A DNA stretch of 40,182 nt from Pseudohongiella sp. (GTDB lineage: Bacteria; Pseudomonadota; Gammaproteobacteria; Pseudomonadales; Pseudohongiellaceae): NCBI GenBank assembly GCA_013204155.1, contig JABMOK010000108.1:1-40182 (forward strand), written 5' to 3'. Position 1 is the first letter of the stretch. Each line of letters starts with the position of its first letter. This document shows positions 1 through 40,182 of the stretch, piece by piece. The translations under genes and the position numbers were made by a program. The notes below the pieces were generated by a model. It had not been told where the DNA came from, did no database searches, and worked only from the letters and a program-made list of their open reading frames with translations.

Positions 1-17
1 AGAGAGAGAGAGAGAGA
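1..17. repeat. (AG)n dinucleotide tract
   Basis: The window opens with an unbroken alternating AG tract, followed by purine-rich sequence up to about position 100. On the plus strand one frame stays open from the window edge to a TAA at 102-104, giving a Lys/Arg-rich tail that could be the C-terminus of a gene converging on moaB. A second frame stays open further, into moaB. Neither tail matches a family I recognise, so no gene is called. The tract could also be a sequence-end artefact. Confidence 0.6.
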
Positions 18-100
18 AGAATCAAAGGAAAGATAAAGAAGCAGGCTTTTACTTTCAAGGCGAAGAAGGCAGAAAGCCTGGCGCCAAAAAGAGCATTGGT

Positions 101-598
101 TTAAATAAGCTTATCGGTAAAATTGCAAGGTTTGTGAGCGCTATTCAATTGCTCTGCTATTATTTTGTCCCACGCCGTCTCACAAGCCCCAGGTGAACCC
201 GGCATGCAGAAAATTATCGTTCTATTTGCCATGCCGGCAAAAGCGCGGGACTGAATAGTCGAACTGCCAATATCCAAAAAAGAAAGCTGACGGAAGAGCT
301 CGCCAAAACCATCAATGTCGACATCCAATAATGGCTTTATGGCTTTATAGGTATTGTCGCGGAGAGTAAATCCGGTGCCGCCGGTTAACAATACAGCATG
401 CGTATCCGGATCGGCGATTTGGGCCGAAACTTCTGCCCTGAGTTGATAGACATCATCCTTGATAATAGTTTTCGACAACAAATGATGTCCGGCCGCTTGT
501 GCTCTTTGCACTAACACCGCACCGGATTTATCTGTTTCTTCAGTGCGTGTATCGGACACTGTTATTACAGAAATATTTAGAGGACTGAGTTCTGTCAT
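101..598 (-). CDS. moaB: Molybdenum cofactor biosynthesis protein B
   Basis: MoaB/Mog-family protein of 165 residues, the usual MoaB length. The family takes part in molybdopterin handling; MogA-type members adenylylate molybdopterin before metal insertion, while the exact role of MoaB in bacteria is less settled. The family core is visible: an LLTGGTG substrate-binding loop near residue 72, a following DNT motif, and a PGSPGA loop near residue 133. The start at 598 is an ATG with only a weak purine-rich stretch upstream. The gene lies 88 bp downstream of moaA on the same strand, so the two probably form one transcript. The end overlaps or abuts the purine-rich left edge of the window. Confidence 0.9.
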   Translation of the reverse strand: MTELSPLNISVITVSDTRTEETDKSGAVLVQRAQAAGHHLLSKTIIKDDVYQLRAEVSAQIADPDTHAVLLTGGTGFTLRDNTYKAIKPLLDVDIDGFGELFRQLSFLDIGSSTIQSRAFAGMANRTIIFCMPGSPGACETAWDKIIAEQLNSAHKPCNFTDKLI

Positions 599-686
599 GC
601 TCGATTATTACTCTTTTTTTTTGCGTCACGTAATTCGTATGGAGTCCAATTCGCTTTGCTTTGCCTGGCTGTTCATATCTACCTGG

Positions 687-1709
687 CTAGCCACCGGTCA
701 TATTCATTAGCCGCACTGGCTGAGCGTGGTCCTTATCATAAAAATAGTGACGTTCTGGCTTGATCTGCATAGAGTCAATTAACGCCTGCTTTAACACAAC
801 ATCATCGCTCTTCTCGTCTCGCAGTATGGCCCTGAGGTCGACCGAATGCTCATTGCCGAGACACAATAACAACCTCCCTTCCACTGTTACCCTCACCCGG
901 TTACAGTCCTCACAAAAATTGTGTGTTACGGGAGAAATAAAACCGATACGACTCTTCTTGCCCGCAACCTTGACATAGCGTGATGGCCCGGCAGTCTTCT
1001 CGGCACTATCCACTAACCGATACTTTTGCTCTATGATTTCTCTAACCCAGGCGTTACTGCAGGTTGTATCCTCTCGATTATGATCGGAAGCTTCACCTAG
1101 TGGCATCTCTTCGATAAACGCGATATCAATATCCCGCTGTATTGCATACTCGGCCAGCGAGACAACTTCGTCTTCGTTGTAACCGCGCATAATCACTGAA
1201 TTCAATCGAATATTATCGAAGCCGGCCGCATTTGCCGCATCGACTCCAGCCAGCACTTTTTCCAACTTGCCTACACGGGATATTTTTTTGAATCGCTCTG
1301 CATCCAAACTATCAATACTGATGTTAATGCGATTTACGCCAGCCGCTTTTAGTGGCACGGCATATTTTTCGAGCTGAGCTCCATTGGTGGTAAGTAACAA
1401 TTCTTCCAGGCCGGGCAAGGCTCCCAACTTTTCAATAAGCGACATAACATCGGTGCGCACCAAAGGCTCACCTCCGGTTAGACGAATCTTTCTAACGCCT
1501 AGCTCGGTAAATACCCTGGCTACCCGATATAATTCTTCCAGCGAAAGAATTTGACTGCGCGGCAGAAATGTCATGTCTTCTGTCATGCAATACACACAAC
1601 GGAAATCGCAACGATCGGTGACAGACAGGCGAATGTAATCAACATGACGCCCAAATTTGTCAATGAGTTTCGTTGCTTGCTGCACGCTTGCTTGTTCTAC
1701 GGAGTCCAT
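687..1709 (-). CDS. moaA: GTP 3',8-cyclase (radical SAM), molybdenum cofactor step 1
   Basis: MoaA is the radical SAM enzyme that rearranges GTP to 3',8-cyclo-GTP, the first committed step of molybdenum cofactor synthesis in the cytoplasm. The N-terminal radical SAM cluster motif CxxxCxxC is at C34, C38 and C41, in the context [13 protein letters not shown] motif for SAM binding follows near residue 80. The C-terminal [4Fe-4S] cluster that binds GTP is marked by [10 protein letters not shown] and a later LCLGN cysteine. The protein ends in Gly-Gly, the tail MoaA needs for activity. At 340 residues it is normal length. It lies upstream of moaB on the same strand. Confidence 0.95.
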
Positions 1710-1847
1710 CGTACTAAATCTCTACCTCTATGGCGGACAACTATAACCTAGATCAGCACCCCTATGCACTGATATTCAGCTCTTTTACAGCCTGTCGCGG
1801 CGCTCCTGAATCGATTGCGAACCACCAAATCCCTCTCAGAAAACCTC

Positions 1848-2471
1848 TCAAACGCTAATCGCAATTTGAACAGCCAGAAATATCAGTATAGAACCCATCA
1901 CTCTTTCCAGCCAGACTCCCCAGCGCAACAACAGCTCCCTCACTGCCTGTCTTCCCAGAAATCGGCACAACATTGCAAACCAGGCAAATGTCGCAAGTGC
2001 AAGATACAGGCCGTAGAAAACCTGAATAATTGTAGGGGTACTCGGGTCTATAACCACAGTAAACAGAGCCAAGAAAAATAATGTTGCCTTCGGGTTTAAG
2101 CCATTGGTTAAAAATCCCAATAAGAACGCGCGACGTGGCTCAACGGCAGGGCTTCTGGATTTGGGTTTATCACTTGACCCAACACGAAACGACAGCCTTA
2201 TGGATTGCACTCCCAGATAGAATAAATATCCCCCCGCTACAAATTTCATGGCATTAAACAGCGCTGGAGATTGCGCCAGCAAAATGGCGACACCCAGAAG
2301 ACAATAGGTCACGTGTAACAGTATCCCAGAACCGATACCCAAGCTCGTCCAAATTCCGGCGCGGGTGCCAGCAGTCACACATTGGCGCATGACAACAGCA
2401 AAATCCGGTCCCGGTGACGCAACGGCAAACAGATGGGCAATCGCTATGGTCAGAAATTCAGCCCAATACAT
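1848..2471 (-). CDS. LysE/RhtB-family amino-acid exporter
   Basis: Inner-membrane exporter of 207 residues. The family pumps amino acids or their derivatives out of the cell; the substrate cannot be read from the sequence. Visible family features are the N-terminal SPGPDF motif near residue 20, a GxxSG-like glycine-rich first helix region (TSLGIGSGILLH), a run of about six hydrophobic segments, and the FLTNGLNPKATLFF motif around residue 120. A TGAGGTC ribosome-binding site precedes the ATG. It sits 32 bp downstream of ccmI on the same strand, so it may be read through from the ccm operon, but nothing suggests a role in cytochrome maturation. Confidence 0.85.
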   Translation of the reverse strand: MYWAEFLTIAIAHLFAVASPGPDFAVVMRQCVTAGTRAGIWTSLGIGSGILLHVTYCLLGVAILLAQSPALFNAMKFVAGGYLFYLGVQSIRLSFRVGSSDKPKSRSPAVEPRRAFLLGFLTNGLNPKATLFFLALFTVVIDPSTPTIIQVFYGLYLALATFAWFAMLCRFLGRQAVRELLLRWGVWLERVMGSILIFLAVQIAISV

Positions 2472-2503
2472 GATTGACCTCAGCGCAGGATTGATGAAAG
2501 ACC

Positions 2504-3790
2504 TTACGGCAGTTGTTCGGAGATTACCAGATTGATAACGGCGTGCTGCCCATTGTGGGCGAAGTTCTCAGATTGAACTCGGTAATCGCCGGTGCCGGGA
2601 TTCGCCGTACCAGAATAAGAGATCAGGGCTGAGACATAGATCGCATCAGCGGAAGAAAGATTAAATGGGCCAACAGCGGAGGAATTATCTAATCGAATAG
2701 TGCTCGGCAGATCTCCCACAGTAAGGTCAGTGGCCGCTACCGGTGGCAATCCTTCTCTTGCAGCATTTCTCGCCGCCACGAATACGCGAAGGTTTTCGTC
2801 GATCTCAATTCCTTCGGCCAAAGAAAGGTTGATTTCAATTACTGGGCCAAGGTCGACATCTTGCCCGTCTGCTATTAGCAATTGCTGAGCCGCGGCTATG
2901 TTTTCCCGTAGCAGCTGCGCTTGCTGTGAAGAGGGATTGCCTTGGATCAGCAAGCGCCAATATTCAATTGCCGCATTATAATCCTGGCGCTCATCAGCAT
3001 CAGCGGCAAGTAGTTGAAGTATGCTTGTCTCTCCAGGATTAATCGCCTGTGCTTGCCTAATTACCTCTTGAATTTCTTCGGTTAACTTAAATTCGGCGAG
3101 AAAGTATTTCACCATCGCAACTTTTCCCAACACAAATGCCTTATCAGGGGAGTCATCCATTCTCGCTGCCGCTTGCTGATAGCCAATTTCCGCTTCGCTG
3201 AACATCCCCAGACTGGCAAAATTTTCAGCCAGGAAATACCAGGCCCAGAGTCTGTCTTGGTCCTCCTGAACAGCTTGTCCGAGACTAACAATCAGGCTTT
3301 GGGACTCTTCGGGGTTATCAGCATTGTTGACTGTGCGCTCAAATAAACCCATCATCTCCACATCATCTATATAGCCCCACTGACTATACAGACCATAGGA
3401 GAACACAGGAATTAGCAAGGCAAGAATTATGGGAACCGCATTAGACGCCAGTTTCCCCCTATTGGTATTGCTCGATCCTTTTTTGCGTTTCTCCGATTTC
3501 TTCACAACAGCACCGGCAGTTGCAGTAGGCTCCTCTGCATCTTCTGCGCTGACATCGGCAAGTAGACTCTGCTGCAACTCCAGCATAAGCGCATCAAACT
3601 GTCGTTGATCAAGATCCCCAGTGGCTAGATCACTTTCAAGTTCGTTGCTGCGCTCGTGAAAAAGCGCAATATTCTCATTTTTTCGCAAGGTGTCGAATTC
3701 AAACGACTGTGCCCGGTTACGGAACCATAGCGGCGCTATCAGAAATAAAGCGGCAAGAATAAATAGACAAGCAGTTAAGAACCAGAACAA
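2504..3790 (-). CDS. ccmI: Cytochrome c maturation protein CcmI (apocytochrome chaperone)
   Basis: CcmI is the membrane-anchored TPR protein that captures apocytochrome c and presents it to the CcmF/CcmH haem ligation complex. The 428-residue sequence has the CcmI layout: a first membrane helix at about residues 1-23, a charged cytoplasmic loop with the leucine-zipper-like region (LESDLATGDLDQRQFDALMLEL), a second helix near 120-140, then a periplasmic TPR region (LWAWYFLAENFASLGMFSEAE, followed by further helical pairs). A C-terminal beta-rich domain follows. As the last ccm gene, 28 bp downstream of ccmH, it fits the standard operon order. This region diverges quickly between species, so the identification rests on position as well as on the domain layout. 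Confidence 0.88.
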   Translation of the reverse strand: MFWFLTACLFILAALFLIAPLWFRNRAQSFEFDTLRKNENIALFHERSNELESDLATGDLDQRQFDALMLELQQSLLADVSAEDAEEPTATAGAVVKKSEKRKKGSSNTNRGKLASNAVPIILALLIPVFSYGLYSQWGYIDDVEMMGLFERTVNNADNPEESQSLIVSLGQAVQEDQDRLWAWYFLAENFASLGMFSEAEIGYQQAAARMDDSPDKAFVLGKVAMVKYFLAEFKLTEEIQEVIRQAQAINPGETSILQLLAADADERQDYNAAIEYWRLLIQGNPSSQQAQLLRENIAAAQQLLIADGQDVDLGPVIEINLSLAEGIEIDENLRVFVAARNAAREGLPPVAATDLTVGDLPSTIRLDNSSAVGPFNLSSADAIYVSALISYSGTANPGTGDYRVQSENFAHNGQHAVINLVISEQLP

Positions 3791-3818
3791 GATAGATATC
3801 CAATTAGTTGAGTGAGGT

Positions 3819-4325
3819 TTACTGTTTATTACCTAATAAATCTTTCAGGCGTTGTTGTTGCTCTGGGTCTAATTCGACATCCGCAATATTTACTTGCTTG
3901 GCACGGCGCCAGATACCAAAGCCGAGGAACGCACCAATCAACAAAAAGATAAGCGGACCAAACCAAAGCAATAGAGTATTAGTCGTGAGACGCGGCCGAT
4001 AAAATATAAAATCTCCGTAGCGCTCGAACATGAACTGCTCAATTTCTGCATTACTCATACCCTCGAGAATCATCCGATGAATCTCTCGACGCAAATCCTG
4101 GGCTACACCACCCGTAGAGCCGGTCAAGCTGGTATTTTGACACATGGGGCATCGCAGCTCATTTGAAAGCGTACGAAATCGTGCTTCTTGTTCATCAGTT
4201 TCAAATTTAAATGTGTCTACCTGAGCCACAACCTCTGGAACAGTTATCGCACTAAAAATTGTCAGGGCCAGCAGCAATAAACAGGTGCTAAGTTTAGCTT
4301 TGTGTAAGCGCCTAATTAGTTTCAC
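3819..4325 (-). CDS. ccmH: Cytochrome c maturation protein CcmH/CycL (apocytochrome thiol reductase)
   Basis: CcmH is a periplasmic, membrane-anchored thiol oxidoreductase that reduces the CXXCH cysteines of apocytochrome c before haem attachment. The 168-residue protein has an N-terminal signal or anchor with a likely cleavage site after VVA (residue 34), the family active site LRCPMCQ with C59 and C62, a three-helix domain, and one C-terminal membrane helix near residues 118-138. It is the short single-domain form (CycL type); the TPR portion is on the separate ccmI gene just downstream. Its ATG overlaps the ccmG stop codon by 4 bp (ATGA), indicating translational coupling. Confidence 0.93.
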   Translation of the reverse strand: MKLIRRLHKAKLSTCLLLLALTIFSAITVPEVVAQVDTFKFETDEQEARFRTLSNELRCPMCQNTSLTGSTGGVAQDLRREIHRMILEGMSNAEIEQFMFERYGDFIFYRPRLTTNTLLLWFGPLIFLLIGAFLGFGIWRRAKQVNIADVELDPEQQQRLKDLLGNKQ

Positions 4326-4864
4326 AATGACGACTCAGCTTCGCTGCGAATCTCCGCGATAGCAGGCAAGAAGTTTTCTTTCCATACCACCTCTGTTAAC
4401 GGACTGACATGACGATACCGAATTACGCCATCGGCATCGACTAAATAGGTTTCAGGTGCTCCGTATACCCCAAGGTCAATACCGAAGCGACCGTCTTCAT
4501 CCAGTATGCTGAAAACAAAGGGATTACCATTCTCTTCCAGCCAATCAATTGCCAAGTCTTCGCGGTCGCGATAGTTGACGCCGACAACCGGTATATCTCC
4601 CTCTTCAGAGAGACGCGTTAAAGTTGGATGCTCAATCAAACAAGGCAGGCAATAACTGCCCCAAACATTAAGTAAGAAAACCTCTTTTGGTAGATCTGCA
4701 TTACTAATTTCTCCACCCGCTACTGTAGCGATCTGAAATTCAGGCATTGGCTTATCAATTAGCATAGAAGGCAATACTTTCGGGTCAAGATACAATCCGC
4801 GCCAGAACATAATCGCCAAAGCAACAAATCCGATCACTGGTATAAAAAATTTAACTCTATTCAT
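4322..4864 (-). CDS. ccmG: Thiol:disulfide interchange protein CcmG/DsbE
   Basis: Periplasmic thioredoxin-like reductant that supplies electrons for apocytochrome c reduction, taking them from DsbD. The 180-residue protein has one N-terminal membrane anchor (about residues 7-25), a thioredoxin fold with active-site C72 and C75 in the context WGSYCLPC, the cis-proline P137 in GVYGAPETY, and the Glu-bearing loop typical of CcmG. The active site is unusual: the aromatic residue before the first cysteine is Tyr rather than the common Trp, and the position after the second cysteine is Leu rather than Arg/Lys. It lies between ccmF (8 bp gap) and ccmH (4 bp overlap). Confidence 0.93.
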   Translation of the reverse strand: MNRVKFFIPVIGFVALAIMFWRGLYLDPKVLPSMLIDKPMPEFQIATVAGGEISNADLPKEVFLLNVWGSYCLPCLIEHPTLTRLSEEGDIPVVGVNYRDREDLAIDWLEENGNPFVFSILDEDGRFGIDLGVYGAPETYLVDADGVIRYRHVSPLTEVVWKENFLPAIAEIRSEAESSL

Positions 4865-4872
4865 TTTAAACT

Positions 4873-6882
4873 TTATGACCCAGCCTGTAGTCCGGGCTCC
4901 GTTGCATTAATAGCCTTGCCTGCCATGGCTGCTTTTTCTGTTTGCCGTCGACGTAATCTGCGATAACGCTTATCACCGGCAGCGACGAGTCCGCCTAAGG
5001 CCATAAAAATTGACCCCAACCAAACCCAGCGTATAAACGGTTTGACATAAAGAGTCATCGACAAGGCATTATTCTCTTTTTCCTCTCCCAGGGTTACAAA
5101 CAGATCGCGTGTAAACCCGGCATCAATAGCCATCTCTGTCGATGGAGTTCTGGTAGCCAAATACACTCTATTCTGCGGGTACAAATTTTCTAATGCCTTA
5201 TCACCATGCATCACTGACATCTCTGCTTCCTGAGCAATATAGTTCGGACCGGTGACAGACTTGGAACCATTATAGGTAAACAGGTAATCCCCCAGATCTA
5301 TGCTTTGTCCGGGTGAGAGCAAGACACTTTTCTCGGAACCAAAACCGCTGGCCATGGCAACACCGATCAACATAACCGCCATACCAAAATGCGCGAGCTG
5401 CATTCCGTAGTAGCTCAGTGACAAGGCTCTAAATCCCTGCATCAAGCCTGATTTGTTACTAATTTTGCTCAAGACATCCTTGATCATACTTAAGCTTATC
5501 CATGCCGCCAAAGTAATAGCCGTGGTGGCTACCAAGGAGAACTCCAGCAGGACAATCAAGGGAATAACAATGCCCAACGCAACACTGGCTATAGCGACCT
5601 TGGTTAGTTGCTGAATTAAATAGCTTAGGGAAGTTCGCTTCCAACGACTAATAGGCCCGATACCCAAAAAAAACACTAACAAAGCCATCAAGGGAAGGAA
5701 TACCGCATTAAAATAGGGAGGGCCAATGGAAAGAAGATCGCCAGTAAGCGCCTGGTAGGCCATCGGAAATACCGTGCCCAGAAATACAGAAGCCGCCGCT
5801 ACCACCAGGATTACATTATTCGTCAGTATAAATATTTCTCGCGATAACAATTCGAACCCAACCTCGCTCTTCATCAGCGGAGCGCGAAAAGCGTAAAGAA
5901 GCAGCGAGCCACCCACCGTGATTCCAAGAATAGCGAGGATAAAGAAACCCCGCGCAGGATCACTGGCGAACGCATGCACCGAGGTCAGCAAACCTGAGCG
6001 GGTAATAAAAGTGCCAAATAAGCTGCCGGAAAAAGCCAGGATTGCCAACAGCACAGTCCAACTTTTAAACACGCCTCGTTTCTCCGTCACGGCCAGGGAA
6101 TGAATCAGAGCAGTACCAAACAACCAGCTAATTAACGGCGGATTCTCCACCGGATCCCAACCCCAGTAGCCACCCCAACCTAATTCGTAATAGGCCCACC
6201 AACTACCCAAAGCGATACCAACAGTCAAAATTGCCCAAGCCGCATTCGCCCAAGGTCTTGACCAGCGCGCCCAGGCTGAATCCAGTTTGCCACTCAGTAA
6301 GGCGGCGATAGCAAATGCGAAAACAACTGAAAAACCGACATAACCCATATATAGGGTCGGTGGATGTATGATAAAGGCAAAATCCTGTAACGCCGTATTC
6401 AGGTCTGCTCCGTTGACCGGTGGTAGTGGCACAATACGAGCGAAGGGATTCGACGTGGCTAGCATAAATAAAATATAGCCACATATAAGAAAGCCCAGCA
6501 CACCCAAGACTCTGGCGACGAAGTCGATTGGCATGCTCTTGCTAAAGATCGCAACGGCAAGCATCCAGGCTGAGAGCATAAAAGTCCAGAGCAGGAAAGA
6601 ACCTTCATGCCCACCCCAAACCGCTGTCAGTTTAAAATGGGTAGGTAGTGTGGTATTTGAATGTTGAGCAACAAATTGAACAGAGAAATCGTCGACGGCA
6701 AATGAATAGGCGAGTATCGCAATACATATTGCCAGAAACACAAACACCCCAGCGGTCAGCGGCCGAGCAAGACTCATCCAAAGCAGGTTATTACGATGTG
6801 CCCCAATAATCGGCAAGGTGCCGAGTATAATGCTTAAACAAAAGGCGAGTATCAGAGAAAAATGGCCGAGCTCTGGAATCAT
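4873..6882 (-). CDS. ccmF: Haem lyase subunit CcmF
   Basis: CcmF is the large integral membrane protein that reduces holo-CcmE haem and transfers it to apocytochrome c with CcmH and CcmI. At 669 residues with about 14-15 hydrophobic segments it is full length. The WGGHEGS motif near residue 89 and the WWD haem-binding motif (WGGYWGWDPVEN) near residue 232 are present, as is the HAFASDPARG motif that follows. The stretch after the WWD motif reads NPPLISWL, whereas the form I know from E. coli is NASFMPWL. It directly abuts ccmE (no spacer) and precedes ccmG by 8 bp. Confidence 0.95.
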   Translation of the reverse strand: MIPELGHFSLILAFCLSIILGTLPIIGAHRNNLLWMSLARPLTAGVFVFLAICIAILAYSFAVDDFSVQFVAQHSNTTLPTHFKLTAVWGGHEGSFLLWTFMLSAWMLAVAIFSKSMPIDFVARVLGVLGFLICGYILFMLATSNPFARIVPLPPVNGADLNTALQDFAFIIHPPTLYMGYVGFSVVFAFAIAALLSGKLDSAWARWSRPWANAAWAILTVGIALGSWWAYYELGWGGYWGWDPVENPPLISWLFGTALIHSLAVTEKRGVFKSWTVLLAILAFSGSLFGTFITRSGLLTSVHAFASDPARGFFILAILGITVGGSLLLYAFRAPLMKSEVGFELLSREIFILTNNVILVVAAASVFLGTVFPMAYQALTGDLLSIGPPYFNAVFLPLMALLVFFLGIGPISRWKRTSLSYLIQQLTKVAIASVALGIVIPLIVLLEFSLVATTAITLAAWISLSMIKDVLSKISNKSGLMQGFRALSLSYYGMQLAHFGMAVMLIGVAMASGFGSEKSVLLSPGQSIDLGDYLFTYNGSKSVTGPNYIAQEAEMSVMHGDKALENLYPQNRVYLATRTPSTEMAIDAGFTRDLFVTLGEEKENNALSMTLYVKPFIRWVWLGSIFMALGGLVAAGDKRYRRLRRRQTEKAAMAGKAINATEPGLQAGS

Positions 6883-7371
6883 CTAATTCTCCGGCAAATT
6901 ACGAGTAAGCGATTCTCTTACTACGGCAGTGTGATCTTCTGTGGAGCTTCCTGCTGCATCAAGCGCCGCCTTCACCTCTTGAGACATGTAGTTTTCATCG
7001 TGCTTGGCAAGCACACGCGACGCCTGAAAAATACCCGTGCTATCAATTACTCCTTCAGCCACAAGTCCCTGGCCCTCACGAAAAAGATCAGGAAGTATGC
7101 CTTCATACTGAACAGGCACGTCACTTACAAAGTCTGTAGTTATAAATTTAACCTTTAGACTCTGTTGATCCTCCTCGAGGCTGCCTTGTTTGACCATGCC
7201 GCCGATTCTAAAATGTTCACCTACAAGCACTTCCCCATCGGCTACTTGAGTCGGGGTATAAAACATATTGATATTTTGCCGTAGCGCAAACACGGTGAGT
7301 CCAATGGCAAGACTTAATCCCACCGTTATAAAAATTATAATACCCAGCTTTTTCCGTCTATGAGGTTTCAT
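6883..7371 (-). CDS. ccmE: Haem chaperone CcmE
   Basis: Periplasmic haem chaperone anchored by one N-terminal helix (about residues 9-30). It binds haem covalently and hands it to CcmF. The haem-binding motif LAKHDENY is present: H124 is the covalent attachment site and Y128 the axial ligand by family homology. An OB-fold domain precedes it, with FRIGGMV near residue 54. The protein has the usual acidic, flexible C-terminal tail and a normal length of 162 residues. A strong AGGAGA ribosome-binding site stands ahead of the ATG. It lies 63 bp downstream of ccmD and abuts ccmF. Confidence 0.95.
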   Translation of the reverse strand: MKPHRRKKLGIIIFITVGLSLAIGLTVFALRQNINMFYTPTQVADGEVLVGEHFRIGGMVKQGSLEEDQQSLKVKFITTDFVSDVPVQYEGILPDLFREGQGLVAEGVIDSTGIFQASRVLAKHDENYMSQEVKAALDAAGSSTEDHTAVVRESLTRNLPEN

Positions 7372-7434
7372 TCATATTCTCCTGAAGTGTCTGTTGCTTC
7401 TCCGAGACCGTCCTCATTGGTTTTGTTAATCCCG

Positions 7435-7635
7435 TCATATATTTCTACTAATTTCGTCATTAATAGTCAGGCGTCTTTTTTGCTCGCGTAAGATTTGTTT
7501 ACGCTTGCGCATCGGCAGAAGAAGATTAGCCGCGATAAATATTGCAAACAACCCATACACACTCCATATCTTAAATCCATAACCGCCCATATGGATAAAT
7601 TCGCTAAAGCTTGAAAACTGTATTGCTTCTAACAT
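7435..7635 (-). CDS. ccmD: Haem exporter protein CcmD
   Basis: Small single-pass membrane protein of 66 residues that helps release holo-CcmE from the CcmABC complex. The family signature is clear: FIHMGGYGFKIWSVYGL, then one membrane helix (about residues 23-42), then a strongly basic cytoplasmic segment (MRKRKQILREQKRR). It lies between ccmC (27 bp upstream) and ccmE, the standard order. CcmD is often missed in annotation because of its size. Confidence 0.9.
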   Translation of the reverse strand: MLEAIQFSSFSEFIHMGGYGFKIWSVYGLFAIFIAANLLLPMRKRKQILREQKRRLTINDEISRNI

Positions 7636-7662
7636 CTAATCAATTCGCTCTTATCTAATTCG

Positions 7663-8406
7663 TTAACTTTGGCGCACCAAATCCTGAACCCATTGTGATC
7701 GACGTTCTCGCTGGAGAATTTCGTTACGTGTGGCCAGTATCAGACTCACGGATAAAAACAGGTACATCGCTACGATCATAATGGCTATTGCGATCCAGAA
7801 TTGAGGCCCATTGGGGCTATCCGCTGATAAGGAAACAGGACTTGCAACTTGATGCAACACATTCCACCACTCCACCGAGTATTTAATAACCACAACATTT
7901 ATAAGGCCTACTATAGAAAGCAAGGCACAGGCTTTGGCGGCCTTATCCTGATCTTCCAAAGCAGAGCGAAGAGAAATAACACCCAGTAATAAGAACAATT
8001 GAAACAACATGGTAACCAATCTCGCGTCTGTCCATTCCCACCAGGTTCCCCAGCTAATGCTCCCCCAGATAGAGCCTGTGGCCAAGGTTAGAAAAGAAAA
8101 CCAGGCACCAATTGGAGCGGCCATCTTGGCGACCATGTCTGCCAACTTCATACGCCAGACCATAGTAATAACCCCGGCCACAGCCATCAGCGGAAAAAAA
8201 GCCAGCGAAGTTCCTGCGACGGCAACATGCACGATAAGAATTCTGGAGGTATAACCTTGTTGGTAGTCCGGTGGCAGGTATAACAAGCCCCAAATAACGC
8301 CGACTGTAATAAATATTGTCATGGCGGCAATTAGCCAGGGCAACCATCTACCGGACAGTTCGTAGAACCATTTGGGCGAACCTAATTTAGAAAACCATAA
8401 CCACAT
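7663..8406 (-). CDS. ccmC: Haem exporter permease CcmC
   Basis: Six-helix inner-membrane protein that binds haem and loads it onto CcmE. The WWD-type tryptophan-rich motif WGTWWEWTDARL sits in the middle of the protein between conserved histidines (IVHVAVA before it, VLHQVAS after it). I place the start at the ATG at 8406, giving 247 residues that begin MWLWFSKLG, close to the family N-terminus. The frame is open further upstream to a GTG at 8451, but that would add 15 residues with no family counterpart. Gaps are 120 bp from ccmB and 27 bp to ccmD. Confidence 0.94.
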   Translation of the reverse strand: MWLWFSKLGSPKWFYELSGRWLPWLIAAMTIFITVGVIWGLLYLPPDYQQGYTSRILIVHVAVAGTSLAFFPLMAVAGVITMVWRMKLADMVAKMAAPIGAWFSFLTLATGSIWGSISWGTWWEWTDARLVTMLFQLFLLLGVISLRSALEDQDKAAKACALLSIVGLINVVVIKYSVEWWNVLHQVASPVSLSADSPNGPQFWIAIAIMIVAMYLFLSVSLILATRNEILQRERRSQWVQDLVRQS

Positions 8407-8526
8407 AATATTGCTGCATAACCCCGTTGTTTGCGGATTCGAATATATCACGCCACTCTTGTCGCGCCTTGTTACGTATTGTAACGCATTGTATCCGTGC
8501 TAATACCAAAATAGGCCAGAAACCTG

Positions 8527-9231
8527 CTAATTGACGCTAATACGAAGCGCGGTGGCAGACGCCAATGGAGCCAGGCTAACCGCTACTGCCAGCATAGCCA
8601 ACATCAGGGCCAGATAACCCGCTGGCGATGTGTTATTTAGAGAGGCCTGAACCGACAGAGTTCCAAAAATTAAAACAGGCACGCTCATTGGCAGCGTGAT
8701 TACTGCCAAAATCAATCCCCTGCTACCTAAACCTACCGTTAACGCTACCGCTATCGATCCCACCAGACTCATTATTGGAGTGCCTATCAGCAGAGAGCAG
8801 ATCAAGGTGAAATAGGCGGCCTGTGGCAGATTTAACATATAGGCTAATAATGGAGAAATCAGCACTACCGGTAAACCACTTACTAGCCAATGACTCAGAT
8901 TTTTGGCCAACACCATAAAAAATAATGGGTGCGGACTCAGCAGCAACTGTTCAAGAGACCCATCTTCGTAATCGGAGCGATACAAATTATCCATCGACAG
9001 CATCGAGGCCAACAAAACCGATATCCAGATAACACCGGCTGCAATCTCACTCAATCGATCGCTGTCTGGACTAATCCCTATCGGGAACAGAGAAACCACA
9101 ATGACGAAGAACATAAATGGATTTACCACATCGTTCTTCTTTTTAAATGAAATCAACAAATCCCGTTTTAGCGTGGCAATGAACGCGGCCGCCATCGTGG
9201 TTTGCTTGATTGTGCTTTGCTCGATTGTCAT
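8527..9231 (-). CDS. ccmB: Haem exporter permease CcmB
   Basis: Membrane subunit of the CcmAB ABC transporter, whose ATP hydrolysis drives release of haem-loaded CcmE from CcmC. The 234-residue protein has about six hydrophobic helices and the family motifs FLRDLL-like N-terminus (here LKRDLLISFKK), the DYEDGSLEQLLLSP loop near residue 85, and PLLAYMLNLP. It begins 7 bp after ccmA ends on the same strand. It is followed by a 120-bp gap before ccmC, the largest spacer inside the operon, which contains a small GTTAC/GTAAC inverted repeat. Confidence 0.93.
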   Translation of the reverse strand: MTIEQSTIKQTTMAAAFIATLKRDLLISFKKKNDVVNPFMFFVIVVSLFPIGISPDSDRLSEIAAGVIWISVLLASMLSMDNLYRSDYEDGSLEQLLLSPHPLFFMVLAKNLSHWLVSGLPVVLISPLLAYMLNLPQAAYFTLICSLLIGTPIMSLVGSIAVALTVGLGSRGLILAVITLPMSVPVLIFGTLSVQASLNNTSPAGYLALMLAMLAVAVSLAPLASATALRISVN

Positions 9232-9238
9232 ACCTCGT

Positions 9239-9895
9239 CTATCCCAGACTCAAAATATTTAGCGCGGGAATATCCAGCTTATGATGTGTAGTCACCAAGA
9301 CCGCCCCGCCGGAAGCCGCCTGTGTCTGCAGCATTTTTTCCAGTAGCGCGACACCCGTTCTGTCGAGGGTTGTGAATGGCTCGTCCAGAACCCAGAGTTG
9401 AGCTGGGCTGGCCAACAATCTTGCCAGAGAAACTCTCTGTTGCTGACCCGCCGACAAGGTATAACAAGGCGACTCTTCGAAGCCTCGAAGACCGACCTCG
9501 GCCAAAGCGCTCAAAATCTGCTCATCATCAATCTGTTGTTTCAGACTGCAACTCCAGCGCAAGTTTTCAATCGGCGTTAAAACCTTGCTCACGCCTGCGC
9601 GGTGGCCTATATAGAGTAGTGATGCAAAGAAACTCTCAGTCTGCCGTTCTATCTTCTCGCCATGCCAATAAATAGAGCCTTCATAGCTATCATTGAGACC
9701 GCACAGAATCCGCATCAAAGTGGTCTTGCCACTGCCATTGCTGCCCTGCACCTGTAAAACCTGGCCTTTGTCTAAAGCAAAATTGAGCTCACTGAATAGC
9801 ACGCGTTCATCACGTTCACAGAACAAGTTTTGAGCAGATAGCATCGCTTGGCTATTGGGCTCATCGCGGAGAGACTCTGATATTGCAGATGACAT
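9239..9895 (-). CDS. ccmA: Haem exporter ATP-binding protein CcmA
   Basis: Cytoplasmic ABC ATPase that works with CcmB in cytochrome c maturation. The Walker A motif GSNGSGKTT is near residue 54, the ABC signature reads LSAGQQQR, and Walker B is LWVLDEP near residue 170, with a switch histidine in TTHHKL near the C-terminus. The length of 218 residues is normal. It is the first gene of the ccm operon. The operon promoter should lie in the region just above 9895, which on its far side carries a tandem repeat array. Confidence 0.94.
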   Translation of the reverse strand: MSSAISESLRDEPNSQAMLSAQNLFCERDERVLFSELNFALDKGQVLQVQGSNGSGKTTLMRILCGLNDSYEGSIYWHGEKIERQTESFFASLLYIGHRAGVSKVLTPIENLRWSCSLKQQIDDEQILSALAEVGLRGFEESPCYTLSAGQQQRVSLARLLASPAQLWVLDEPFTTLDRTGVALLEKMLQTQAASGGAVLVTTHHKLDIPALNILSLG

Positions 9896-10016
9896 ATTAT
9901 CGATTAGTCCGGCTTACTCAGCACTGTTTCTAGGCTGTCAGAGTATAACCAAGAATGGCTGTTAATTCTCCAATAAGCTGCATCTTGGCACTCTCAGGGA
10001 AAACGACAAGAACGGT

Positions 10017-10146
10017 GTAGTTCGAAACTGTAGTTCGAAGCTGTAGTTCGAAGCTGTAGTTCGAAGCTATAGTTCGACGCTGTAGTACGAAACTGTAGTT
10101 CGAAGCTGTAGTTCGACGCTGCCGTTCTTAGCTATAGTTAGAAACA
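10017..10146. repeat. Ten-copy 13-bp tandem repeat array
   Basis: Ten head-to-tail 13-bp units fill this 130-bp stretch with no gaps. The consensus on the plus strand is GTAGTTCGAAGCT. Units 2, 3, 4 and 7 are identical. Units 1, 5, 6 and 8 differ by one or two bases, and units 9 and 10 are decayed. Most units contain the self-complementary hexamer TTCGAA. A 13-bp period cannot hold a reading frame from unit to unit, and no convincing ORF crosses it. It occupies the fliA-ccmA gap (9896-10319). The rest of that gap holds no gene I can see. Confidence 0.95.
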
Positions 10147-10278
10147 GAGGACAGCGGGAAGAATTGGAGAGTTGCAGGATGCCAGGAGAGCAACGCAAGC
10201 AAAGCTGGGGGAAACGGAGAATATCAGGAATTCAGATAACGGATTGAAAGAAACGTCGCTTCAAATTGCTTGTAGCTG

Positions 10279-10305
10279 AAAACCCGCGGCAAAGCCTGAA
10301 GCCGC
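10279..10305 (-). terminator. Possible fliA terminator
   Basis: Read on the minus strand just past the fliA stop codon, a GCGGC/GCCGC stem (10286-10290 and 10301-10305) with a 10-nt loop is followed by GGG and a short T run. The stem is short and the T tract is only four bases, so this is a weak candidate. Confidence 0.35.
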
Positions 10306-10319
10306 TGCCGAGCTTGAGA

Positions 10320-11078
10320 TTAATTCCAGTCGCTTAAGCGAGAGCGCAGACGCATTGCCGCCTGACTATGAATCTGACTGACTCTGGACTCACTTACGCC
10401 AATAACTTCTCCGATTTCCTTCAAATTTAGCTCTTCTTCATAATACAGCGCCAGAACCAATTTCTCCCGTTCTGGCAGAGCATCGATAGCATTGGACAAA
10501 TGTGCTTTGAATGAATCCCTCTGCAGACCATCACAGGGACCTGGCAACTCACCAGCGGCAAGTTCAATTGCAGAATCATCCCCTTCCATAATGTCATCAA
10601 AGCTAAACAAGCGACTGCCACTCGCATCCTGCAAGATTGCATAGTAGGCATTCAGACCTATTTCAAGCTCATCGGCAATGTCTTTGTCTTTGGCATCTTT
10701 ACCAGTGCGGGCCTCAATAGCTTTAATAGCTTCGGCAACTTTACGGGATTTACGATGCACTGATCTGGGCGCCCAATCCCCCTTGCGCACTTCATCAAGC
10801 ATCGATCCGCGAATTCTGATGCCCGCATAAGTTTCAAAACTCGCCCCCTTGGTAACGTCGTATTTCTTCGCCGCTTCAAGCAAGCCAATCATGCCAGATT
10901 GAATCAGATCATCGATTTGCACACTGGCGGGCATTCTTAGTAATAAGTGATGTGCGATTCGTTTTACCAATGGTGCATAACGCACAACTACGGCCGTCAG
11001 ATTTTCATCCGTGGCCTCACCGTTCGGTAACACGTTTTCGTATACTTTAGCTACAATTGCTGAAGTCATTGTCTTCAT
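10320..11078 (-). CDS. fliA: RNA polymerase sigma-28 factor FliA
   Basis: Flagellar class-3 sigma factor of 252 residues. Region 2 (about residues 25-110) contains the DDLIQSGMIGLLEA core and ends in RIRGSMLDEVRKGDWAPRSV, which is highly typical of FliA. Region 3 follows, and region 4 near the C-terminus reads ALPEREKLVLALYYEEELNLKEIG followed by the recognition helix SESRVSQIHSQA. These segments match FliA rather than RpoS, RpoH or SigF. Another start is possible at the ATG three codons in. No flagellar or chemotaxis gene, and no anti-sigma flgM, lies in the window. The neighbours are the ccm operon and dcd, and both intergenic gaps exceed 400 bp. Confidence 0.93.
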   Translation of the reverse strand: MKTMTSAIVAKVYENVLPNGEATDENLTAVVVRYAPLVKRIAHHLLLRMPASVQIDDLIQSGMIGLLEAAKKYDVTKGASFETYAGIRIRGSMLDEVRKGDWAPRSVHRKSRKVAEAIKAIEARTGKDAKDKDIADELEIGLNAYYAILQDASGSRLFSFDDIMEGDDSAIELAAGELPGPCDGLQRDSFKAHLSNAIDALPEREKLVLALYYEEELNLKEIGEVIGVSESRVSQIHSQAAMRLRSRLSDWN

Positions 11079-11505
11079 CCCTATTATTATTGTAATAACT
11101 AGTCATGCCACATACATCTGATTTACTTATTCGAAATCTCAAATATACAAAAACTTGCACGCAAGCTCTCGCGTCCAGAACCTGTACGGGTGGATCACCA
11201 TAATAGGTATTGCAATATTTGTTCCAAACTTGGAAAAATAAGTAAAATGGGCGCTCTGGCGCGTAATATAGGGCGTGCAGAAGGATTAGTGGATTCCGCC
11301 GAGAATTAACAAATTGCTATTAACGACGAATTCTTGACTCTTTCACAGGAAAGCGCCAGAAATCCGGCGCCGAAAGTGAACAAGTAATTATTTCCCTGGC
11401 GCTAGAACCAGGGAAAAATTATCCGATCAATGTTGATTTGCATTGAAGAAATGAGAAGATTTAAATCCGCGCAAGCAATTAAGCTGAATTTGGATGCAAC
11501 AACTC
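11079..11505. other. Intergenic region between fliA and dcd
   Basis: I find no supported gene in these 427 bp. The region probably carries the fliA promoter on the minus strand. It is AT-rich near fliA. Near dcd it holds the perfect inverted repeat listed separately and a GGCGCC palindrome. No remnant of a flagellar gene such as fleN is recognisable by eye. Confidence 0.5.
11391..11416 (-). terminator. Perfect inverted repeat downstream of dcd, possible terminator
   Basis: Nine-base arms TTTCCCTGG and CCAGGGAAA (11391-11399 and 11408-11416) flank an 8-nt loop about 90 bp beyond the dcd stop codon. The T/A-rich stem ends could serve a terminator on either strand. Only a short, broken T tract follows on the minus strand, so the role is uncertain. 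Confidence 0.4.
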
Positions 11506-12075
11506 TTACGCCTTAGGAGGGGTTACTCCGGTTTGACCCATGTATTTCCCGCCCCGCTGCTTGTAAGTGACTTCGCATTGTTCGTCCGATTGGTAAAACA
11601 ACATTTGCGCCACGCCTTCATTGGCATAAATTTTCGCCGGCAACGGTGTTGTGTTCGAAAATTCCAAAGTTACATGGCCTTCCCACTCGGGCTCCAATGG
11701 AGTCACATTGACAATTATACCGCAACGGGCATAGGTCGATTTTCCAAGGCAGATGGTTAATACATCTTTCGGAATTCTAAAGTACTCAATGGTCCTTGCC
11801 AGTGCGAATGAATTTGGCGGAATAACGCAGAAAGGCTCATCGATAGATACGAAACTACTTTCGTCAAAATTTTTCGGATCCACTACGCTGGTGGTATGCA
11901 CGTTGGTAAAAATTTTGAATTCCGTAGCACAGCGCACGTCATATCCATAACTGGAGGTGCCGTAGGAAATGACTTTTTCTCCATCAACGTAGCGCACCTG
12001 CTCGGCCTCGAATGGCTTGATCATTCCTTCTTCGCTTGCCATTTGTCTGATCCAACGATCTGATTTAATACTCAT
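11506..12075 (-). CDS. dcd: dCTP deaminase
   Basis: Dcd deaminates dCTP to dUTP, feeding thymidylate synthesis. The 189-residue length is right for the trimeric dUTPase-fold family. Visible motifs are SYGYDVRC near residue 42, the [13 protein letters not shown] nucleotide-binding stretch near residue 108, and [31 protein letters not shown], which carries the catalytic Glu and the C-terminal nucleotide contacts. The ATG at 12075 begins MSIKSDRWI, the common family start. In Pseudomonas, dcd neighbours mrp and metG. Here metG is nearby but mrp is not. Confidence 0.95.
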
Positions 12076-12477
12076 AATGCTGTGTACCCTGAGTTTGGAA
12101 TTTCTAAGCTTGATTGATTAATATTTCTGCCACTATTTCTAGCACGATTACAGAGGCTATTGAGAAGCGCGAATGATAGAGCCATTCGACGCACGAATCA
12201 TCCATTATTTTTCACCGCTTAAGCTGGCGATCCCCAGGCATTCGCAGTCCAACAAGCGCAAAAACAGGCTGAAATACCCGACAACTTAGAGTATGATGCA
12301 CAGCCTATCGAGAGGCGTTCTACATCCGATTTCACGCTCGAAATTCAGCCTGGCAAGTGGGCAAGAAGCTTCGCACCATAGTCTGAAATTCACCTGACCT
12401 GCGGCTGGTAACGAGCACTAATCGGTGTCAGCACGCCCTCATCGCTTTCAATTTATTACTATTCGGAGGGCTGCCAG
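12076..12477. other. Intergenic region between dcd and rubredoxin
   Basis: These 402 bp between two divergent genes hold no ORF I can support. They should carry the promoters of dcd (minus) and of rubredoxin-metG (plus). In Pseudomonas this is where the Fe-S scaffold/ATPase gene mrp (apbC) lies, and I see no remnant of its Walker motif. Confidence 0.5.
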
Positions 12478-12642
12478 ATGAGAAAATGGCAATGTTTAGT
12501 TTGCAGTTTTGTGTACGAAGAAGCCCTGGGCCTGCCTGAAGATGGCATAGCCCCGGGCACCAGCTGGGACGAAATTTCCGACGACTGGATGTGTCCAGAT
12601 TGCGGAGTCGGTAAAGAAGACTTCGAAATGATCGAAATCTAG
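12478..12642 (+). CDS. Rubredoxin
   Basis: A 54-residue one-iron redox protein of the cytoplasm. It has the standard rubredoxin layout: C6xxC9 near the N-terminus and C39PDC42 near the C-terminus, with the conserved aromatic core residues W4, Y13, W30 and W37 and the tail VGKEDFEMIEI. The residue after C9 is Ser where Gly is usual. A CGGAGGG ribosome-binding site lies 7 bases ahead of the ATG. It stands 55 bp upstream of metG, same strand. Its electron partner (for example an alkane hydroxylase, an oxygen reductase or rubredoxin reductase) is not in the window. Confidence 0.95.
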   Translation: MRKWQCLVCSFVYEEALGLPEDGIAPGTSWDEISDDWMCPDCGVGKEDFEMIEI

Positions 12643-12697
12643 TACTGAAGTAAAATATTATTTAACTGAACAATGGTCAGCAAAGTAAGGACTGAGT

Positions 12698-14752
12698 GTG
12701 AAGCAGCGAAAAATCTTGGTAACACAGGCCCTCCCCTACGCCAACGGTGGAATTCATTTGGGGCACATGATGGAAGCCATTCAAACTGATATTTGGGTTC
12801 GCCTGCAAAAAATGCGCGGTCATGACTGCGTCTTCGTCTGTGCCGACGATGCCCATGGCACGGCAATCATGCTGAGTGCCAAGAAGCAGGGAATCACTCC
12901 AGAGCAGTTAATTGATGCGGTTAACAAACAACATCAGCGAGATTATGCGGATTTTCTAATCAACTTCGACAATTTTCATTCAACCCATTCGGAAGAAAAT
13001 CGCCAACTATCGGAGTCTATCTACAAGGCGCTGGATGCAAATGGTCACATTAATCGCCGCCGTATCAAGCAATTATTCGACCCGGAAAAAAATCTGTTCC
13101 TAGCGGACCGCTATATCACAGGCAGCTGCCCCAAATGCAAGGCCGAAGGTCAGTATGGCGATAACTGCGAAGCCTGTGGCTCGACTTATAGCCCGGCAGA
13201 ATTGATTAACCCACGCTCTTCGATCTCGGGCGCGACGCCAATCGAGAAGGAGTCAGAGCATTTCTTTTTCGCGCTGCCAGTTTTTCGTGACATGCTCAAA
13301 GATTGGACTCGCAGCGGAACTCTGCAAGACGCCGTCGCGAACAAACTCAGCGAATGGCTAGACGATGAACTGCAGGAGTGGGATATCTCTCGTGACGCTC
13401 CCTATTTTGGCTTCGAAATACCCGGTGAGGAAGGCAAATATTTCTATGTCTGGCTAGACGCGCCAATAGGCTATATGGCCAGTTTCAAAAATCTCTGCGA
13501 CCGTAGCGATTATAACTTTGACGAGTACTGGAATCCCGGTCAGGACACCGAGCTCTATCATTTTATCGGCAAGGACATTATTAATTTTCATACCCTGTTC
13601 TGGCCAGCGATGTTAACCAGTGCGGGTTATCGCACCCCGACAGCCGTATTTGCCCATGGCTTCCTCACAGTTGATGGCACCAAGATGTCAAAATCGCGTG
13701 GCACATTTATCAACGCCAGGACTTATCTGGATCACTTGAATCCGGAATATTTACGCTATTTCCTTGCCGCAAAACTGTCTAACGGTATCGACGATCTTGA
13801 TCTCAATCTGGAAGATTTTGCGCAACGTGTCAATTCAGACCTGGTTGGCAAGGTAGTGAACATTGCCAGTCGTTGTGCCGGATTTATCGACAAGGGCTTC
13901 GAAGGCTTTCTAGCCGAAGAATTGGATAACACGCGATTGCTGACCGAAATCCAGAGCGCCAAGGACGAAATTACCAAGCACTTCGAACAGCGGGAATACA
14001 GCAAGGCGATTCGAATGATCATGGCGCTGGCTGACAAGGCAAATCAATACATAAATGACAAACAACCTTGGGTGATTGCAAAGACCGACACACAATCTGC
14101 CGAGTTACAGGCGATATGTAGCAGCGGAATCAACGCCTTTCGCTTATTAATCTGTTATTTGAAACCGGTACTCCCGGCTATGGCTGAACAAGCGGAACAG
14201 TTCCTTGCAATTGAGCCCCTACGATGGGATGACAGTGATAATTTATTGCGCGCCCACAAGATAAATAAATTCAAACCACTGATGACACGCGTGGAGTCAG
14301 ATAAGGTTCAGGCTATGGTGAATGCGACTCAGGAAGAATATTTAGAACAGCAACAGGCGAGCGCGGCGCTCAAGTCGAAGGCAACAGATGACAGCCGCTG
14401 CGTGGCGCCAGAAATCGACTTCGAGGATTTCGCCAAGGTCGATCTTCGAGTCGCTAAAATCATCTCGGCAGAACAGGTTGAGGGTGCCGAAAAATTACTT
14501 AAGCTGGGCCTGAGCCTGGGTGAAGACGAGCTTGGCAATGCCCTTACCCGAACAGTATTCTCCGGCATTAAATCTGCCTACCAACCGGAAGATCTGGTGG
14601 GGATGCTCACTGTCGTAGTCGCCAATCTTAAACCGCGAAAGATGAAATTCGGCCTCTCCGAAGGCATGATTCTGGCGGCTGGCCCCGGCGGCAAGGACAT
14701 CTGGTTGCTGGAGCCCCATCGCGGCGCCGAAGCGGGCATGCGTATTACCTGA
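12698..14752 (+). CDS. metG: Methionyl-tRNA synthetase
   Basis: Class I synthetase that charges tRNA-Met. The start is GTG, preceded by AAGGA. The HIGH motif appears as HLGH near residue 21. The zinc knuckle cysteines are CPKC and CEAC (about residues 144-161). The KMSKS loop is K329-S333. A C-terminal EMAP/Trbp111-like tRNA-binding domain (about residues 575-684, starting [15 protein letters not shown]) gives the long dimeric form, 684 residues in all, as in E. coli. It follows rubredoxin. The next 340 bp downstream are non-coding. Confidence 0.96.
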
Positions 14753-14885
14753 ATATACGCCGCCTGCTCTCAAGTAAAGAGGTCTCTTCATCAGAGAGGC
14801 TCGAGGTCAGTATTCAGGCTTGCCGTATGATTTAAGTCAATTAGCCGACCTACCGGATTAGAACGCAATCTGTCACCTCTTGTAA

Positions 14886-14920
14886 TGTACTGAATAGTTA
14901 AGTGGCATCTATTCAGCACA
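14886..14920. promoter_or_regulatory. Inverted repeat upstream of the Deg-type protease
   Basis: Twelve-base arms (14886-14897 and 14909-14920, core CTGAATAG/CTATTCAG) pair at eleven of twelve positions around an 11-nt spacer. It lies in the 339-bp metG-protease gap (14753-15091), which holds no gene. It could be a dimeric operator or a small hairpin; no poly-T tract follows. Confidence 0.4.
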
Positions 14921-15036
14921 CTACACTAACCACTAGCGCTGTTACCGCTAAAGTAATAAGCTCTACCCTCCTTGCAAAACTGGCGATGACAACGCAACAG
15001 ATCAGCTAAATAGCGCAAATATTTTCGCTACATTCG

Positions 15037-15075
15037 ATCTCGACACCATTTATCTCGACACCATTTATCTCGACA
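15037..15075 (+). repeat. 15-bp tandem repeat ahead of the protease start
   Basis: Two full copies and a 9-base partial copy of ATCTCGACACCATTT lie head to tail and end 16 bp before the protease start codon. They lie within the expected 5' untranslated region or core promoter, so copy-number change here could alter expression. Confidence 0.85.
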
Positions 15076-15091
15076 AAGAGGCTCCGCGCTT

Positions 15092-16603
15092 ATGAGGTTT
15101 CGTATTACCAAGACTGTAAAGCAGTTACTAGCAAATATTTTGCTTCCCGGCCTGCTGGCATCCGTTTCTCTTTCTGCTCTGGCACAAAATACCGAAATAA
15201 GGGAAATCGAAAGTTCTGTCATCAAAATCTATACGACTCAATCCGCTCCCGATTATTTTACTCCCTGGCGCTTATTAACACCGCGACAAAGTAGCGGCTC
15301 CGGTTCGGTTATCGCCGGCAATCAAATCCTTACCAACGCGCATGTGGTGGCAGATGCCAGCTACTTACAGGCACAGAAACACAATGATCCGCGCCGCTAT
15401 CAGGCACGCGTTACCTTCATTTCCCATGAAGCAGATCTGGCGCTTATAACGGTAGACGAGCCAGGTTTCTTCAGCGATTTAAAGGCACTCTCTATTGGCG
15501 ATTTGCCCGATCCACTGCAAGAAGTTTCCGTCTATGGCTTCCCCATCGGCGGTAAATCACTGAGCATTACCAAAGGTATTCTGTCCCGAGTCGAACAACA
15601 GGTTTACGCGCACGCCGGTTCTTATTTGCTGGCGGGTCAAATCGATGCGGCCATTAACCCGGGAAACAGTGGCGGTCCGGTTATTGTCGACCGGCAATTA
15701 GTCGGGGTAGTCATGCAAGCCAACAGCGGGGGTCGTGCTGAAAATTTGGGCTATTTTGTTCCCCCCAGCATGATTCGCCATGTTCTCGATGATAGCCTGG
15801 ATGGTGTCCATGATGGTTTTCCTGACTTGGGTTTTCGGACTCAAACCCTGGACAGTCCCTCCGCGAAGGCGGCCTATGGATTAGATGAGGATCAGAACGG
15901 TGTGCTGATCATCAAAATATTTGACGGCTCCCCTGCCCAGGGCATCCTGCAGGAAAATGATGTCATTCTTCAAATTGACGAGTTCGACATCGCCGAAGAT
16001 GGCAGCATCAAATTATCGGAAGACGTATTAACAGACTATAAACATGCCATCGACCTGCACCATGTCGGTGAATCCGTGGCAATCTCTTATTCCAGAGGCG
16101 GCAGGCCTGGAACAGCGACCCTGGAGGCAAGGCAGGCAAGGGACAGCTATAGTCTGGTGACTGGCGAGCAATTTGACAAACTGCCGGAATATTATATTTA
16201 TGGGGGCATCTTATTCGTGCCGCTTAATATGAATCTGATTAAGCGCTGGGGAAATGACTGGAGCCGTACCGCTCCCGTAAGTCTGTTACAGGCACGCAAC
16301 GAATGGAGCTCTCCCGATCGAAGACAGTTGGTTGTCGCCCAGCAAGTGATGGCATCCGACGTAAACCTGGGCTATCACGATTGGCGCAACTGGCTGGTGG
16401 ATTCGGTAAATGGCGTACAGATACAAGATTTTGCCCATTTCGCTGAGCTCATAAAACGCAACCAGCAAGATAATATCGTGCTTGAAAACAGCACTGGCTA
16501 TCAATTGGTTATTAATCACCAGGCGGCCATTGCCAGCGAAGCAGAAATTCTTTCCCGCTATCGAATCCCGGCGGCCTATTCTGCAGGATTATTCGAGGAA
16601 TAA
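15092..16603 (+). CDS. Periplasmic Deg-type serine protease with PDZ domain
   Basis: A secreted S1C-family serine endopeptidase of 503 residues. A signal peptide is clear, with a likely cut after LSALA (residue 31). The trypsin-like domain carries the full catalytic triad: H84 in LTNAHVV, D115 in ADLALI and S193 in NPGNSGGP. A PDZ domain follows (about residues 245-335; GVLIIKIFDGSPA, LQENDVILQID). The remaining C-terminal 150 residues, with YGGILFVPLN, resemble the extension of plant Deg9-type proteases rather than bacterial DegP/DegS. It probably degrades or processes damaged envelope proteins. Which substrates it cuts is not shown. Confidence 0.88.
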   Translation: MRFRITKTVKQLLANILLPGLLASVSLSALAQNTEIREIESSVIKIYTTQSAPDYFTPWRLLTPRQSSGSGSVIAGNQILTNAHVVADASYLQAQKHNDPRRYQARVTFISHEADLALITVDEPGFFSDLKALSIGDLPDPLQEVSVYGFPIGGKSLSITKGILSRVEQQVYAHAGSYLLAGQIDAAINPGNSGGPVIVDRQLVGVVMQANSGGRAENLGYFVPPSMIRHVLDDSLDGVHDGFPDLGFRTQTLDSPSAKAAYGLDEDQNGVLIIKIFDGSPAQGILQENDVILQIDEFDIAEDGSIKLSEDVLTDYKHAIDLHHVGESVAISYSRGGRPGTATLEARQARDSYSLVTGEQFDKLPEYYIYGGILFVPLNMNLIKRWGNDWSRTAPVSLLQARNEWSSPDRRQLVVAQQVMASDVNLGYHDWRNWLVDSVNGVQIQDFAHFAELIKRNQQDNIVLENSTGYQLVINHQAAIASEAEILSRYRIPAAYSAGLFEE

Positions 16604-16641
16604 GCGATGCCAACTCTGGCACCTGCGTTAGGCTCTGTCTG

Positions 16642-16672
16642 GCATGTCGGTGTAATTCTGACATGCTAGAAT
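16642..16672 (+). promoter_or_regulatory. Candidate extended -10 promoter with inverted repeat, upstream of rnfA
   Basis: The sequence TGCTAGAAT (16664-16672) is an extended -10 element (TGn plus five of six bases of TATAAT) 46 bp before the rnfA GTG. A GCATGTC/GACATGC inverted repeat (16642-16648 and 16660-16666) overlaps its upstream edge, where a repressor or activator could bind. No good -35 hexamer is visible, which is common for extended -10 promoters. Confidence 0.4.
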
Positions 16673-16717
16673 TGCGCAACACCCATTCTAGCGAATGATC
16701 TGGAGAATACCTGCTCA

Positions 16718-17293
16718 GTGACCACTTATTTAAGCATTATCATCGCGGCTGCCCTGGTCAATAATGTCGTGCTGGTTCAGCTCCTCGGCGTCTCCTCCCT
16801 GTTTCTGTCAAACAGTCGGCTACAGAATACGATCGAACTCGCCACTCTCAACTTTATAGTCTTGTTTTCAGCCGCCGTAATTAATCTGTTGTTGTTCAGA
16901 TTCATATTGCTCCCGCTGGGCCTGGACTTTCTGAAACTGCTTTTTTTCGTGGCGATAAGCTCCAGCATTACCAAGCTACTGCTGCAATGGCTTAAACAAA
17001 GATTTCCACTTTCCCTGCGGCAACAAAAATTGGCTTTTTATCTGACCGGCGGGAATAGTGCGGTGATTGGTGTTTCTCTGCTAAACACTGTTAGTCACTT
17101 GAGTATTCCCCAAAGTATTGCCTACAGTCTGGGCGCGGCGCTCGGCTTCTCCTTGTTACTGGTCGCTTTCGCCGCCTTGCGGTTAAGGCTTGACAGTGCA
17201 GAGGTTCCCGCGCCTTTTCGTGGCACAGCAATCCAGTTAATCAGTGCCGGAATAGTCACCCTGTGTCTACTCGGCTTTGCCGGGCTGGTGTGA
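16718..17293 (+). CDS. rnfA: Rnf/Rsx electron transport complex subunit A, cluster cysteines missing
   Basis: Six-helix inner-membrane subunit of the Rnf complex, 191 residues with a GTG start. The family core is recognisable: LVNNVVLVQLLG at residues 13-24 and VPAPFRGTAIQLISAGI near the C-terminus. In characterised RnfA/NqrE proteins two cysteines (in GLCP near residue 26 and in TNCAVLG) help hold an intramembrane [2Fe-2S] cluster shared with RnfE. Here both positions are serine: S26 in GVSSLF and S114 in GGNSAVIG. The only cysteine left is near the C-terminus. The frame is intact and hydrophobicity is preserved, so this looks like a selected variant rather than a pseudogene. It is the first gene of rnfABCDE, 3 bp before rnfB. 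Confidence 0.88.
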   Translation: MTTYLSIIIAAALVNNVVLVQLLGVSSLFLSNSRLQNTIELATLNFIVLFSAAVINLLLFRFILLPLGLDFLKLLFFVAISSSITKLLLQWLKQRFPLSLRQQKLAFYLTGGNSAVIGVSLLNTVSHLSIPQSIAYSLGAALGFSLLLVAFAALRLRLDSAEVPAPFRGTAIQLISAGIVTLCLLGFAGLV

Positions 17294-17296
17294 TCC

Positions 17297-17890
17297 ATGT
17301 ACCCGCTTATCGCTACAGTTTATGTTCAAGCGCTGATCTACGCCCTCGGCTTACTCGCACTCGTGCGTTCGCTCTACAACGCAGTAACGCATTACAAATG
17401 GACACGCTCTGCACAGATAGCACTGGTTGATCAGATAAATCAGCTATTGCCGCAAACTCAATGTGGCCAATGCACGCACAAGGGATGTCTGCCCTATGCA
17501 CGGGCAATAGCGCAAGGCGAGGCCATTAACAAGTGTCCCCCTGGCGGTGTTGAGACGATTCGCGAACTCGCCAGTCTGCTGAATGAAACGCCGCTACCCC
17601 TTGACCCCACCCATGGTCAGAGCAAGCCTATCTCGCTAGCCGTAATTCGCGAAGATGAGTGCATCGGTTGCACCAAATGTATTCAAGCCTGTCCGGTAGA
17701 CGCCATTCTTGGCGGCGCAAAATTCATGCATACCGTTATCGCGCGCGAGTGCACCGGCTGCGACCTGTGCGTCGAGCCCTGTCCAGTAGATTGCATCGAT
17801 ATGATTAACCCAGGCGCGCTTGAAAGTGACAGTTGGAAATTAACCAACACACACCGACTCGAACAACCGTGGTTGGATTCAGGCTCATGA
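17297..17890 (+). CDS. rnfB: Rnf/Rsx electron transport complex subunit B (ferredoxin-like)
   Basis: Membrane-anchored iron-sulfur subunit of 197 residues, thought to be the electron entry or exit point of Rnf. It has one N-terminal helix (about residues 5-25), then the Fe4 domain with CGQCTHKGC and the fourth cysteine in NKCPPGG, then two [4Fe-4S] ferredoxin motifs, [12 protein letters not shown] and [12 protein letters not shown]. All twelve cluster cysteines are present, unlike the situation in RnfA and RnfE. The Fe4-domain motif has THK where GYP is usual. Its stop codon overlaps the rnfC start (ATGA). Confidence 0.94.
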
Positions 17891-19527
17891 GCATTGCCAA
17901 CAAATTCACCGCGTTAAGCGCTTGGCGTCATAAACTGCGCGCACATGCTACCCCGGGCGGAATTCGCCCCAAGGCCTATAAAAAGACTTCTCTGCGATCT
18001 CGCATCATGCCTACACCTATCCCCGGTCTTTTGATTCTGCCGCTTGGGCAACATCAAGGCACGGCCGCCGAAGCACTGGTTAGCGTGGGTGACAGAGTAC
18101 TCAAATATCAAACAATAGCCGCGGCCGCCCAATCCAATAGCGTTGCAGTTCACGCACCCACTTCCGGCACCATCGTCGCCATCGAAAATTCACCCGTTGC
18201 CAGGCTTGCTAACAATTTGAACGAAAGCCAGCTCTGTATTCATCTCGAACCCGACGGGAAAGACAGCGCCACTGAACTCTACCCCGAAAGCGATTATCAC
18301 TTGCTTGATCATTCTCAACTGCTTCAGAGAATTGCTGATGCGGGCATCTGCGGCATGGGCGGCGCCGGCTTTCCAACGAGAGACAAATTGCAACTGAGCA
18401 TCGATCACAAAATCGATTTGTTAATCATCAACGCCGTTGAATGTGAGCCCTACATCACAGCCGATGAAGCCTTGATACGGGAACGCGCCGAAGCGGTGGT
18501 GCAAGGTGCCGAAATACTACTGGCAGCAACTCGGGCTAGTCGCTGTGTGATAGGGATAGAAGACAGTAAAACCGATGCCATCACTAAACTGGTCGCGGCC
18601 CTTAAAAATAGCTCTGTCGAGTTAATGGTGATTGGCACAAAGTATCCTGCCGGCGGGGAAAAGCAACTTATTCAGGCCGTCACTGGCAAGGAAGTCCCCA
18701 GTGGATTGCATCCTGCAGATATTGGAATTTTGCTGCAAAATGCAGGAACCGCCTATGCCGCCTATAACGCCATAATCTTAGGCCAGCCTTGTATTAGTCG
18801 CATAACAACCTTGACAGGATTAGCACTACAGACACCGAAGAATTTCGAAACGCTGCTCGGTATCCCGATTTCATTTCTATTTGAGCTGTGCGGCATTAAT
18901 GAGTCTGCTCGCTTAAAAACCATCATAGGTGGTTCCATGATGGGGATAGAAGTTTCCAATACGGCTGTCCCGGTGACTAAAACTACGAACTGTGTCATAG
19001 CAGGCTGTGCCGAAGAGTTTCCCTCGCCCACGGATGAACACGCCTGTATTCGATGCGGCTTCTGCGCCACCGCCTGTCCTGCAAGCCTGCTACCTCAACA
19101 ATTGCTCAGCTATTCGAAATCCAGTGATCATCAGCAGTTGCAAGACCATGGCTTGTTTGATTGTATCGAATGTGGCGCCTGTGCCTATGTGTGCCCCAGC
19201 AAGATTCCTCTCGTGCAATATTATCGAGCCAGCAAATCAAAGATCAAAGCACGTCAAGCCAGTCATGCGCAAAGCGCTCGATGGCAGAATCGATTTCAAT
19301 TTCATCAATTTCGAATAAAGAAAACCGCTGATGACACTTCGAATAAAAAGCCCCGAGATACCCCGGCGGCAGACATCAAACCCAAGCTTGAGGATTTTTC
19401 CCGGGATGAAGCAAGACGAAAAATTGCCGATGCCGTTGCCCGTGTCCAGACTCGAAAGTCAAAACTGATCGCCAGCACAAAAAATGCCAATAGCAATAAC
19501 GGAAATATGCCGGGAGTGGAGGAATAA
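17887..19527 (+). CDS. rnfC: Rnf/Rsx electron transport complex subunit C (NADH-binding)
   Basis: Peripheral NADH:FMN subunit of 546 residues. I start it at the ATG at 17887, which overlaps the rnfB stop, rather than at a longer upstream opening of the frame. Order: a barrel-sandwich domain near the N-terminus (HATPGGIRP, then GILSP-like region), the NADH/FMN Rossmann-like domain with GMGGAGFPT and [14 protein letters not shown], the YPAGGEKQL and [12 protein letters not shown] stretches, then two [4Fe-4S] motifs [12 protein letters not shown] and [13 protein letters not shown] basic, low-complexity tail of about 90 residues ends the protein; such tails are common in RnfC. The nucleotide and cluster sites look intact. 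Confidence 0.94.
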
Positions 19528-20700
19528 ATGACTGCTCCAGGCCCAGGTTCGCCTTTGCAAACCAGCACGCAAACTATTGCTGGCATTATGCAACTGGTAT
19601 TATTGGCATTGGTGCCTGGAATCGCCATGGCGACCTGGTTTTTCGGATTTGGCATCTTGATCAATATTTTGTTGGCGGGTGTTACCGCTATCGCTCTCGA
19701 AGCCGCTATTCTTAAACTGAGAAAGAAAGACATCCGACTCCACCTCGGCGACTACAGTGCGCTGGTAAGCGCGGTACTGTTCGCCATCGCCGTGCCGCCG
19801 GGATCACCCTGGTGGCTGGTCATCATCGGCATCGTCTTTGCGCTAGTTTTTGCCAAGCATATGTATGGGGGCTTGGGTCAAAATCCGTTTAATCCCGCCA
19901 TGTGTGGCTATGTACTGTTGCTACTTGCTTTTCCCCTGGAAATGACCACCTGGCATATACCCAATGAAATCGTAAACAGTGCAATTCGTATCGATAGCCT
20001 GGGCATTGGGGATATCACTTCAGATCAACAAATATTAAGCCCGTTTAGCTGGCTTGGCCTGCAGCAGAGTCTTGTATTAACTTTTCCTTTTATTGCGCGC
20101 AATTCGCAACAACTCATCGACGGCCTGGCGATGGCAACGCCCTTGATCGAATTTAAAATGGCGGGTCACAGCGCGCTGTTGACGGCCTGGGACAACGGCC
20201 TGTCATGGTTCGACCGGGAATCTGCAACAGGCTGGGAGCTGATAAATATCGCTTACTTAGGCGGAGGCTTACTGCTGCTTTACAAGCGCATCATCAGCTG
20301 GCATATCCCGTTTAGTATCTTGCTGACGATTGGGGTAATTTCCAGTTTGTTTTATGCCCCCGACAGTGCCGCGATTTATGGCACTCCCTATCTTCACCTG
20401 TTCGGCAGCGCAACCATGATTGCCGCCTTTTTTATCGCTACAGACCCGGTTAGCGCTGCCACCAGTAATCGAGGAAGAATTATTTACGGCATCTTGATCG
20501 GCACTACGATCTATAGCATCCGTGTCTGGGGTAGCTATCTGGATTCCATTGCTTTGGCGGTGTTGTTTGGCAATTTTTGCGCGCCACTGCTCGACTATTA
20601 TTGTCGACCTCGCCGTTACGGACATTTAAGGCGAGGCCTTGTTCAGCGGCCAAATCAAGCGACAGAACAGCACAGGGAAAAAGGAATTGGCGAGTTATGA
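19528..20700 (+). CDS. rnfD: Rnf/Rsx electron transport complex subunit D, altered flavinylation motif
   Basis: Membrane subunit of 390 residues with about nine hydrophobic segments. The GGLGQNPFNPAMCGY motif near residue 114 is characteristic of RnfD/NqrB. In this family an FMN is attached through a phosphoester to the Thr of a D-x-x-S/T-G-A-T motif by the transferase ApbE. Here the site reads D198-G-L-A-M-A-T204: the Asp, Ala and acceptor Thr remain, but Ser/Thr and Gly are replaced by Ala and Met. Whether it is still flavinylated is uncertain. It starts directly after rnfC and its stop overlaps rnfE. In the usual operon rnfG follows, but it is absent here. Confidence 0.92.
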   Translation: MTAPGPGSPLQTSTQTIAGIMQLVLLALVPGIAMATWFFGFGILINILLAGVTAIALEAAILKLRKKDIRLHLGDYSALVSAVLFAIAVPPGSPWWLVIIGIVFALVFAKHMYGGLGQNPFNPAMCGYVLLLLAFPLEMTTWHIPNEIVNSAIRIDSLGIGDITSDQQILSPFSWLGLQQSLVLTFPFIARNSQQLIDGLAMATPLIEFKMAGHSALLTAWDNGLSWFDRESATGWELINIAYLGGGLLLLYKRIISWHIPFSILLTIGVISSLFYAPDSAAIYGTPYLHLFGSATMIAAFFIATDPVSAATSNRGRIIYGILIGTTIYSIRVWGSYLDSIALAVLFGNFCAPLLDYYCRPRRYGHLRRGLVQRPNQATEQHREKGIGEL

Positions 20701-21413
20701 GTAAATTAGAGTGCCAGGCTGAGGAGAGTCAATCGCTCTGGCAAAACAATCCTGTTTTGGTACAGCTGTTGGGCTTGAGTCCCGTGCTTGCGGTCTCTAC
20801 ATCCTTGGTCAATGGCATCGGCTTGGGAATAGCTACATTCATTGTCATGTTGCTTTCCTGCATTTCAGCTTCACTGCTTAAAGCGCAATTAAATAGCGCT
20901 TGGCGCTTCACCTGGTTCCTTCTCATCATGGCCAGCTACACCACTGCCTTGGACATTCTAATGCAGTGGCTGTATTTCCCTCTGTACAAGCAGCTTGGCA
21001 TTTATATACCGCTAATTTGCTGCAATATCGCAATCCTTGTTCGAATGGAAGTTCGGGCCTGCAACTCCCACTGGAAGCTGGCCGCAACAGATGCGGCTAA
21101 ATCTGGAGTGGCTTATCTGCTGGCAATAGTTTTACTCGCGGGATTGAGGGAACTTATTGGACAGGGAACATTATTTTCCGATTGGCAGCTGCTTATCCCA
21201 TCCACTTTGCTCACCGATATCAGCCCAAGTGAAATACAACACGATCAACTATTCGGCTTTGCGAAATTACAACCCATGGCTTTTATTTTGCTAGGCATCA
21301 TCGTCGCCCTGAAGAATTTTACCGACAGCTATTTTGCAAAAGAGACAGATACACAATTAGGAAATGGCGCAACAGTACAACGCGCTCGCGTAACCGGCCG
21401 CTTAAAGAAATGA
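20697..21413 (+). CDS. rnfE: Rnf/Rsx electron transport complex subunit E, cluster cysteines missing
   Basis: Six-helix subunit, homologous to RnfA with inverted topology. I start it at the ATG at 20697, which overlaps the rnfD stop (ATGA), giving 238 residues. The N-terminal LWQNNPVLVQLLGLSPVLAV clearly matches the family, which normally has GLCPLLAV: the cluster cysteine is S28 here. The second family cysteine, in TNC, falls at I111; two adjacent cysteines, C108 and C109, sit two to three positions earlier (IPLICCNIAIL). The mid-protein LREIIG-type motif is kept (LRELIGQGTLF). The next gene, nth, begins 24 bp downstream, as in related genomes. Confidence 0.9.
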   Translation: MSKLECQAEESQSLWQNNPVLVQLLGLSPVLAVSTSLVNGIGLGIATFIVMLLSCISASLLKAQLNSAWRFTWFLLIMASYTTALDILMQWLYFPLYKQLGIYIPLICCNIAILVRMEVRACNSHWKLAATDAAKSGVAYLLAIVLLAGLRELIGQGTLFSDWQLLIPSTLLTDISPSEIQHDQLFGFAKLQPMAFILLGIIVALKNFTDSYFAKETDTQLGNGATVQRARVTGRLKK

Positions 21414-21437
21414 ACAAAGACGCACAATCGATATCAC

Positions 21438-22073
21438 ATGAATAGAAATACACGCACCGAAATTTTTAGCCGCTTGCGAGATGAGAATCCCACACCTACT
21501 ACCGAACTGAAATTCAGCAGCACCTTCGAATTACTTATTTCGGTAATTTTATCCGCCCAAGCGACCGATGTCAGTGTCAACAAAGCGACCGAAAAACTCT
21601 ATCGAATTGCTAACACCCCAGAGACAATCTTTGCACTCGGCGTCGATGGGCTCAAACGCTATATAAAGACTATCGGCTTATATAACACCAAGGCCGCGAA
21701 CATAATAAAAACATGCGATATTTTGATACAGCAACATGCTTCTGTCGTACCAGACACTCGTGAAGCACTGGAGGCTTTACCGGGAGTTGGTCGAAAAACG
21801 GCGAATGTAATTTTGAATACGGCCTTTCATCAGATCGCCATGGCGGTAGACACGCATATTTTTCGTGTATCCAATCGAACCGGAATTGCTCCCGGCAAGA
21901 ATGTACTGGAAGTAGAGAAACGTTTGCTACGCCTGGTTCCCGAAGAATTTTTATTAGATGCGCATCATTGGCTAATTCTGCACGGTCGTTATGTCTGTCT
22001 GGCGCGCAAGCCGCGCTGCGGCGCTTGCGTCATCGAAGATCTGTGCGAATATAAGCAAAAGCCGTCAGAATAA
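21438..22073 (+). CDS. nth: Endonuclease III (DNA glycosylase/AP lyase)
   Basis: Base-excision repair enzyme that removes oxidised pyrimidines and nicks the abasic site. The 211-residue protein carries the helix-hairpin-helix LPGVGRKTANV with the catalytic Lys, the catalytic Asp in MAVDTHIFRV, and the C-terminal [4Fe-4S] ligands spaced C-x6-C-x2-C-x5-C (CLARKPRCGACVIEDLC). It follows rnfE by 24 bp, the arrangement found in other gammaproteobacteria. It converges on argG across a hairpin terminator. Confidence 0.96.
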   Translation: MNRNTRTEIFSRLRDENPTPTTELKFSSTFELLISVILSAQATDVSVNKATEKLYRIANTPETIFALGVDGLKRYIKTIGLYNTKAANIIKTCDILIQQHASVVPDTREALEALPGVGRKTANVILNTAFHQIAMAVDTHIFRVSNRTGIAPGKNVLEVEKRLLRLVPEEFLLDAHHWLILHGRYVCLARKPRCGACVIEDLCEYKQKPSE

Positions 22074-22091
22074 AGACCCTCTCAAGCGCAG

Positions 22092-22130
22092 AAAAAGGTC
22101 AACAAGCAAGTCGCTACTTGCGACCTTTTT
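22092..22130. terminator. Bidirectional terminator between nth and argG
   Basis: A strong hairpin has outer arms AAAAAGGTC/GACCTTTTT (22092-22100 and 22122-22130) and inner arms GCAAGT/ACTTGC (22106-22111 and 22116-22121), with a 5-nt bulge on the left side and a 4-nt loop. T runs leave the stem on both strands, so it can end both convergent transcripts. It overlaps the last five codons and stop of argG. Confidence 0.85.
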
Positions 22131-23325
22131 GTGCCGCTATCCGAAGACGCAGGGCATTCAACTTAATAAAGCCAGCAGCATCCGCCTGATCATAGGCCCC
22201 CGCATCATCTTCGAATGTTGCGATGTGTTCATCGAATAATGAATCAACAGACTCTCTGCCAACAACGGTTACATTACCCTTGTATAACTTCAATCGTACC
22301 TTACCATTCACATACAGCTGAGATTGATCGATTAGCGCCTGCAAGGCATAGCGTTCGGGTGCAAACCAATAACCGTTGTAGACCAAGCTGGCATAACGCG
22401 GCATCAGATCATCTTTTAGATGAGCTAACTCCCTGTCCATAGTCAATGACTCCATAGCACGATGCGCTTTCAGCATTACTGTACCGCCAGGGGTCTCGTA
22501 ACAGCCTCGTGACTTCATGCCGACATAGCGGTTTTCAACAATATCCGCACGCCCTATGCCGTTGGCGCCGGCCAGCTTATTCAAATGAGCGAGCACTGTT
22601 GCTGGAGACATGGCCGTACCATCGACGGCGACAATATCGCCACGCGCATATTCCAATTCAACATAAGTCGCTACGTCGGGAGCGGACTCTGGCGATACTG
22701 TCCATAGCCACATCGCCTCTTCCGGTTCCGCCGCAGGATCTTCCAGCACATCCCCCTCATAGGAAATATGCAGCAAATTGGCATCCATCGAATAAGGCGA
22801 CTTAGTGCCACGTTTCTTTTCAACGGATATATCATTTTCGGCGCAATATTTTAAAAGCTTGTCTCTGGACGTTAAGTCCCATTCGCGCCAGGGAGCGATC
22901 ACTTTTATTCCCGGACTTAAGGCATAGGCCCCCAGTTCAAACCTGACCTGGTCATTGCCCTTGCCGGTAGCACCATGAGAAATGGCATCCGCGCCAGTAT
23001 CTGCAGCAATCTCCACCAATCGCTTCGCAATTAGCGGGCGCGCTATCGAGGTGCCCAACAGGTATTCACCTTCATATAAGGCATTCGCTCGAAACATCGG
23101 GTTGACATAATCACGGACGAACTCTTCCTGTAAGTCTTCGATATAAATTTCTTTGATTCCCATGGCTTCCGCTTTCGCTCGCGCTGGCTCAACTTCCTCA
23201 CCCTGCCCGATGTCCGCTGTGAAAGTCACCACTTCACAGCCATAGGTTTGTTGCAACCATTTAGCGATTACCGATGTATCGAGGCCTCCAGAGTAAGCCA
23301 ATACCACTTTATTAATTTCTGACAT
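22114..23325 (-). CDS. argG: Argininosuccinate synthase
   Basis: Joins citrulline and aspartate with ATP to form argininosuccinate, the penultimate arginine step. The 403 residues are normal for the type I enzyme. The ATP-binding PP-loop AYSGGLDTS is at residues 9-17, followed by [10 protein letters not shown]. The substrate-binding [15 protein letters not shown] stretch is near residue 115 and [12 protein letters not shown] is near residue 270. The gene is preceded by a structured leader of about 130 nt (see the hairpin entry) and diverges from pyrC. Its partner argF lies 5 kb away in the same window. Confidence 0.97.
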
Positions 23326-23371
23326 AACAGCGCTCCTGGACCCTGATTAAACGCACAATTGAACCCCAAAA

Positions 23372-23435
23372 ATCCCGGCTTGCCAGCAATAACACCTCGC
23401 CAATTTGGAGCAGGGCAAGTCTGGAGGCCCGGGAT
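23372..23435 (-). promoter_or_regulatory. Hairpin with T tract in the argG leader (possible attenuator)
   Basis: On the minus strand, between the candidate promoter and the argG start, arms ATCCCGG and CCGGGAT (23429-23435 and 23372-23378) and inner arms CTTGCC/GGCAAG (23414-23419 and 23379-23384) form a hairpin. One side has a 9-nt bulge. The 3' arm runs into TTTT, the shape of an intrinsic terminator placed ahead of the gene. No Arg-rich leader peptide is evident. Confidence 0.4.
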
Positions 23436-23463
23436 ACAGTCTGGGCTCACGAAAAGGAGGCGT

Positions 23464-23472
23464 ATTCTAGCA
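23464..23472 (-). promoter_or_regulatory. Candidate extended -10 promoter of argG
   Basis: Read on the minus strand this is TGCTAGAAT, the same extended -10 sequence seen before rnfA and before the DUF349-type gene. Initiation a few bases downstream would give a leader of about 130 nt before the argG ATG. No clear -35 hexamer is seen at the expected distance. The 305-bp argG-pyrC gap (23326-23630) contains this, the leader hairpin and the pyrC promoter region, but no gene. Confidence 0.45.
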
Positions 23473-23630
23473 TCACAACAGGGCCGCATCACTACAATTG
23501 CCGAAATCAAAATCAATTACCGCAGATCGATGCAATTATTCACCGCCACAGAAGCATTTCAGCGAATAGGCAATTCAGCTACTTAGTTTAATCCGTTACA
23601 ATAGGCAAAACCTGACAGAAGCAAAAAGTA

Positions 23631-24680
23631 ATGAGTTCTGACACGCTAAGCATTATTCAGCCGGATGACTGGCATCTCCACTTACGTGATGGCGATGCGC
23701 TCGCGACTACGGTAGCGCACAGCGCAAGAGTATTTGCTCGCGCTATTGTTATGCCCAATCTAAAACCTCCGGTAATGACCGTGGCAGATGCTTGTGCCTA
23801 TCGGGATCGAATTGTAGAAGCAATTCCTGCCGCTTGTAATTTTCAGCCATTGATGACGCTGTATTTGACTGACAAGCTTTCCGTTGATGAAGTACAACGC
23901 GCCCATGCCAGTGAATTTGTGCACGCAATTAAATACTACCCGGCAGGAGCCACCACCAACTCGGAGAATGGCGTTACTAATATAGAATCTGTCTATCCGG
24001 CATTGGAACGCATGGCGGAGCTAGGCGTGCCGCTATTAATACATGGAGAAAGCACGGATCCAGAGATCGACATATTTGACCGGGAGAAAGTATTTATCGA
24101 CTCGGTGCTTGCTCCCCTGCTGGGGCGGTTTCCAGCTTTACGTGTGGTGTTCGAGCACATCACAACCAGGGACGCCGCGCAGTTTGTCGAACAGCAGCAA
24201 GCCAGCGTAGCTGCCACCATTACCCCGCATCATTTGCTCTATAACAGAAACGATTTGTTCGTTGGGGGGATCAGGCCGCACTTTTATTGCCTGCCGATAC
24301 TTAAGAGAAACCTGCACCAACAAGCACTCATTGAGGCCGCAATAAGTGGCAATCCGAAATTTTTTCTTGGCACCGATTCAGCCCCCCACAGCAAAGTCAG
24401 CAAGGAAAATGCCTGCGGTTGTGCCGGCATTTATTCCGCACCTGTCGCACTCGAACTGTATGCAGAAATTTTTGACCAATGGGATGCCCTGGATAAACTT
24501 GAAGGCTTCGCCAGTCTGTTTGGCGCCGATTTTTATCAGCTGCCGCGCAATACACGCCGAGTCCATCTGACCCGGCGGAAATCGAACGTGGCCGCGCATT
24601 TTAAACTGGGAAACGAGCTTGTAGTCCCGATCAGAGCCAACGAAACCGTGGCTTGGAGCGTTCATGAGGAGAGCCAATGA
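23631..24680 (+). CDS. pyrC: Dihydroorotase
   Basis: Zinc enzyme that cyclises N-carbamoyl-aspartate to dihydroorotate in pyrimidine synthesis. At 349 residues it belongs to the short E. coli PyrC type. The metal-binding HLHLRDGD is near residue 18, the carboxylated metal-bridging Lys is in the [12 protein letters not shown] stretch near residue 103, later metal-binding histidines are in LLIHGES and VFEHITT, and the catalytic Asp is in FLGTDSAPH near residue 250. A TACAAT -10-like hexamer lies 29 bp ahead of the ATG. Its end overlaps the rnt start by 4 bp (ATGA). Confidence 0.96.
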
Positions 24681-25318
24681 TTGGCCTTGATACCGACCCT
24701 GAAACAGGCAGTTTATTAGCCAATCGTTTCCGTACCTATCTGCCAGTAGTGATTGATATTGAGACCGGAGGCTTCAATTCGAACACCGATGCAATCCTCG
24801 AAATTTCCGCCGTAATACTTGCCATGGATGAAAAAGGAATACTTGGCATCGATCAAACCTATTTCCAACGGGTAATCCCTTTCGATGGCTCTAACATCAC
24901 AGAGGCGGCTCTCAAGTTCACTGGAATCGATCCTTACCACCCACTGCGCATTGCTCGCTCCGAGAAAGAGGTGATGAAAACCATGTTCAAGATGGTGCAC
25001 GATGCAATGAAAACCAACCAATGCAAACGCGCTATTCTGGTTGGGCACAATGCCCATTTCGATCATGGCTTTGTAAATGCCGCGAGTGAACGGCACGATT
25101 TGAAACGCAACCCCTTCCATCCCTTTTCCAGTTTTGACACCGCGACGCTTAGCGGCCTCGCCTATGGACAGACAGTTCTGGCGCGCGCCTGTGAAGCCGC
25201 GGGAATAGAATTTGACAGTCGCGAAGCGCACTCGGCAAGATACGATGCCGAAAAAACCGCCGAGTTATTTTGCGGGATAGTCAATAAGTGGCAGCGGCTC
25301 GGCGGCTGGCCCCTTTAG
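24677..25318 (+). CDS. rnt: Ribonuclease T
   Basis: DEDD-family 3'-5' exoribonuclease that trims tRNA 3' ends (CCA turnover) and other stable RNAs. The 213-residue protein shows the four acidic active-site elements: D and E in [10 protein letters not shown] near residue 31, the Asp in [11 protein letters not shown] near residue 125, and the His/Asp pair in [14 protein letters not shown] near residue 187. The start overlaps the pyrC stop (ATGA), so the two are co-translated. The pyrC-rnt pairing is shared with Pseudomonas. Confidence 0.95.
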
Positions 25319-25481
25319 CTGGATCCAGTGACACAATGGGCCAGCATTAGCTCAGTTACTGGTAAAGAAAGAGGCAGGGCCGGCGGAAAAAAATTGCTCC
25401 TCAGTGCCTGAGATATACCCACAAAATTTCAATGGTTGGGGTTAGATTTCATCAGGGTTTTACGTGGTCAGTACGCGAAGC

Positions 25482-25634
25482 CGAGTCGGTGAGTCCTTTT
25501 GCGCACGGCCATCTATCCTTCCATTTAGCCAGCGCTGTGGAACTCGTCTTCGACTCAAACAGTCCTCGCTCAATCTGGCTAAATGGAAGGATAGAAACAT
25601 GGCCTGATTGTGCGCAAAAGGACTCACCGACTCG
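25482..25634. repeat. Long inverted repeat (hairpin element 1)
   Basis: Two perfect complementary blocks are nested. The outer 25-bp arms are 25482-25506 and 25610-25634; the inner 19-bp arms are 25513-25531 and 25576-25594. A shared GGCCAT/ATGGCC segment lies between them, and the right arm has small extra insertions of 4 and 5 bases. The loop is 44 nt. The element lies within the 851-bp rnt-grxD gap (25319-26169), where I see no supportable gene. Transcribed from either strand it would form a stem of about 50 base pairs. Confidence 0.93.
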
Positions 25635-25738
25635 ACTCCGCTTAATCAAGTGAACACGGCTGGTCTTTGCATTTATATACGCCTGAAACCACAAACCTCT
25701 TCTAGTTATCCGCAATCCTGGCGCCATTACTGAAGTAA

Positions 25739-26046
25739 GGCGCCCGCCCTCTACCCTGTCTCACTTGCAATCAGAGCACGTTTTAGCGCGGCTATTTTTC
25801 AGCTCAAGCGAGGACAGAACACGTTAGACTGAATCTCTGGCGGTAAGTAAAAGCGTATTTCTATTCGCTTCCGAGATGTCGCTGGAGGAATCCTTGAGCA
25901 GAACCCACTATCCGGTTTCTCTAGTCTGGATATAAGCACGAATCTATCCGGTCTCGGTGACCCTGCTGGAGGAAGGCGAGTTGCGCAGCGCTGAAAAAAT
26001 AGCCGCGCGTGTGCTCGCAAGGAGGACAGGGTAGAGGGCAGGCGCC
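25739..26046. repeat. Second long inverted repeat (element 2, about 308 bp)
   Basis: The ends are complementary: 25739-25760 pairs with 26025-26046 with a single mismatch, and 25786-25803 pairs with 25990-26008 with one bulged base. The stretch between these blocks also pairs partly. The interior of about 185 bp contains two copies of GCTGGAGGAA (25881 and 25965) and two of CTATCCGGT (25908 and 25944). The shape resembles a non-autonomous mobile element with long terminal inverted repeats or a structured RNA locus. No target-site duplication is visible at the ends. Confidence 0.88.
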
Positions 26047-26169
26047 GGAAAAATTTCATCCAAGAGACGCGGCAGCAAGAATTACCGGGTGTCCATTGCC
26101 CGTGTTTTTCTTCGAATTCAGCACGCTATCTAAAAATTATCAGGATTATCTTATTGAGTTAACTAAAAT

Positions 26170-26520
26170 TTATGCGGATGTCTCAGACTCGGTGTCTGCT
26201 TCGGCTTCCCCACCGGCGGCATCTACCATCGCCTGCAATTCACCCTTCTCGTGTATCTCGGTGATGATGTCGCAGCCGCCCACTAATTCACCATCGATAA
26301 ACAGCTGCGGGAAAGTAGGCCAGTTGGAGACCGTAGGAAGTGTCGCTCGAATGTCGGGATTACTTAAAATATCCACATAGGCAAAGCGCTTGCCGCAGGA
26401 CATCAAGATTTGTGTGACTTGAGCAGAAAATCCACACTGAGGCTGTTCGGGATTGCCTTTCATGTAAAGCAGTATGCTATTAGAGTTAATTTGCTCCTGG
26501 ATGGTTTCTTCAGTACTCAT
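26170..26520 (-). CDS. grxD: Monothiol glutaredoxin, Grx4 type
   Basis: Cytosolic CGFS-type monothiol glutaredoxin that binds and transfers [2Fe-2S] clusters together with glutathione and BolA proteins. The active site C29GFS is in PQCGFSAQ. The GSH-binding WPTFPQLFIDGELVGGCDI stretch is near residue 65. I use the ATG at 26520 (116 residues) with GAGG upstream; the frame extends to a TTG 5 codons earlier, which is less likely. The acidic C-terminal tail rich in Glu, Thr and Ser is longer than in E. coli. It lies between the inverted-repeat block and the hydantoinase gene. Confidence 0.95.
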   Translation of the reverse strand: MSTEETIQEQINSNSILLYMKGNPEQPQCGFSAQVTQILMSCGKRFAYVDILSNPDIRATLPTVSNWPTFPQLFIDGELVGGCDIITEIHEKGELQAMVDAAGGEAEADTESETSA

Positions 26521-26700
26521 GAAAAGCGGCCTCAATTATCGGTAAAGTGTTTGGCTTGCTAGCGCTGTAGCGCTGTGCACGGGCAATCTTACAACGACAG
26601 AACCCCGTTGTCAGTATTTGCTGAAAAGCGACCGATGTTTTCTCAAGCTTTGCATCGTGCACCCCGACTACTCACGTCTGTTCAGGGCACTACACTAGCA

Positions 26701-28248
26701 TTATTTCTGCACCGGCTCTCCCCACCCTCCTCCTCCCGGGGTCTCTATTCTCAGCCGGTCACCCGGTTTAACAAATAACGTGCATTTGCCGGGCAACGGC
26801 TGGCCATTCAAGGAGTTTTGACCCTTCGCCCCGGCCTGCCCACCATTCAATCCCCAGGGGGCAAACACTCTACGCTCACTGAGTAGACTCAATTGAGCTT
26901 GTTGTAAAAACTCATACTCCCTGACCAGGCCATCGCCTCCTCGGTGCAGACCATCACCGCCACTGTCATGGCGTAGTGCATATTTGAGCACTCTCACCGG
27001 ATAGTGCATCTCGAGGCTTTCCACTGGCGTATTAAGGGTATTGGTCATATGGCTATGCACCGCATCGAGCCCCTTATGCCCAGGACTTCCTCCCAGACCG
27101 CCCGCAAGCGTTTCATAGTAATCCCAACGACTTCCAGAGCGCTTGTCTATATAGCCCATGGCGACATTATTCATTGTGCCCTGGCTGGCCGCCGGTATTT
27201 TTTCTGGCAAGACCTGAGCCAGGGCGCCAAAAACAAGATCGACTAATCGGGTCGAAGTCTCCACGTTACCCGCGGCGACTGCGGCTGGACGTTTCGCATT
27301 GACGATGGAGCCGGCAACCGTTTTCAGGTGGATACGCCTAAATAGCCCGGCACATGCCGGCGGATCATCAGGCATTAAACAGCGCATGCAATAATAGGCC
27401 GCCGCCGCGGCCACCGATTCTGGACAATTGAGATTCCCGGCGACTTGCTGCGCGCATTCACTAAAATCAAATTCAACCTCGTCAGCTTTAATGCTTAATG
27501 TCAGCGCTAATTTAATTGCCGTCGAACCACAGCCATCATCATCCAGATAATCCTCAAAACTGTATTCACCGCGGCGTAATTCTGCAAGGGTATTGGCGCA
27601 GATTCGATCAGCGTAGTCATTTAGCTCGATCATGCCCTGCCGGTAGTTTCGCAAGCCAAGCCTCTGCACCAACTGCTGCAAACGTTCAACACCGAGCAAG
27701 TTTGCACCTGCTTGTGCAGCAAAATCACCACTCAAAACCCCTTCGCCCATGCCCGGTAGGTGTTGCGCTATCGGCTGCAATACCCCTGCACGAATCAGCA
27801 GTGTCGGCGGGATAATAATCCCCTCCTGTTCCAGCCGCGAAGAAATAGGCATTGACCCCGGAGTATCACATCCTATATTCGCGTGATGGGCCCGGTTAGC
27901 CACGAAGCCTATTAAGTGTTGATTTTGCTCAGTAAACACCGCCGCGATAAGGGTCACATCGGGCAGGTGAGTTCCACCGAGGAATGGATCATTGAGCACC
28001 AGCATATCTCCGGGCTGCCATTCCCGATCACTGACGATCGAATTCATGGCAAATGCCATACTGCCCAGATGCACGGGAATATGAGCGGCTTGAGCGAAGA
28101 GCTGTCCATCAACGCCAAACAGGGCGCAGGAGTAATCCAGTCGGTCCTTGATATTAGGGGAGAATGCCGTGCGCCTGAGCACCACACCCATTTCATCGCA
28201 GATCGCAGAAACACGACTCGAGAACAGCTTTAACTCAATTGAATTCAT
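26701..28248 (-). CDS. Hydantoinase B/oxoprolinase family protein
   Basis: A 515-residue protein of the HyuB family (B half of ATP-dependent N-methylhydantoinase or 5-oxoprolinase). Family features are the N-terminal MNSIELKLFSSRVSAICDEMG, RTAFSPNIKDRLDYSCALF, the LNDPFLGGTHLPDVTL stretch near residue 85, the GGDGLHRGGDG motif near residue 430, and the C-terminal ETPGGGGWG. I start it at the ATG at 28248, which has GAGG upstream and matches the family start; the frame is open 39 codons further. These enzymes normally work with a HyuA ATPase subunit encoded alongside, and none is present here. The exact substrate is unknown. Confidence 0.88.
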   Translation of the reverse strand: MNSIELKLFSSRVSAICDEMGVVLRRTAFSPNIKDRLDYSCALFGVDGQLFAQAAHIPVHLGSMAFAMNSIVSDREWQPGDMLVLNDPFLGGTHLPDVTLIAAVFTEQNQHLIGFVANRAHHANIGCDTPGSMPISSRLEQEGIIIPPTLLIRAGVLQPIAQHLPGMGEGVLSGDFAAQAGANLLGVERLQQLVQRLGLRNYRQGMIELNDYADRICANTLAELRRGEYSFEDYLDDDGCGSTAIKLALTLSIKADEVEFDFSECAQQVAGNLNCPESVAAAAAYYCMRCLMPDDPPACAGLFRRIHLKTVAGSIVNAKRPAAVAAGNVETSTRLVDLVFGALAQVLPEKIPAASQGTMNNVAMGYIDKRSGSRWDYYETLAGGLGGSPGHKGLDAVHSHMTNTLNTPVESLEMHYPVRVLKYALRHDSGGDGLHRGGDGLVREYEFLQQAQLSLLSERRVFAPWGLNGGQAGAKGQNSLNGQPLPGKCTLFVKPGDRLRIETPGGGGWGEPVQK

Positions 28249-28424
28249 GATGTTGGCCTCGCCAATATTGCATCGATTTGCCTGCTGCCCATCAGGCGCT
28301 CTGCCAATTACCCGGCGCGGATAATTGCCCCCTTCGGTAGAACTCGCTAAACTAACGTCATTCACCAGGTAGCGCGAGCTACCTTTTTCAATTTTGGCTA
28401 ATGCTTATTTGAGAACATCACGCT

Positions 28425-29321
28425 ATGAGTGTAAAACATTTTCTTACCCTGCAGGATCTTGCCAGCGATGAATTACTGAGCATTATCCATCGAGCCATCG
28501 AATTAAAGAAAAACCCTTCACTCGCTACAATGCAGCGGAATAAAACACTGGGCCTGATTTTCGAAAAATCCTCAACCCGTACCCGCGTTGCCTTCGAAGT
28601 CGCGATGACACAATTAGGAGGTGCCTCTATATTCCTCTCCAACGCGGACTCCCAATTGGGACGCGGCGAACCGATAGAAGACAGTGCCCGCGTTCTCTCA
28701 CGCATGGTTGATTGCGTGGCAATTCGCACCTTCGGGCACGAAAAGCTGGAACGCTTTGCCCAACACTCACAAGTGCCGGTGATCAATGCGCTGACTGACG
28801 ATTTCCATCCTTGCCAGCTGCTGGCAGACATGCAGACATTCATCGAACACCGCGGCAATATCAGCGGGAAAACTGTGGCCTGGATTGGAGATGGCAATAA
28901 TATGTGCCAGTCCTACATTAATGCGGCAGATTTATTTGATTTTGAACTAAAAATTTCCTGCCCTGAAGGGTTTGAGCCCGATGTCGCACTTACGGACAAA
29001 TTTGCGCAACGTGTTTCTCTCAGTCGCGACCCGAAAATCGCCGTCAGCGGCGCCGATCTGGTGGTGACCGATGTCTGGGCATCGATGGGTCAAGAGCACG
29101 AAGAGAGCCAACGGGAAGCAAGCTTCTCGAACTTTCAGGTAAACCGCGAATTAATGTCACTGGCTAATACCGATGCCTTGCTGATGCATTGTCTGCCCGC
29201 TCACCGGGGAGAAGAAATAAGCGCAGAACTGCTAGACGCCGAAGATGTGGTGATCTGGGATGAGGCAGAGAATCGCATGCATTCGCAAAAAGCCTTGCTA
29301 GAATACCTTCTTTCTCAGTGA
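28425..29321 (+). CDS. argF: Ornithine carbamoyltransferase (anabolic)
   Basis: Makes citrulline from ornithine and carbamoyl phosphate, feeding ArgG. The 298 residues are normal. The carbamoyl-phosphate loop [10 protein letters not shown] is near residue 45, the [11 protein letters not shown] stretch (here [12 protein letters not shown]) near residue 126, and the ornithine-binding [11 protein letters not shown] near residue 247. It is divergent from the hydantoinase gene across a 176-bp gap and is followed by a long regulatory gap ahead of nrdA. Confidence 0.96.
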
Positions 29322-29505
29322 TTTGACGGGCTTCATGCCTGTCCGCTAAACCACAACATGTAGTGGTAGCAAAAATAGCCGTAATCACTCAAAACAGCAC
29401 TATTTTTGACGCAATTCATGACTGCTTTCGGAGTATTGCATAATCCCGCCACTGCCTCCGGCCATTTCTGTAATTCCTTGCCCCGGCAACAAAAATACAC
29501 ACAAT

Positions 29506-29536
29506 TTACGCACAATTTGCACACAATTTACTCACA
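29506..29536 (+). promoter_or_regulatory. Three DnaA-like boxes in 11-bp phase upstream of nrdA
   Basis: Three copies of an 11-bp repeat with core CACAATTT begin at 29500, 29511 and 29522. Each contains a 9-mer close to the DnaA box TTATCCACA: TTACGCACA (29506), TTGCACACA (29517) and TTACTCACA (29528). The first and third match seven of nine bases, the second six. One-turn spacing puts them on one face of the helix. DnaA control of nrdAB is known in E. coli; here it is inferred. Confidence 0.4.
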
Positions 29537-29563
29537 GAAAAAGGACTTGCATTCAGACCGCAA

Positions 29564-29610
29564 GCGCATTATCTTGTGCTATCGATTTATAGCTTGTCTA
29601 TATATTGTAT
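29564..29610 (+). promoter_or_regulatory. Paired NrdR-like boxes upstream of nrdA
   Basis: Two 16-bp sites resemble the NrdR box acaCwAtATaTwGtGt: 29564-29579 (GCGCATTATCTTGTGC, weaker) and 29595-29610 (TGTCTATATATTGTAT, strong). Their starts are exactly 31 bp apart, three helical turns, one of the spacings known for NrdR pairs. NrdR represses ribonucleotide reductase genes when dATP is high. The nrdR gene is not in the window. Confidence 0.6.
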
Positions 29611-29819
29611 TTGTTGAGCATAAATCAAGTGTTTGGCTCTCTCTGAGAAGCGAATAATAATTATTGAGTAATTGGACGGTTAGCGATGCTGTTCCTTACA
29701 ATAATAAGACAAGCACTTGATCATATTGGGTATTTCAGCTCTTTTTATGGGCTTGTTTTTAACGAAACTCAGTGTTCCTGAAAAAAATCGAAAAAAACAA
29801 TTAAAGTCCTGCCGCAAAA

Positions 29820-29835
29820 ACACAATATATAGTAT
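29820..29835 (+). promoter_or_regulatory. Third NrdR-like box, nearer nrdA
   Basis: ACACAATATATAGTAT matches the NrdR box consensus at all but one of its positions. It is 210 bp upstream of the nrdA start and 225 bp from the nearest other box. No good partner is seen at 21 or 31 bp on its downstream side. It may overlap a core promoter. Confidence 0.5.
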
Positions 29836-30044
29836 ATGGCCTTAATATGGTCTGGCTGCCAAATTCGAAAATTAGAGCAATTGATTTCGTCACTGGATCA
29901 AGCCAGATTGGCATAACTCGCTGTAAAACGAGAGAAAGCTCCCTGCTAGCGACAGCCAGGACGCTGATAAGACTAAAAATAAGATTAAACAAAAAAACAA
30001 ACCTATAAGAATACTTAGAAGTAAATATCTACCCGGAGCGCATA

Positions 30045-32891
30045 ATGCAAACTGATGTACAGACAACCGCTGACTCTTCCCTCTCCACCCCTTCCAGCAG
30101 CAACACCGCCACTGTTGCCGCCACCGCACCAGGGCAATTGCGCGTCATTAAGCGCAACGGAGCCGTGGTTAGCTATGATGATTCAAAAATTGCCGTTGCT
30201 ATAACCAAAGCCTATCTGGCGGTTGAGGGCGGCAATGCAGCGGCCTCGACGCGCATTCATGAATCAGTTGCGCAGTTGGGCAATCAGATAAGCCAGATCT
30301 TCCGTCGTCGCATGCCATCCGGCGGCACTATTCATATTGAGGATATTCAGGACCAGGTAGAACTGGCACTGATGCGTACTGGTGAGCATAAAATCGCCAG
30401 AAGCTATGTGATTTATCGCGCCGAGCACACCCGTATCAGGCAGCAAAAACAGGATTCTGAGCAAGCAACGCATCCAGCGATTTCCGTTATTCTGGATAAT
30501 GGCGAGACCGGTCCGCTGGACACACAACGCTTACAAACCGTTATCGATGAAGCCTGCGAAGGCCTGGAAGGCGTATCAGCCGACTCGATTTATACAGAAA
30601 CTTTAAAGAACCTTTACCCCGGTGTGAAAATGGAAGATGTCAGAACCTCGCTGGTTATGACTGCTCGCACCATGGTGGAGAAGGATCCTAATTACTCTTA
30701 CGTTACTGCACGCTTGCTAATGGATACGGTACGTTCTGAAGCACTGGGATTTTTAGGCATAGCAGAATCGGCCACACAGTCGGAGATGCATTACCGCTAT
30801 GCAGCTACGCTAAAACCTTATATCGAAAAAGGAGTTGAGCTAGGCTTGCTCTCCCCCCACCTGCTTGAATTTGATCTCGGCGTACTGGGCGAAGCCCTGC
30901 AAGCTGATCGGGATCAGCAATTTACCTATCTGGGTCTGCAAACTTTATACGACCGCTACTTCATTCACAGCAATGGTGTTCGCTTCGAACTGCCGCAAGT
31001 TTTCTATATGCGAGTAGCAATGGGTCTGGCATCTAACGAAGAAAACCGCGAACAGAGAGCCATCGAGTTTTATAACTTGATCTCCAGTTTCGATTATATG
31101 GTTTCGACACCCCAGCTATTCAATTCCGGCACCTTACGTCCGCAACTTTCCTCCTGTTTCCTAACCACGGTACCGGATGACCTGTACGGCATTTACTCTG
31201 CGATCAGGGACAATGCCATGCTTTCGAAGTGGGCTGGCGGACTTGGCAATGACTGGACTCCGGTGCGGGCTTTAGGGGCACATATCAAAGGCACTAATGG
31301 CAAGTCGCAAGGCATCGTTCCATTTCTTAAGGTAGTTAACGATACAGCCGTAGCCGTTAATCAGGGAGGCAAACGAAAAGGGGCCGTGTGTTCTTATTTA
31401 GAAACCTGGCATTTGGACATCGAGGAATTTCTGGAACTGCGCAAAAACACAGGCGACGAACGTCGTCGTGCCCATGATATGAATACGGCTAACTGGATCC
31501 CCGATCTGTTTATGAAGCGCGTATTCAACGACCAGAACTGGACGCTGTTCTCACCTAACAATGTGCCCGATTTACACGATCTGCATGGCAGAGCATTTGA
31601 AACTGCCTACGAAGAATACGAACGCAAGGCGGCCGCTGGTGAGATCGATGTTTACAAGACTCTCAAAGCCAGTGACCTGTGGCGCAAGATGATCTCGATG
31701 CTATTCGAAACCGGTCATCCATGGATTACCTTCAAGGATTCATGCAATGTACGCTCACCTCAGCAGCATGTTGGCGCCATTCATTCTTCCAATCTGTGCA
31801 CAGAAATTACCCTCAACACCAGCAAGGATGAAATTGCTGTCTGTAATCTGGGCTCTGTGAATCTACTTAATCACACCACTGAGAACGGCCTCAATCAAGA
31901 CAAGCTGAAGTCGACTATTACCACTGCTGTTCGCATGCTGGATAATGTCATTGATATCAATTACTACTCCGTGCCACAGGCAAAGACTTCAAATCTGAAA
32001 CACCGGCCAATCGGCATGGGTATTATGGGCTTTCAGGATGCCCTGTATGCTCAGCGCATTCCCTATTCCTCTGATCAAGCCGTGGAATTCGCCGATATCT
32101 CTATGGAAATAATCAGCTACTACGCCATTCAGGCCTCGACCAATTTGGCGGAAGAACGCGGCCGCTATGAATCCTTTCCAGGCTCTCTCTGGGATCAAGG
32201 TATTTTGCCAATCGATTCCTTAAAGATGCTACAGGAAGAACGCGGAGCAGATTACCTGGAAGTTAATCTGCAGCAGCGACTGGACTGGGATAGTTTGCGA
32301 GATCGTATCAAAAAGGTTGGCATGCGTAATTCCAATGTTCTTGCGATCGCACCAACAGCGACTATCGCGAACATCAGTGGCGTCTCTCAATCTATCGAGC
32401 CCACCTATCAAAACCTGTACGTTAAATCTAATCTTTCAGGTGAATTTACGGTGGTAAATCCCTTCCTGGTTCGTGATCTAAAGGCAGCGAATTTGTGGGA
32501 CAGTGTCATGGTTAACGACCTGAAATACTACGAAGGCAGTGTGCAGAAGATTGACCGCGTACCTGATGAAATCAAACATATCTATGCGACAGCATTTGAA
32601 ATAGAACCTCGCTGGTTAGTGGATGCTGCCAGTCGCAGGCAAAAATGGATTGATCAGGCGCAATCACTCAATCTGTATGTGGCAGGCGCCAACGGCAAGA
32701 AGCTGGATATCACCTATCGTATGGCCTGGTTAAGGGGCCTGAAAACGACTTATTACTTAAGAGCCCTGGCGGCGACGACAACCGAGAAGTCCACGGTTTC
32801 CGACAATAGCCTCAATAAGGTATCAAACCAGGCAGCAGCCGTCCCGATGGCTTGCTCGCTGGATGATCCGGATTGCGAAGCGTGTCAGTAA
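30045..32891 (+). CDS. nrdA: Class Ia ribonucleoside-diphosphate reductase alpha subunit
   Basis: Catalytic subunit that reduces NDPs to dNDPs, paired with NrdB. At 948 residues it is longer than E. coli NrdA because the N-terminus has two ATP-cone domains: one from about residue 30 (LRVIKRNGAVVSYDDSKI) and a second from about residue 145 (VILDNGETGPLDTQRLQ). P. aeruginosa NrdA is similar. The active-site region contains the first redox Cys in PQLSSCFLT, the NLCTEI triad with its radical Cys, and the second redox Cys in AVCNLGSVNL. The C-terminal shuttle pair is C944 and C947 (DCEACQ). The long upstream region carries NrdR-like and DnaA-like sites. nrdB starts 94 bp downstream. Confidence 0.97.
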   Translation: MQTDVQTTADSSLSTPSSSNTATVAATAPGQLRVIKRNGAVVSYDDSKIAVAITKAYLAVEGGNAAASTRIHESVAQLGNQISQIFRRRMPSGGTIHIEDIQDQVELALMRTGEHKIARSYVIYRAEHTRIRQQKQDSEQATHPAISVILDNGETGPLDTQRLQTVIDEACEGLEGVSADSIYTETLKNLYPGVKMEDVRTSLVMTARTMVEKDPNYSYVTARLLMDTVRSEALGFLGIAESATQSEMHYRYAATLKPYIEKGVELGLLSPHLLEFDLGVLGEALQADRDQQFTYLGLQTLYDRYFIHSNGVRFELPQVFYMRVAMGLASNEENREQRAIEFYNLISSFDYMVSTPQLFNSGTLRPQLSSCFLTTVPDDLYGIYSAIRDNAMLSKWAGGLGNDWTPVRALGAHIKGTNGKSQGIVPFLKVVNDTAVAVNQGGKRKGAVCSYLETWHLDIEEFLELRKNTGDERRRAHDMNTANWIPDLFMKRVFNDQNWTLFSPNNVPDLHDLHGRAFETAYEEYERKAAAGEIDVYKTLKASDLWRKMISMLFETGHPWITFKDSCNVRSPQQHVGAIHSSNLCTEITLNTSKDEIAVCNLGSVNLLNHTTENGLNQDKLKSTITTAVRMLDNVIDINYYSVPQAKTSNLKHRPIGMGIMGFQDALYAQRIPYSSDQAVEFADISMEIISYYAIQASTNLAEERGRYESFPGSLWDQGILPIDSLKMLQEERGADYLEVNLQQRLDWDSLRDRIKKVGMRNSNVLAIAPTATIANISGVSQSIEPTYQNLYVKSNLSGEFTVVNPFLVRDLKAANLWDSVMVNDLKYYEGSVQKIDRVPDEIKHIYATAFEIEPRWLVDAASRRQKWIDQAQSLNLYVAGANGKKLDITYRMAWLRGLKTTYYLRALAATTTEKSTVSDNSLNKVSNQAAAVPMACSLDDPDCEACQ

Positions 32892-32985
32892 CGGCCGCCA
32901 AACTACGAGAGAGTTAACGAGAACTCAAAAAGATCGATGAGACAAATTACATTAGTGAACAATAAAAAAGTGCCGGGGAACAACT

Positions 32986-34239
32986 ATGCTGTCATGGGAT
33001 GAATTTGACCAAGAGGATAGTACTACGCCTGTGGTTGAAGTAAGCGAGAAAAAACCTGTTAATGCAGAGATAGCCACTAGCGTTAGCGCGCAACTTGCCA
33101 ATATCCAATCCACAGTTGCCGCCGCAGATGAGCGACTAAACGCTACTGCGCTGCAACAAGCCATAGATGAATTGGAAAATCTGGACATTACTGTGGGCGA
33201 GGAAGAGCTTGAAGGCGCAGCGATGCGCGTCAAGGTTGACGACAAGCGCATGATTAACTGTCGAGCCGATTTAAATCAATTGGTGCCCTTCAAATACGAT
33301 TGGGCATGGCAAAAATATTTGGATGGTTGCGCCAACCATTGGATGCCGCAAGAAATCAACATGAATGCAGACATTGCGCTGTGGAAAAACCCGAATGGAC
33401 TGACCGACGACGAACGCTTGATAGTCCAGCGCAACCTTGGCTTCTTCGCAACCGCCGACTCTCTCGTAGCGAACAATCTGGTATTGGCGGTTTATCGCTT
33501 GATTACCAACCCCGAGTGTCGGCAATATATTCTACGCCAGGCTTTTGAAGAAGCTATCCATACCCATGCCTACCAATATTGTATTGAATCATTGTCTATG
33601 GACGAGGGGGCAATTTTCAATATGTATCATGAGGTACCCTCGGTAGCCAAGAAAGCATCATGGGGCCTTAAATACACACAAGAACTTAGCGACCCGAAAT
33701 TTGAAACCGGCTCTATTGAAAACGATCAGGCCCTGCTCAAAAACCTGATTGCATTCTATTGCTGCCTGGAAGGTATTTTCTTCTACTGCGGCTTCACGCA
33801 AATATTATCCATGGGTAGACGCAATAAGATGACCGGAACATCTGAGCAATTTCAATATATTTTGCGCGATGAATCCATGCATTTAAATTTTGGTATCGAC
33901 ATGATTAATCAGATCAAGTTGGAGAATCCGCAACTTTGGACTGACGGGATGCGAGAGCAAGCCACTCAGATGATCTTGCAGGCCACGCAACTGGAAATTG
34001 AATACGCCAGAGACACCATGCCTCGCGGCGTGCTGGGCATGAACGCCGCCATGATGGAAGAGTATTTGCAATTTATTGCCAACCGTCGCCTGGTTCAGAT
34101 TGGGCTTCCGGAACAATTCAAAAACGTGCAGAACCCATTCCCATGGATGTCTGAAATCATGGATTTGCGCAAAGAAAAGAACTTTTTCGAAACCCGAGTA
34201 ATTGAGTATCAAACCGGCGGTGCTTTAACCTGGGATTGA
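32986..34239 (+). CDS. nrdB: Class Ia ribonucleoside-diphosphate reductase beta subunit
   Basis: Small subunit holding the diiron-tyrosyl radical, 417 residues. Metal ligands by family pattern are D158 (ATADSL), E189 and H192 (EEAIHTHAY), a Glu in [10 protein letters not shown], and Glu/His in RDESMHLNF. The radical tyrosine is Y196, four residues after H192, so this is a tyrosyl-radical (class Ia/Ib type) subunit, not the Phe-containing class Ic form. An N-terminal extension of about 85 acidic, low-complexity residues precedes the ferritin-like domain and is longer than in E. coli. It follows nrdA by 94 bp. Confidence 0.96.
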
Positions 34240-34291
34240 GACCTAGTGACGGCACGGCTTCCTGGGCCGGCCTGCTGACAGGAGTAATTAA

Positions 34292-34660
34292 ATGAGCGAC
34301 AAGAAGTACACGGAAGACGATCCACAGCGCACGCTGGTTACGCTCGATCAACTTAGTCAGACGATTGAAGTTATGACAAACGTTGTGAACCGGCTGCGTC
34401 GGCACTTGAGCGATCAGATCAAAGCTCAGCTGGAAAACCAGATGGAGAGCCAAATGGAAGCTCAATTAGAAGCCATGCTGGAAGCACAACAACTCAATGC
34501 GCAAAGGGATACTACAACCGAGCCGCTTGAGCCAACGCGCAGAGCGCCTGCAGATAGCCAACCATCAACGTCTAAAAACACAAAAAGGGAGAGTTTTGTT
34601 GTTGAAATCAATCAACAGGAGGCTGATCCTCGGCCCAAGACTAGAAAAATTCTGCACTAG
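34292..34660 (+). CDS. Small coiled-coil protein of unknown function
   Basis: I do not recognise this 122-residue protein. A good ribosome-binding site (AGGAG) lies 7 bases before the ATG, and it follows nrdB by 52 bp on the same strand, so it is likely translated and perhaps cotranscribed. Residues 15-70 form a predicted amphipathic helix or coiled coil, including a quasi-repeat of QLE/QME units (QLENQMESQMEAQLEAMLEAQQ in shape) that suggests internal duplication of a 4-7 residue unit. The remaining C-terminal half is polar and disordered (Pro, Thr, Ser, Arg). There is no signal peptide or membrane segment. It could also be a small structural or DNA-associated protein. Confidence 0.7.
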   Translation: MSDKKYTEDDPQRTLVTLDQLSQTIEVMTNVVNRLRRHLSDQIKAQLENQMESQMEAQLEAMLEAQQLNAQRDTTTEPLEPTRRAPADSQPSTSKNTKRESFVVEINQQEADPRPKTRKILH

Positions 34661-34710
34661 ACCAGGCATAGGACTGCCGTCCTTCGCCGCCGCCGTTTTT
34701 ACTCCTCGTC

Positions 34711-35286
34711 ATGCCTGACACTATCGGCGCTATCATTCTGGCCGCAGGATTCAGTCATCGCTTTGGCAGTAGCAAACTGCTGGCGAAGCTTGATAATGGC
34801 AATACGGTATTTCAACAGACCCTGCAAAACGTCAGTGCGGCCATTCCTTCGGTGCTGATCGTAAGCCGTCCTGAAATAGCGCCGGCGCTGGCGAAATATT
34901 CCACTGGTATTCTTCTGTTCGAGCAGGCCGAGCACGGAATGGGAGCTACCCTCTCCTTTGCGGCACAGCAAATAGAAGGCTGGACCGGCTGTCTTGTCTG
35001 CCTTGCAGATATGCCCTTCATTACCGTGGACACCTACGCCAAAATCGCGGCACGGCTCACTGGCGAGAAAATACTAATCCCCACCTATCAATCACAAGCC
35101 GGAAACCCGGTCGCGTTCGGAAAGAAATATTTTAATCAACTCAGGCAGTTACAGGGAGATTCCGGAGGAAAGTCTATCATCGCCAGCCGCCCCGAGTCGG
35201 TATTGAGGATGGCGGTGGATGATCCGGGCATTTTGCAGGACGTGGACACAGAAAATGATCTGACGCGTTATCAGTCTAAAAGCTGA
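34711..35286 (+). CDS. MobA/MocA-family nucleotidyltransferase
   Basis: A 191-residue NTP-transferase fold protein. The nucleotide-binding LAAGFSHRFGSSKLLAKL motif is at about residues 9-26, the metal-binding CLADMPFI near residue 97, and GNPVAFGKKY plus LQGDSGGKSI near residues 130-150. This pattern fits the MocA/MobA-like group that adds CMP or GMP to molybdopterin. With moaA and moaB at the other end of the window it supports an active molybdoenzyme. CMP (MocA) versus GMP (MobA) specificity cannot be decided; no xdhC or molybdoenzyme gene is adjacent. Confidence 0.85.
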   Translation: MPDTIGAIILAAGFSHRFGSSKLLAKLDNGNTVFQQTLQNVSAAIPSVLIVSRPEIAPALAKYSTGILLFEQAEHGMGATLSFAAQQIEGWTGCLVCLADMPFITVDTYAKIAARLTGEKILIPTYQSQAGNPVAFGKKYFNQLRQLQGDSGGKSIIASRPESVLRMAVDDPGILQDVDTENDLTRYQSKS

Positions 35287-35404
35287 ATTAATTACAGGGC
35301 CGCTCTCGCCGAGCAGGTCCCATTCTACTTTTCTTGCCATTCGATATTGCAAGGCTGAACAGTTTAACCATACAATCTTTACAGGCTCATCAAATTTAAC
35401 GCCA

Positions 35405-35665
35405 ATGAAAAAAATCAAGAATGAAGGTGAACTACTCAAGGAAGCCATCCGAGTTGGCTCTCGGTATTTTGAGGCCCGTGGCGCCGGGGCGTTTGATAAC
35501 ACCGATCATGCTGACATAAGGGTTCGCGCCATCTATTTACTGCTGGTAAAAGACAAAGTCATTCAGGCTCTTGCCAGTCAGGATGAAAATGTACAAAACA
35601 TGCGACATAAGCTGGCAATCTGGATTTCGAAAAATCTGCCCGCCGATCATCAATTACTGCAATGA
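35405..35665 (+). CDS. Small DUF5062-like protein
   Basis: An 86-residue helical, charged protein. Its MKKIKNEGELLKEAIRVG start, the central LLLVKDKVIQAL and the end HKLAIWISKNLPADHQLL resemble the DUF5062 family I recall from marine gammaproteobacteria. The resemblance is from memory and could be wrong. It has no signal peptide or membrane segment. Its stop overlaps the cyclophilin start by 4 bp, so the two may be coupled. Function unknown. Confidence 0.6.
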   Translation: MKKIKNEGELLKEAIRVGSRYFEARGAGAFDNTDHADIRVRAIYLLLVKDKVIQALASQDENVQNMRHKLAIWISKNLPADHQLLQ

Positions 35666-36534
35666 CCCGCCTCCTGCCAGCCTCATCCTTTAAGCTTGTC
35701 CTGTCTTTAGCCCTGCTGCTAATGACGACTGACAACAGCGTTTTCGCCGATGCTGCATCCGCTCAATTAGCGATGGAAGATCCACAGAATCCCTTACTGC
35801 TACTTAACACCTCTCAGGGAGAGATCTATCTGGAATTGTTTCCCGCCGAAGCGCCAAAAAATACAGCCAACTTTATTGCCCTGGCAGAGGGTGAAATTGA
35901 AATTGTCGACGCTGAATCCGGTGTCCGCTACACCCCACGTTATTTTAACGGCATGCGCTTTCATCGAGTCGACCCTGGATTTGTGATACAGGCAGGGAGT
36001 CCTGCCTATCATTCCCAAGGCGCACCCGCTGAGTTACTCGCAGATGAAATCAACGCCGATTACCTGGGGCTGGATCGATTACCGGCCATCAACCCGGATG
36101 GTTCCTTTAATGAGATGCTTAACATCGGGGCCAAGTCTGACTTCGACACTGAAATCCTAAAGCCGCTGTATACAAAGATGGGGATAGACAACCCATCCAC
36201 CCTCCTCGCGCGACAGGAAGAAGTGCTTGTCCAGTTGCAGCAGCTTAGCGTAAAGGCCGTCTATGAAAACCAAGGTTATCGCTATAACTCCAAATTTAGC
36301 AGCAGAAAAGTCAGCAGAGGCGTGCTTGCCATGGCTAATTCTGGCCCCAACACTAATGGGCCGGAATTTTTTATCAGCCTTGAAGAGGCTCCCTGGCTAA
36401 GCGGAAAGCATACCGTCATAGGAAAGGTCGTTGAAGGCCTGAATGTGGCAGATACAATAGGCAGTGTTGCTATCGAACCAAGCGGATTTTCACGCTTAAG
36501 CACGCTGATATATTCCATTAGACGTGTAAACTGA
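35662..36534 (+). CDS. Secreted cyclophilin-type peptidyl-prolyl isomerase
   Basis: A 290-residue periplasmic prolyl isomerase. A signal peptide is clear (hydrophobic core about residues 11-22, likely cleavage after VFA near residue 30). The cyclophilin domain opens with LNTSQGEIYLELFPAEAPKNTANF, then FNGMRFHRVDPGFVIQAG with the catalytic Arg/Phe-type residues, and ends with GVLAMANSGPNTNGPEFFI and LSGKHTVIGKVVEG. Between these halves lies an insertion of roughly 80 residues (about 120-200) absent from typical bacterial PpiA. The start overlaps the upstream small gene (ATGA). Confidence 0.9.
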   Translation: MTRLLPASSFKLVLSLALLLMTTDNSVFADAASAQLAMEDPQNPLLLLNTSQGEIYLELFPAEAPKNTANFIALAEGEIEIVDAESGVRYTPRYFNGMRFHRVDPGFVIQAGSPAYHSQGAPAELLADEINADYLGLDRLPAINPDGSFNEMLNIGAKSDFDTEILKPLYTKMGIDNPSTLLARQEEVLVQLQQLSVKAVYENQGYRYNSKFSSRKVSRGVLAMANSGPNTNGPEFFISLEEAPWLSGKHTVIGKVVEGLNVADTIGSVAIEPSGFSRLSTLIYSIRRVN

Positions 36535-36579
36535 TACCTGAGTTTAACAGAACAGTCCACACTTGCCGGAGACATTAAT

Positions 36580-36765
36580 ATGTCAAAGAAGAGCAAAAAT
36601 AATTCACAACAAGGAACCTACGCGCTTTGTATTACTGTCGGATTGATCATCGGCGTGGGTTTGGGTCCAGTTCTGGGCAGCATTCTTTTCGGCAGTCTCA
36701 GCGGAGGGGTGATCGGTGCAGCCGCTGGCTACTTCTTTACTCATCTTAAAAATCGCCGCAAGTGA
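36580..36765 (+). CDS. Small glycine-rich membrane protein
   Basis: A 61-residue protein with a basic N-terminus (MSKKSKNNSQQG), two hydrophobic segments (about residues 14-32 and 38-53) rich in Gly at regular spacing (GLIIGVGLGPVLG; GGVIGAAAGYF), and a basic C-terminus (HLKNRRK). This is a small two-helix membrane protein with glycine-zipper character. A CCGGAG ribosome-binding site lies 9 bases before the ATG. The function is not known. The gap to the convergent dinG is 39 bp. Confidence 0.7.
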   Translation: MSKKSKNNSQQGTYALCITVGLIIGVGLGPVLGSILFGSLSGGVIGAAAGYFFTHLKNRRK

Positions 36766-36804
36766 AACCCGGCAGACAAAATTCAGCCAAAGCCCATTCA
36801 AACA

Positions 36805-38940
36805 CTAGTCGAGCAACTCGATCTCGCTCTGAAATATCTCACGCCTATAGGGCGGCATTGAATCCAGAATGGTTTTCCCATAACGGCGGTTTACGATTCT
36901 TTCATCAAAAAGAGTTATTTGCCCCGTATCGCTTTCATTACGCAGCAATCTGCCACTCGCCTGCACTAATCTGAACGCGGCATCCGGCACGGCCAGAGTC
37001 ATGAAAGGATTTAAGCCCTGCTGTTCTATCCAATCCGATAATGTCATCTCGATGGGATCGTTCGGTACCGAGAAGGGGATTTTGGCGATTAGCACATGCG
37101 TACAATACTTGCCGGGCAAATCGACTCCCTCGGCAAAGCTTGAGAGACCAAAAATCACGCTACCCTCGCCTTTGTCCACCCGTTGCCGATGATATTTTAG
37201 CAACTGCGATTTCTGATAATCATCCTGACAGAGAATAAGTGCACGCCAATCGTCTGGCATCCTCTGCATTACATCCAACATCTGACGACGACTGGAAAAT
37301 AACATCAACGCGCCCGCCTCTTTGTCCACTAATTGCGGCAAGGCCTTAACAATTAGCGCAGTATGCTTCTCGTAATCAGACGGATCGCAATGCATTCGCG
37401 GCACCACCAGTCGCGCCGATCCGGCAAAATCAAAGGGGCTCAAAATGCTCAAATAACGCGTGTGCTCCGGAAGACCGGCACGCATTTTCAGCATACTGAA
37501 TTGACCCAACGCAGATAAAGTTGCCGAGGTAAGTACTGCCCCGGCACAGTTTTGCCAGAGCCGCTGCTGCAAATTGTCAGCCGCCAGTACCGGGCTTGAT
37601 GACAGCCCAATATCAGAAAAATTTTCATTATCGTTGAAGCTAAGCCAACGCGCATAGGGAGCCTTCCCTTGAGGATCCGTGCTGGCGTAGCTTAGCCACA
37701 ATTGCAAATTTCCCTCAGCACGTTTCGACTGACTGCCAATCAGCGGAAACCATTGTTCGGCTAATTGCCTTCGTTTGACGTCACCACCGTCTTCCATGGC
37801 TTCTTTCAAATCTTCGCTAATGTCCTGGAATCCAGAGGCTATGCGCGCAAACTGATTGCCTAGATTCGCTGCAACGGCCTGTATCTCCTGGGGTACAAGT
37901 CCCAGCTTGAATGCATGCTGAGCCCGGTTCTCATAACTATCAACCCTCTCCACGGATTCCAGTATCTGCTCCAGCAGCAACCAGCAGTGGTCCAATTGCT
38001 CTCGAGTAGCGGCAATCACTTTTTGCAGTGACTTCTGCTGGCTGCTATCGACAAATTCGTCTTTGAGCAAACGCAGCAGCATGGCTTCGCTACGTTCTAA
38101 CCAACTGTTGCTGGCCTTTATCCGGGTGAATGAAGAGAAGTGATTATTGCTCTTCAGCGGCAGATGATGTGCTTCGTCAAAAATATAGATGCATTTTTGT
38201 GGTTCCGGCAATATCACACCGCCGCCAAGAGCCAAATCTGCCAAAACCAAATCATGATTGCTGACGATACAATCCGCCTTATCCATCGAATCACGTGCCT
38301 GATAAAAGCAACAGTTTCGAAAATGGCTGCACTTTACCCCCATGCACTGCGTATTATCCACCGTAACCGGTTTCCAATTGATATCCGAAACAGGGTCTTT
38401 CCAGTCGTCTCGATCCCCCTTCCAGTTACCCGCACTGAGCTCGTCCAGCATATTCACATACAGCGCATGATCACCATCGTTTGGGTCATCCAGCTCTTCC
38501 CCGTACAAATCCATCATCGCCTGCATGCTATCACTGCCCCGTAGCAGCATATCCAGTTTGGACAGGCACAGATAACGACCCCGCCCCTTGGCAAGAGAGT
38601 AGCTAAAGCTGAGATCGCTGCCTGCGAGAATTTCGGGCAGGTCCTTCAGCACCACTTGTTCCTGCAGGGCTACGGTGGCGGTAGCAATAACAACCTTGTA
38701 ATCAAGCGCCTTCGCTAGTGGCAATACAGCAAGCACATAGGCCATAGTTTTACCGGTACCAGTACCTGCCTCTATCACGCATACTGGGGGCTCGTTGTGG
38801 TCATCACTGGCCAACACGGAGAGTGTATTGGCAATTTCAGCGATCATTTGCCTCTGGCCATAGCGAGGCGTCAATTCACGGGACTTGAGAAGTTGGCGAT
38901 AGGCAGACTGAATAGTATTTTTTACATCATCTGCCAACAT
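36805..38940 (-). CDS. dinG: ATP-dependent DNA helicase DinG
   Basis: XPD-like superfamily 2 helicase with a [4Fe-4S] cluster, involved in unwinding DNA damage and R-loop structures. At 711 residues it is close to E. coli DinG (716). Walker A is EAGTGTGKT near residue 58, the cluster cysteines are in YLCLSKLD and CMGVKCSHFRNCCF (about residues 129-212), the DEAH box reads IFDEAHHL near residue 254, and motif VI reads LVQASGRLLR near the C-terminus. The ATG has GGAGGATCC-type spacing upstream (AGGATCC reverse). It diverges from the DUF349-type gene. Confidence 0.95.
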   Translation of the reverse strand: MLADDVKNTIQSAYRQLLKSRELTPRYGQRQMIAEIANTLSVLASDDHNEPPVCVIEAGTGTGKTMAYVLAVLPLAKALDYKVVIATATVALQEQVVLKDLPEILAGSDLSFSYSLAKGRGRYLCLSKLDMLLRGSDSMQAMMDLYGEELDDPNDGDHALYVNMLDELSAGNWKGDRDDWKDPVSDINWKPVTVDNTQCMGVKCSHFRNCCFYQARDSMDKADCIVSNHDLVLADLALGGGVILPEPQKCIYIFDEAHHLPLKSNNHFSSFTRIKASNSWLERSEAMLLRLLKDEFVDSSQQKSLQKVIAATREQLDHCWLLLEQILESVERVDSYENRAQHAFKLGLVPQEIQAVAANLGNQFARIASGFQDISEDLKEAMEDGGDVKRRQLAEQWFPLIGSQSKRAEGNLQLWLSYASTDPQGKAPYARWLSFNDNENFSDIGLSSSPVLAADNLQQRLWQNCAGAVLTSATLSALGQFSMLKMRAGLPEHTRYLSILSPFDFAGSARLVVPRMHCDPSDYEKHTALIVKALPQLVDKEAGALMLFSSRRQMLDVMQRMPDDWRALILCQDDYQKSQLLKYHRQRVDKGEGSVIFGLSSFAEGVDLPGKYCTHVLIAKIPFSVPNDPIEMTLSDWIEQQGLNPFMTLAVPDAAFRLVQASGRLLRNESDTGQITLFDERIVNRRYGKTILDSMPPYRREIFQSEIELLD

Positions 38941-39095
38941 TTAGGAGGATCCTTAAAGCTATTTCGTATCAGTGGTAACAAACAAGCTACAAATTATAGC
39001 ATCTGGGGGCTATATGACCCTGAAAATGTCATACACAGACCGATGAATTCTTTGCTATTTCGTTGCAAACAACTTCTGTTACACTTAGCCCTCGC

Positions 39096-39104
39096 TGCTA
39101 GAAT
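39096..39104 (+). promoter_or_regulatory. Candidate extended -10 promoter of the DUF349-type gene
   Basis: TGCTAGAAT, the same extended -10 element as ahead of rnfA and argG, 43 bp before the ATG at 39148. A CTGTTA at 39076, 17 bp upstream, is a poor -35 (three of six consensus bases). Confidence 0.45.
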
Positions 39105-39147
39105 AAAGTTTTCTGTATTGATACTAAAAATAGCCGGTTTGTAGTAC

Positions 39148-40182
39148 ATGGCAACAGCCTCCGATAAAAAAATAGTAAACACCTTCGATAGCACTTGGGA
39201 GAGTCAAGATCTCGGGACGCGACTGCGCACGCTTGAAAAACTGGATAGTAGCGACAGCGCCATCCAGCAAACCCTGATTCGTATTGCCCACAACGATGAG
39301 CATATCGAAGTACGTTGTAGCGCGATCATGTTGCTCACCGATCTGAATGAACTAAAGAACTTACTAAACGAAAAAACTCCGGTGAAAGACAGCGCCTTAC
39401 AGCAAAGCTGTCGGATACTAGCCGGCACATTCGATGCCAGTCTCAGCCAACAACAGCGGCTTTCACAGCTAAAAGATTTATCTGGACCTGCGGTAAAGCA
39501 AATCGCCCTAATAAGCAAATGCAAGGCAACAGGCAGCGAAACCGTCTCTATGATAGAACAGGCAGAAGATCTCGCCGATCTATGCTTGTATGCCAGTAGC
39601 GTCCATGTCCGAAAAAGCGCCGCACTCAAAATTGAGGACACAGAACTGCTTGCAGAAATTCGTGAAAAAGTACGAGGCAAAGACAAAACAGTATTTAAGG
39701 TGATAGATCAGCGCTTGAGCGAGCCAAAAAAAGCCGTCGAAGAAAAAACTGACATCAAGGAAAAAGCAACACCTAAGGCGGGCAAAAATAATTCAGCGGC
39801 ACCCACGCTTGAGAAAGGTGATGAAAAATCTGTGCCAGGCAATGAAAAACCTGCCGCGCCCCCCCTTGTCAAAACCCCTGCCAAACCTCCTCTCGATGCC
39901 AAAAAAGAACTACCTGCATTAGAACAGGAATTTCCAAAGCTCAGTTACAAGAACACCATTCGATTGTACGAATTTCGAAGCATCTTGAATAAACTGCTGA
40001 GTAATACAGAAAAGTTGGAAACAGACCTACACGATCGAGCTGAGAAGCTGAAGCAGTTGGTAGCCGACCAACTGGAAAAGAATATTGAATATCAGGAAAA
40101 GACAAAGCAGGCCACCGAAGTCTTGTTGGAGTCCCTGAAGCAAGCTCTGGAAGATGGCAGCTCTGAAAGAGCGATGCAATTC
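39148..40182 (+). CDS. DUF349-type protein, N-terminal part (cut by window end)
   Basis: An open frame runs from the ATG at 39148 to the window edge, 345 codons with no stop. The N-terminal 190 residues are helical and HEAT-like, with repeated RxSAIMLL/VRKSAALKI-type segments. A Lys/Ala/Pro/Glu-rich linker follows (about residues 195-255), then a charged helical region (ALEQEFPKLSYKNTIRLYEF onward) that continues as a coiled coil. This order resembles the DUF349-containing proteins of gammaproteobacteria that neighbour dinG-like genes; the DUF349 repeats themselves would lie beyond the window. No clear ribosome-binding site is seen. Identification is moderate. Confidence 0.7.
   Translation, partial: MATASDKKIVNTFDSTWESQDLGTRLRTLEKLDSSDSAIQQTLIRIAHNDEHIEVRCSAIMLLTDLNELKNLLNEKTPVKDSALQQSCRILAGTFDASLSQQQRLSQLKDLSGPAVKQIALISKCKATGSETVSMIEQAEDLADLCLYASSVHVRKSAALKIEDTELLAEIREKVRGKDKTVFKVIDQRLSEPKKAVEEKTDIKEKATPKAGKNNSAAPTLEKGDEKSVPGNEKPAAPPLVKTPAKPPLDAKKELPALEQEFPKLSYKNTIRLYEFRSILNKLLSNTEKLETDLHDRAEKLKQLVADQLEKNIEYQEKTKQATEVLLESLKQALEDGSSERAMQF

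Follow-up and report, generated by a model that had tools for sequence, protein, structure and literature searches.

The window, meaning the whole stretch of DNA analysed (40,182 nucleotides, contig JABMOK010000108.1), comes from a Pseudohongiella genome. ORF calls on the whole stretch placed an rnfA-B-C-D-E gene run at positions 16718-21413 (Table 1), with open frames throughout. rnfC abuts rnfD and rnfD overlaps rnfE by four bases, so that rnfG has no space between rnfD and rnfE. Both the gene order without room for rnfG and the intact frames agree with an earlier reading of the window from its letters (the sequence-only reading). RnfB, RnfC and RnfD scored above their curated cut-offs (TIGR01944, 224.7 against 68.7 bits; TIGR01945, 506.7 against 245.95; TIGR01946, 365.2 against 207.05). 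RnfE was below the cut-off of TIGR01948 (153.3 against 213.4 bits) and above that of NF009070 (186.5 against 184). RnfA reached 119.8 of the 229.3 bits set for TIGR01943, a score far under the cut-off that is consistent with sequence divergence; PF02508 matched RnfA and RnfE above its cut-off.

Table 1. Genes of the rnf locus and its neighbours in the window.
Feature	Position	Strand	Remarks
metG	12698..14752	+	Typical rnf neighbour here and in order-level controls
DegP-like protease gene with PDZ_3 domain	15092..16603	+	Typical upstream neighbour of rnfA in the genus
rnfA	16718..17293	+	GTG start, 191 aa; Ser in place of both [2Fe-2S] ligand Cys (S26, S114); the Glu that aligns to NqrE-E95 lost
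rnfB	17297..17890	+	13/13 control-conserved Cys kept
rnfC	17887..19527	+	ATG at 17887; Complex1_51K (NADH/FMN domain) and 10/10 control-conserved Cys kept
rnfD	19528..20700	+	Covalent-FMN Thr (MATPL) kept
rnfE	20697..21413	+	ATG at 20697; ligand Cys replaced by Ser28 and Ile111 (counted from this ATG); conserved Cys 2 residues before site 2
nth (endonuclease III)	21438..22073	+	Typical downstream neighbour of rnfE

All four [2Fe-2S] ligand positions were altered. HMMER alignments with RnfA and RnfE chains of known structure (8ahx among them) pair Ser26 and Ser114 of RnfA and Ser28 and Ile111 of RnfE with the ligand Cys. The sequence-only reading had reported these four losses, and its RnfE numbering from the ATG at 20697 is also correct; counted from 20694, the RnfE residues are Ser29 and Ile112. 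In the latter numbering RnfE has a Cys pair, C109 and C110, just ahead of the lost site 2. Across the genus of the window, RnfA carried Ser at each ligand site in 41 of 42 rows and RnfE carried Ser at site 1 in 35 of 35, while site 2 of RnfE was hydrophobic in all 33 readable rows and Cys in none. The order-level controls (17 rnf loci fetched from 17 of 44 other-family genomes searched) kept every ligand Cys, in 17/17 RnfA and 15/15 RnfE. The replacement is clade-wide in the genus and absent from the controls read, and chance or a sequencing error is thereby rejected as its cause. Codons in the genus were TCN at RnfA site 1 (41/42), AGY at RnfA site 2 (41/42) and AGY at RnfE site 1 (34/35), which fits one-step Cys-to-Ser changes and then synonymous change at the Ser sites. 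Across 23 aligned genus rows, 16 RnfA columns are invariant, and Ser26 is among them.

Such conservation, together with the second Cys of the RnfE pair (C110, shared by 31 of the 33 readable RnfE rows of the genus), could mean that transmembrane electron transfer continues through another cofactor bound by the three Ser and the new Cys. We regard this as quite improbable. A [2Fe-2S] cluster is poorly ligated by three Ser and a single Cys, the Thr pair next to site 2 of RnfA is mostly Gly in the genus, and in genus g50 the four sites read Glu/Asp, Ser, Ala and Ala/Gly, without the extra Cys. The predicted RnfA structure was too weak at the ligand site to be used (mean pLDDT 67.3, residues 22-31 below 50) and was left out of the reasoning.

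A second element of the membrane core has also changed. The RnfA Glu aligned with NqrE-E95, an equivalence set by alignment with the NqrE of the same genome, was absent from 42/42 genus rows and present in 15 of 17 controls. In genus RnfE, the Arg and the acid of the putative Na+ site of A. woodii, picked by motif and not by alignment with A. woodii, were kept in 29 of 34 and 27 of 33 readable rows, respectively. The same motif-assigned acid was missing in five of five g52 rows in which the cluster Cys are kept.

RnfB, RnfC and RnfD largely keep their cofactor residues. All 13 Cys of RnfB were found in 38 of 41 genus rows, and the three exceptions are truncated or broken; RnfC had 10/10 Cys in 35 of 39 rows and its last eight in 39/39, and the flavin Thr of RnfD was present in 36/36. 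The RnfB and RnfC motifs are thus preserved, as had been noted for the window. Control-invariant positions were lost in the genus at 37/91 sites in RnfA, 24/75 in RnfE and 15/28 in RnfG, against 5/72 in RnfD, 6/53 in RnfB and 12/114 in RnfC. Median dN/dS values were 0.16 (rnfA), 0.13 (rnfB), 0.17 (rnfC), 0.09 (rnfD) and 0.26 (rnfE), from non-independent pairs, indicating that rnfA-E evolve under purifying selection. For the neighbours nth, metG and degP the values were 0.05-0.06, so that rnfA and rnfE evolve faster than the neighbour genes.

These raised values would suit a dispensable relic heading for loss, as would the distribution of the genes. The variant rnfA was seen in 42 of 84 genus genomes, the other 42, many of them incomplete, being without it; rnfA fragments with stops were found in G046, G016 and G070, where the rest of rnf is gone between degP and nth, and the operons of L064, L076 and L239 are broken. 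However, of the 42 genus operons seven run into a contig end, and in 32 of the other 35 A, B, C, D and E are each one open frame. The Ser residues are held through synonymous change, dN/dS lies far below 1 and the RnfB and RnfC Cys are kept. Decay is therefore unlikely in our view, and the earlier proposal of a coherent re-engineering gains support as a coherent clade-wide change.

The same reading had coupled the loss of the cluster to a loss of RnfG, which did not hold. An RnfG homologue was found after nuoN on another contig of the same genome, and in relatives RnfG lies at corresponding places in the nqr-apbE/nuo neighbourhood, with apbE between nqr and rnfG. Its scores were below the curated cut-offs (82.6 against 102 and 89 against 178 bits). 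The best of five predicted RnfG models (mean pLDDT range 39.1 to 75.7) had A. vinelandii RnfG as its closest match. The genome's other FMN_bind proteins (L002-L005) were rejected as RnfG, with TIGR01947 scores of 47.0, 46.6, 12.9 and 23.6 bits against 82.6; for L002, L003 and L005, NosR models scored better than or about equal to RnfG models. Among the 42 genomes with the variant rnfA, rnfG was intact in 26; in 7 it was partial or broken and in 9 it had no match, and the broken or unmatched set includes genomes listed as 98-99% complete (G071, G025, G054, G069). Some lineages have lost rnfG secondarily while retaining A-E.

Where RnfG is present, its motif D-x-x-V-G-A-S is conserved, with Ser instead of Thr as the flavin acceptor in 25/25 genus RnfG. 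ApbE is reported to flavinylate Thr or Ser, with Thr preferred (PMC12052999). Electrons might then run from NADH through RnfC, the RnfD flavins and the Ser-bound RnfG flavin to a periplasmic acceptor, with RnfA and RnfE serving only to position RnfG. The conserved NADH/FMN domain of RnfC, RnfD Thr and RnfG motif and the position of apbE fit this route. The variant rnfA also occurs with intact rnfG in 26 of 28 genus genomes against 16 of 56 without it (Fisher p 2e-8, uncorrected for kinship), and in g50 in 6/6 against 0/9. The genomes in which rnfG is broken or unmatched speak against such a route, as does the loss of the ETPGLG stretch from RnfG, and we consider it rather unlikely.

No second rnf operon was found by a PF02508 search of the genome, which is 94.65% complete; only rnfA, rnfE, nqrD and nqrE matched. 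The genome carries its own nqrA-F, with the NqrD and NqrE Cys in place. A SoxR-reducing system like E. coli Rsx, a role reported for the homologous E. coli operon (PMC12174285) and suggested for this one by the sequence-only reading, is very improbable. No SoxR above the curated cut-off was found in this 94.65%-complete genome (best 60.7 against 116.9 bits). Such a protein was found in 13 of 137 family genomes, and among the 42 carriers of the variant rnfA only in G011, G052, G057 and G072. A SoxR-related function was therefore largely rejected.

In the sister genera g50b, g47 and g52, which belong to the same bacterial family, the operon has been dismantled in other ways. The g50b locus holds A, B, the FeS part of RnfC and an RnfD without the flavin loop, and is without rnfE and rnfG. 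g47 and g52 differ from the window in having only an RnfC-like FeS domain inside the RnfB frame, with the cluster Cys kept. The L166 locus keeps A-D-G-E, and B and C are absent. The RnfB+RnfD tree united g1, g48, g50a and g50b (SH-aLRT 100) on a branch of length 0.62, long enough for attraction to be possible. It held 74 of 92 rows; L064, L239, L076 and L248 were left out by choice and 14, including L166, had too few columns. L077 and L063 were long rows in it. In the metG+nth tree (84 of 92 rows, each of at least 180 residues) g50 joined g48+g1 at a support of only 58, the g1 group took in control L096 and left out L068, and three state changes were needed without g46. A single origin of the variant is thus not confirmed by the metG+nth tree.

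We lean modestly towards an inherited, selected Rnf that would have lost its transmembrane relay and part of its ion-coupling site, that is likely non-pumping and that would use an electron route on the cytoplasmic side. Its basis is what the sequences demonstrate: the ligand exchange with three Ser held, the loss of the RnfA acid, the RnfB and RnfC Cys, RnfC NADH/FMN domain and RnfD Thr kept, purifying selection, and the move of rnfG with Ser as its flavin acceptor and its subsequent loss in part of the lineages. With the RnfA/E [2Fe-2S] cluster gone, RnfA and RnfE may now be a membrane scaffold. Electrons would pass directly from the RnfC NADH/FMN site to the clusters of RnfB or back, short-circuiting a path from which the canonical complex keeps clear, perhaps with the RnfD flavins also on the route. 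RnfC and soluble RnfB are described as firmly associated, with the nearest carriers 25 Å apart (PMC9588780). The product would be an NADH/iron-sulfur oxidoreductase that is anchored in the membrane and conserves no energy. Removal of the A/E cluster Cys in A. woodii is reported to leave no Fd:NAD+ activity and no growth (PMC11889175), and mutation of NqrE-E95 to abolish Na+ pumping (PMC10643135). With this electron path cut and the NQR-type pumping acid gone, ion pumping would most likely be lost.

Several observations count against the non-pumping oxidoreductase. The motif-assigned RnfE residues are mostly kept, rnfA and rnfE evolve faster, half of the genus genomes show no variant rnfA, and L166 has the opposite of the pattern expected for a B-C enzyme. 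Without a gradient, electrons have to move uphill from NADH to ferredoxin. The 25 Å gap between RnfC and RnfB carriers calls for a moving domain. The RnfG mutations T185A and Y113A are reported to abolish activity in A. woodii too (PMC11889175), and the RnfD Thr and RnfG motif are conserved as if the periplasmic flavin step still mattered.

More tentatively, and with somewhat less than even confidence, we suggest that a redox-driven ion pump turned into a non-pumping membrane oxidoreductase in the clade ancestor when its transmembrane relay was cut, that the Ser at the former ligand sites took on a new structural role, and that sister lineages dropped other modules, giving a natural Rnf deletion series. 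The modules dropped in such a series would be the NADH domain, RnfE, RnfG and the flavin loop. They would make a stand-alone RnfB/RnfC function directly testable. The fact that the A/E cluster is essential in model complexes, yet the clade keeps Rnf under selection without it, implies a role for the Rnf subunits that does not depend on pumping, and an annotated rnf operon is not necessarily an ion pump.

A full-text literature search gave no description of a cluster-less Rnf among the matches listed, subscription journals and preprint servers being mostly outside its scope, and no paper treating Pseudohongiella and Rnf together; we found no earlier description of a maintained natural Rnf without the A/E cluster. 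The operon resembles canonical RnfABCDGE/RsxABCDGE (e.g. Azotobacter vinelandii, 8ahx) in the families and motifs of RnfB, RnfC and RnfD, and the order-level controls share its metG-to-nth gene order. Unlike the canonical complex, it is without the A/E ligands and the RnfA acid, its rnfG lies outside the operon and its RnfG acceptor is Ser. Na+-NQR has an A/E/D/G core homologous to Rnf but takes in NADH through NqrF and has the cluster, whose Cys are reported to be required if the complex is to fold or be stable (Fadeeva et al., via PMC9325719). The A. woodii Rnf lacking the A/E cluster is, as described in PMC11889175, an inactive laboratory mutant, whereas the Rnf of the window is a natural, maintained state.

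The rnf genes of the window are listed in the table below, and their coordinates confirm the order rnfA-B-C-D-E described in the sequence-only reading. The operon is flanked upstream by a PDZ_3-containing, DegP-like gene and downstream by nth; metG lies further upstream. In family profile scoring, RnfB, RnfC and RnfD were above their curated cut-offs and RnfA reached about half of its cut-off. With start codons chosen by alignment to the window's start, rnfA had a GTG or TTG start in 35 of the 36 sequences from the genus (the window and loci L043-L077) versus 2 of 17 order controls.

Genes of the rnf operon and their positions in the window
Gene	Positions
rnfA	16718-17293
rnfB	17297-17890
rnfC	17887-19527
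rnfD	19528-20700
rnfE	20697-21413

Four cysteines of RnfA- and RnfE-type subunits are described as binding one intramembrane [2Fe-2S] cluster in NQR and Rnf (PMC9325719, PMC12174285). The corresponding residues of the window are Ser26 and Ser114 in RnfA (sites 1 and 2) and Ser28 and Ile111 in RnfE. In alignments with Rnf chains of known structure they occupy the cysteine positions, which bears out the ligand losses read from the sequence alone. Relatives were screened with RnfA as query (117) and with a profile (137 family genomes). The profile search detected rnfA without ligand cysteines (variant rnfA) at >200 bits in 42 of the 84 genomes sampled from the window's genus (G000-G072, G170-G180), and RnfA identity to the window was 44-79% across 22 aligned relatives. 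RnfA site 1 was Ser in 41/42 genus rows (Pro in L239, a broken operon), as was site 2 (Gly in L077). RnfE site 1 was Ser in 35/35 rows, and site 2 was Phe, Val, Ile, Met or Leu in 33 rows with a gap in two more. Cys was kept throughout in the controls, which came from 17 further families of the same order (RnfA 17/17, RnfE 15/15). The loss is thus clade-wide and sequencing error is rejected. The serine codons were TCN (RnfA site 1), AGY (RnfA site 2) and AGY (RnfE site 1), which fits a single Cys-to-Ser step per site followed by near-exclusively synonymous change.

Control-invariant positions were compared in 36 RnfA, 30 RnfE, 25 RnfG, 31 RnfD, 36 RnfB and 34 RnfC rows of the genus. The numbers lost were 37/91 in RnfA, 24/75 in RnfE and 15/28 in RnfG, and 5/72 in RnfD, 6/53 in RnfB and 12/114 in RnfC. 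RnfB had 13/13 control cysteines in 38/41 rows, the other three being cut or broken; RnfC had 10/10 in 35/39 rows and the last eight in 39/39. The flavin Thr of RnfD was present in 36/36 rows. The RnfA Glu aligned with NqrE-E95, a residue reported as required for Na+ pumping (PMC10643135), was missing in 42/42 genus rows and also in 2/17 controls. The Thr pair preceding RnfA site 2 was mostly Gly, and the Arg and acid of RnfE were mostly retained. In these alignments the damage is concentrated in the transmembrane relay, with the cytoplasmic modules spared.

Median dN/dS in the genus, from non-independent sequence pairs with dS of 0.05-1.2, was 0.163 for rnfA (55 pairs), 0.131 for rnfB (55), 0.169 for rnfC (48), 0.092 for rnfD (37) and 0.256 for rnfE (30). 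The neighbouring genes gave 0.048 (nth, 29 pairs), 0.052 (metG, 45) and 0.060 (degP, 55). rnfA-E are constrained, yet more loosely than their neighbours. Among 42 genus operons, 32 had each of rnfA-E as one open frame, 7 were cut at contig ends and 3 were broken. At L081, L082 and L084 (genomes G046, G016 and G070), only stop-bearing rnfA fragments were left of rnf between degP and nth; G053, whose fragment runs into a contig end, is not counted among these decayed cases.

The proposed joint loss of RnfG did not hold. A genome-wide profile search returned six FMN_bind matches in the window's genome, and the best RnfG match was the gene directly after nuoN on another contig, C185. Its scores (TIGR01947, 82.6 bits, cut-off 102; PRK01908, 89.0, cut-off 178) were both below cut-off. 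The top five PDB matches of its predicted model (mean pLDDT 75.7) were all RnfG, from A. vinelandii, C. tetanomorphum and A. woodii (TM ~0.45-0.57). Four further FMN_bind proteins (L002-L005) comprised two small NosR-domain-like proteins, one adjoining another membrane protein gene and one long NosR-like protein. On C185, nqrA-F is followed by apbE, sthA, a gene with a CBS domain, the nuo genes from A to N, rnfG and gpsA. In g50, another genus of the family, 6/6 loci read nqr-apbE-sthA-rnfG; gpsA came next in five of them, and the remaining one stopped at a contig end. From these gene orders, rnfG was therefore relocated, probably once, into the nqr-apbE neighbourhood. In 25 aligned genus sequences the RnfG flavin acceptor was Ser (25/25) and the ETPGLG stretch was altered. 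Full-length, stop-free rnfG occurred in 28/84 genus genomes, 26 of them with variant rnfA; the others were G041 and G179 (58% complete). Among the 42 variant-rnfA genomes, rnfG was intact in 26, broken or partial in 7 (in G066 at a contig end) and without a match in 9.

Other groups of the family carry different forms. g47 and g52 retained the ligand cysteines (RnfA 11/11, RnfE 7/7 of rows read), and their RnfC was detected only as an RnfC-like C-terminal FeS domain within an elongated RnfB frame. The same arrangement, with D-G-E present, was seen at L221, L224, L228-L232, L214 and L215. No full rnfC over the cut-off was found in the genomes of these loci, whose sequences indicate an Rnf without the NADH/FMN module. 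One g50 form was A-B-C-D-E with Glu/Asp, Ser, Ala and Ala/Gly at the sites (six RnfA, five RnfE rows). The other was a minimal A-B-C'-D' with the FeS part of RnfC only and RnfD without the flavin loop (L248, L263-L265); rnfE and rnfG were not found at these loci. g46 was mixed: L213, L214 and L218 were canonical, and L215, L216, L217, L219, L220 and L246 had differing, scattered cluster-cysteine losses. dN/dS in g46 was raised (rnfA 0.372, rnfE 0.381, rnfG 0.431 vs nth 0.094, metG 0.120). The RnfG GAT acceptor was retained in the five of these loci with rnfG read (not L219). In a fen_1219 MAG (L166:4448-7243), rnfA-D-G-E lay between metG and nth, with rnfB and rnfC absent between A and D at the locus. 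Its sites were Asp, Ser, Ser and Cys, three of four ligand cysteines being replaced; this locus counts against B and C as always the surviving part. Some relatives had another Rnf-/Nqr-like cluster with cysteines kept (L078, L079, L080, L102, L243), in the order C, D, E, A where seen. A single origin of cluster loss is no more than likely, because the RnfB+RnfD tree joined the cluster-less groups and the metG+nth tree gave no confirmation (support 58).

In the model complexes, the electron path is given as RnfB - A/E cluster - RnfG - RnfD - RnfC - NAD+ (PMC9588780, PMC12174285). Since the A/E cluster is missing, this path is cut. The parts left are RnfB and RnfC, the latter with NADH, FMN and clusters. 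The C. tetanomorphum structure is described with RnfC firmly bound to RnfB on RnfD and the nearest carriers 25 A apart (PMC9588780). We propose that the mobile RnfB domain would bridge this gap to RnfC, so that NADH and a partner with iron-sulfur clusters could exchange electrons through the complex. Electrons might instead run from NADH to the periplasm, but this route is disfavoured by the loss of rnfG while A-E are retained and by the minimal g50 form. We infer RnfB-RnfC electron exchange without pumping as the favoured reading.

Full-text literature searches gave no description of a cluster-less Rnf among the papers listed. The variant is homologous to canonical Rnf, but it lacks the cysteines for the [2Fe-2S] cluster, and it should therefore not be classed as a functional Rnf ion pump.
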